From assembly GCA_012837715.1 (NCBI GenBank), contig DUQR01000011.1, positions 1 to 39,423 on the forward strand: a stretch of 39,423 nucleotides of DNA. The letters run 5' to 3'. Under the pieces are notes generated by a model, which saw only the letters and a list, made by a program, of their open reading frames with translations, ran no database searches and was not told where the DNA came from. Below, in pieces: positions 1 through 39,423 of this stretch. The position numbers and the translations under genes are program-made. This stretch comes from Bacillota bacterium (GTDB lineage Bacteria > Bacillota > UBA4882 > UBA10575). Each line of letters starts with the position of its first letter. The stretch's first letter is position 1.

Positions 1-572
1 CCGGTCGCGCCCGTTGCGCCCACTGCGCCCGCCGGACCGGTTGCGCCTGTTGCACCAGCTGGACCCGTCGCGCCCGTTGCGCCCACTGCGCCCGCCGGAC
101 CGGTTGCGCCCGTTGCGCCTGTTGCACCAGCTGGACCCGTCGCACCCGTTGCGCCCGCCGGACCGGTTGCGCCTGTTGCACCGGTTGGGCCTGTCGCGCC
201 CGTTGCACCGGTGGCACCCACTGGACCAGTTGGACCCGTAGGACCCGTCGCGCCGGTGGCGCCGACCACCCGGATGGGCAGCCGCAACAGAATCTGTTGA
301 ATTTTATTAATGAACTTCAGAAGAGGTATGATCTTCGCGCATAAATCGGGACGGCTTAACAAAAAGGCTACTAATTTATCGAAGATGACGCCAAGCACAT
401 TAAGGACACAAAGGATATCATCTTTTTTCAGACATTTTAGCGCCAGATCCAAATCGTTTAAGAGTACTTCCCTTAAATCCTTTGGTAAGTCCGCCTTGAG
501 GATCAGATTCCTTAGTTCCTGGAGCAGCTCCTTCAGATCAAAAGCTGAATTATTATCCCAACTCAAAGCCAT
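1..572 (-). CDS. Collagen-like Gly-X-Y repeat protein, C-terminus cut off by window edge
   Basis: The minus strand is open from an ATG at 572 to the window edge (190 codons, no stop). An AGGAGGTGG ribosome binding site lies directly before the ATG; an in-frame TTG at 566 has better spacing and could be the true start. Residues 1-103 are a leucine-rich, charged, probably helical head with no signal peptide. From residue 104 every third residue is Gly, mostly GAT, GPA, GPT and GAV triplets, as in bacterial collagen-like proteins such as BclA-type exosporium filaments. About 29 triplets are visible. Collagen-like tails of this kind form triple helices on spores or cell surfaces. The SPOCS gene just upstream supports a spore-surface role, which is inference. 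The missing C-terminus (often a trimerising C1q/TNF-like domain) cannot be judged. Confidence 0.85.
5..240. repeat. Tandem 9-bp / about 63-bp repeats coding Gly-X-Y
   Basis: The DNA is built of 9-bp units (three codons, GXY) arranged in higher-order blocks. One block of 63 bp begins near position 5. The next, from about 68, is the same block with one extra 9-bp unit (72 bp). The third, from about 140, is shortened to about 54 bp. The near identity of the blocks suggests recent slippage or recombination and likely length variation between strains. Confidence 0.8.
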
Positions 573-708
573 CCACCTCCTTAATGATGATAATCATCAT
601 ACGAAGATCATTGCCAAAAAGGACCCGGCGCAAGACACTTTAGATGAACAACACCAAAATTGTTATTATAAAACAGGACAAACCATAACAAAACCGAAAA
701 AAGGTCAC

Positions 709-739
709 AAAAAAGATCGTCGGTCTTCGACCAACGATC
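709..739 (-). terminator. Intrinsic terminator after the SPOCS gene
   Basis: An 11-bp stem (715-725 with 729-739, loop of 3) is fully paired on the minus-strand transcript if one G-U pair is allowed, and six T residues follow on that strand. It lies 30 bp after the stop of the SPOCS gene and separates it from the collagen-like gene. Confidence 0.8.
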
Positions 740-769
740 TGCATTAAGCATTTTATTACATAAGATTGA

Positions 770-1300
770 TCAACTTATCCTCCGGTAAACCGGCGCCGCC
801 GATAAACAGCGGGGATAAAGGTCAACTTTTGTCACAATTTCGATCTGCCGTTTTTCCGCCACCACCACTAAAAAATGGGCTACGACGATTTGTCTTAACA
901 AACCAGGCAAACAATACCGGGCTGGATGTAAGTTGTAATCTACCCACGCCTCAAGAAGATGCGTTTGGACCTCCAGCCTCCTGTTGGACTTGAGGCCGGG
1001 AAAGTCCACCACTAAACTAAAGGGTAGATCTTCCTGCAAAAAACGGAGCTGATTATTGGGATCAACATAAAAAACTTCTTTGCGGATTATACCCCTGATT
1101 ATAACTTTATTATTAAAAAGATGGACCGTTTTCTCCAGCAGTCTCGGCTTAATCCGGTCTATTTTAATCGCATTAATACAGGTTTCCGAAGAAAGCACCA
1201 GTTGACCGTTGGCCTTTCCTTGATGGACCAAAGCATTAATCTTCTCTTTTTGGACATAAAGTTGGGATGCGGATGAAACAGAACTATACACTACGCTCAT
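770..1300 (-). CDS. SPOCS-domain (DUF3794) protein, probably spore coat/cortex related
   Basis: The 176-residue protein contains one SPOCS/DUF3794 domain at about residues 40-165. The recognisable features are an INAIKIDRIKP strand, the core NKVIIRGIIRKEVFYVD, and LQEDLPFSLVVDFPG. SPOCS domains occur in spore morphogenesis proteins such as clostridial SipL and are usually found in sporulating Firmicutes. There is no LysM domain, signal peptide or membrane segment, so this is a stand-alone domain. The ATG at 1300 has an AAAAGGGGTGAT ribosome binding site. The gene lies 78 bp downstream of the deacetylase in the same direction and is closed by its own terminator. The exact partner is unknown. 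Confidence 0.8.
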   Translation of the reverse strand: MSVVYSSVSSASQLYVQKEKINALVHQGKANGQLVLSSETCINAIKIDRIKPRLLEKTVHLFNNKVIIRGIIRKEVFYVDPNNQLRFLQEDLPFSLVVDFPGLKSNRRLEVQTHLLEAWVDYNLHPARYCLPGLLRQIVVAHFLVVVAEKRQIEIVTKVDLYPRCLSAAPVYRRIS

Positions 1301-1378
1301 GCTATCACCCCTTTTCAGGAGGAACCCATACTTATTTTATTTGAGCGCGCTAATCTTGTAACCTGCTTTATGAATTTT

Positions 1379-2722
1379 TTATGCGCCGTTACTTACGGTA
1401 ACCAACGGCCGTTCCTGATCTTCAGGATTTTGGAGGTAAACGTAATCCCACTCTGTGCTGGACACCAGTATGGCATAGACTTCTTGGGCTTGGTGACGGC
1501 AGGTTGCACAAGCATGCCATGGCAGTAAGACCGCGGCGATCTGCACCGGTTTCCGCCCGTAACGTTCGGCAAAGGATAGGATCTTCCGGTAACCACTGCA
1601 TTGCCCACATCTTTTGATCTCTTCAAGCTGCATTTCATGGATATCATCGGTATCATAGTAAAGGCGCCGTTTTCGTCGGAAGAATTCATCTGCGCCAAAG
1701 ACCCGCTCCAAATCGGCCTCCTTCCGACTTGCCCAAGTTTCTTGCAGAAATGCTACATTATGGACCACTTCTTCCCGGACCGGCCTTTCCTGCCTCAACT
1801 CCGGGGGTAATTCGGGTTCGAGCACTCCGGTATAATCCAACCCGGCTAAGGCCAAGATGATTCCCACATTCACATAGGGTAAGGAGCCTTCGATCGAATA
1901 GCCTCCTTCCAGCACCACCAGATCAGGGGCTAATAATTCAGTGAGTCGGGCGTAACCCTGGGCGGTAACATTCATATTGGTGAGCGGGTCGGTGAAATGA
2001 TTGTCTTGACCGGCCGCATTAATCACCAGATCCGGTTGGAAGTCCTTAAGAACCGGTAAGACCAGATGTTCAACGGCGTACAATAACTCCGGATCTCCGC
2101 TTCCCGGCGGGAGGGGAAGATTAAGGGTCAACCCATAAGCCCCTGGACCACCCAGTTCATTAATGGCGCCCGTTCCCGGATACAAAGTCCGACCGTCCTG
2201 ATGAATACTGATGTGCAGAATATCCGGATCGTTATAGTAGACGTCTTGGGTGCCATCGGCATGGTGGGCATCGGTATCAACGATGGCTACCCGCAAACGC
2301 CCGCCCCAGCTTTTCCGTAAGTATTCAACAAGCACCGCTTCACTGTTAATCGTACAAAACCCGCGGGAACCATGGACAATCCGCAGCGCATGGTGGCCCG
2401 GCGGACGTAATAAGGCAAAAGCCCGTTCCGTTTTTCCTGCGGTGACCAACTGGCCGGCGCGCACCGTTCCCCCGGCCGCAATCAGGTGGGATTCGGTACA
2501 CACTTTTGCGACTGAGGGCACGCAAATATGGACCCGTTCAATATCTTCGACCGCAGCCAGCTGCGGCCGGAACTCTTCAATCTCCGGAAGATCCAAGAGG
2601 CCTTCTTCCCGAATCTGGTCTCTGGTGTAAAGCAAGCGTTCTTCCCGTTCGGGATGATCGGGCGCGATTGCCCAGTCAAAGGCTGGAAAGAAAACCAACC
2701 CTACTTTGGGTTTACCATCCAT
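1379..2722 (-). CDS. Histone deacetylase family (AcuC-like) protein with C-terminal cysteine-pair extension
   Basis: Residues 1-295 form an arginase/deacetylase fold. RPPGHHA at 106-112 supplies the catalytic His pair, VDTDAHHADGTQ at 149-159 the zinc ligands D151 and H153, and NAAGQD the third ligand D240; EGGY at 272-275 supplies the usual Tyr. The family hydrolyses acetyl-lysine, acetylpolyamines or similar amides; the bacterial substrate here is unknown. Residues 340-447 are an extra domain with CGQC at 372-375 and CATC at 405-408, which could form a zinc ribbon. At 447 residues the protein is longer than the usual 340-390. The start at 2722 is preceded by GGAGTGA. It follows the hydantoinase-like gene by about 100 bp in the same direction and may be cotranscribed. 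Confidence 0.88.
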   Translation of the reverse strand: MDGKPKVGLVFFPAFDWAIAPDHPEREERLLYTRDQIREEGLLDLPEIEEFRPQLAAVEDIERVHICVPSVAKVCTESHLIAAGGTVRAGQLVTAGKTERAFALLRPPGHHALRIVHGSRGFCTINSEAVLVEYLRKSWGGRLRVAIVDTDAHHADGTQDVYYNDPDILHISIHQDGRTLYPGTGAINELGGPGAYGLTLNLPLPPGSGDPELLYAVEHLVLPVLKDFQPDLVINAAGQDNHFTDPLTNMNVTAQGYARLTELLAPDLVVLEGGYSIEGSLPYVNVGIILALAGLDYTGVLEPELPPELRQERPVREEVVHNVAFLQETWASRKEADLERVFGADEFFRRKRRLYYDTDDIHEMQLEEIKRCGQCSGYRKILSFAERYGRKPVQIAAVLLPWHACATCRHQAQEVYAILVSSTEWDYVYLQNPEDQERPLVTVSNGA

Positions 2723-2825
2723 TTTTAATCAGCTCACTCCATCTTGGGCTTCTGCCTTTTAGTTCAGACACTATATATTGTATCGGGAACTTTTTGTTGT
2801 TCACGACGCAAAAAGCCGATCTTCG

Positions 2826-4511
2826 TCAGCACAATTGGATGCTCCGGGTTTTCGGTTTCACTTGTGCCCTTAAGGAATAATATTTACCGATCGTATGAAA
2901 ACCTCGGACCAGATTAAAGACTTCCTCTTCGGTAAGTTCGATCTCCGCTGGTTCGTAACGAACTCCGAATTCAGCAGCATAATCCAGCACGTGCCGGATC
3001 GCCTCTTCACGAGCTACTTCCAGGTTAAAGGAGAATGGGCGTCTAATCGTCTCCGCGTAGTCTAACTCCGGCACCACCAATTGGCCCAAAGCCGTATCGG
3101 AGCGTAAGGTAATGGCGAAGGTGGGCCGGCTGGCAGCGGCGCCAATGGCGTTGGCGGCCTCGTGGTAGGGAAGAACCTGGTAGGGGAGGCCCAACTGTTG
3201 GCCGATCTTAGGAATAAAGTAAACAGCCGGCCCGCCCATGCCGATCAGCTTCTGTGGTTGAAAGTTGGCGCCGGTCAGCACTTGCGAGACAGTATAGACC
3301 GGCCTGTTATTCAATTCCTGATAGATCTCTTTAATAACCTGGGCGGCTTTTTCGGCAAAAGCGGTGACAATTTGCTCCGCCAACCTCAGGGGTGCACAGC
3401 CGAAAGGAGCACCCAGCGCCTGGATGGCGCGAAAGGAGCGTTGTGGGTTTCCCAAGGCCGCTCCTCCGAGAACAAGCACCGCATCGGTGGGCGTAACCCG
3501 GGGTCCCCCTAAAGCAACCGGCGGTCCTTCCCGTTGGGGACCAATGGTCACCCGGTTTCCATCGTAGGTAACGACACTATCGCCCCCCAGTCCAATCGAA
3601 CGGGAAAAAAAGGCCGGCACTAAAGTGGGAAACCCGGCGATCACCGCTCCTTCCCGTTCCGCCAGGGGTTCTCCCCCGGCAAAAACCGAGATCTCGGTGG
3701 TCGTTCCGCCGATATCCAGCGCTACCGCATCTTGGATCCCGTCCGCTAAAGCCATCGTCCCCATTAAACTAGCCGCCGGGCCGGAAAGGATCGTCTCAAT
3801 GGAGCGATTGATTGATTCCTGTAAAGCCAAAGTCCCTCCATCGGCCTTCAAGAGATAGATCCTGCCTAGCCTATATTGAGCTTTTAATGCTTGCACCATG
3901 TGAACAAATTCGGCTTGGAGCTTAGCAATACTGGCATTTAAAGCCGCCGTTGTAATCCGGCGGGCAAAATTCAACTTACCGGATAAGCGGTGACCCAGCG
4001 TTACCGGTAATAGCTGCGGATCATCTTTCGCGATCATGCTTTCAATCGCTAGCTCATGCTGAAAATTACGGGGTGAAAACTTCCCCACGACAGCCAGGGC
4101 TTGGTACCCGGCTTCCTTAATTGCCGTTAATTGTTGTCGGAGCTCAGCCCGGTCCAAAGGCTTCACTTCCCGTCCCCGGTGGTCGATATATCCGGTTAAG
4201 GGATACAGTTTGAAGGGAAGCTTAAACTCCTCCCAACGAAGTCCTGGACCGGGAATGATCAGAACCGCCGTTGGCGCCCCTTTCCCTTCCACCACGGCAT
4301 TGGTGGCAAGGGTAGTGCTTAAGTGCAGTTCAACCTTGTCCGGTTCCTTGCCGGGTAAATCCGATAGGAGTTGGGTGATGGCACTCCTTGTCCCCGTATG
4401 TAGATTCTGGTGGTCGGTAGGAGCCTTCACCGTCGCCAAGATTTTACCTTCCTTCAATAAGACACCGTTGGTATTCGTTCCCCCAACATCGATCCCAATC
4501 AGGTATGACAC
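2826..4511 (-). CDS. Hydantoinase/oxoprolinase family protein, A (ATPase) subunit type
   Basis: The protein shows the HyuA architecture. An actin-like nucleotide site begins at the N-terminus with LIGIDVGGTNTNGVLL, followed by STTLATNAVVEGKG near residue 80 and a second phosphate-binding signature ALDIGGTTTEISVF near residue 265. HyuA-type subunits use ATP to open hydantoin or 5-oxoproline rings or to carboxylate ketones (acetone carboxylase beta). No HyuB partner is visible, so the reaction is uncertain. The open frame extends to an ATG at 4550, but a GAGGAGGTG ribosome binding site sits 6-9 bp before a GTG at 4511, and the protein begins at the family's conserved N-terminus only from there (561 residues). 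Confidence 0.85.
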   Translation of the reverse strand: MSYLIGIDVGGTNTNGVLLKEGKILATVKAPTDHQNLHTGTRSAITQLLSDLPGKEPDKVELHLSTTLATNAVVEGKGAPTAVLIIPGPGLRWEEFKLPFKLYPLTGYIDHRGREVKPLDRAELRQQLTAIKEAGYQALAVVGKFSPRNFQHELAIESMIAKDDPQLLPVTLGHRLSGKLNFARRITTAALNASIAKLQAEFVHMVQALKAQYRLGRIYLLKADGGTLALQESINRSIETILSGPAASLMGTMALADGIQDAVALDIGGTTTEISVFAGGEPLAEREGAVIAGFPTLVPAFFSRSIGLGGDSVVTYDGNRVTIGPQREGPPVALGGPRVTPTDAVLVLGGAALGNPQRSFRAIQALGAPFGCAPLRLAEQIVTAFAEKAAQVIKEIYQELNNRPVYTVSQVLTGANFQPQKLIGMGGPAVYFIPKIGQQLGLPYQVLPYHEAANAIGAAASRPTFAITLRSDTALGQLVVPELDYAETIRRPFSFNLEVAREEAIRHVLDYAAEFGVRYEPAEIELTEEEVFNLVRGFHTIGKYYSLRAQVKPKTRSIQLC

Positions 4512-4648
4512 CAGCCCCCACCTCCTCTTCATTGCTCTACATTCTTGCACAAACGATAACTTGGTCCGAACAAAAGTTTCAATCCTAATGCAATTCCCGT
4601 ATTTTTATGATAATAATATAGATAAACATAAACAGGCAGGTGATCCCC

Positions 4649-5242
4649 ATGCCTTTTTTGGATTTGAAGTTCAATGACCCGCGTGTGAAAAAGGCTTTAC
4701 TCCAAGTTCCCCGCGACCAATTTGTCCCGGTGGAATATCAGACCCTTGCTTATGAGAATATCCCTCTCCCCATTGGCTACGGCCAAACCATCTCCCAACC
4801 ATATATTGTCGGTCTCATGACCGAATTATTAACCTTAAAACCCACCGACAAAGTCCTGGAGATTGGGACCGGTTCTGGCTACCAAACAGCCATCCTGGCG
4901 GAACTGGCCGCCCACGTCTATTCCATTGAAACCATCGAACCATTAATAAAAAGCGCGCAAGAAGTCTTAGCGCGCTTAGGGTACAAAAATATAAGCCTCC
5001 GCCAGGCCGATGGTTACTACGGATGGGAAGAAGAAAGTCCCTTCGATGCCATCATCATTACCGCTGCCGCCGAAGAAGTCCCTTCACCCCTCAAAAGCCA
5101 ACTGGCGGACGGAGGTCGCTTGGTGGCGCCGCTTGGATCGCCCGGAGGAACCCAAATCTTGTGGCGTTTTACTAAACATAAAGATACCTTTATCCGCGAA
5201 AACAATGGTTTTGTCCGTTTTGTCCCTTTTACCCGAAGATAA
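4649..5242 (+). CDS. pcm: Protein-L-isoaspartate O-methyltransferase
   Basis: A SAM-dependent methyltransferase that methylates isoaspartyl residues so damaged proteins can be repaired. The sequence shows the family-specific N-terminal block with PLPIGYGQTISQP near residues 40-52, motif I VLEIGTGSGYQTAILAEL near 69-86, and the motif LADGGRLVAPLG near 151-162. The length of 197 residues is normal. The longest frame begins with GTG at 4640, but that overlaps the AGGCAGGTGAT ribosome binding site of the ATG at 4649, which is preferred. It is divergent from the hydantoinase-like gene and converges on the small gene at 5250 with only 7 bp between. Confidence 0.92.
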   Translation: MPFLDLKFNDPRVKKALLQVPRDQFVPVEYQTLAYENIPLPIGYGQTISQPYIVGLMTELLTLKPTDKVLEIGTGSGYQTAILAELAAHVYSIETIEPLIKSAQEVLARLGYKNISLRQADGYYGWEEESPFDAIIITAAAEEVPSPLKSQLADGGRLVAPLGSPGGTQILWRFTKHKDTFIRENNGFVRFVPFTRR

Positions 5243-5249
5243 GATCAGG

Positions 5250-5450
5250 TCAGGGGATATTGTTGAGTTCTTTCATTAATAGATTATAGATCTGGTCTTC
5301 ACCTAATTGCTTTACTTTCTCCAACATTTTCTGCTTGTATTCCATTTCCGCTTCGGTCATTGTTTGCCGGTTATTGTCAAAATACACAAGAATACTGGTG
5401 ATTTCATTTAAATTCTCCGGCTTTTTGAGGTGTTGCAATAAACCAAACAC
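5250..5450 (-). CDS. Small unknown protein, 66 residues
   Basis: I do not recognise this protein. It is hydrophilic, predicted largely helical, with a charged middle (TEAEMEYKQKMLEKVKQLGED) and no signal peptide or membrane segment. It is judged real because the GTG start at 5450 has a strong GGAGGT ribosome binding site at 7-bp spacing and the frame fills the space between pcm and the exporter gene. It follows the exporter by about 140 bp in the same direction, so cotranscription is possible. Confidence 0.6.
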   Translation of the reverse strand: MFGLLQHLKKPENLNEITSILVYFDNNRQTMTEAEMEYKQKMLEKVKQLGEDQIYNLLMKELNNIP

Positions 5451-5592
5451 TTTGTTACCTCCATTACAAGGTAATCCTTAATTTGTTAATTCTACATTAA
5501 AGCCAAAGAACCTGCTTTCTTTTTAAAGATTCTGGCAAGAAAATCCAACCTTTTTCTCCCAGACTCAAACGGCGCAATGATGGACCAAGCTC

Positions 5593-6585
5593 TCAAATTA
5601 GATAATAGACGAGAAGATAAGTGACAATCGAAACGATTGCTTCCACCCCAAAACCAACCAGAAAAGGTTTAAAGCCTGATTTCATCTGCTTAAATTCAGT
5701 GGAAAGGCCTACGCCGGCAAAAGTCAGCATAAATAGCCATTTACTGGCGTTGTTTAGCACCTTGGCATGGGCCGGAGTGAGAAAACCAACCGTTGCCAAT
5801 AACGAAAAAGCCATAAAGGCAAGGAGGAATTTGGGAAAGCGCTTCCAGAGAAAAGCCGTTTTGTTTTGGACCTGCCCGGTAATACCTTTACGGGCGTAGT
5901 ACAACGCCATGATGAGAACGACAACACCCATTAACGCATTACGGGATAGTTTAACCACTGTCGCCACATTCCCCGCCGCTTCGGAATAGGCAAACCCGGT
6001 CGCTACCGCCTCGGCTGTATTATCAATCGACAAACCCGTCCAATAGCCAAAAGCTGTATCCGTCATCCCTAACAAGGAGCCCAGCGCCGGATAAAGAAAG
6101 AGCATGATGGCGCCGAAGAGCAAAATAGTGGCGATCGCATAGGCCGCATCATCCTCTTCCGCTTCAATGGCACTGGTTGAGCTAATTATCGCCGAGACGC
6201 CACAAACCCCAATGCCAATCCCCAACAAACTGGCAAGCTTCTCTTTTAACCCGCATAACCGCCCTAAGTAAGCAGCGACAAGGATAGCTACGGTAATCGT
6301 GACGAATACCATGACAATCCCTTTCCCCCCGATTACAAATACCTCCTGCAAGGCCAATCTGGCGCCAAGGAGGGCTACTCCTGTTTTCATCCATAGTTCA
6401 TAGCTGGCAATCCCGGGGGCAAAGATTTTGGGTAGAGGGAAGAGATTGCGCAAGAGCATCCCGATGGCAATGGCAAACAGAACATATTCGCTGTGGGGGA
6501 CAAAGCCCGCCACAATTTTACCGGCATAACCCACAACCAACATCAGGCCGATACCGGGGAGATACTTAAGGAGTTTATTTACCAT
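5593..6585 (-). CDS. YeiH/UPF0324-family putative sulfate/sulfonate exporter
   Basis: A polytopic membrane protein (330 residues, about 10 hydrophobic segments). Family hallmarks are LFAIAIGMLLRNLFPLP, WMKTGVALLGARLAL, GIGVCGVSAIISSTSAIEA and FGYWTGLSIDNTAEAVATG. YeiH proteins are annotated as putative sulfate exporters; the substrate is not firmly known. The longest frame starts at 6651, but the first 22 residues are the out-of-frame shadow of the short gene at 6579-6683. The ATG at 6585 overlaps that gene's stop by 7 bp, pointing to translational coupling. Placement after phosphosulfolactate synthase suggests export of a sulfonate or sulfite, which is inference. Confidence 0.85.
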   Translation of the reverse strand: MVNKLLKYLPGIGLMLVVGYAGKIVAGFVPHSEYVLFAIAIGMLLRNLFPLPKIFAPGIASYELWMKTGVALLGARLALQEVFVIGGKGIVMVFVTITVAILVAAYLGRLCGLKEKLASLLGIGIGVCGVSAIISSTSAIEAEEDDAAYAIATILLFGAIMLFLYPALGSLLGMTDTAFGYWTGLSIDNTAEAVATGFAYSEAAGNVATVVKLSRNALMGVVVLIMALYYARKGITGQVQNKTAFLWKRFPKFLLAFMAFSLLATVGFLTPAHAKVLNNASKWLFMLTFAGVGLSTEFKQMKSGFKPFLVGFGVEAIVSIVTYLLVYYLI

Positions 6586-6683
6586 GGCACCGTAGTGATG
6601 AGCCCGGCCTTGACGCCCAACATAAGAATGGTAGCGAGAATCACCGCCCACCAGTCAATCGAAAGACGCTTCCAAATTGTCAC
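6579..6683 (-). CDS. 34-residue single-pass membrane peptide encoded before the YeiH exporter
   Basis: Between the phosphosulfolactate synthase stop and the exporter lies a short frame starting GTG at 6683 (or the adjacent GTG at 6686) and ending TAA at 6579. It reads as a short cationic start (VTIWKRLSIDWW), one hydrophobic segment (AVILATILMLGVKAGLI) and the end TTVPW. A strong GGGGAGGTGAG ribosome binding site, overlapping the synthase stop, precedes it. Its stop overlaps the exporter start by 7 bp. From memory, longer YeiH homologues carry a DWWAVI...IPW segment at their own N-terminus, so this may be the first transmembrane helix of the exporter made as a separate chain. Alternatively it marks an authentic frameshift. 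Confidence 0.7.
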   Translation of the reverse strand: MTIWKRLSIDWWAVILATILMLGVKAGLITTVPW

Positions 6684-6685
6684 CA

Positions 6686-7537
6686 CTACTCACCTCCCCT
6701 GCCACTGACCAGCCAATGCTCGGCGGTCATCCGTTCCAGACAGAATTCCAAGGTATCACCACGCAAACCACGGCGTAAAGCTTCAACGGCTAATACTTCT
6801 TCGGGCGCAATATTGCCCAGATTAACGTTGGGCCCAAAACGCTTAATTAATGTAACCTGTTGGCATTTGAGCGGGGCTTCCCAAATCAGTACCGATTCCG
6901 GATTGGGAAGAACATGGACTAAGGCCTCCATCTCTGCTTCTTTCACTTTCCCGTTTTGGTCAAAAATCCCAACCGCTTTTCCGGATTCCCGCCCTTCAAT
7001 AATCACCTTGTGGGCTCCGTGTTCCAGATCATCGGCGATTATTTGCTGCATCCGCAAGATCGAAAGCGGGGCGCCGTTTTTCTTCCCGACTTCGGTCACT
7101 ACCTTAAAACCATAGGCCTTCGCCGTTTGAATCGCCTGGCGCCGTTCTTTGGCGCTAAGCGTAATCGTGCCGTCCGAGACCTCAATCCCGGTAAAGCCTA
7201 TGTCCGCAGCGTACTCTAAGTAGGACTCCATCTTGTTTTGCCAGAACGCAATCTCAAACAGGGTGCCCCCGGGGTAAACGTCCACTTCGTAGGAACGAAT
7301 CAGTTTGATCTTTTCGCGGAGCACCGCTTCCGGGTAAAGGGCAGATGTGCCAAAAGTAAGTTTAATGATGTCGATGTAATCGCCGGCCAGCTCTAATAGA
7401 TCCCGTGTTTCGCTCAAGCCCAGCCTTTTATCGAGCAACATAGTACAGCCGGTCTGGCGGGGTTTGCCACACCGGCCGGGCATCGGAAACCCTGTTAGAA
7501 CAGCTTGCCAAGCCAAACCTGGTTTTTCCGTTGACAA
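6686..7537 (-). CDS. comA: Phosphosulfolactate synthase (ComA/YitD family)
   Basis: This enzyme adds sulfite to phosphoenolpyruvate to give (R)-2-phospho-3-sulfolactate, the first step to coenzyme M in methanogens and to 3-sulfolactate in Bacillus spores. Family blocks are visible in order: YIDIIKLTFGTSALYPE (about 53-69), VDVYPGGTLFEIAF (about 85-98), GFTGIEVSDGTITL, VVTEVGKK, HGAHKVIIEGRESG and FGPNVNLGNIAPEEVL with GLRGDTL near the end. The TTG start at 7537 has GGGGAGGAG at 9-bp spacing. The 283-residue length is about 30 more than the core because of an N-terminal extension. No ComB phosphatase or ComC dehydrogenase is adjacent; the next genes are the membrane peptide and exporter. Confidence 0.9.
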   Translation of the reverse strand: MSTEKPGLAWQAVLTGFPMPGRCGKPRQTGCTMLLDKRLGLSETRDLLELAGDYIDIIKLTFGTSALYPEAVLREKIKLIRSYEVDVYPGGTLFEIAFWQNKMESYLEYAADIGFTGIEVSDGTITLSAKERRQAIQTAKAYGFKVVTEVGKKNGAPLSILRMQQIIADDLEHGAHKVIIEGRESGKAVGIFDQNGKVKEAEMEALVHVLPNPESVLIWEAPLKCQQVTLIKRFGPNVNLGNIAPEEVLAVEALRRGLRGDTLEFCLERMTAEHWLVSGRGGE

Positions 7538-7654
7538 AGTGCTTCACTCCTCCCCGTTCTCGGTTTTTAACTTAAACATATTCCCCAGACCCCGGAGAAG
7601 TGACAAAAGAATTACGATTGCCTTCTCCAAATTTAACTAACAAAATAATCCCCA

Positions 7655-7686
7655 ATAAAAATCCCCCTCCGTTTAAACGAAGGGGG
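7655..7686 (-). terminator. Intrinsic terminator after the M16 pair
   Basis: On the minus strand CCCCCTTCG pairs with CGGAGGGGG (one G-U pair, loop of 6), followed by ATTTTTATT. It lies about 45 bp after the end of the second M16 gene. Confidence 0.8.
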
Positions 7687-7728
7687 AACCATTAAATCAG
7701 ACCGCCCACTTTACCACTGTTTTCCAGC

Positions 7729-9183
7729 TTAAAATAATTCCACAAGCTCGACGGCCAATCCCTGCTCCGCAAAGACCGGCAGCAGATCATCTTTCTTGCC
7801 CACAATCACCGTTAAAAACCGCTCCGGATAGGTGTGGGCGGTAAACACTTCCTGCACCCGGGAAGCAGTTAATTCATTATATTCCCTAATAAAGCAATTA
7901 ATCGAATCTTTTTCTTTCCCCATCAGCTCTTGATTATACATTAATTCAGCTAACACGCTGATCTGAGTGTTGTATCTCTTTGGGAAAAAAGCGTTATAGA
8001 GATTAATCTTCTTGAACAACTCCTCTTCAGTAATCTTCTGCTTACCTTCTTTTATCGCCAACATCTCGGCTTTGATTGCTTCAATTGTCTCATAGGCCTT
8101 AGCCGGAGCCACATCCGTCGTGATGTAGTAAAGACCACCCTGTTGATTATAGCTCACGCCGGAAGCGATCCCGTAGACATAACCCATTCGGCTGCGCAGA
8201 TTATCCATTAAGCGACTGGAAAAATCGCCGCTGCCAAAAATCAGATTGGCCATTAGGAAGGGAACCTCATCTTCGAAACCGGAACTATAAAAATTGTAAC
8301 CTAGCATCATTTTGGCATGGGTCGCATCTTCTTTGTGGACAAGAATAATACGGTTGTAGTTTGCTTCATCGATCATGACCTTGCTTTCCTTTAGTGCTCC
8401 GCCTTTACTTTCCCAATCGCCAAATTCTGCAATGATCATTTCTTCCATGGCCTGTAGATCAAAATCGCCGGAGATGGCCATCACCATATTGGCCGGGTCA
8501 ACCGTTCGTTGATAAAATTGCTCAAAATCAGCGGGTGTCATATTTTGCAGCGCCGCTACGATCAGGCCGATGTCGTTACCATAGGCATAAGGATGGTCTC
8601 CATAAAGGGTAGTCAAGAAAAACATATTCAGTAGGGAATGGTCGTAATAATACTGTTGGAGCAATACTTGGAAATATTCCTGAATAATGCGGTTGTAATA
8701 AGGAGCATCAAATTCCGGGTTTCTAAGAATTTCGGCAATCAAGCCGATCAGTTTTTCCTGATCAATACTGAGCGCATCAGCGGAAAAATTATAATAATCG
8801 GGAGAGGAAGATAGATTAAAGCTTAAACCATTAATCTCTTTATACCTGGATAATTCAGCTTCACTGTAATTTCCCGTTCCTGTATTCATCATCCTAGTCA
8901 TAATCGTCGAAATCCCAGCCAATTCCGGACTTTCCTGACTGAATCCACCTTTTATGTACCCAACTACCTCTACGATTGGTAGTTCCTTGTCTTCCGCCAG
9001 ATAGACCACCATTCCATTCTCCAACTCAATCCGTTTATAGTCAGGGGTTTCAATATAGGGGGCCTCATTGACACCACCGGCCAATTCTACAAACAAATCC
9101 GCACTGAATTCTACTTCTGCCCATACCGGGGAGACTAGCAGGAGTTGGAGTACTAATATAATTAAGAGAAGCTTTTTTCTCAC
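7729..9183 (-). CDS. M16-family peptidase-like protein, catalytically inactive subunit, secreted
   Basis: The protein starts with a signal peptide (MRKKLLLIILVLQLLLVSPVWA) and has two tandem M16 half-domains over its 484 residues. At the position of the zinc-binding HxxEH motif the sequence is AGISTIMTRMM (about 89-99), so the two His and the Glu are replaced by Thr93, Arg97 and Thr96. This is the pattern of the non-catalytic partner in two-subunit M16B peptidases, where it helps form the chamber and bind substrate. The GTG start at 9183 has AAAGGGTGAT before it and lies 20 bp after the active subunit's stop, so the two are cotranscribed. The substrate is unknown. Confidence 0.87.
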   Translation of the reverse strand: MRKKLLLIILVLQLLLVSPVWAEVEFSADLFVELAGGVNEAPYIETPDYKRIELENGMVVYLAEDKELPIVEVVGYIKGGFSQESPELAGISTIMTRMMNTGTGNYSEAELSRYKEINGLSFNLSSSPDYYNFSADALSIDQEKLIGLIAEILRNPEFDAPYYNRIIQEYFQVLLQQYYYDHSLLNMFFLTTLYGDHPYAYGNDIGLIVAALQNMTPADFEQFYQRTVDPANMVMAISGDFDLQAMEEMIIAEFGDWESKGGALKESKVMIDEANYNRIILVHKEDATHAKMMLGYNFYSSGFEDEVPFLMANLIFGSGDFSSRLMDNLRSRMGYVYGIASGVSYNQQGGLYYITTDVAPAKAYETIEAIKAEMLAIKEGKQKITEEELFKKINLYNAFFPKRYNTQISVLAELMYNQELMGKEKDSINCFIREYNELTASRVQEVFTAHTYPERFLTVIVGKKDDLLPVFAEQGLAVELVELF

Positions 9184-9203
9184 CTTAAATCACCCTTTCT
9201 TTG

Positions 9204-10550
9204 TTATTCTTCGACCGGGACGATATGACCGACGGCCCTATTTTCTGGCGTAAAATATTTACCGGCAATGGCAATAATCTCTGCTTCTGTTAACCGGTTT
9301 AAATCAACCAATTGGGTCCGGTATAAATCAGGATCATTATAACTCAGTTGGCTCAGACCAATAGTAAAGGCCATATTTTCGATATCTCTTTGCATCAAGA
9401 TTAAGCCTTTTTCCACCGCCTTTTTTACAGCTTGGAATTCTTCCTGCTCAATACCGTCATTGATTATTCGCGCGACTTCCCGATCAAAGGCTTCCCGGGT
9501 CTCTGCTAATATTTCCTCACTAGTCGGAACATAATAAACAAGGGCAAAACCAGGCACACGGATGCTGTTGATCACCGCGCCGGTCTCCAGAATCAGGCTC
9601 TCTTTATTCTGGAGCTCTTGTGTGACTCTGGAACTTTCGTTGTTAATCAGAATATCTAATAGGATTTCGATGGCCAAGGAATCCGGGTGATTGCCCGGGG
9701 GAATTTTATAGAGCATTAGTGTAATCGGTACATTCGTATATAATTCATATATCTCTTCAATCTCAGCTTCTTGGGGCGCAACCACGAACTCGGGCCGCTT
9801 GATTTCCCCTCTTTCCAAATGGCCAAAGTATTTTTCCGTTAAGCCTTTCACTTCTTCAACGTCCACATCACCCGCAACAACCAGTACCGCATTATTTGGG
9901 ACATAATAAGTATCATAATACCGCTTTAGGTCCTCCACCGTAATCCTATTTATATCCTCCATCCAGCCTACTACTAAATGATTCAAGCTGGAACCAGGGA
10001 AGGCCTGAGCCAGCAGCATTTCCAAGCCGACCGAAACCACATTATTCTCGATCCCGCTCCGTCTTTCTTGCCGGATTACTTCCCTTTCCCGTTCGATCTC
10101 TTCCGGATCAAACTTTAAATTGACCATCCGGTCCGCCTCAAGCGCCATTACCAACTCTAGCTTAGAAGAAGGAACCTGACTATAATAATAGGTAAAATCG
10201 TAACTGGTCATCGCATTATTCTGACCGCCCACGGATTTAATAACCTCATCCAACTGGCCTTTGGGCAAAGCTTCCGTCCCTAAAAACATGACATGCTCCA
10301 GGAAATGGGCTATACCGCTCAAACCCTCTTCTTCATCGATCGCCCCGATTTTATAGAAAATAGATAATTCGACCAGCGGAATACGATCATCTTCAAAAAC
10401 AAAAACTTCTAACCCATTATCCAGGCGGAAATTCTCATACGCAAATTCGGGAATTTGAATCTCACTACCTACAGCGAAACCACCAACGCTGAAGAGCAGT
10501 ATGAGGATGATTGAGTAACTAAATACTAACCGTGTAATCTTATGTCTCAT
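9204..10550 (-). CDS. M16-family zinc metallopeptidase, active subunit, secreted
   Basis: An N-terminal hydrophobic signal (residues about 8-27) is followed by an M16 domain with the inverted zinc motif HFLEH at 82-86 and the distal Glu of the RQER segment at about 162, matching the HxxEH-x75-E spacing of the family. Two half-domains complete the 448-residue protein. It should cleave peptides outside the membrane together with the inactive subunit encoded next. The frame is open to 10670, but the ATG at 10550 is preceded by GGAGGAATT and begins a normal signal peptide (MRHKITRLVFSYSIILILLF), so it is chosen. Confidence 0.9.
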   Translation of the reverse strand: MRHKITRLVFSYSIILILLFSVGGFAVGSEIQIPEFAYENFRLDNGLEVFVFEDDRIPLVELSIFYKIGAIDEEEGLSGIAHFLEHVMFLGTEALPKGQLDEVIKSVGGQNNAMTSYDFTYYYSQVPSSKLELVMALEADRMVNLKFDPEEIEREREVIRQERRSGIENNVVSVGLEMLLAQAFPGSSLNHLVVGWMEDINRITVEDLKRYYDTYYVPNNAVLVVAGDVDVEEVKGLTEKYFGHLERGEIKRPEFVVAPQEAEIEEIYELYTNVPITLMLYKIPPGNHPDSLAIEILLDILINNESSRVTQELQNKESLILETGAVINSIRVPGFALVYYVPTSEEILAETREAFDREVARIINDGIEQEEFQAVKKAVEKGLILMQRDIENMAFTIGLSQLSYNDPDLYRTQLVDLNRLTEAEIIAIAGKYFTPENRAVGHIVPVEE

Positions 10551-10719
10551 TTTACTAAATTCCTCCATATCTTCATATTTGAAGGGAATATAATTAATAT
10601 ACCACAAAATACCACTATGTCCAGTCCGAATGGTCTTCTCCGCATGACTTGAATTTTCATGCCTATGCAACGCCCTGCTTCGAATCGCAATATTCGTCCA
10701 CGCTGGCTAGTCCCCATAA

Positions 10720-10756
10720 AAATCTATAGCCCGTTTTCGCCGTAGCGAAAACGGGC
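10720..10756 (-). terminator. Intrinsic terminator after the C11 protease gene
   Basis: A perfect 12-bp stem, GCCCGTTTTCGC with its complement (10729-10740 and 10745-10756, 4-base loop). On the minus strand it is followed by TATAGATTTTTAT. It lies about 55 bp beyond the stop of the clostripain-like gene. Confidence 0.75.
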
Positions 10757-10812
10757 ATTGGAGAGTAAAGAAACGAGTTGTCAATTAAAGGTTTGGCCCG
10801 GCTTTCAAGAAA

Positions 10813-12678
10813 TTAGTCTTCATCCTCTGTTTCATAAACATAGATCTCGCCATCTGCACATTCCATGATCACTTCGTCTGAATAAAACTCGCGGCCGAAA
10901 ACGTCCACTACTTTGTACTGATAAAGGTAATCACCGTCAATGAGTTCACTCTCTTCCATCACCACTGGGCCATCAACAGAAAAACTACCAAGTTCATAAA
11001 TGTTTTCCTCCCCGGTTTCCCAGTTAATTGCTTCGAAGAGCGGCGTCACTTCGTCACCGTCTTTAAGCTTTATAACCTCCCGGGAACTCATCCCTGTAGC
11101 CGGATCAATTCCATCCCAAGCGCCATAAACTTTGAAATAGCCATCGTCATCCGATTCCCAGATATAGGTGGCCCGTAAGTTAGTCTCTTTCCCGTTAAGC
11201 AAAATCGGAATTGAATAAAGGTTATAATCACCCGCTTCTGCTAATAAGGTCGGCGCACAATATAACCCGTTCAAGGTGGGCCAAACCCCCCGGAAATTAT
11301 CCCAGAACACCCCGTTCTCCCAATCAGCCTCAATATCATTATCATAGCCAAGAAGCATATATTCATCATATTCATAATCCATATAATAGAGGCTGAACTG
11401 TACGGAGTGCACTGCTTCCAACCCATTGGTAATCTCCAAGACAAAGTATCCGTCTTCATCAATATAGGATTCTAACTCGATCTCATAATCATCCTTTTGA
11501 ACCGCCTGTTCCACCTGGGGAATATCCTCAACCAGGTCTTCCGGAGCTTCCCAATCGGTTACCACTTCCAGAAAGCGTAAATAATTCTTACTGATCGCCG
11601 TTTGGTAAGCATAAGCTTTCAGCTCATCATGGTTGATCCCTAAAGGGAAATACACAGATAGACCACTGGCCTTGGCACGGCTTTGGCCTTTAATATTATA
11701 TTTTACTGCCGTGTTGAGGGCATTTAATACTTGATCGGCCGTCTCCGGTAACACCCGCTCGGTATTGCGGATTAAGTCTCCTAAATCGACCATGTTGGCA
11801 TACCCTTCATCGTCATTGTTGCCACCATAGTTTTCGGCACGGGTCACCCCTTGGACAAAGCCGCGTAAGGAAGACATCTCCCTGGTGACCCCAATCATCT
11901 CCTGAGCCATCGCGTCAAAGGCCGCCACCAACTCGGGGATCGCTGCCAAATCAATGACGGAAAGGGTGGCCATCCCTTCTTCATCTTCCAGTTCGCATTT
12001 TTTGTAATAGCTGTCACAGATGACTTTTCCCACTTCCAACCCGCTTGCTTCCGGATCATCCGCTATGTACTGCAGCCATGAACAATAATCCCAACCACCG
12101 CCCGGTTCCAGTTCCTCGGAAGCAACCATATACCGGGCATAAGGTGCCAAGGTCGCCGCCGTTTCTAAAGTTGCCATCAAGCAAGTATCAAAACCAACCA
12201 GTTCAAAGTGGACCCCGGCCGATGCAAAAGCTTCCGCCAATTCATCCAGGGTAAGACTATCCATCTTGAACAGCTCGTCAAATTCTACCCCCGCTACAGA
12301 ACCGCCACCATGGTTCCAAAAAACAAGCATATATTTTTCGGCTGGATAATTCTCCGCCCCCCAACGTAAAAAGTCACTAAGCGTTTTCGGATCCCCCATA
12401 CTGGTTAAACGCTGCTCATCGACAAGATATAAATCGTTATCTTCAAGCTCCCAACGTTGCACGTAATCCGGATCAATTACTTCGTTCCACCATTCTTCGG
12501 TCCCACCGGTCTGGATAACAAAGTTCACACTGTCCGTGAGTTCCACGTCGAGTAACTCAAGAAGATTATCCGTTGCCAAACCGGCTTCCGTTTCCAAATC
12601 CGTTCCGCATAGATATAAAAAGATGGACCAATCAGCAATATTTTTGGAAACTACAGGAAGGCTACTACTAAGGACCAC
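10813..12678 (-). CDS. Clostripain-related (C11 family) cysteine peptidase, probably exported
   Basis: Counted from the GTG at 12678 (621 residues), the catalytic dyad is visible as FWNHGGGS with His123 and VGFDTCLMAT with Cys166, and the family N-terminal strand DWSIFLYLCGTDLE is at 17-30. C11 peptidases cleave after Arg or Lys. The C-terminal 250 residues are acidic, beta-rich and unassigned. The GTG at 12678 lies inside what looks like a hydrophobic signal sequence that continues in frame upstream (RIKRLSLCTLLLFVVV), but no ATG, GTG or TTG occurs there before the in-frame stop. The true start may be a rare codon (ATA at 12717 or ATT further up) or may be damaged. A terminator follows the gene. 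Confidence 0.85.
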   Translation of the reverse strand: MVLSSSLPVVSKNIADWSIFLYLCGTDLETEAGLATDNLLELLDVELTDSVNFVIQTGGTEEWWNEVIDPDYVQRWELEDNDLYLVDEQRLTSMGDPKTLSDFLRWGAENYPAEKYMLVFWNHGGGSVAGVEFDELFKMDSLTLDELAEAFASAGVHFELVGFDTCLMATLETAATLAPYARYMVASEELEPGGGWDYCSWLQYIADDPEASGLEVGKVICDSYYKKCELEDEEGMATLSVIDLAAIPELVAAFDAMAQEMIGVTREMSSLRGFVQGVTRAENYGGNNDDEGYANMVDLGDLIRNTERVLPETADQVLNALNTAVKYNIKGQSRAKASGLSVYFPLGINHDELKAYAYQTAISKNYLRFLEVVTDWEAPEDLVEDIPQVEQAVQKDDYEIELESYIDEDGYFVLEITNGLEAVHSVQFSLYYMDYEYDEYMLLGYDNDIEADWENGVFWDNFRGVWPTLNGLYCAPTLLAEAGDYNLYSIPILLNGKETNLRATYIWESDDDGYFKVYGAWDGIDPATGMSSREVIKLKDGDEVTPLFEAINWETGEENIYELGSFSVDGPVVMEESELIDGDYLYQYKVVDVFGREFYSDEVIMECADGEIYVYETEDED

Positions 12679-12882
12679 TACGAAGAGGAGAAGAGTACAT
12701 AGGGATAATCTTTTTATCCTATTCCGGTAGTCCTTGAAAATACCCCCAATTTTAGTAGATTTTCCAGAAGATCAAAGCCGACTCACATCCAAGATCTTTT
12801 ACTTCTATTTTGCTTTCTTCCTGTTAACCTCTTCGTCATCCCTCTTAATATCATTATAGATAAAATATCTGAGCGCAGGGGG

Positions 12883-12912
12883 CAAGAAAAGGGCAATTCT
12901 TATTGCCCTTTT
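12883..12912 (-). terminator. Intrinsic terminator after the kinase-regulator fusion gene
   Basis: AAAAGGGCAAT and ATTGCCCTTTT (12887-12897 with 12902-12912, 4-base loop) form an 11-bp stem. T residues follow on the minus strand (TTTTCTTG), and TTTTT also follows on the plus strand, so it may work in both directions. Confidence 0.75.
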
Positions 12913-12938
12913 TCGATATCCCCTCGTCTAGCTGCTTT

Positions 12939-15335
12939 TTATTGATCAGAATTAATCGCCATGGTTTTTCGTGCATAAGCAATCGCTTGCTGGCGGGTTT
13001 GAAAATGGAGTTTTTTAATAATGGCCGCCATTTCATATTTAACGGTCCGTTCCGAGATAAAAAGTTGCGCGCTGATCTCCTTGTAGGTCTTCCCCGCTGC
13101 CACCAAGGTTAAGATTTCAGTCTGTCGCGGTGATAAAACCGCTTCGGGTTTGAGCAGATCTTCTCCAACGGTGGCCGCAATCTGATTTTCCCCCTGATTA
13201 AATTCGGCCAAAACCTGATGGGCAAGATCGGGCGCTAACACCGCAGTACCGGAAGCTAAACCGATTAACTGTTCTACCAATTCTTCGCCCCGGAGGTTTT
13301 TTAGAAGATAGCCGGAGGCTCCGTTTTTAATTGCCCGGAATAAATCGACTTCATGGTCGGAGATGGTTAGAATGACAATTTTGATCTCCGGCATTTCCGC
13401 TTTGATTAAACGGGTCGCCGTGAGCCCATTACACCGGGGCATCTGCAAATCCATCAGGATCAGATCCGGATGATAAAGACGGGCTTTTTCCAACGCCTCC
13501 AAACCGTCTTTGGCCTGCCCTACTACGGTAAAGCCTTTCGCCGTAAGTAATTTTTGTAAACCTTCCATAAAAAGAGCGTGGTCGTCGACAAGAAGGATGC
13601 GGAGCTTGATTTCATTCCCCTGTGGCGCTTTTTTCTTCTCCCCTCCGGTTCCCTTCTCTTCTGGATTTTGCCCTTGGTAGACCGGGAGGGTAATGGTGAC
13701 CGTCGTGCCTTTTCCCGACGGGGAATCAATTTGAACCCGACCGCCGATTTGCTCCGCCCGTTCCCGCATTACCGCCAAACCAAATGAACATTCTTGGGCA
13801 TTCAGCTTTTCAGGTCTAATGCCAACCCCATGATCGATGATTTGCACTTGAATCCGGCCTGCTCTTTTCTGAAAGTTGATCCATGCTTGGTCGGTGTTGG
13901 CGTGCTTACGAACATTGGTTAAGGCTTCTTGGATAATCCGATAGAGTTGAACTCCGGCTGATAAACTAATTTCCTCTTCTTTAATCAGGTCCGGGTTTTC
14001 CATCGCCACTTTAATTTGGAAATTCCGTTCGTAACGGGATAGAAATTGTTGTAAAGCGCTGAAAAATCCCTTTTTAAAGAGTAACGAAGTTCGTGCCTCA
14101 TAGATAAACTCTCTAATTTCCTGACTTGCTTCCCCAACAACCTGCGCCATCTTATTCAGAAGCTCATCTGCTTCGCCCAAACGCCCATTCCTAATTCCTT
14201 CCCGGATATTCCCGATCTGTAAATTAGTATAACTTAAGACTTGCCCGACACTATCATGCAGTTCCCGGGCCAACCGTTCTCTTTCCTCTAAAACCAACAA
14301 AGCTTGTTTCTGTTGGGCTAATTTGGCCTCCGCCTCTTTATATGAGGTGACATTGCGGATGACAAGCAAGCGTCCAACGTTTTTATATCCTTCGAGTAAA
14401 CTAGAATAATACGCCTCGTAGGTATGGCCTGCGTAGGAAAACTCCCGAATCATCGTTGTTGTATCCGCCCATAGTTCGGGCCATTCACGTAATACTTCCG
14501 TCAAGGGCCGCCCCGCCACCGCACCGATTCTGACCCCAAAGAACACTTCTGCCGCTGGATTCATATCCATGACCCGATTGCGGTTATCCAATACAATCAC
14601 CGCATTGGACATCTTCTCCAAAACCGCTTTTCTGGGAACCGGCACCACCTCTTGCCGGCGAAAACGAAAACCCAAACTGGTATAGGCTACCGCGACACTA
14701 ATCGCAACCGGCGTAATATCCACCGAAAACCAACTCGGCCTACTGACAATCAAGATGATTTGGATTAAGACACTACCAGTGGCCAAAGCAACCCCCAAAG
14801 CCTGTTTCGGGTGGAGAATCTCCCGGTTTAGCGCCGCCTTGGTTTGGACCGCCATTACGGCCAATAAGACAATAAGACAATAAACTAAGATCACCCAATA
14901 CCAAGGGCCGGGAATGAGTTTCAAGACCTGGTAAGGACCTAAAGCTTCCATACGTAGCTGATGATAGACCAAGCCATGCCAGGAATTAGTCATATTCAAA
15001 AGATCCGTCACCACCGGAAGCGTAAAAAGAAGCGCGATCCGCGGCCGTGTTAACCATCTTTTTTTGCCCGCAACGCGCACCGCCCATAACAACCAAACCA
15101 TCGGCACTTTCAAGCCGATAAAATCGTTGGCAATAACATAACTCAAGAAGGCCGTCCCTAAATCAGTAACGGAGATCTGTAAAGCAAACCCCAGAGACCA
15201 TAAAGCCACCATGGCCAGGGTGGCAAGGCTTAACCCATCGGCCACCTTTTTACGGACCATATAGATCATTAAGAAAAATAATAATCCAATACTACAGAAA
15301 TAGAGCCATATGTTAGGATTATACTGAAAAAACAT
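12939..15335 (-). CDS. Sensor histidine kinase fused to a receiver and LuxR-type DNA-binding domain
   Basis: One uninterrupted 798-residue frame carries a whole two-component system. Residues about 10-220 form seven hydrophobic segments (HisKA_7TM type). A PAS domain spans about 235-335 (NAVIVLDNRNRVMDMNPAAEVFFG), followed by a short coiled coil. HisKA_3 is at 350-415 with ERERLARELHDSVGQ and phospho-His360; HATPase at 455-550 with QEALTNVRKHAN and DHGVGI. After a charged linker (551-575) come a receiver at 578-695 with DD584-585, phosphoacceptor Asp629 and Lys679, and a NarL/LuxR helix-turn-helix at 733-792 (LSPRQTEILTLVAAGKTYKEI). The regulator is thus tied to the membrane. The ATG at 15335 follows AGGTAGAACCA. 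It lies alone, so targets are unknown. Confidence 0.93.
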   Translation of the reverse strand: MFFQYNPNIWLYFCSIGLLFFLMIYMVRKKVADGLSLATLAMVALWSLGFALQISVTDLGTAFLSYVIANDFIGLKVPMVWLLWAVRVAGKKRWLTRPRIALLFTLPVVTDLLNMTNSWHGLVYHQLRMEALGPYQVLKLIPGPWYWVILVYCLIVLLAVMAVQTKAALNREILHPKQALGVALATGSVLIQIILIVSRPSWFSVDITPVAISVAVAYTSLGFRFRRQEVVPVPRKAVLEKMSNAVIVLDNRNRVMDMNPAAEVFFGVRIGAVAGRPLTEVLREWPELWADTTTMIREFSYAGHTYEAYYSSLLEGYKNVGRLLVIRNVTSYKEAEAKLAQQKQALLVLEERERLARELHDSVGQVLSYTNLQIGNIREGIRNGRLGEADELLNKMAQVVGEASQEIREFIYEARTSLLFKKGFFSALQQFLSRYERNFQIKVAMENPDLIKEEEISLSAGVQLYRIIQEALTNVRKHANTDQAWINFQKRAGRIQVQIIDHGVGIRPEKLNAQECSFGLAVMRERAEQIGGRVQIDSPSGKGTTVTITLPVYQGQNPEEKGTGGEKKKAPQGNEIKLRILLVDDHALFMEGLQKLLTAKGFTVVGQAKDGLEALEKARLYHPDLILMDLQMPRCNGLTATRLIKAEMPEIKIVILTISDHEVDLFRAIKNGASGYLLKNLRGEELVEQLIGLASGTAVLAPDLAHQVLAEFNQGENQIAATVGEDLLKPEAVLSPRQTEILTLVAAGKTYKEISAQLFISERTVKYEMAAIIKKLHFQTRQQAIAYARKTMAINSDQ

Positions 15336-15426
15336 TGGTTCTACCTGTCCCTTTAATTATTTTTTTTCTCAAGTCCAGCTTTGGATGAATATACTTAAGG
15401 CTGACAAACAGAGACCTTCATCAATT

Positions 15427-15771
15427 TTATCCATCGATTTCAACTTCGGATATTTTCTCAAGACGAGTGATTTTAGTTACCTTTTCGCCTTTCTTATTCG
15501 TTACTGTGAATTTAATCCACTCTTCATCCACATCGATAATGTTGCATTTTACCCTATTCGAGGCAATACCCATTGGTAGTTCCTCAAACTTAATCATACA
15601 ATCCCGGCCCTTCAAATCTACTAACATCTTAGCCATTGCTAACACCTCTTTCTTAAGATAACCTTCTCTCCTTTTTATGTTGGAGATCTCCCGTTTGAGC
15701 TTTTTAACTTCATCAGGCAATCCGATAAGACCGATTGTAAGAACGAACGCAAATAAGCCAAAAAACTCCAT
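15427..15771 (-). CDS. Small membrane-anchored protein of unknown function
   Basis: I do not recognise this 114-residue protein as a named family. It has one N-terminal membrane segment (MEFFGLFAFVLTIGLIGL), a charged stretch likely to be a coiled coil (about 19-45, DEVKKLKREISNIKRREGYLKKEV), and a beta-rich end (about 52-112) containing MIKFEELPMGI and CNIIDVDEEWIKFTVTNKKGEKVTKI, which resembles small SH3-like barrels attached to membrane anchors in Firmicutes. The ATG at 15771 follows AAAGGATTGATGGC. It lies upstream of the kinase fusion in the same direction with about 90 bp between, so a functional link is possible but unproven. Confidence 0.7.
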   Translation of the reverse strand: MEFFGLFAFVLTIGLIGLPDEVKKLKREISNIKRREGYLKKEVLAMAKMLVDLKGRDCMIKFEELPMGIASNRVKCNIIDVDEEWIKFTVTNKKGEKVTKITRLEKISEVEIDG

Positions 15772-15994
15772 GCCATCAATCCTTTTTTATTAATTTTTTT
15801 CCAATTTAAACGTTACTTCTTTACCGTTTCATTAAAAGCCTTCATTTTTTATCCATTCTCCATTGCTGCCTATTTTTCTTCCTTTCAATGCAAATTTTAT
15901 GTTGCAATTTGCCGCTTCCAATTGTCGTCACTAATTATACTACAAGGATCAAACATCCCTTGGCTCAATTAGTAATCCCATGTTACTTACACCA

Positions 15995-16027
15995 TAAAAA
16001 AAAGGCCATTGTCCGAACAATGACCTT
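15995..16027 (-). terminator. Intrinsic terminator after the beta-hydroxyacid dehydrogenase gene
   Basis: On the minus strand an 11-bp stem (AAGGTCATTGT with ACAATGGCCTT, one G-U pair, 4-base loop) is followed by a run of eight T. It ends the four-gene transketolase cluster. Confidence 0.88.
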
Positions 16028-16077
16028 CTTTCCGGTTTACCTTAGAAGGTAAAAGCTCCTGGCCGCTGTGGCAGCTT

Positions 16078-16965
16078 CTAGCTCCGTACCTCGATGCTGG
16101 CCAGTTTTTCGTAGAATTGAACAATCCCGCCGTGATCATTCTGACCTTTGCCATCGACCTTTAAAGCCTGCATAATTTCCATGACTTGACTGGTCAACGG
16201 TAGGGGGACGCCGACTTCATGGCCAGTTTCGAGGGCATTGGCCAAGTCTTTGATGTGAAGGTCGATCTTAAAGCCGGGTTTAAAATCCCCCGCAAAAATC
16301 ATTGGCGCCTTAGCCTCCATCACCGTACTCCCGGCCAAACCGCCGCGGATCGCCTCAAAAATCACTTCCGGTTCCACTCCAGCCTTCGTCCCGAGCACTA
16401 AAGCCTCGGAAAGAGCGGCGATATTCAAAGCCACAATCACCTGATTCGCCAATTTCGTGGTATTACCGGCGCCGATCTCTCCGCAATGCACCACCGATTT
16501 GCCCATTTTTGATAAAATCGGCTTACAGCGGTCGAAGATCTCTTTTTTACCGCCGACCATGATCGAGAGTGTACCGTCAATGGCTTTTGGTTCTCCCCCG
16601 CTGACCGGGGCATCAAGCATCTCCACTTTCTGCTCGGCCGCTTTGGCCGCAATCTCCTTAGAAGCAAGCGGCGCGATGGAGCTCATATCAATAATGATCA
16701 GTCCCGGTTTGGCGCCAGCCAACACCCCGTTTTCACCTAAAACCACTTCCTTAACATGGGGTGAATTCGGCAGCATGGTGATGACCGTCTCCACCTGAGC
16801 CGCTACATCCAGCGGTGACTTACCGGGAGCTGCCCCGGCGGCCACTACTTCCTCAACCACTGCTGAATTAAGATCATAAACCACCAGTTGATATCCAGCC
16901 TTTAAAAGATTTTTGGCCATCGGTTTACCCATGATCCCTAAACCAATAAAACCAATTTTTTTCAT
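16078..16965 (-). CDS. NAD(P)-dependent beta-hydroxyacid dehydrogenase (tartronate semialdehyde reductase-like)
   Basis: A 3-hydroxyisobutyrate dehydrogenase family member. It shows the Rossmann start KKIGFIGLGIMGKPMAKNL, the substrate-binding motif DAPVSGGEPKAIDGTLSIMVGG (near 120-141) and the catalytic Lys segment GAGNTTKLANQ (near 166-176). The closest named enzymes I recall are 2-hydroxy-3-oxopropionate reductases (GarR/GlxR), which interconvert tartronate semialdehyde and D-glycerate; related members reduce succinic semialdehyde or oxidise other C3-C4 hydroxyacids, so specificity is open. The frame extends to 17004, but the ATG at 16965 has GGTGGAGTG before it (295 residues). It is the last gene after the split transketolase and an SDR, with its own possible promoter. 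Confidence 0.88.
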   Translation of the reverse strand: MKKIGFIGLGIMGKPMAKNLLKAGYQLVVYDLNSAVVEEVVAAGAAPGKSPLDVAAQVETVITMLPNSPHVKEVVLGENGVLAGAKPGLIIIDMSSIAPLASKEIAAKAAEQKVEMLDAPVSGGEPKAIDGTLSIMVGGKKEIFDRCKPILSKMGKSVVHCGEIGAGNTTKLANQVIVALNIAALSEALVLGTKAGVEPEVIFEAIRGGLAGSTVMEAKAPMIFAGDFKPGFKIDLHIKDLANALETGHEVGVPLPLTSQVMEIMQALKVDGKGQNDHGGIVQFYEKLASIEVRS

Positions 16966-16995
16966 TTTAAACACTCCACCTTTCTTTAGTCTGAT

Positions 16996-17024
16996 CTTAT
17001 ACAAGGTTTTGCTGTTTTCACCAA
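16996..17024 (-). promoter_or_regulatory. Candidate sigma-A promoter for the beta-hydroxyacid dehydrogenase gene
   Basis: The minus strand reads TTGGTG, 17 bp, TATAAG, ending 31 bp before the ATG at 16965. The -35 box overlaps the T-run of the weak terminator at 17023-17048. This would allow separate expression of the last gene of the cluster. Confidence 0.45.
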
Positions 17025-17048
17025 AAAGGCTTCCAAAGACAATAAGCC
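17023..17048 (-). terminator. Weak intrinsic terminator after the SDR gene
   Basis: On the minus strand GGCTT and AAGCC pair around an 11-base loop and TTTTT follows. The stem is only 5 bp, so partial read-through into the next gene is likely. Confidence 0.4.
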
Positions 17049-17067
17049 GTGTTTAACTCTACCTTCT

Positions 17068-17820
17068 TTATGAAGCGGTCAAGCCTCCGTCTACCGGTAG
17101 GGAAACCCCGGTTATGAACGCCGCCTCATCCGAAGCTAAAAAGAGGGCGACAGCTGCCACATCATTGGTTGTCGCAAACCGGCCCAGAGGGACTTCCTCC
17201 AATCTTTGCCTTTTCTTTTCCGGGTCGCTGAACAATTCGGCGGCCAAAGGTGTTTCCACGGTACTCGGATGGATTGAATTAGCCCGGATATTGTAGGGGG
17301 CATATTGGGTGGCTACACCTTTGGTCATCATAGTAACCGCACCTTTCGTGGCGATATAGGCGATGGATGAATACTTATGACCAATGAGCCCGGCAATGGA
17401 CGACATATTAAGGATACAGCCCGCCTTCTGTTCCTTCATTAAAAGAACGGCATGTTTCATTCCCAGAAAAACTCCTTTGATATTCACATTGATCATTTGA
17501 TCAAGCACCTCGACGGGGTATTCTTCAAAGGGCATCCGAACACTGATTCCGGCATTGTTCACTAAGACATCCAATCTCCCGGATTGTTCTTTGATTAAAC
17601 CCATGGCTTCCCGCCAATTGGTTTCGTCCGTAACATCCAGCCGGAGATAGACCCCTTCCCCGCCGCCGGCTTTGATCTTTTCAACCAGCGCTCTACCTTC
17701 AGTTTCTTTCAAATCACAGACATAAGTGAGCGCGCCTTCCGCCGCAAACCTGGCGGCGATTTCCGCCCCGATGCCCTGCGCCGCACCGGTAATCATCACG
17801 ACTTTGTTCGAAAATCTCAT
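17068..17820 (-). CDS. SDR-family NAD(P)-dependent dehydrogenase in transketolase operon
   Basis: A classical short-chain dehydrogenase of 250 residues. It has the cofactor loop TGAAQGIGAEIA (near 11-22), VCDL after the second strand (an Asp there usually favours NAD), the NNAG motif, a catalytic Ser in NMSSIAG, and YIATK as the YxxxK motif, ending with the typical VSLPVDGGLTAS. Such enzymes oxidise sugar alcohols or ketoses, or reduce keto sugars. The open frame begins at a TTG at 17829, but the ATG at 17820 gives the usual N-terminus with AAAGGGG 10 bp upstream. It lies between the transketolase C subunit (78 bp upstream) and the beta-hydroxyacid dehydrogenase, implying a shared sugar pathway. 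Confidence 0.88.
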   Translation of the reverse strand: MRFSNKVVMITGAAQGIGAEIAARFAAEGALTYVCDLKETEGRALVEKIKAGGGEGVYLRLDVTDETNWREAMGLIKEQSGRLDVLVNNAGISVRMPFEEYPVEVLDQMINVNIKGVFLGMKHAVLLMKEQKAGCILNMSSIAGLIGHKYSSIAYIATKGAVTMMTKGVATQYAPYNIRANSIHPSTVETPLAAELFSDPEKKRQRLEEVPLGRFATTNDVAAVALFLASDEAAFITGVSLPVDGGLTAS

Positions 17821-17898
17821 CCCGCACAAACCCCTTTTCGCTTTATCATTGGTTAGCCCTTCTTCGCCCCGCTTTGAACTCCTCCGCTCCCAACAGGA

Positions 17899-18831
17899 TC
17901 AATCTGAAGTAAGAGCGGCTGCCGCAGCGATCAAGTCATCTTCGGTTAACTGATAATGTTTCAACAGTTCCTGATGGTTTTCCCCCGATTGGCCAAACAG
18001 ATCCCGGACCCCCATGCTTTTTAAATGATAACCGCATTTTTCCTGGATCAAGATTTCTGCGACCGTGCTTCCCAAACCTCCGTAAATACTATGTTCTTCG
18101 ATGGTGAGCACGCGCCGGATTCCGCCGATGGCCTTTAATAAATCCTTCCGGTCCAGCGGTTTAATGGTGCTGACATTAATCACGGTCGCTTTAATCCCCT
18201 GGGCTTCCATCCGGCGAGCCGCCCTTAATGCGGTTCCCGTTAGGGTGCCGGTGCTGATGATCGCCAGATCATCCCCTTGAAGCAGCAAATCAACTTTACC
18301 AAGGGCAAACCGGTAATCTTCCGGAAAAATTTGCTCGGTTTCCGCCCGGGAAAGCCGCAGATAGGCCGGGCCTCGGTAACCGGTTAAATAGTTGGTGATT
18401 GCCTTTGTTTGGACATGATCGGCCGGAGAGATTACAATCATATTGGGGAGCGTACGCATCAGTGAAATATCTTCCAAACTTTGATGGGTAGCCCCATCGC
18501 CAAAATCGGACAGTCCGGCGCTGGAACCGACCAACTTTACATTGAGCGCCGGATAGGCAATTACTTGCCTAATTTGGTCATAGGCCCGGCCGGTTAAAAA
18601 CACCGCAAAGGAATGAACAAAAGGTTTCATCCCGTTTAACGCCAATCCGGCGGCAATCCCCACCATATTTTGCTCCGCGATCCCAATCTCAAAAAACTGC
18701 TGGGGCAGCTCTTGCTCAATAAAAGTACTCATCGTCGAGCGGCTGAGATCAGCATCAAGAGCTACGATCGTCGGATCTTCTTTAGCTAAAGCCAAAAGCT
18801 CTCTTCCGTACCAAACACGGCAAGACTCCAT
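17899..18831 (-). CDS. Transketolase, C-terminal subunit
   Basis: Carries the pyrimidine-binding domain of thiamine diphosphate enzymes and the C-terminal domain of transketolase. FEIGIAEQNMVGIAAGLALNG (near 47-67) contains the catalytic Glu that activates the cofactor; GDGATHQSLEDISLMRTLPN (near 111-130) is the conserved DHYR-like loop region; the C-terminal domain starts near 190. It is the second half of a split transketolase whose first half is encoded 25 bp upstream. At 310 residues it is normal for the split family. Together they should move two-carbon units between ketose and aldose phosphates in the non-oxidative pentose phosphate pathway or a dedicated catabolic route. The ATG at 18831 is preceded by GAAGGAGGGATCCAA. 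Confidence 0.93.
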   Translation of the reverse strand: MESCRVWYGRELLALAKEDPTIVALDADLSRSTMSTFIEQELPQQFFEIGIAEQNMVGIAAGLALNGMKPFVHSFAVFLTGRAYDQIRQVIAYPALNVKLVGSSAGLSDFGDGATHQSLEDISLMRTLPNMIVISPADHVQTKAITNYLTGYRGPAYLRLSRAETEQIFPEDYRFALGKVDLLLQGDDLAIISTGTLTGTALRAARRMEAQGIKATVINVSTIKPLDRKDLLKAIGGIRRVLTIEEHSIYGGLGSTVAEILIQEKCGYHLKSMGVRDLFGQSGENHQELLKHYQLTEDDLIAAAAALTSD

Positions 18832-18856
18832 TTGGATCCCTCCTTCGCAATTTTGA

Positions 18857-19681
18857 TTACTCTAATTCCGCCAGCGCTTGTTGGAATTCGTTTTCATTCA
18901 CCAATCCATTGTGGTATTTGGCCACACCTTCCATAAAGGATACGCCCTTGCCTTTAACGGTATGGGCAATAATGACGGTGGGGCCCTTTACGTTTCGTTC
19001 CGCAGCTTGGAAAGCCTGGATTAATTCGGGGATCGAGTGACCGTTTACTTCAATGACCTGCCACCCAAAAGCTTCCCATTTCGGGCGAAGCTCCCCTACG
19101 TTCATCCGTTGACAAATCGGGCCTGTGGCCTGTAATTTGTTATGATCGACAATGGCGGTAATCGTATGCAGACCAAAGTTAGCCGCCGCCATCGCCGCCT
19201 CCCAAACCTGGCCTTCCTGTAATTCGCCATCACCCAAAATCACGTAAAAACGGCCTCTCTCCTTCTGCAACCGTTCGGCTAAGGCCATTCCGATCACCAT
19301 GGAGAGGCCCTGACCCAAGGACCCGGTATTGGCTTCGATCCCGGGTAAACAGGCTAAGTTCGGATGGCCCTGAAGACGACTGCCTAATTGCTTTAAGCTC
19401 AGCAGTTCTTCTCGGGGAAAATAACCCGCCAAAGCCATCGCCGCGTATTGGGCCGGCGCCGAGTGCCCCTTGCTCAAAACGAGCCGGTCTCTCCCCTTTT
19501 GGTTGGGATTTAACGGATCATATTTCATCTGATGAAAATATAAGACCGTCATAATCTCAACCACCGACAATGACCCCCCGAAATGCCCCACGTGATTGGC
19601 GCCGATCATCCTTATGATCTCCCGCCGCAGTTCCTTGGCTTTCTCTTGTAGCTTTTTTTCAACCTGCATCGGCTCATCCAT
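18857..19681 (-). CDS. Transketolase, N-terminal (thiamine diphosphate) subunit
   Basis: Carries the pyrophosphate-binding domain. GANHVGHFGGSLSVVEI (near 33-49) is the transketolase sugar-phosphate loop, LSKGHSAPAQYA follows, GSLGQGLSMVIGMALA (near 121-136) is the glycine-rich loop, and ILGDGELQEGQVWEA with IVDHNKLQ is the GDG...N cofactor and magnesium motif. The length of 274 residues is typical of split transketolases. The ATG at 19681 has AAGGGA at 5-bp spacing; a second in-frame ATG at 19669 is possible. It is the first gene of the cluster. A 26-bp inverted repeat lies 12 bp upstream and is a likely operator. Confidence 0.93.
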   Translation of the reverse strand: MDEPMQVEKKLQEKAKELRREIIRMIGANHVGHFGGSLSVVEIMTVLYFHQMKYDPLNPNQKGRDRLVLSKGHSAPAQYAAMALAGYFPREELLSLKQLGSRLQGHPNLACLPGIEANTGSLGQGLSMVIGMALAERLQKERGRFYVILGDGELQEGQVWEAAMAAANFGLHTITAIVDHNKLQATGPICQRMNVGELRPKWEAFGWQVIEVNGHSIPELIQAFQAAERNVKGPTVIIAHTVKGKGVSFMEGVAKYHNGLVNENEFQQALAELE

Positions 19682-19693
19682 CCTTTCCCTTTA

Positions 19694-19719
19694 ACTAAAC
19701 AATGGCGATATTGGTTAGT
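19694..19719. promoter_or_regulatory. Inverted repeat upstream of the transketolase operon, operator candidate
   Basis: ACTAAACAAT and ATTGGTTAGT are complementary at 9 of 10 positions and flank the 6-bp centre GGCGAT. The repeat starts 12 bp before the transketolase start codon, within the expected 5' leader. A repressor binding there would block early transcription; an mRNA hairpin near the ribosome site is the alternative. No regulator gene is adjacent. Confidence 0.5.
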
Positions 19720-19956
19720 AAAATATCCCCTTCCTTTGAAATTAGAGCGGGCAAATTCATGCTGGTTGTTAGTCGTCCTACCTCTAAAGGCAAAACAAAA
19801 TAGACCTATCATTTAATCTTCCACAAAAATCTTTGGTTTCCTTTCTTATCTGTTGGCTGTGACTACTATTTTCTCACCACTGTAGTACTGTTTGGGGTTC
19901 CAACCTGATGGGTTGGGCTTATCCGGTAAAGCGGCCATGGGTTGTGAAGCGCTGTA

Positions 19957-20814
19957 CTATATGCTTACGTGCTCTTCAATCCAGTTCGTAATCCTTTCAA
20001 CCACTTCGGTTGGATATTCGAACTGCAATTTTTGAGCGATCTCCATTGCCAATCTACAAAAGAGATTCAGCGTTGCCCTTAAGGCTCGAAAGCTATCTGC
20101 CTTTTCGTAAAGACTAAAAGTATTCGGTAATTCTACTAGTGTTTCCGGATCAACCCATTCCTCGAGGAAGCGTCCGGCATGCCAAACATCATAGTCAATA
20201 CCGTGTTTTGTTTTGGCATGCCATTCGAGCATTTGTAGTAATAAATTTTTTAGATCCTGTTCCCTTGCTTTGACCAACCATAACTCGCCCCGCATTATTT
20301 GTTTTGCCACGTATAACGCACCGAACAAAAACATATTGATAACTTGAGTAAAGTCGCTCTCCCTGATCTCTGCTGGCCTTTTTGTTTTATGGGTTGATGG
20401 AACCAGGTGATGGCCGACCCGATCTTTGTCGATTAAAATTTTTACTCCCCGATAAAAGCTATCCGGCGTAATTTTGTCTTTAACCATCTGAAGTAAGTTA
20501 TTACTAGGGAGAATAACAATGTCAACCTGGAAACCGCCCTCGAACAAAGTGAGCCGTTCAGGTTCGCCGCTTGAAGTTTGATAAGTCAAGGTAAGCCAAA
20601 TATTACCGAATTTTTTGAGCCAGTCAATGTTTGATAAATAGGTTTCGTGATTACGGGCATACATCATAATGTCCAAATCAGCCCATTGGTCCGCCGGATG
20701 ATCGATCCGCGCCCTTGAACCAACCACAAAAGCGGCTCTTACATCCTCTGTTTTTTCTGCCCACTTTTTAAACGCTTCTTCAAAATTTTTATAAAACTGA
20801 TCTACTTTTTTCAC
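19957..20814 (-). CDS. Aminoglycoside 6-adenylyltransferase family (AadK/ANT(6)-like) nucleotidyltransferase
   Basis: The 285-residue protein has the ANT(6) layout: a nucleotidyltransferase domain with VVGSRAR (about 30-36) and DQWADLDIMM (about 42-51), where the Asp pair binds magnesium, a third Asp in QVDIVIL (about 95-101), and a helical C-terminal domain. ANT(6) enzymes transfer AMP to streptomycin. Many chromosomal Firmicute copies have low or no proven resistance activity, so resistance is only possible, not shown. The GTG start at 20814 has AAGGTGG 12 bp upstream. It stands alone on the minus strand, divergent from cstA, with no mobile-element signs. Confidence 0.85.
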   Translation of the reverse strand: MKKVDQFYKNFEEAFKKWAEKTEDVRAAFVVGSRARIDHPADQWADLDIMMYARNHETYLSNIDWLKKFGNIWLTLTYQTSSGEPERLTLFEGGFQVDIVILPSNNLLQMVKDKITPDSFYRGVKILIDKDRVGHHLVPSTHKTKRPAEIRESDFTQVINMFLFGALYVAKQIMRGELWLVKAREQDLKNLLLQMLEWHAKTKHGIDYDVWHAGRFLEEWVDPETLVELPNTFSLYEKADSFRALRATLNLFCRLAMEIAQKLQFEYPTEVVERITNWIEEHVSI

Positions 20815-21050
20815 GAATCATCATCCACCTTTAGAGCCCAATATTTTAATATTCCGCTGTTTTTCTTGCCCGGCAATTCTTCTTTTTTGCAATGGTTTTT
20901 TATAAATCGCCATTCATTTGTTTTTAATTCTATAAAAAACCCGGTCTTCCTTTATTATCCATCAGGTTCAAGGCAAAAACATTCCCATCCATATTAGTCC
21001 TAATGTTCTTAATTGGGAGGAATTATCCAATATATATCGAATGCATATAT

Positions 21051-21083
21051 TTGGAAAAGTGAAGGAAGCATTCACTTTTCCAA
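21051..21083 (+). promoter_or_regulatory. Perfect 13-bp stem-loop in the cstA leader
   Basis: TTGGAAAAGTGAA and TTCACTTTTCCAA are exact complements around a 7-base loop (GGAAGCA). The stem ends about 11 bases before the GGAGG ribosome binding site of cstA. No T-run follows on either strand, so it is not a simple terminator. It may stabilise the mRNA, bind a protein or tune translation. Confidence 0.6.
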
Positions 21084-21107
21084 AAAATAATACGGAGGTT
21101 GATTCTT

Positions 21108-22745
21108 TTGAATTCTCTATTGGTAATGGTTGTCACCTTCGTCTTGTATATCTTGGCGTACAACCTCTACGGAAAAAGGCTGGGCTCCAAGTTATTCGGA
21201 CTGGCAACCAAAAACATTACACCGGCGGAAAAACTCAATGACGGTGTGGATTATGTTCCGACCAACAGATTCATCCTCACCGGCCACCACTTTACCTCAA
21301 TCGCCGGAACAGGCCCCATCGTCGGTCCGGTGCTTGGCGTCATTTGGGGGTGGGTACCTGCTCTTCTCTGGGTGATCGTCGGATCGATTTTTGCCGGCGC
21401 CGTCCACGACTTTGGAGCTTTAGTCCTCTCCATGCGGCATGAGGGCCGTTCCATCGGTGATATCACCGGTACATTGGTCAATCCGCGCACCAGGTCGCTC
21501 TTCGTCCTGATCATCTTTTTCTGTCTTTTGATTGTGATCGCGATCTTCGCCATCCTCATGGCAAACCTTTTTGTCCAGTATCCCCAATGTGTCTTCCCGA
21601 TCTGGACAGAGATTTTAATCGCTATGGGGTTGTCTTGGTATCTTTATCAAAAAAAAGGCAGTCTCCTTTTGGGCTCCATAGTGGCGATCATCCTAATGTA
21701 CTTCACCATCTGGCTTGGTCTCTATCTTCCGGTTAACCTTAGCCATCAAACCTGGCTCGTCATTATCATGGTTTACGTTTTCTTTGCTTCCACCATGCCG
21801 GTACAGCGTCTCTTACAACCGCGCGATTACATTAACGCTCTGGAACTGGGTGTGGCAATGGTGCTCTTGATTGTGGGCATCATCGTCCGGCCCCTTCCCA
21901 TCGTCGCCCCGGCGGTGATTCCATCTCCGGCCGGCGCGCCTCCGATGTTCCCGTTCTTGTTTATCACGATTGCCTGTGGCGCAATATCCGGCTTCCACAG
22001 CTTGGTATCGAGCGGTACCAGCTCCAAACAGCTTGACAAGGAACCGTCGGCGCTGGCGGTTGGGTACGGCTCTATGCTCCTTGAGGCCGCCTTGGCCACT
22101 CTGGTAATCTTGGCGGTCACCACAGGGGTTTCCAAGGCTGAGTGGTTGACTACATATGCCCACTACGCGCAGGTTCCAACCCTTCCCACTTTTGCGGAGG
22201 GAGGCGCCAGGATCGTTGGCGCGCTCGGTATCCCCAAAGCGCTGGCCTTAAACATTCTGGCAGTCTTTATGGTCAGCTTCGCCAGTACTACAATTGACAC
22301 TGGCACCCGACTGCAGCGCTACGTTATCGCTGAGTTTGGTGAAAGTGTTAAGTTGAATTGGCTTTCCAACAAATACATTGCCGCCGGGATCGCGGTCATC
22401 AGCGCTTACTTGATGGCTTTCCGTGGAAGCGCCAATTTAATCTGGCCGCTCTTTGGCGCCACCAACCAGATGCTGGCCGGCCTGGCGTTGCTCGCCGTGA
22501 CCGTATATCTGGTGAAGAAAAATAAACCCATTGTCTACACCATGATTCCGATGATCTTCATGATCGTCATGACAACCTGGGGTATGGTGGCCAACTTCCG
22601 TAGTTACCTGGCCTCAGGAAACATGCTCTTGACCGTGATCAATGGGATCATCATTCTCCTTGAACTATGGATGATAGCGGAAGCTGTAAATGTGCTCAGT
22701 AAAGAAAAGCGATCAAACATTGATCTACCGGCAGGATCGGCATAA
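21108..22745 (+). CDS. cstA: Carbon starvation protein A family transporter
   Basis: A large polytopic membrane protein (545 residues, about 15 hydrophobic segments) of the CstA family, which imports peptides and/or pyruvate under carbon limitation in characterised bacteria. Hallmarks are TNRFILTGHHFTSIAGTGPI (near 45-65), the following GPVLGVIWGWVPALLWVIVG, HDFGALVLSMRHEGRSIG, GAISGFHSLVSSGTSSKQL and FASTTIDTGTRLQRY. The open frame begins at a TTG (21099) that overlaps the ribosome binding site; the TTG at 21108 has GGAGG at 9-bp spacing and is chosen. It is monocistronic with its own terminator and a marked stem-loop in its leader. Confidence 0.92.
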   Translation: MNSLLVMVVTFVLYILAYNLYGKRLGSKLFGLATKNITPAEKLNDGVDYVPTNRFILTGHHFTSIAGTGPIVGPVLGVIWGWVPALLWVIVGSIFAGAVHDFGALVLSMRHEGRSIGDITGTLVNPRTRSLFVLIIFFCLLIVIAIFAILMANLFVQYPQCVFPIWTEILIAMGLSWYLYQKKGSLLLGSIVAIILMYFTIWLGLYLPVNLSHQTWLVIIMVYVFFASTMPVQRLLQPRDYINALELGVAMVLLIVGIIVRPLPIVAPAVIPSPAGAPPMFPFLFITIACGAISGFHSLVSSGTSSKQLDKEPSALAVGYGSMLLEAALATLVILAVTTGVSKAEWLTTYAHYAQVPTLPTFAEGGARIVGALGIPKALALNILAVFMVSFASTTIDTGTRLQRYVIAEFGESVKLNWLSNKYIAAGIAVISAYLMAFRGSANLIWPLFGATNQMLAGLALLAVTVYLVKKNKPIVYTMIPMIFMIVMTTWGMVANFRSYLASGNMLLTVINGIIILLELWMIAEAVNVLSKEKRSNIDLPAGSA

Positions 22746-22913
22746 AGACCTGAATTCGTTACCCGCTCGAGCTGTTGGCGTTATCCACATACTTAGTTGA
22801 AATAATCTTTTCTTTTACTCTTGACCTCCATTAGGCGGATGATTCCTACAGTAAACAAGGCCTCTGGGCCGAGGCGGGAATTGAGCATAATCCTAACTGA
22901 TCTCCAATGTTAA

Positions 22914-22952
22914 AGGCACGGAACAGATCGTTCCGTGCCTAATTTATTTTTT
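22914..22952 (+). terminator. Intrinsic terminator after cstA
   Basis: An exact 11-bp stem, AGGCACGGAAC with GTTCCGTGCCT (22914-22924 and 22930-22940, 5-base loop), is followed by AATTTATTTTTT on the plus strand. It lies about 170 bp past the cstA stop. Confidence 0.8.
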
Positions 22953-23115
22953 GAATTCGTCCTTATTTTGCAAAGCCTATTTTCGGTTTGTTTGACTCAT
23001 TACCATGTATCGGGATGTTGAGCTTTGTTTTTTGCCTGTTTCGTCCGAAAACCGTGGATTTTCTCTGCCTATCCCGGAGAATTATCCTTCCGGAGCCAAA
23101 AAATCGTTGGCCGGC
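22953..23115. other. Non-coding gap between cstA terminator and GNAT gene
   Basis: With the 168 bp between the cstA stop and its terminator, this makes a gene-free stretch of about 370 bp. I see no credible short gene. A loose inverted pair CCGGA/TCCGG near 23072-23097 is too weak to call a terminator for the GNAT gene. Confidence 0.5.
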
Positions 23116-23625
23116 TTATGAATTATTACCACCTAGTAACCACTTTCCCATCAGCACTACATGATCATACTTCCCATCCAGCTTGCGGGAATTAATCCGT
23201 CTACCCTCGTGTTGGAAACCGAATTTTTCATAAAACTTAATTGCCTGTACATTACTTCCAAAGACCTCAAGCTCTATTTTTTCAATCTTATTTTTTTCTC
23301 TCGCATGTTCAATTGTTTTTTGTAACAACATACTGCCGATCCCCTGATGGCGATATTCAGATAAAAGCCCGATCCCCAGTTTACCCACATGGGTAAAACC
23401 TTCGATGTCTTTGGGGATAAGATCACACCAACCGATCACTTTCTCGCCATCCAAGGCAAAATACTGCGCAAAATCGTTCGCCTCACCCATCTGAATAAAA
23501 TCCTTGGTACTTTCAAGCGAGAATCCGGTTACTGATGCTAAATATTTACGTTCTCTTGCAACAATATCTACAGCCCGGGCAAAACTTTCCGCATACTTTT
23601 GCGAAGCTTTCACAATCGATACCAC
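23116..23625 (-). CDS. GNAT-family N-acetyltransferase
   Basis: A GCN5-related acetyltransferase with the acetyl-CoA binding core VGKLGIGLLSEYRHQGIGSMLLQKTIEHARE (motif A, with RHQGIG) and the C-terminal motif B VFGSNVQAIKFYEKFGFQHEGRR typical of RimI/SpeG-like members. The substrate is unknown. The open frame reaches 23724 with a TTG lacking a ribosome site. A GTG at 23625 has GGAGTGA at 7-bp spacing and matches the family's usual N-terminus (169 residues); a TTG at 23655 with AAGGATGAT is also possible, so the start is uncertain. A clear promoter lies at 23848-23876. Confidence 0.85.
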   Translation of the reverse strand: MVSIVKASQKYAESFARAVDIVARERKYLASVTGFSLESTKDFIQMGEANDFAQYFALDGEKVIGWCDLIPKDIEGFTHVGKLGIGLLSEYRHQGIGSMLLQKTIEHAREKNKIEKIELEVFGSNVQAIKFYEKFGFQHEGRRINSRKLDGKYDHVVLMGKWLLGGNNS

Positions 23626-23847
23626 AGCCTCATCACTCCGTTTTGATCTAATCAAATTCTGATCATCCTTTTTGATGAAAGGCAATCCTGGAGAGCCAAG
23701 AGCTATATAAAAAAAGCACCGCAATAAACTCTCTTATCAAGCTTCTCCTTTTTTATAGACGTACACATAAAGGTTAATGTTAGTTCAGGATTGCAGGAAT
23801 TCCCTTCGAAACCTCGAAAAGATCGAGCTGTTACTATGATTTGGACA

Positions 23848-23876
23848 ATTATAGCATATTTTCGGTATTATAACAA
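23848..23876 (-). promoter_or_regulatory. Sigma-A promoter for the GNAT gene
   Basis: On the minus strand TTGTTA, 17 bp, TATAAT. The -35 box overlaps the T-run of the preceding terminator, so the two signals are packed together. The predicted leader is 115-215 bases depending on the start codon used. Confidence 0.7.
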
Positions 23877-23912
23877 AAAAATATGAGCTCCCAAAAATAA
23901 AGAAGCTCATAT
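23872..23912 (-). terminator. Intrinsic terminator after the acyl-CoA synthetase gene
   Basis: ATATGAGCT and AGCTCATAT (23881-23889 and 23904-23912) form a 9-bp stem, followed by seven T on the minus strand. Confidence 0.75.
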
Positions 23913-23969
23913 CCTAACCAAAACTACATCAACAAGTCATGGCAATTGTCACCAATCAGATGTTATGAA

Positions 23970-25631
23970 TTATTGACCCGGTCCCGCCTGGTTTTTCTCT
24001 CTAATCTCCACCCGCCGGATCTTACCGCTAATCGTCTTGGGAAGCTCCGCTACAAACTCCACCACCCGCGGATATTTATAGGGAGCGGTAGTCTTCTTGA
24101 CATGGTCCTGCAGTTCCTTGGCTAGCTCCGGACTGGGGGTATACCCCGCGGTTAAAACCACTGTCGCCTTCACTACTTGTCCGCGGTCCGGATCCGGCAC
24201 TCCGGTCACCGCGCATTCGAGTACCGCCGGATGTTCAAGTAAAGCACTCTCCACCTCAAAGGGGCCAATCCGGTAACCGGAACTCTTAATCACATCATCA
24301 ACGCGCCCAACAAACCAGTAGTAACCATCTTCGTCCCGCCAAGCCGTATCCCCGGTATGGTAGAGGCCATCCCGGTAGACCTCGGCGGTCTTTTCCGGAT
24401 CGCGGTAATAACCTTTAAAGAGCCCCACCGGTTTTTGCCGTTCGGTCCGGATCACGATCTCACCAACTTCACCAACCTCACAACGCACACCATGCTCATC
24501 AATGATCTCAATCTCATAGCCGGGTGACGGTTTTCCCATCGAACCCGGTTTTGGTTCCATCCAAGGGAAGGTCCCGATCGCGACGGTTAATTCAGTCTGA
24601 CCATAACCCTCCCGCAGTTTAATTCCGGTCATCTTCAGAAACTGGTAATAAACCTCGGGATTAAGGGGTTCTCCGGCTACCACACAATATTGTAAGTTTT
24701 CCAAGTTATACTTGGTTAAGTCTTCTTTGATCAAATACCGGTAAATGGTTGGCGGCGCACAGAAAGTCGTCACTTTATACTGGGCAATCATCTTTAAAAG
24801 CTCCGGGGCATTAAAACGGTCAAAGTCATAAACAAAAACCGCACTCCCGGCCAGCCACTGCCCATAGATCTTCCCCCAAACCGCTTTGGCCCAGCCCGTC
24901 TCGGCTACTGTCAGGTGCAGCCCACCTTCCTGTACACATTGCCAGTATTTGGCGGTTACGATGTGCCCCAAGGGATAGACAAAATCATGGGCCACCATCT
25001 TGGGGTGCCCGGTCGTCCCCGAAGTAAAATATAAGAGGGAAATATCATCATTCTCCACCGGCGCGCAACAGGCCCGGTCAAAAGAGGGGTTCGCCTTTTC
25101 CAGCTCTTGCCCCCAAGACAACCAACCGTCCCGTTCCCCGTTGACCAGCACTTTCAATTGCAGCGTTGGTGAATCCTGCTCGGCCGCTTCCACATGCCGG
25201 ATGACCTCCTCATCGGCGACGGTAATCACCATCTTCACCGACGCGGCATTATTACGATAAACAAGATCAGACGCCGTTAAAAGATGGGTCGCCGGTACAG
25301 CTACTGCGCCTATTTTATGGAGGCCCAAAAGGGCAAACCAGAATTCATAGCGGCGCTTCAGGATCAACATCACCGCATCGCCCTTTTTGATCCCGACGCC
25401 CGTTAAAAAGCTGGCCACCCGGTCACTATACTCCTTCATCTCGGAAAAAGTGATAATCCGGTGATCCCCCGTTTCATCACACCAGACCAGCGCCACCCGG
25501 TCCGGAGTGGCCCTCGCTATTTGGTCGACTACATCATAAGCATAGTTAAATTGGGGAGGTATATTAATCTTAAAATTACGGATAAACTCTTCATAGGAAT
25601 GGAAATCGCCCTCGATCAACTTTTTTAACAT
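23970..25631 (-). CDS. Acyl-CoA synthetase (AMP-forming), medium-chain/ACSM-like
   Basis: An ANL-superfamily adenylate-forming ligase of 553 residues. [11 protein letters not shown] at 201-211 is the phosphate loop, EGYGQTE near residue 346 the A5 motif, [23 protein letters not shown] near 430-452 the A7/A8 hinge region, and [10 protein letters not shown] near the end carries the catalytic Lys537. Similarity to medium-chain acyl-CoA synthetases suggests activation of a carboxylate as its acyl-AMP and then CoA thioester; the acid is not predictable. The XRE-cupin regulator lies 65 bp upstream in the same direction, a frequent pairing, so transcription is probably tied to ligand sensing by that protein. 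A terminator follows. Confidence 0.92.
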
Positions 25632-25696
25632 TAAGCACCAAACCTCTCTTCCCTAGACGGCGATCAACGCCATTTTCCCGCCCGCGGGCTTTGTTA

Positions 25697-26251
25697 TTAA
25701 ATAATTACCGCCAAAAACTGAGCCTGCTGCCCGTTTAAGGCCTTCATCCCATGCTCGATTCCGGAATCAAAATAAATGGCATCACCCGGATTAAGGATAA
25801 TCTCATACCCGTCGATCAAGATCTTCATCGTCCCCGAGAGCAGATAATTAAACTCTTGACCGGGATGGCTATTCAACTCCACCGGACGGTCTTCCGGGTC
25901 CGGTTCGACGGTCACCAAAAAAGGCTCCGCTTTTTTCATCATAAAATTATAGGCTAGGTTTTGGTATTTATAAGCTTTCCGTCTTTCGACAGAAACGCCC
26001 CGTCCTTTTCTCGTCAAAGCATAACTACGCAGGCGAGGCTCCTCCCCGGTAAGCAAGGAGCTAAGTTCCAGTTGGAATTTTTGCGCAAACTTGTATAAGA
26101 ACCCGACCGGAATATCTTCTGTCCCTTCTTCATAGCTTCGGTATAAATCCAAGGCCACTCCGAGTTCCCGGGCCAACTCTTCCGGCGTCAGGCCAGCAAT
26201 CTCCCGAATCTCACGGATCCGCGCCGCAATCTGTTTAATCTCTTCCCCCAT
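25697..26251 (-). CDS. XRE-family transcriptional regulator with C-terminal cupin domain
   Basis: Residues about 7-62 form a helix-turn-helix of the XRE type (IREIREIAGLTPEELARELGVALDLYRSYEEG), and residues about 110-184 a cupin_2 barrel with HPGQEFNYLLSGTMKILIDGYEIILNPGDAIYFDSGIEHGM. Cupin-fused regulators of this size (184 residues) usually bind a small ligand and control an adjacent metabolic gene; here that is the acyl-CoA synthetase immediately downstream. The ATG at 26251 has AAAGGAGGAG upstream, and a promoter-like pair lies at 26281-26310. Confidence 0.92.
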   Translation of the reverse strand: MGEEIKQIAARIREIREIAGLTPEELARELGVALDLYRSYEEGTEDIPVGFLYKFAQKFQLELSSLLTGEEPRLRSYALTRKGRGVSVERRKAYKYQNLAYNFMMKKAEPFLVTVEPDPEDRPVELNSHPGQEFNYLLSGTMKILIDGYEIILNPGDAIYFDSGIEHGMKALNGQQAQFLAVII

Positions 26252-26280
26252 AGTCGCTCCTCCTTTCTATATTAAGCTCT

Positions 26281-26310
26281 ATTATAATACAAAACTAGCT
26301 CATCGGTAAA
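26281..26310 (-). promoter_or_regulatory. Promoter candidate for the XRE-cupin/acyl-CoA synthetase pair
   Basis: On the minus strand TTTACC, 18 bp, TATAAT, about 30 bp before the start codon. The -10 box is perfect, the -35 box moderate. Confidence 0.5.
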
Positions 26311-26670
26311 TAAAATTTGTTACTAGATCTTAAAAGCCACCCCTAAAAGGCGGCTTTGTTCGGTTTTATCCGGCCACAAGTTATAATTTTTTTTTTCGCA
26401 GTTCCAGATAATATTCCTCTTTTTTTCTTATTTATCCTCAAGGACCCAATGCATGGTGGATGTCGTATAAATGTGTGGCATCACCGACGTCAATGAGCCT
26501 CAGCGCAATCGCGTTTGACGAATTGATGTGGTCACGTATACTTCCTGATCAACTTACTTGTCCAACACCATGAATTAACTTTCCGCGGCCCAAAACAGCA
26601 ATGCTGTGTTATTGACTGTCCGGCGCTCTGTTATTAAGGTTGTCGTGAATGGCTCCTCTTTCAATATCTA
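26311..26670. other. Non-coding, apparently decayed stretch
   Basis: No credible gene on either strand. A weak stem (AAAGCCACC with GGCGGCTTT, 26333-26359) may be a remnant terminator for the broken gene at 26671-26937. A minus-strand run at about 26440-26530 reads as a protein-like fragment (NSSNAIALRLIDVGDA) between stops; this may be chance or a remnant. Confidence 0.35.
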
Positions 26671-26937
26671 TTACCGCCTTATCTCTATCGGCCCAAAGGT
26701 TTTTCCTTGATCATCATCATAAAATGTTATAAATTTTGAATCACTTGCTACTGGTGGGAAATAAAAAGAACCTGCTGCAAAGTCTTCATCGTATAAATCA
26801 ACGTAATCATATGCTGCTCCGTCTCCATCAAAATGATCATATCTATTTTTTTTATCATCTAATACATACATTTTGGTATTACCATAATCAGAGTTCTTTC
26901 TTACAAAAAATCCAGGTCCTATTTTAACTGACCAAAT
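26671..26937 (-). pseudogene. C-terminal remnant of a probable secreted beta-rich protein
   Basis: The minus strand is open from a stop at 26938-26940 to a stop at 26671 and reads as a beta-rich, Asp/Tyr/Phe-rich domain end (IWSVKIGPGFFVRKNSDYG ... KFITFYDDDQGKTFGPIEI). The only ATG (26871) has no ribosome binding site and would begin in the middle of this sequence. It therefore looks like the tail of a longer, perhaps cell-surface or DUF4352-like immunoglobulin-fold protein whose front is lost. It lies head-to-head with the tiny lipoprotein gene, which may be part of the same rearranged region. A short real gene cannot be excluded. Confidence 0.35.
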
Positions 26938-26983
26938 TTAGGACGGGTTAGTAAAATTCCAAACCAGAAAGAGGGGATTTATT

Positions 26984-27136
26984 ATGAAAAAGAAGCTACT
27001 TTTATTATTATTTGTGTTTTTATTATCATTAACTTTAGTAGGTTGTGGTAAAAATGGGTCAAGTGGTAGTGAAAATGGGTCGAGTACGTATATTAACGTA
27101 AGCGTTCCAGACAATTATAGTATCGGTTTATCGTAA
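26984..27136 (+). CDS. Tiny lipoprotein, 50 residues
   Basis: An ATG at 26984 preceded by GAGGGGATTTATT opens a 50-residue frame with a textbook lipoprotein signal: MKKK, a hydrophobic run LLLLLFVFLLSLT and the lipobox LVGC, with Cys about residue 20. After the Cys come a Gly/Ser/Asn linker (GKNGSSGSENGSS) and only TYINVSVPDNYSIGLS before TAA. Most lipoproteins continue into a folded domain, so this may be a truncated lipoprotein whose domain was lost; the neighbouring remnant on the other strand supports rearrangement. It has its own terminator, so it may still be expressed. Confidence 0.6.
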   Translation: MKKKLLLLLFVFLLSLTLVGCGKNGSSGSENGSSTYINVSVPDNYSIGLS

Positions 27137-27215
27137 TAAAGTAAATCTTGAAAATGCTTATTAACATTTGTATTTCGACATTAACCTTTATTTCCCTGTT
27201 TTTTATGTCAATTTT

Positions 27216-27245
27216 ACCTCTGCTCAATTCCAGCGCAGAGGTTTT
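27216..27245 (+). terminator. Intrinsic terminator after the tiny lipoprotein gene
   Basis: ACCTCTGC and GCAGAGGT (27216-27223 and 27235-27242, 11-base loop) followed by TTT, 80 bp after the stop. Confidence 0.55.
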
Positions 27246-27487
27246 GGTACGGACGTAGGAACTTCTTCTTCCTTTACTTACTGCGCTAATTCATCAAAGA
27301 TCGCAAGCATAGTACGATAGCTGACAGTACATTCCTTTCCGTCCGTAGAAGGGAGGTATAAACCGAATATAACTTTTTTTGGTGCACTTATTGCACTTAT
27401 TTGATTTTATCTCAATTATCTAGATCAACAATCTCTGTTGGGTCTTAATAAATGGCAAAAAAAAAGCCAAATCAACGCGAAGGATTA
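27246..27487. other. Non-coding gap before the SDR gene
   Basis: No gene seen. It contains a short direct repeat (TGCACTTATT twice, about 27384-27402). An A-rich/GCC element near 27453-27470 resembles part of a terminator for the minus-strand SDR gene but has too short a stem to call. Confidence 0.5.
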
Positions 27488-28306
27488 TTAACAGAGACTT
27501 CTTGCAGTCCTCCCTTTTCCTTCTGGCGACAACGCACCCCAACGCATGCCGATCAGGCGGGAAACAAATGTTGGCGGCACTATGCTGCCCAGAAACTTAA
27601 GGAAGCGGTTAATCGCACCGGGAATATAAACGCTATGCCCTTTAAGTGCGTGGTCGATTGTCTTGGCGGCAACATAGCCCACATTTTTAGTGGTGATTCT
27701 CCCCATAAGACCTTGGGCCGCTATTCTGCGGAGCACTTCTTCTGTAGTCGGTAATCCCGCCGGACAAAGAACGGTAACGGTTCCACCGATGCTGCGCAGT
27801 TCCTCGCGAAGGGCCAGGGAAAAATTGAGTAAGAATCTCTTCGAAGCGGCGTAGGTTGCTTTTACCGGCATTGGATAAAATGAGGCCAGGCTGGCAGTAT
27901 TAATAAGGCGAAATACTCTGTTTTCGTCACGGGCTTCCAAAATAGCATGGGTCATCTCTAAATTTGCTTCAATATTGACCCGTAAAATCATTCTGATTTG
28001 CTCACGGGTTTTTTTGGAAAAATACCCTTCGAAATCGACGCCTGCTATATTGATCAGGCTCCAAAACCGTAAGTTTTCTTCTTTTATCCGTCGAAATAGC
28101 TTAAGCCTGGATTGGGCGCTTGTTAAGTCGCAAACGCCGTACAAAACCTTTATCCCATAGGTAGAGGATAAACCACGAGTAAGAGCGGATAATTGCTCTT
28201 CTCCTAGATCCGTCAAGAATAAATCCCAACCGCGGGCAGCGCACTCCGCCGCGAAGGCCCTTCCTAATCCACCGGTTGCCCCTGTAATACAAACCAAAGA
28301 TTTCAT
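27488..28306 (-). CDS. SDR-family dehydrogenase/reductase, divergent from a second SDR
   Basis: A 272-residue short-chain dehydrogenase. CITGATGGLGRAFAAECAARG (about 6-26) is the cofactor loop, LTDL follows the second strand, INIAGVD replaces the usual NNAG, NTASLASF carries the catalytic Ser and YAASKRF the Tyr-Lys pair. A hydrophobic stretch after residue 225 (RFLKFLGSIVPPTFVSRLIG) recalls membrane-associated SDRs acting on lipids or steroids. The substrate is unknown. The ATG at 28306 is preceded by AAAGGTGGCGATC. A strong promoter (28352-28380) and putative TetR boxes lie upstream; the TetR gene sits beyond the next SDR. Confidence 0.87.
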   Translation of the reverse strand: MKSLVCITGATGGLGRAFAAECAARGWDLFLTDLGEEQLSALTRGLSSTYGIKVLYGVCDLTSAQSRLKLFRRIKEENLRFWSLINIAGVDFEGYFSKKTREQIRMILRVNIEANLEMTHAILEARDENRVFRLINTASLASFYPMPVKATYAASKRFLLNFSLALREELRSIGGTVTVLCPAGLPTTEEVLRRIAAQGLMGRITTKNVGYVAAKTIDHALKGHSVYIPGAINRFLKFLGSIVPPTFVSRLIGMRWGALSPEGKGRTARSLC

Positions 28307-28332
28307 CTGATCGCCACCTTTTTTAAATACCC

Positions 28333-28353
28333 GTTTTAATCATCTGCTTTAAT
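28333..28353. promoter_or_regulatory. Operator candidate A: two GYTTTAAT boxes 13 bp apart
   Basis: GTTTTAAT at 28333 and GCTTTAAT at 28346. The pair overlaps the -10 box and start region of the leftward SDR promoter, a position suited to repression. Matching pairs occur at 28387 and 29442. Confidence 0.5.
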
Positions 28354-28380
28354 TATACAAATTAAAAAGAAGGAAGTCAA
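28352..28380 (-). promoter_or_regulatory. Sigma-A promoter for the leftward SDR gene
   Basis: On the minus strand TTGACT, 17 bp, TATAAT, ending 46 bp before the start codon. Confidence 0.75.
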
Positions 28381-28386
28381 TCATTT

Positions 28387-28407
28387 GCTTTAAATGTTTG
28401 TTTTAAT
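28387..28407. promoter_or_regulatory. Operator candidate B: two GYTTTAAW boxes 13 bp apart
   Basis: GCTTTAAA at 28387 and GTTTTAAT at 28400. The pair lies between the two divergent promoters, 7 bp from one -35 box and 5 bp from the other, so one bound regulator could affect both. Confidence 0.5.
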
Positions 28408-28411
28408 CATG

Positions 28412-28441
28412 TTGACAAAGCGGTTGCTTGGATGGTATTAT
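28412..28441 (+). promoter_or_regulatory. Sigma-A promoter for the rightward SDR gene
   Basis: TTGACA, 18 bp, TATTAT, ending 33 bp before the start codon. Confidence 0.7.
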
Positions 28442-28474
28442 GGGCTTGAAACCTTAATTGTGGAGGATGATTAG

Positions 28475-29371
28475 ATGCATAACGATAAGATCATCGCCGG
28501 GAAAACGATCGTTGTCACCGGGGCAACTTCAGGAATTGGTTTGGCAACCGCCGGTGCTTTGGCGCGCAGAGGGGGATTTGTGATCGGAGTGGGACGTTCG
28601 CAAGCCCGCTGTCAAGAGGCGGAAAATTTTATCAAAAGTAATTATCCCAAGGCGGATCTACTTTATCTGGTGGCGGATTTGTCATCTCTAAAACAAGTTA
28701 AAAGACTTGCGGCAGAAGTTAAAAGGGTAACGGCTTCCAGAGATGGTAGCCTGGATGTTCTGATCAATAATGCCGGTACTTTTTGCAGTTGGTATGCTAC
28801 GTCGGCAGAAGGGCATGAAATGCAATTGGCAGTAAATCATTTGGCGCCGTTTTTACTCACCCACGAACTGTTACCATTATTGCGGAAAGCTCCGGCAGCC
28901 CGAATCATTACAGTAAGTTCAGGGTCACATTATGGGACCTGGATAAATTGGCGTGATCTCCAGCTGAGAAGGCATTATAATTGCTTGTGGGCCTATAAAA
29001 GATCAAAATTAGCTAATGTCCTGTTTACTGCCGAACTCAACAGGAGATTAAAAGAAGAAGAGCGAATACGGGCTTACGCTGTCGACCCCGGATTAGTAAA
29101 TACTGAGATGGGGTTAAAGGCAACGGTGGGGCTCGCCACTTGGATATGGAAAAAAAGGAGGCATAAAGGGGTTAGCGTTGAAGAAGGAGCGGCCACCAGT
29201 GTTTTTTTAGCGACAGAGGATCTCGGTGATACACAGGATATTTATTGGAAAAAATGTCAACCTAAAAAGTCCAGCCGGTACTCGTTATCGGAAGCACATG
29301 CCAAGCGGTTATGGGAACTTTCCGAACGAATGTGCGGGATTAAGTCGATCGATTATGGACTGGGAGGGTAG
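28475..29371 (+). CDS. SDR-family oxidoreductase, retinol dehydrogenase/WWOX-like
   Basis: A 298-residue short-chain dehydrogenase of the retinol dehydrogenase-like branch: TVVTGATSGIGLATA-type cofactor loop (about 12-26), a GVGRSQARC turn with Arg that favours NADP, VADLSSLKQV, NNAG at about 96-99, the substrate loop GHEMQLAVNHLAPFLLTHELLP, catalytic SSGSHYG and YKRSKLAN as the YxxxK motif. The VDPGLVNTEM segment is also typical. The ATG at 28475 follows GGAGGATGATTAG. It is transcribed away from the other SDR and followed after 101 bp by the TetR gene. Substrate unknown; a lipid, fatty aldehyde or xenobiotic ketone is plausible from the family. Confidence 0.88.
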   Translation: MHNDKIIAGKTIVVTGATSGIGLATAGALARRGGFVIGVGRSQARCQEAENFIKSNYPKADLLYLVADLSSLKQVKRLAAEVKRVTASRDGSLDVLINNAGTFCSWYATSAEGHEMQLAVNHLAPFLLTHELLPLLRKAPAARIITVSSGSHYGTWINWRDLQLRRHYNCLWAYKRSKLANVLFTAELNRRLKEEERIRAYAVDPGLVNTEMGLKATVGLATWIWKKRRHKGVSVEEGAATSVFLATEDLGDTQDIYWKKCQPKKSSRYSLSEAHAKRLWELSERMCGIKSIDYGLGG

Positions 29372-29441
29372 AACCTTCAACCTCCCTTCAAAACTTGACA
29401 ACAGGAAAGGGGTATAATACATTAATGAAAAGAGAATGTTT

Positions 29442-29462
29442 GCTTAAATCAACTGTTTAATT
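29442..29462. promoter_or_regulatory. Operator candidate C: two GYTTWAAW boxes 13 bp apart before the TetR gene
   Basis: GCTTAAAT at 29442 and GTTTAATT at 29455, directly before the GGAGGG ribosome site of the TetR gene. The position suits autoregulation. Confidence 0.45.
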
Positions 29463-29472
29463 GGAGGGTATA

Positions 29473-30144
29473 ATGGTTCAAGATCGCGAGTTGACGAAGA
29501 ACAAAATAATTATTGCCGCTATCTCCTGTATTGAAAGAGACGGCATTCAAGGCTTGACCACCAGAAATGTGGCGAAAGAAGCAGGGGTGAACAACGCCTC
29601 AATCAATTATTACTTCGGAACAAAAGAAAATCTTATTGATCAAATGTTCAGTCACATAAAAGACCATTTGTTTAGCGATTTGGAAGAGTTGTTTGCCAAT
29701 AAAGACCTGAACGTTTATTCCCAGTTAAAAGTCTTTTTCACTTTTATCCTTAGGGGAATATCAAATTATCCAAATTTAATTAAAGCCCTGTTTTATAGTT
29801 ATACTGATACAACAACTTTTAATAAAGAAACGACCAGAGTATTTGATTCATATTTTAATAAACTAATCGAAAGAGTAGAAAAAGAAGAGTCGATCGAAAG
29901 CGCTAAAAATTTCAGGATCTCTTTAATGCAGATGTTTTCCGCTGTGATCGGCCTTAGTTTACCGGGGACGATCTTTAAAGAATATTTCAATGTGAACTTT
30001 GACGACCTAGAAGCCCAACAAGCATATATTGACCATTTACTGAAACATTATATTACCTGGATTGGCCCGGCAGAAATCGAAAAGCAAACCCCGGCTGTTA
30101 ACCAAATGCTGGACCGCCTTTTTAACTCAGACCAGGTTCAGTAA
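29473..30144 (+). CDS. TetR/AcrR-family transcriptional regulator
   Basis: Residues about 5-55 form the TetR DNA-binding domain: KNKIIIAAISCIERDGIQGLTTRNVAKEAGVNNASINYYFGTKENLIDQ. The remaining residues are an all-helical ligand and dimer domain without recognisable specificity. The open frame begins at a TTG (29461) inside the GGAGGG ribosome binding site; the ATG at 29473, four bases after it, is the better start (223 residues). It probably represses the two SDR genes and itself, since related paired boxes precede all three. The ligand is likely a hydrophobic substrate of the SDRs (inference). Confidence 0.92.
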   Translation: MVQDRELTKNKIIIAAISCIERDGIQGLTTRNVAKEAGVNNASINYYFGTKENLIDQMFSHIKDHLFSDLEELFANKDLNVYSQLKVFFTFILRGISNYPNLIKALFYSYTDTTTFNKETTRVFDSYFNKLIERVEKEESIESAKNFRISLMQMFSAVIGLSLPGTIFKEYFNVNFDDLEAQQAYIDHLLKHYITWIGPAEIEKQTPAVNQMLDRLFNSDQVQ

Positions 30145-30246
30145 GGAATAGCTACGGACCATATGATCATCCACCGGACAGATGCCCTTCATCGATAATA
30201 ATGATAGGTGTTTTCCGTTTCGCCAAGGGAAGGAGGATAATTGGGA

Positions 30247-31626
30247 TCAAAAGAGACATGAAGCGCCGGGATCAATTTCAATCAATTCCCCGGCACGAAA
30301 TAAATGATCAATATGTTTCCCGGCGGCGACCGCTAATAAACAAGCGCCAAAAGCGGCCTCTTCCCTGTGCTTAGGAATATACAACCGGCGTTGGAACCGA
30401 TCTTCCAAGTTTCGGCAGAGTAATTTGCTAAATCTAATCGTATTCCCGGCCCCAATCAGGAATTGTTTCCTTTTCAATTTTACCGGGATTTTTTGATAGA
30501 ATTCAAAAATTTCATCGACGATTCCCTTAATGAAACCTACGATTAAATTTTCGGGTGTAAAGTTCGTCAGTGAAAGATTGGAGATTACTCCCCGGGCCCG
30601 GGGATCCGTTCTTCTTCCGTTAAAAAAAGGCGCTACCTTGGGTAGATCCTTGGTCAAAGCAGTGTCTTCCATCATGGAAATGATTTGGTAAAAATCCACC
30701 ACTTTGTCGGGTGAATGGCCAAAAAGTTTAACCGTATCCTCAAAGAAAGTTTTTAAGATCGATAATGATTTGCCGCCACACAAAGCCGCTCCGGTCAGCA
30801 AATATCCCCCTCCGGGGAAAGGCCTGGTCTCGAAGGTGTTTATTCGCACATACCCGGTGCTGTAGAGCGCGAGCTGGGCGCTGGTGCCAATGTTAACGAG
30901 AATTGAGTTCCGAAGGTCGCGGACTGCTCCTAAAAAACTGGCTTGATTATCGCCAATCCCTACATAAACCGGGATTGTTTCTTTATAATAGCCCGCCAAT
31001 TCACCGGAAGGCCGAACCTCGGGTAAGATCCGCCTATCAATAGCGATCTTTTTTAAAATGCCTTCATCAAACCGGAATTTGTTTAAGTCAAAAAAACCTA
31101 AAGCGGCGGCATTTGAAGGATCGATCAATGGAGTTTTCCGGCCGGTCAATTTCATCACCACAAAGTCCATGATCGTACAGAGTTTAGCAGCATTAGCCGG
31201 GATCAGATTGTTACATGCATTATAAAAATGAGTGACCAAACCATACCCGGACGCGACCGGATACCCGGTTTTTTGGGTTAAAAATTCAGCGTAACTTCGA
31301 TTGTTCTTATAAAGCAGATTTCCGCGGCTATCCTGCCAACTGAATAGCGGGCTCAGGGGATTTCCATCCTTATCGACATAAAGAATACCATGCATCTGAC
31401 CGGTAATACCGATTCCGGCTATCTCATGACCATCACTCATAAATTGGTCGACTATCTCCAGGGCAATACCGGCGATAAGCTCTGGGTCCTGAAGGGACTC
31501 CCAGGCTTTTTTCGATCCTAAATTATAATTATTTTGCCTGCTAACCGCGGCACTCGCGCCCTCTTCGAGATCAAGAGCAACTCCGGAAATTGAGGTTGTG
31601 CCAAGATCGATTCCGATAAAGCGCAT
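30247..31626 (-). CDS. FGGY-family carbohydrate kinase, sedoheptulokinase-like
   Basis: A sugar kinase of 459 residues with the actin-like ATPase fold: IGIDLGTTSISGVAL at the N-terminus, GITGQMHG (about 75-82) and the catalytic WQDSR segment, NAAALGFFD, GIGDNQASFLGA (about 220-231), and NIGTSAQLAL, LCGGKSL in the second domain. Order and wording of these blocks, particularly TGQMHGILY, WQDSRG, SGYGLVTHFYN, MDFVVMKLTG and NIGTSAQLA, match what I know of sedoheptulokinase (SHPK), which makes sedoheptulose 7-phosphate, better than xylulokinase or ribulokinase. The ATG at 31626 follows AAAGAGGCGAG. It sits downstream of an RbsABC-type transporter. Substrate is inferred, not proven. Confidence 0.87.
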   Translation of the reverse strand: MRFIGIDLGTTSISGVALDLEEGASAAVSRQNNYNLGSKKAWESLQDPELIAGIALEIVDQFMSDGHEIAGIGITGQMHGILYVDKDGNPLSPLFSWQDSRGNLLYKNNRSYAEFLTQKTGYPVASGYGLVTHFYNACNNLIPANAAKLCTIMDFVVMKLTGRKTPLIDPSNAAALGFFDLNKFRFDEGILKKIAIDRRILPEVRPSGELAGYYKETIPVYVGIGDNQASFLGAVRDLRNSILVNIGTSAQLALYSTGYVRINTFETRPFPGGGYLLTGAALCGGKSLSILKTFFEDTVKLFGHSPDKVVDFYQIISMMEDTALTKDLPKVAPFFNGRRTDPRARGVISNLSLTNFTPENLIVGFIKGIVDEIFEFYQKIPVKLKRKQFLIGAGNTIRFSKLLCRNLEDRFQRRLYIPKHREEAAFGACLLAVAAGKHIDHLFRAGELIEIDPGASCLF

Positions 31627-31797
31627 CTTCTCGCCTCTTTCGGTTTTTTATATTCGTAATCAATACCGAGCTGCAAAAGATCGCGCTATTGTAAACCAAT
31701 TTGCCAATTCGCGCAACTCTTTGGACAGCTCTGTCAAAGTTTACCCCTTATGCTAAAACTCTTCCAAACTGGTCGATTGTTCTTCCGGGGCGACAGT

Positions 31798-31822
31798 AAC
31801 CCCCTGGCTCTCAGCCGGGGTT
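31798..31822. other. GC-rich hairpin between transporter and kinase genes
   Basis: AACCCC-CT-GGCT pairs with AGCC-GGGGTT around a 3-base loop, with a 2-base bulge. There is no T-run, so it is not a standard terminator; it may be an mRNA processing or stability element in a transporter-kinase transcript. Apart from this and the next hairpin I see nothing in the 306-bp gap. Confidence 0.4.
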
Positions 31823-31886
31823 CGTCGGAAAATCGCGGCAACTGCAACGATGGAATGTTCGCTAATTTTGTATTACCATAAACAAC

Positions 31887-31926
31887 ATATCCGCGGGGTT
31901 TCTTTAAATTAAGAAACCTCCGCGGA
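31887..31926 (-). terminator. Strong hairpin after the sugar permease gene, probable terminator or attenuator
   Basis: A 16-bp stem (ATCCGCGG...TTTCTT paired with AAGAAA...CCGCGGAT, one bulged base, 6-base loop) starts 7 bp after the permease stop. On the minus strand it is followed by ATGTTGTTTATG, a poor T-run. It may reduce rather than abolish read-through to the kinase gene. Confidence 0.6.
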
Positions 31927-31932
31927 TAATAA

Positions 31933-32928
31933 TTAATCCTTTCGACTCTTCTTCTTTAATATGTCAATATATACGGCCAGTAAAATAATAACGCCCTTGA
32001 TGATCAATTGCCAGAAAGAGGAGACGCCCAGGATGTTAAGGCCGTTATTTAAAAAACCGATGACCAATACCCCGATTATAGTCCCGCCAATAGTGCCGAC
32101 GCCACCCGTAAAACTGGTGCCGCCCAAAATTACCGCGGCGATCGCATCCAATTCATAGCCTTGACCAATGGTCGGCTGGCCCGAGTACATCCGAGCACAT
32201 AAGACAATTCCAGAAACCGCGCTTAAAAAGCCGATCAGGGTATAAACGACCATTTCCACCCGGGCGATATTAATCCCGGAAAACCGGGCCGCTTCCCGGT
32301 TGCCGCCCACGGCGTAAATATGCCGTCCCAATTTGGTCTGGTACAGCAAGATCATGACGCTGATATATAAAACCGTGGTATAAATGACCGGTAATGGGAT
32401 CGGTCCCAAGTAACCATTTCCGACCTTATTATATATTGGATCGAGCGTCCTCACCGGTAGTCCGTTCGTATAAACATAAACCAATCCCCTAGCCATGCTG
32501 GTCATCGCCATGGTCACGATAAAGGGCGGCATACCGGTTTTCGTGATGACAAAGCCGTTAAACAAACCAACCATAATACCGACAAAAAGCCCCAAACTGA
32601 TCGCCAACCATACCGGTAACCCACTTAAAGCGATAAATCCGGCCGACATCGTTCCCGCCAGCGCCATCGTCGAACCGACGGAAAGATCTATTCCTCCGGT
32701 TAAAATGACCAGCGTCATGCCAAGAGCAATATTGGCGTTGGTGGATACCTGCCGTAAGACATTGAGGATATTACCACTGGTCAGAAACGACGGGGACAAA
32801 AAGGTCAACATCACACACATCGCGGACAATCCGATTAAAATTCCGGCATTGCGCTTGAGATATTTGACCGGTACGGCAAGTACTGACTTATTGATCAAAA
32901 AACTATTATTATCAACTTTAGCTTGCAT
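31933..32928 (-). CDS. Sugar ABC transporter permease, RbsC type
   Basis: An integral membrane permease of the ribose/xylose/galactose class (331 residues, about 9-10 hydrophobic segments). Family marks are NILNVLRQVSTNANIALGMTLVILTGGIDLSVGS (about 53-86), GFVITKTGMPPFIVTMAM, GGNREAARFSGIN and AAVILGGTSFTGGVGTIGGT, the last being the coupling region. The frame opens at a GTG at 32937 that overlaps the GGAGG ribosome site; the ATG at 32928 is preferred. It overlaps the ATPase gene's end by 11 bp, so translation is coupled. One permease probably forms a homodimer. The sugar is unknown; the adjacent kinase suggests a ketose. Confidence 0.93.
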   Translation of the reverse strand: MQAKVDNNSFLINKSVLAVPVKYLKRNAGILIGLSAMCVMLTFLSPSFLTSGNILNVLRQVSTNANIALGMTLVILTGGIDLSVGSTMALAGTMSAGFIALSGLPVWLAISLGLFVGIMVGLFNGFVITKTGMPPFIVTMAMTSMARGLVYVYTNGLPVRTLDPIYNKVGNGYLGPIPLPVIYTTVLYISVMILLYQTKLGRHIYAVGGNREAARFSGINIARVEMVVYTLIGFLSAVSGIVLCARMYSGQPTIGQGYELDAIAAVILGGTSFTGGVGTIGGTIIGVLVIGFLNNGLNILGVSSFWQLIIKGVIILLAVYIDILKKKSRKD

Positions 32929-34420
32929 CCTTAACACCTCCTGTCGCCAAATGCATAATTTTTTCTTGATTCAGTTCACCACGGATCAAGCTTCCGGCAA
33001 TCCGGCCATTATGCATCACCAATACCCGGTCGCTCATCCCGATGATCTCCGGTAATTCAGAGGAGATCATGATGATACCGACTCCCTGTTCAGCCAGCAT
33101 ATTAATGATTGCGTACAGTTCGGCCTTGGCCCCAACATCCACTCCCCGGGTCGGTTCATCCAAGATCAGTACCCTTGGCGAAGTGGCCAGCCATTTGGCG
33201 ATCACTACTTTTTGTTGGTTACCGCCGCTCAAGTTATTAATCAATTGCTCGTGGGAGGGTGTTTTGATGGAAAGTTGATCAATATAAGTATCGACCAGAT
33301 GCTTTTCCAAGCGTTTATTAACCCCGATCATCCTGATAAACTGCTTTAACACGGCAAGGGTGAGATTATAGGATACACTGTTGACCAGGACCAGGCCTTG
33401 TCTTTTCCGGTCCTCCGGGATCAATATTATCCCCTGATCCAACGCGTGAACAGGGCTGGTAATCTCAACTTTTTTTCCGGCCACCAGAATCTCGCCGGAA
33501 TCATATCGATCAATTCCGAAAATAGCCCGGGCCAATTCAGTGCGGCCGGATCCAACCAAACCTGAGATCCCCAGTATCTCACCTTTCTTTAATGTAAAAC
33601 TGATCCCGTTGAGCATCTTTCGCCGGCTGAGGTTCCTGACTTCCAAAACCGTTTTCCCCAGGGGATGAAAGGTCCGTTTATACAAGTCCTTTAACTCCCG
33701 GCCGACCATCATGGCGATTAGTTCCTCGCGCGTAGTAGCAGTGGTGACTCGGGTCCCGATGTATTTTCCGTCCCGTAAGACGCTAACCCGGTCCGCCACG
33801 CGGAAGAGTTCTTCCATCCGGTGGGAAATATAAATAACCGCAATGTTCTTTCGTTTTAAATTGTTAATCGTTGCAAATAACAATTCCACTTCTCTTAAAG
33901 TCAGCGAAGCAGTCGGCTCATCCATGACGATTATCCGGGCGGCAAAGGATAGTGCTTTGGCAATTTCGACCAATTGTTGTTGGGCGACACTTAATTGGGA
34001 AACGATGGCGGTCGCGTCAATCGCTAAGCCTAATGATTTTAGCAATTCCTGGGCGGCCTTGTTTTGTTTATGAAAATTGACAAATCCGGCCTTATTTACT
34101 ATTTCCTTCCCAAGAAAAATATTATCGGCCACCGTCATATTTGGCGCCAAACATAATTCCTGATGGATGACGCTTATCCCCAGGGCTTGGGATTGCTGAA
34201 CACCATTGATTCTGATCCTTTCACCTTTCAGATAAATCTCGCCTTCATCAGCGGTATAAATCCCGGCCAAGATTTTAATTAAGGTTGATTTCCCCGCACC
34301 GTTCTCGCCAAGCAGCGCGTGAACTTCGCCTTGTTTCAACTCAAAATCAACCCCGCTTAAAGCATAGACTCCGGGAAATTTTTTATGGATATTTTTCATA
34401 GATAGAATAACTTGGTCCAT
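32918..34420 (-). CDS. Sugar ABC transporter ATP-binding protein, RbsA type (duplicated ATPase)
   Basis: Two ABC domains in tandem (500 residues). The first has Walker A GENGAGKSTLIKIL (near 38), signature LSVAQQQLVEIAKAL and Walker B IIVMDEPTASL. The second has a degenerate Walker A (GLVGSGRTELARAIFG, Arg for Lys), signature LSGGNQQKVVIAKWL and Walker B VLILDEPTRGVD, as usual in RbsA/MglA. It powers import with the RbsC-type permease. The ATG at 34420 has CGGAGAACGAAC before it; the frame's earlier start at 34447 has no such site. The gene follows the binding protein by about 120 bp and overlaps the permease gene. Confidence 0.94.
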   Translation of the reverse strand: MDQVILSMKNIHKKFPGVYALSGVDFELKQGEVHALLGENGAGKSTLIKILAGIYTADEGEIYLKGERIRINGVQQSQALGISVIHQELCLAPNMTVADNIFLGKEIVNKAGFVNFHKQNKAAQELLKSLGLAIDATAIVSQLSVAQQQLVEIAKALSFAARIIVMDEPTASLTLREVELLFATINNLKRKNIAVIYISHRMEELFRVADRVSVLRDGKYIGTRVTTATTREELIAMMVGRELKDLYKRTFHPLGKTVLEVRNLSRRKMLNGISFTLKKGEILGISGLVGSGRTELARAIFGIDRYDSGEILVAGKKVEITSPVHALDQGIILIPEDRKRQGLVLVNSVSYNLTLAVLKQFIRMIGVNKRLEKHLVDTYIDQLSIKTPSHEQLINNLSGGNQQKVVIAKWLATSPRVLILDEPTRGVDVGAKAELYAIINMLAEQGVGIIMISSELPEIIGMSDRVLVMHNGRIAGSLIRGELNQEKIMHLATGGVKDAS

Positions 34421-34539
34421 GTTCGTTCTCCGTTCACCTGCCTTCACAACATTCCCTAATAAATGTTTTGCCCGGTTTCGCGCAAGCGCTTTTCCCGGGC
34501 AAAACCATCCTCCTATTCCTCTAGAAAAATTAGATAAAA

Positions 34540-35478
34540 TTATTCAAATTGATCGATCACATGCTGGTCAATATTGGACTTATCAATCAATTTCACCGGA
34601 ACTTTGATATCTTTGGACACTTCCTCGCCGGCCAAGATTTTATAAGCGGCTTCGGCGCCCATTAACCCAATCTGGGAGGGGAACTGGGAAGCGGTGGCGG
34701 TCAACTTATTGCCTTCTTTAATCATCTTCTTGGCATCCGGAGAACCGTCAACACCATAGACCAGAACGCCCTTTAAACGGTTGGCGCTTTCCAACGCGGC
34801 AATGGCGCCCATCGCGGTCGGATCATTAAGACCCATCACCACATCAATCTTTGAATGCGCCTGAATGATGTCTTCCATCACGAGCATCGCTTGATCAAGC
34901 TGGCCATTGGCGGCTTGTTCGGCGATAATTTTACAGCCGGGATATTTTTTAATGACCGATTTAAAACCCTCCGTCCGGTCAATAGCCGACTTCGCGGTCG
35001 GATGGTGTAGGATCACGATATTGGCATTACCGCCTGTCCTTTTAATCATATCTTCGGCGCAGAGCACTCCGGCTTGCCAGTTGTCGGAAGCCACGGTCGT
35101 CGCGACCAAATCGACGTCGTAAACGGGAGCGTCAACGACAATGACCGGTATTTTCGCCCTTTTCGCTGTCTCCAAAGCCGGTTTAATGCCTTTCCAGTCA
35201 AGGGCAGCCACAAAAATTGCGTCAACCTTCCGGGAAACAAAATCTTCAATCCCGGAGATTTGACGGGTCAGATCCTGTTGCGGATCGAAAGAGATTAATT
35301 TATCCCCTCTACTTTCAACCACTTGCTTAATACCTTCATTCAAAGCAACAAAGAACGGGTTATTAAGGTTGTGCATCGTAGCGCCGAAGACCTTTTGTTT
35401 GGGGGCGCCATACACGGAAAACGACGTTCCCAACAAAACAACAACCAACGAAATTATAAAAAGCTGTTTGCTTGTCAT
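34540..35478 (-). CDS. Sugar ABC transporter substrate-binding protein, RbsB type
   Basis: A type I periplasmic binding protein of 312 residues with a cleavable signal peptide (MTSKQLFIISLVVVLLGTSFSVYG, cut near APKQ). Blocks typical of ribose-like binders are GATMHNLNNPFFVALNEGIK, DPQQDLTRQISGIEDFVSRKVDAIFV, VDAPVYDVDLVATTVASDN and VMGLNDPTAMGAIAAL. It lacks a lipobox Cys, which is unusual for a binding protein in a single-membrane Gram-positive cell, where these are normally lipid-anchored; release or another anchoring route is implied. The ATG at 35478 has AAGGAGGGTAATA. It is the first gene of the transporter operon, preceded by the regulatory region at 35517-35682. Confidence 0.93.
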   Translation of the reverse strand: MTSKQLFIISLVVVLLGTSFSVYGAPKQKVFGATMHNLNNPFFVALNEGIKQVVESRGDKLISFDPQQDLTRQISGIEDFVSRKVDAIFVAALDWKGIKPALETAKRAKIPVIVVDAPVYDVDLVATTVASDNWQAGVLCAEDMIKRTGGNANIVILHHPTAKSAIDRTEGFKSVIKKYPGCKIIAEQAANGQLDQAMLVMEDIIQAHSKIDVVMGLNDPTAMGAIAALESANRLKGVLVYGVDGSPDAKKMIKEGNKLTATASQFPSQIGLMGAEAAYKILAGEEVSKDIKVPVKLIDKSNIDQHVIDQFE

Positions 35479-35516
35479 TATTACCCTCCTTAATATAGAC
35501 CTTATTTAACTCATGC

Positions 35517-35538
35517 GTTTCAACCGGCCGGTTAAAAC
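35517..35538. promoter_or_regulatory. 22-bp near-perfect palindrome in the transporter leader, repressor operator candidate
   Basis: The core AACCGGCCGGTT (35522-35533) is a perfect 12-bp palindrome. The flanks GTTT and AAAC outside one unmatched pair extend the symmetry to 22 bp. It lies about 7-28 bp downstream of the expected transcription start (near 35545) and about 40 bp before the start codon, a typical repressor position. No LacI-type or other sugar repressor gene lies in the window. Confidence 0.6.
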
Positions 35539-35551
35539 TTGCTGCGATTCA

Positions 35552-35557
35552 ATTATA
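35552..35557 (-). promoter_or_regulatory. -10 box of the transporter operon, without a good -35 box
   Basis: A TATAAT box on the minus strand, 74 bp before the binding-protein start codon. The sequence 17 bp upstream (GATATT-like) is far from TTGACA, as expected for a promoter that needs an activator. Confidence 0.5.
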
Positions 35558-35580
35558 CAAATTTTATAGGTAAAATATCA

Positions 35581-35592
35581 TCACGGTTGTCA
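35581..35592. promoter_or_regulatory. Activator box candidate, proximal copy
   Basis: TCACGGTTGTCA, sharing TNACNNTTGTCA with the palindrome at 35669-35680. It covers about -36 to -47 relative to the predicted start site, the usual place for an activator touching RNA polymerase. The NarL-type regulator encoded upstream is the natural candidate. Confidence 0.4.
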
Positions 35593-35666
35593 TAAAAAAT
35601 TAAGTCTTTTGTAATATTAAGGCCAGTATTATGTCAGGGAAAAGATGATTTTAATCACTTTCTGGG

Positions 35667-35682
35667 GTGACATTTGTCACCT
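35667..35682. promoter_or_regulatory. Palindrome GGTGACATTTGTCACC, activator box candidate, distal copy
   Basis: A perfect inverted repeat (7-bp arms, 2-bp centre) just after the solute-binding protein stop and about 130 bp upstream of the predicted transporter start site. No T-run follows, so a terminator is unlikely; a binding site for the dimeric response regulator is the favoured reading. Confidence 0.45.
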
Positions 35683-35689
35683 TAAACAA

Positions 35690-37000
35690 TCACTGGATTA
35701 AATATTCACCCAAATAACGGTTAAAACTCCGTAAGGCCGTTTCCGCATCCATATCGTCATTGATGATCCGGAAAATCTCATTATCGGCAATGTTCATCGC
35801 CGCATCATATTTATGAAACCGGGGAGTCACTGTTGATTGCTCAATGACTTGACTCAATAATCTTTTATCAACGGAAATTTCTTGATCCGGAGTATACTTA
35901 GACAGCGCCATGTCGGCCTCGATTGATTCGGTGGCTTCACGGAGAACCGGGATTCCGTAAGAATATTTAAGAATATTCATCTGCATTTCCCAATCATAAG
36001 TTAAAAACTTTAAAAACTCCCAAGCTTCCCGCTGATGTTTAGTGCGGGCGCTAATTCCGATTAAAAAACTATGCAATTCGGAAGCGTTTTTCCCGCGCGG
36101 GCCCCGGGGCAGTTTAACGCATTCCCATTCAAATTGCGCATAGCGGATCAACCGGTACGGATATGATTTATATGCCCGGTACGCTGAAAATGGAAAGGGC
36201 CGGAAAGCGACTTTCCCGTTGTCATAATCATCCGGCGTCACGCGAATATTCGCATTTAAACGGTTCAGCTTTTGAATAAATTGGATCGCCTCAACCACGC
36301 CGGGCTGGTCAAACATGGCCTTGGCACCGTAAGGATCGAAAAGTTGTTGGCCATTGGTATAAACCGCATGGTGCCAGTCAAAACCAACGGTTCCAAATTG
36401 GTCTATTTTACCATCCCCATCCGTATCTTTTGTCACCTTTTGGCAAATCCGGTAAAAATCATCCCAGGTCCAATCGTCCCGGGGAATTGCTATTCCTTCC
36501 TTTGTGAGCAGGGTCTTGTTGACAAACATCAGGATGGGAACAACTTCACGGGCCAAGGCGTATTGCGGGCCGGAAAACTGTCCGGATTTGACCGCATTAT
36601 TATAAAATTTAGCCATCTCGAACTTCAAATCGTTTTGAATCAAACCATCCAACTTTTTTAAAATCCCAATTGAGGCCAGGGTATTAAAATCACTCTCCAA
36701 AACACAAAATACGTCAGGTTCTTTTCCCTTAATTATCTTTTGGGCCAGCCATTCTGAATAATCGCTTTTCGGGATGCCGGTTAGATATTTGATCTTAATC
36801 CGGGGATGAATGGCTTCAAACTTGGCAATCGCCTCGTCGCTTATTTTTGAACTGCTCCAGTTGGGAATATCCCAATTACTTCCCGCAAAATCTCCAAACT
36901 CCAGAACAATCTGGCCGGATGAGGAGTTATAGATGTAGACTGTTAGTAATATTGTGACAAGGCAACCAAAACCTAGCATGAAAATCCGATTTCGTTTCAA
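35690..37000 (-). CDS. Membrane-anchored family-1 solute-binding protein, probable sensor partner
   Basis: An extracellular sugar-binding protein fold (436 residues) with ISDEAIAKFEAIHPRIKIKYLTG near the start, WTWDDFYRICQKVTKDTDGDGKIDQFG in the middle and KHQREAWEFLKFLT towards the end, as in family-1 ABC binding proteins. It has no ABC permease partner of that family here. The N-terminus KRNRIFMLGFGCLVTILLTVYIY is one hydrophobic segment with no lipobox and no clear cleavage site, so the protein is probably held by an uncleaved anchor. The GTG at 37009 overlaps AGGTGAT; the TTG at 37000 fits that site. It is encoded directly after the response regulator, so a ligand-sensing role is likely. 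Confidence 0.85.
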   Translation of the reverse strand: MKRNRIFMLGFGCLVTILLTVYIYNSSSGQIVLEFGDFAGSNWDIPNWSSSKISDEAIAKFEAIHPRIKIKYLTGIPKSDYSEWLAQKIIKGKEPDVFCVLESDFNTLASIGILKKLDGLIQNDLKFEMAKFYNNAVKSGQFSGPQYALAREVVPILMFVNKTLLTKEGIAIPRDDWTWDDFYRICQKVTKDTDGDGKIDQFGTVGFDWHHAVYTNGQQLFDPYGAKAMFDQPGVVEAIQFIQKLNRLNANIRVTPDDYDNGKVAFRPFPFSAYRAYKSYPYRLIRYAQFEWECVKLPRGPRGKNASELHSFLIGISARTKHQREAWEFLKFLTYDWEMQMNILKYSYGIPVLREATESIEADMALSKYTPDQEISVDKRLLSQVIEQSTVTPRFHKYDAAMNIADNEIFRIINDDMDAETALRSFNRYLGEYLIQ

Positions 37001-37009
37001 GACTATCAC

Positions 37010-37681
37010 CTAATCATCGAATTTTTTAAAGGTCAACCCGGTCTGAACGGCAAATATCGCAATCTGGGTCCGATCCCGGAGCCCGAGTTTACTAAGGATG
37101 GTACTGATGTAATTCCGCACCGTTCCTTCTTTTAACTTTAATTTATAGGTAATTTCCTTATTGGATAAACCCATTCCGATCAGCTTAACAATTTTCAACT
37201 CGAGGTGGCCTAATTCATCCAGTAAACTCTCGTCAACTTTAATCCTGAAATCAGCATGGGCCATTTGGGAAAAAAATTTACAGACCTTACTGGCGATATT
37301 CGGATTGAGCAAAGCGCCTCCTTTAACCACTGTTTTGATCGCCCCGATCAGTTTTTCCAGCGAGATCCCTTTTAATAAATAACCACTGGCGCCGTGTTTT
37401 AACGCATTAAAGACGTATTCGTCATCATCAAAGGTTGTTAAAACAATGATCTTTATCTCCGGACGCTTTTCTTTAATTATTTCAATGCATTGCACTCCGT
37501 CAACTTCCGGCATGCGAATATCCATCAATATCACATCGGGATTCAAGGTCTGAGCTAATTCGATCGCCTCTCTCCCGTTCGCCGCCGTTCCGACAATTTT
37601 TAGACCCGGCTTATTTGTTAACATAATCTCAAGGCTTTGTCTAATTAATTCCTGGTCTTCTGCGATCAAGAGCCGTATCAT
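37010..37681 (-). CDS. NarL/LuxR-type response regulator
   Basis: A 223-residue two-domain regulator. The receiver domain (1-120) has the acidic pair in IAEDQE (Glu8, Asp9), phosphoacceptor Asp54 in ILMDIRMPEVDG, Thr in VLTTFDDDEY and Lys in YLLKG. The C-terminal helix-turn-helix (about 155-215) reads LGHLELKIVKLIGMGLSNKEITYKLKLKEGTVRNYISTILSKLGLRDR. It overlaps the kinase gene by 41 bp and is followed after a few bases by the binding-protein gene, so all three are one unit. Its most likely target is the transporter promoter about 1.5 kb downstream. Confidence 0.95.
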   Translation of the reverse strand: MIRLLIAEDQELIRQSLEIMLTNKPGLKIVGTAANGREAIELAQTLNPDVILMDIRMPEVDGVQCIEIIKEKRPEIKIIVLTTFDDDEYVFNALKHGASGYLLKGISLEKLIGAIKTVVKGGALLNPNIASKVCKFFSQMAHADFRIKVDESLLDELGHLELKIVKLIGMGLSNKEITYKLKLKEGTVRNYISTILSKLGLRDRTQIAIFAVQTGLTFKKFDD

Positions 37682-39008
37682 TATTCAAACCTCCTCGTAC
37701 CGGGATCATGGCGCTGACTTTGAAGCCGTTTGGCATGAGCGGTTCAAACTTAACCCAGCCGGCCAGCATTTCGACCCTTTCCCGAATATGCATTAAGCCA
37801 AATCCTTCAACCGGATGGGAACACCCGCTACCGTCATCCTTGATTTCGATCCGAACAATATTGGCTTCAAAACAAAGCTCTACTTTAATCTCTCTGGCCT
37901 TACCATGCCGGACCGCATTGGTGATCCCTTCCTGAATAATCCGGTAAATGGTCTCCTCCTCATCCGGTTGCAAACATACCGTTTCCTTGTTCATAAACAG
38001 CTTTACTTTGGTATTGGTACACTCGTTGATATCTTCCGTCAGTCTTTGAATGGCGGGGATTAACAGAAAACGCTTCAATGAGTCCGGTCGTAATTCACTG
38101 ACCGACCGCCGGACATCCAATAAACCCTTCTTCGCCAAAGCGATGATCTTGATCAGTTGCATTTTGGTCTTCGCTTGATCACGGTCAATCAGTTGAAGAC
38201 AAGCTTCCAGTCCAGTAGCAATCCCGGTTAAGGCATGGCCGAGCGTATCGTGAATCTCCCTGGCCAACCGGTTCCTTTCGCGGGTTTTGGCCATTTCTTC
38301 CGATTTTTTAGCGTAGTTATGCAGTTGAATGTTGGCGATCTTCAATTCCCCGGCGGTTTGATACAATTGATCATAGAGTTCTTTGATCCGCTTTTTTTCA
38401 TCAATCTGTCCCTGAATCACAAAGATCATGAAGACGATAAAAATCATTTCGTTCAAGGAAGATAATATATTCCGGAAACCATGAATATATAACCTTTGGT
38501 TGGCAGTATAATACTGAATATATTCATTTAAGGAGAATAAATTGACTTTAATTGACAAAATATCATAATCAACAAAGACATAAACGGTGATGGCAGCAAT
38601 GATAAATAGATATTTACGCTTTATCCCATCAATATAAATAATAATATTGGCGATCGCCACCATCAAAATTCCTTTGTAACTCATATTCAGAATGAACATA
38701 ATCGCGATACAAATGACCAGATCCAAAATGCTAAATATATAAAAGACTGCTTTATACTCCCGGGGGATCCGGTTTCTAATCAGGACACTACTATATAAAA
38801 GGAATAATAAAAAAATGGAATAAACCGGAACTTGCCATGGTATGGTCGGCACACACTTAATCCGCTCCAAAAAGATGCGTGCCATGTCTTTCCAACAAAT
38901 CAATTCGACAGCCTTATAGATTAAAGCCGATAAAAAAGAGACTGTCAAAAAATTAATTAAAAACATAAGATTTCTCGTTACATTTATGTTTTTTTGGCTT
39001 ATAAGCAT
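37641..39008 (-). CDS. Sensor histidine kinase, NarL-partner (HisKA_3) type
   Basis: A 455-residue membrane kinase. Residues about 10-215 contain about six hydrophobic segments with short external loops. A coiled coil (about 220-255) leads to HisKA_3 with RERNRLAREIHDTLGHALTG, the His in REIHD being the phosphorylation site, and a HATPase_c domain with EEETIYRIIQEGITNAVRHG, IKDDGSGC and GFGLMHIRERVEML. There is no large sensor domain, which suits a partner protein such as the anchored solute-binding protein made from the same transcript. The frame opens at a GTG (39017) within the GAGGTGA ribosome site, so the ATG at 39008 is chosen. A promoter lies at 39155-39183. Confidence 0.94.
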   Translation of the reverse strand: MLISQKNINVTRNLMFLINFLTVSFLSALIYKAVELICWKDMARIFLERIKCVPTIPWQVPVYSIFLLFLLYSSVLIRNRIPREYKAVFYIFSILDLVICIAIMFILNMSYKGILMVAIANIIIYIDGIKRKYLFIIAAITVYVFVDYDILSIKVNLFSLNEYIQYYTANQRLYIHGFRNILSSLNEMIFIVFMIFVIQGQIDEKKRIKELYDQLYQTAGELKIANIQLHNYAKKSEEMAKTRERNRLAREIHDTLGHALTGIATGLEACLQLIDRDQAKTKMQLIKIIALAKKGLLDVRRSVSELRPDSLKRFLLIPAIQRLTEDINECTNTKVKLFMNKETVCLQPDEEETIYRIIQEGITNAVRHGKAREIKVELCFEANIVRIEIKDDGSGCSHPVEGFGLMHIRERVEMLAGWVKFEPLMPNGFKVSAMIPVRGGLNNDTALDRRRPGIN

Positions 39009-39044
39009 CACGGTCACCTCTAGCCTTAACCCGTTTCGATGTTT

Positions 39045-39134
39045 CTAAAATCCAGCATACTTCTCCCAAGCTTTATTGACCTCAGCTTTGAATCTTTCTG
39101 GTTCATCCCAGATAACATCATGTGCTGAATGTTT
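39045..39134 (-). pseudogene. Remnant of an alpha/beta-hydrolase-like C-terminus
   Basis: Between in-frame stops the minus strand reads KHSAHDVIWDEPERFKAEV then NKAWEKYAGF and a stop. This resembles the catalytic-His end of alpha/beta hydrolases (G/A-H-x-x-x-W-x-x-P-E-x-F). Nothing upstream in any frame continues the family, so it looks like a leftover tail. It now lies inside the leader of the histidine kinase gene. Confidence 0.4.
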
Positions 39135-39154
39135 TTACTCGTAGTCATGTTTTA

Positions 39155-39183
39155 ATTATACCCAATTTTATACAGTAGTACAA
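39155..39183 (-). promoter_or_regulatory. Sigma-A promoter for the kinase-regulator-binding protein unit
   Basis: On the minus strand TTGTAC, 17 bp, TATAAT. The predicted leader to the kinase ATG is about 140 bases and runs through the hydrolase remnant. Confidence 0.65.
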
Positions 39184-39363
39184 TTTCTACATATTTATTC
39201 CTAATACTGCCGGAAAAACTCAACCAATGCTTCTCAAAGGTTGCTCCGATCTGTTTTTTTACATTTTTCATATCCAAACGATAAATATTTTTCTTTTTAA
39301 GTTTTTATCCCATTCTCATTGCTGAAATTTCCAAACCCCACGCTTAACACGAAGTTATCTCAT
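39184..39363. other. AT-rich non-coding gap
   Basis: No credible gene. It separates the kinase promoter from the terminator of a gene beyond the right edge. Confidence 0.5.
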
Positions 39364-39389
39364 AAAAAAAGAGCAGTATTTTCTGCTCT
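39364..39389 (-). terminator. Intrinsic terminator of a gene beyond the right edge
   Basis: AGAGCAG and CTGCTCT (39370-39376 and 39383-39389, 6-base loop) followed by seven T on the minus strand. The gene it ends must lie to the right of the window. Confidence 0.75.
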
Positions 39390-39423
39390 CGATAAAACTG
39401 AATTTGATTGACTCATTCCAACG

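Follow-up and report, generated by a model that had tools for sequence, protein, structure and literature searches.

HTCS of Bacteroides, which hold a membrane kinase and an AraC-type regulator in one chain, carry a large periplasmic sensor between membrane helices, and in kinases of the HisKA_3 family the HDxxxQ motif is linked to dephosphorylation of the partner receiver. It is argued in PMC11253607 that tethering in HTCS relaxes the specificity between kinase and receiver and calls for a lock on the DNA-binding domain within the protein itself; in these AraC-ended proteins, a receiver contact restrains that domain, and the mechanism works through this contact and phosphorylation. The same source describes the recognition helix of NarL as being kept at the interdomain receiver surface. 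No description of a LuxR-ended single-chain HisKA_3 system was found in literature titles and abstract openings, a weak negative as many subscription papers fall outside this coverage. The window analysed here, i.e. the whole 39,423-nucleotide stretch of contig DUQR01000011.1 from a Bacillota bacterium (GCA_012837715.1), encodes such a protein.

One frame from membrane sensor to DNA-binding domain

The preliminary description had reported an unbroken 798-residue frame at 12939-15335. This is exact, and the strand, which it did not state, is minus: translation gives a single ORF of 798 codons with an ATG start and no stop, and plus-strand translation of the same interval gives numerous stops. 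The proposed domain order, 7TM-PAS-HisKA_3-HATPase-REC-LuxR in one chain, is matched by Pfam hits over the cut-offs (Table 1), PAS_8 at 237-290 being a weaker match (1.7e-6, 28.2 bits against a cut-off of 21.8). His360 (RELHDSVGQ) and Asp629 (LMDLQMP) are also located as that description put them.

Table 1. Coordinates in the window of the single-chain gene and its parts
Feature	Residues	Position	Strand	Basis
Single-chain two-component system, 798 aa		12939..15335	-	One frame; six orthologues likewise
HisKA_7TM, seven-helix membrane sensor	12-232	14640..15302	-	Pfam 2.9e-31; seven model helical stretches
PAS domain	237-290; model strands reach 328	14466..14627	-	Pfam PAS_8, model
HisKA_3 dimerisation/phosphotransfer	351-417	14085..14285	-	Pfam 2.7e-13; HDxxxQ H360-Q365
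Phospho-acceptor His360 codon	360	14256..14258	-	Sequence position, alignment invariance
HATPase_c	462-553	13677..13952	-	Pfam 7.4e-18; N474, D501, G503, G505, G519 invariant
Kinase-receiver linker	554-577	13605..13676	-	Disordered (model), variable
Receiver, Response_reg	580-690	13266..13598	-	Pfam 3.9e-28; D584, D585, D629, K679 invariant in seven
Phospho-acceptor Asp629 codon	629	13449..13451	-	Sequence position
Linker from receiver to DNA-binding domain	691-732	13140..13265	-	Alignment, model
LuxR/GerE helix-turn-helix	733-788	12972..13139	-	Pfam 3.6e-16

Besides the ATPase and receiver residues in Table 1, H360, D361 and Q365 are invariant in all seven close fused proteins (the window protein and six orthologues), and His360 also throughout a 22-row alignment of eight fused proteins and 14 split kinases. 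Pfam finds the same domain set in seven other fused proteins, i.e. the six close ones and the distant L036; at E 1e-5, PAS was not found in the fused L007, L008 and L009. The best NCBIfam families are NarL for the C-terminal part (150.3 against a cut-off of 250 bits) and NarQ for the kinase part (133.7 against 553 bits). As both scores lie far under the curated cut-offs, assignment of the protein as NarL or NarQ was rejected.

The structure model of the window protein has a mean pLDDT of 76 and a pTM of 0.39, so that inter-domain packing is not settled by it. It contains seven helical stretches within residues 9-225, the fourth being interrupted at 104, and a PAS-like fold, with pLDDT below 50 at 172-174, 225-234, 514-516, 554-574, 697-707 and 715-726. 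Foldseek aligns the kinase part of the model with DesK and other kinases and the regulator part with LiaR, VraR, NarL and DesR, at an rmsd of about 9-17 A that leaves the domain orientation unmatched. A profile of the fused seven likewise matches VraR/LiaR, NarL, DevR, ChrA and DesR chains over the receiver and DNA-binding parts.

Distribution, split relatives and neighbourhood

Among 61 genomes searched, full-length and continuous matches are present in the own genome and in G006, G003, G008, G015 and G022. The species collection adds a full-length close match in DUQP01000050.1 (L023); another, in JAAYHY010000071.1 (L022), was counted once together with the G006 contig. The fused clade comprises seven genomes including that of the window, and the other proteins share 54-73% identity with the window protein. 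Taking the first listed start of each, the frames measure 798 (window), 798, 805, 806, 802 and 799 codons, and 764 for L023, the start of which is uncertain within its 803-codon span between stops. The fused gene, counted where an uninterrupted match extends over the full query, is present in three of eight genus genomes and six of 29 class genomes, several of which are incomplete assemblies, and its distribution is patchy. When the split kinase of the own genome was searched against 14 genus, family and class genomes, only five matched at E 1e-40, each with the fused gene. Together with the seven fused close orthologues (7/7), this means that within the genomes searched the orthologue is either fused or not found. 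The possibility raised beforehand that orthologues are always two genes thus fails nearby and holds further out, where 17 deeper pairs, one of them in the window's own genome, consist of two genes.

In the phylum sample, where at most four candidates were scored per genome, the kinase-to-LuxR part has a match at E 1e-55 in 47 of 398 genomes, and one match runs unbroken over both halves in six (G000, G003, G008, G015, G022 and G108); the remaining rows have internal stops or the regulator half alone. The protein is, as first proposed, a complete single-chain two-component system and not of the AraC-ended Bacteroides type, and the fused form is uncommon within its phylum, a less common version of a usually two-protein arrangement. 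Among plasmids and phages, 40 and 44 records of the respective collections match, none of them with 80% of the query covered at a single place; the two one-piece plasmid matches among the 15 listed have two genes each.

The two-gene homologue of the own genome, on contig 43, has overlapping frames, an ATG lying 26 bases upstream of where the kinase gene ends. A tree was constructed for the eight fused forms and 17 split pairs whose kinase also matches the sensor part (checked with Pfam on L002 alone), with four pairs without a sensor match as outgroup. Pairs with a cut kinase or one without the sensor part (L011, L014, L026, L046-L048, L050-L052, L054-L056) and repeats of included pairs (e.g., L003, L017, L019, L022) were left out; the near-copies L012/L043 and L038/L039 make 17 an overestimate of the independent split cases. 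The seven close fused proteins form one clade with a support of 100/100. L036 (genome G108, a distant Bacillota), an 808 aa protein encoded at 1495-3921 (-) in one frame from the seven-helix region to LuxR, lies outside this clade on a long branch. The tree requires two changes and suggests that the clade of seven and L036 arose by separate fusions, but a single clade of all eight fused forms was not rejected (AU p 0.27). The regulator-only and kinase-only trees are quick trees, the former with long branches. Of the 17 split pairs, 16 have a candidate regulator start inside the end of the kinase gene or at most four bases after it, the exception being L020, where it is 196 bases off; given this overlapping or abutting layout, few changes would be needed for a fusion. 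The split pair L037 (genome G327) has a layout very near to the fused form: both frames are in phase, with one TAG between them and an ATG just after.

Comparing the ORFs of L028, L029, L030 and L023 with the window, no common neighbours were found beyond the nearest relative, G006 (L028). The genes are flanked by capsule-chain genes (Wzz, CpsB) in L029, HAD and FmdE/TrmO-like genes in L030 and HhH-GPD and TPP-enzyme genes in L023; L007 and L008 are entire contigs of about 3.1 kb and uninformative on neighbours. The idea that a conserved operon might point to the target was rejected, since only G006 keeps neighbours. Within the last 300 bases upstream (fewer for L008), no 8- or 9-mer is common to at least four of the eight regions, and no recurring inverted repeat was seen in them. 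A small frame on the same strand, 91 bases upstream of the fused gene (15427-15771, -), has no Pfam match at E 0.001 and is possibly co-transcribed with it. Adjoining the fused gene is that of a clostripain-family C11 peptidase (10813-12678, -). Further in the window, 19957-20814 (-) encodes a streptomycin adenylyltransferase-family protein, the best NCBIfam score of which (ANT(6), 131.6 against 450 bits) lies far under the cut-off, and 37010-39017 (-) holds a HisKA_3 kinase and a LuxR regulator as a common two-gene pair with a 41-base overlap. After this pair, and on its strand, come a gene for a solute-binding protein and a cluster for an ABC transporter of the sugar type. Elsewhere in the own genome, L064 995-2662 (-) encodes 555 aa with a C-terminal LuxR domain and a long N-terminal part without a Pfam match at E 1e-5.

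A probable tethered regulator and its alternatives

The window protein is likely a NarX/NarL- or DesK/DesR-type system in which two genes have become one and DNA is bound while the protein remains tethered to the membrane. This reading builds on features seen directly in the sequences: the domain order, the intact catalytic residues, the continuous frame in seven genomes and the split relatives lying deeper. The seven-helix domain and PAS would sense a ligand or the membrane state, upon which the homodimer would phosphorylate H360 and pass the phosphoryl group to D629 inside the same dimer. By analogy with HTCS and NarL, the DNA-binding domain would be held by the receiver; once phosphorylated, the receiver would let go of the NarL-type helix-turn-helix, which could then pair with its counterpart in the partner chain and bind membrane-adjacent DNA. 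Given the HDxxxQ motif, the unstimulated kinase may also dephosphorylate D629. The tether would create a private pair with a fixed 1:1 ratio, at the cost of a reach limited to membrane-near DNA.

Two regions were compared between fused and split forms. The residue after the conserved Lys-Tyr in the last helix of the helix-turn-helix (768) is His in all 17 split proteins and in L036, and Glu (window, L006, L007) or Gln (L008, L009, L010, L023) in the fused seven, possibly altering the DNA site or the closed receiver contact. For the kinase-receiver contact, mean identities were calculated in the fused seven and in two split sets with five members each. Receiver helix 1 and the whole receiver give 68/76 in the former and 87/73 and 69/71 in the latter, the receiver end segment 679-690 gives 60 against 70 and 61, and the kinase helix after the His and its domain give 68/64 against 83/67 and 69/55. 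These values, from small sets compared without a significance test, lean towards a relaxed contact in the fused seven.

That two genes were joined by a sequencing or assembly artefact would agree with the two-gene state of the deeper relatives, but is practically inconceivable: the frame is uninterrupted in seven genomes at the divergence given above, and the artefact is rejected on this ground. A stop hidden by a sequencing error near 13600, which the preliminary description had considered, is very unlikely given the same continuous frame in six further genomes. The fusion is real and is retained by several related bacteria. It is also highly improbable that the fused receiver serves mainly as a phosphate sink or as a partner of other kinases, with direct DNA control being minor; the genome does have other HisKA_3/LuxR pairs, but GerE scores over its cut-off in all seven close fused proteins and the helix-turn-helix is well conserved.

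The remaining alternatives would free the regulator at the kinase-receiver junction. Proteolysis within the 551-577 linker, yielding a soluble factor, is improbable. The model shows this linker as disordered (pLDDT < 50 at 554-574) and peptidase genes (an M16 pair and C11) lie nearby in the window, but the seven linkers differ in length and sequence and have no common motif in the alignment, the C11 gene is without a match in the 19-kb locus L028 of the nearest relative, and the M16 pair, which is beside the gene there, does not imply a functional link. Release by cleavage at 551-575, as had been suggested, is not supported, and the HTCS mechanism in the published account is contact and phosphorylation. 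An internal start, by which the gene would make a free response regulator besides the full chain, is quite unlikely as well, as window codons 544-585 contain no in-frame ATG, GTG or TTG. With a variable, disordered linker and no in-frame start, neither cleavage nor separate translation is supported in the window, and a free regulator from a junction start is unlikely there. In favour of an internal start, the distant fused L036 has an in-frame ATG (594) at the receiver start with a strong ribosome site (energy -10.8), and may make two products. Candidate GTG starts lie farther upstream in L006, L007 and L010, in frame in the last kinase strand, with moderate energies (-6.6, -6.4 and -5.9), and L010 has an additional ATG at codon 565 (-3.2). 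Since the window gene's own start reaches merely -5.2, these are not to be dismissed, and the three genes may yield a free regulator. Fourteen split regulator starts, taken from the 17 pairs with the start chosen by the analyst, have energies of -5.8 to -10.6 in 11 cases and of -4.3, -3.3 and -0.7 in three.

Taken further than the membrane-tethered reading itself, a tentative proposal, somewhat short of an even chance, is that in a Bacillota clade an overlapping kinase/LuxR pair was fused, lost its regulator start, exchanged His for Glu or Gln at 768, came to control genes from the membrane alone and acquired the looser kinase-receiver contact that is predicted for tethered systems, as an independent LuxR-based counterpart of HTCS. 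With fused and split versions of the same kind of system side by side in a single genome, there is a natural comparison set, in which the effects of tethering on specificity, noise and DNA reach can be compared. A LuxR-based case in Bacillota also bears on the generality of the argument on relaxed specificity and a lock made for HTCS in PMC11253607.

Comparison with known systems

The kinase part has HisKA_3 with HDxxxQ and HATPase_c, as NarX/DesK kinases do, autophosphorylation being predicted. The regulator part has the receiver D/D/K and GerE of the NarL/FixJ type, but stands in the kinase frame in 7/7 proteins instead of being a separate soluble protein. The N-terminal seven-helix region is that of a 7TM histidine kinase, HisKA_7TM being found in seven other fused proteins too. 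NarX/NarL, DesK/DesR and LiaS/LiaR likewise combine a HisKA_3 kinase with HDxxxQ, a NarL-type receiver and GerE, but as two proteins where the window has one chain. Bacillota 7TM kinases with adjacent LuxR regulators, such as Pelotomaculum L024 and the contig 43 pair, have the same order over the whole length, with identities to the window protein of 31% for the kinase and 50-54% for the regulator, but as two overlapping genes. L036 has the same one-frame order but keeps an internal ATG with a ribosome site.

Like Bacteroides HTCS, the window protein holds a membrane kinase and a DNA-binding regulator in one chain and shares the problem, described for HTCS in PMC11253607, of keeping the DNA-binding domain inactive within a kinase dimer. 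However, HTCS end in AraC, whereas the window protein ends in GerE and has no AraC match at E 0.1. HTCS use HisKA and carry an S/CHIP-DK motif at the contact between receiver and DNA-binding domain, according to the same source, whereas the window protein uses HisKA_3 and has no HIP. The large periplasmic sensor is absent, HisKA_7TM and PAS being the only sensor-side matches over cut-off, in agreement with the model. The window protein resembles Bacteroides HTCS in its logic, but it is not an HTCS.
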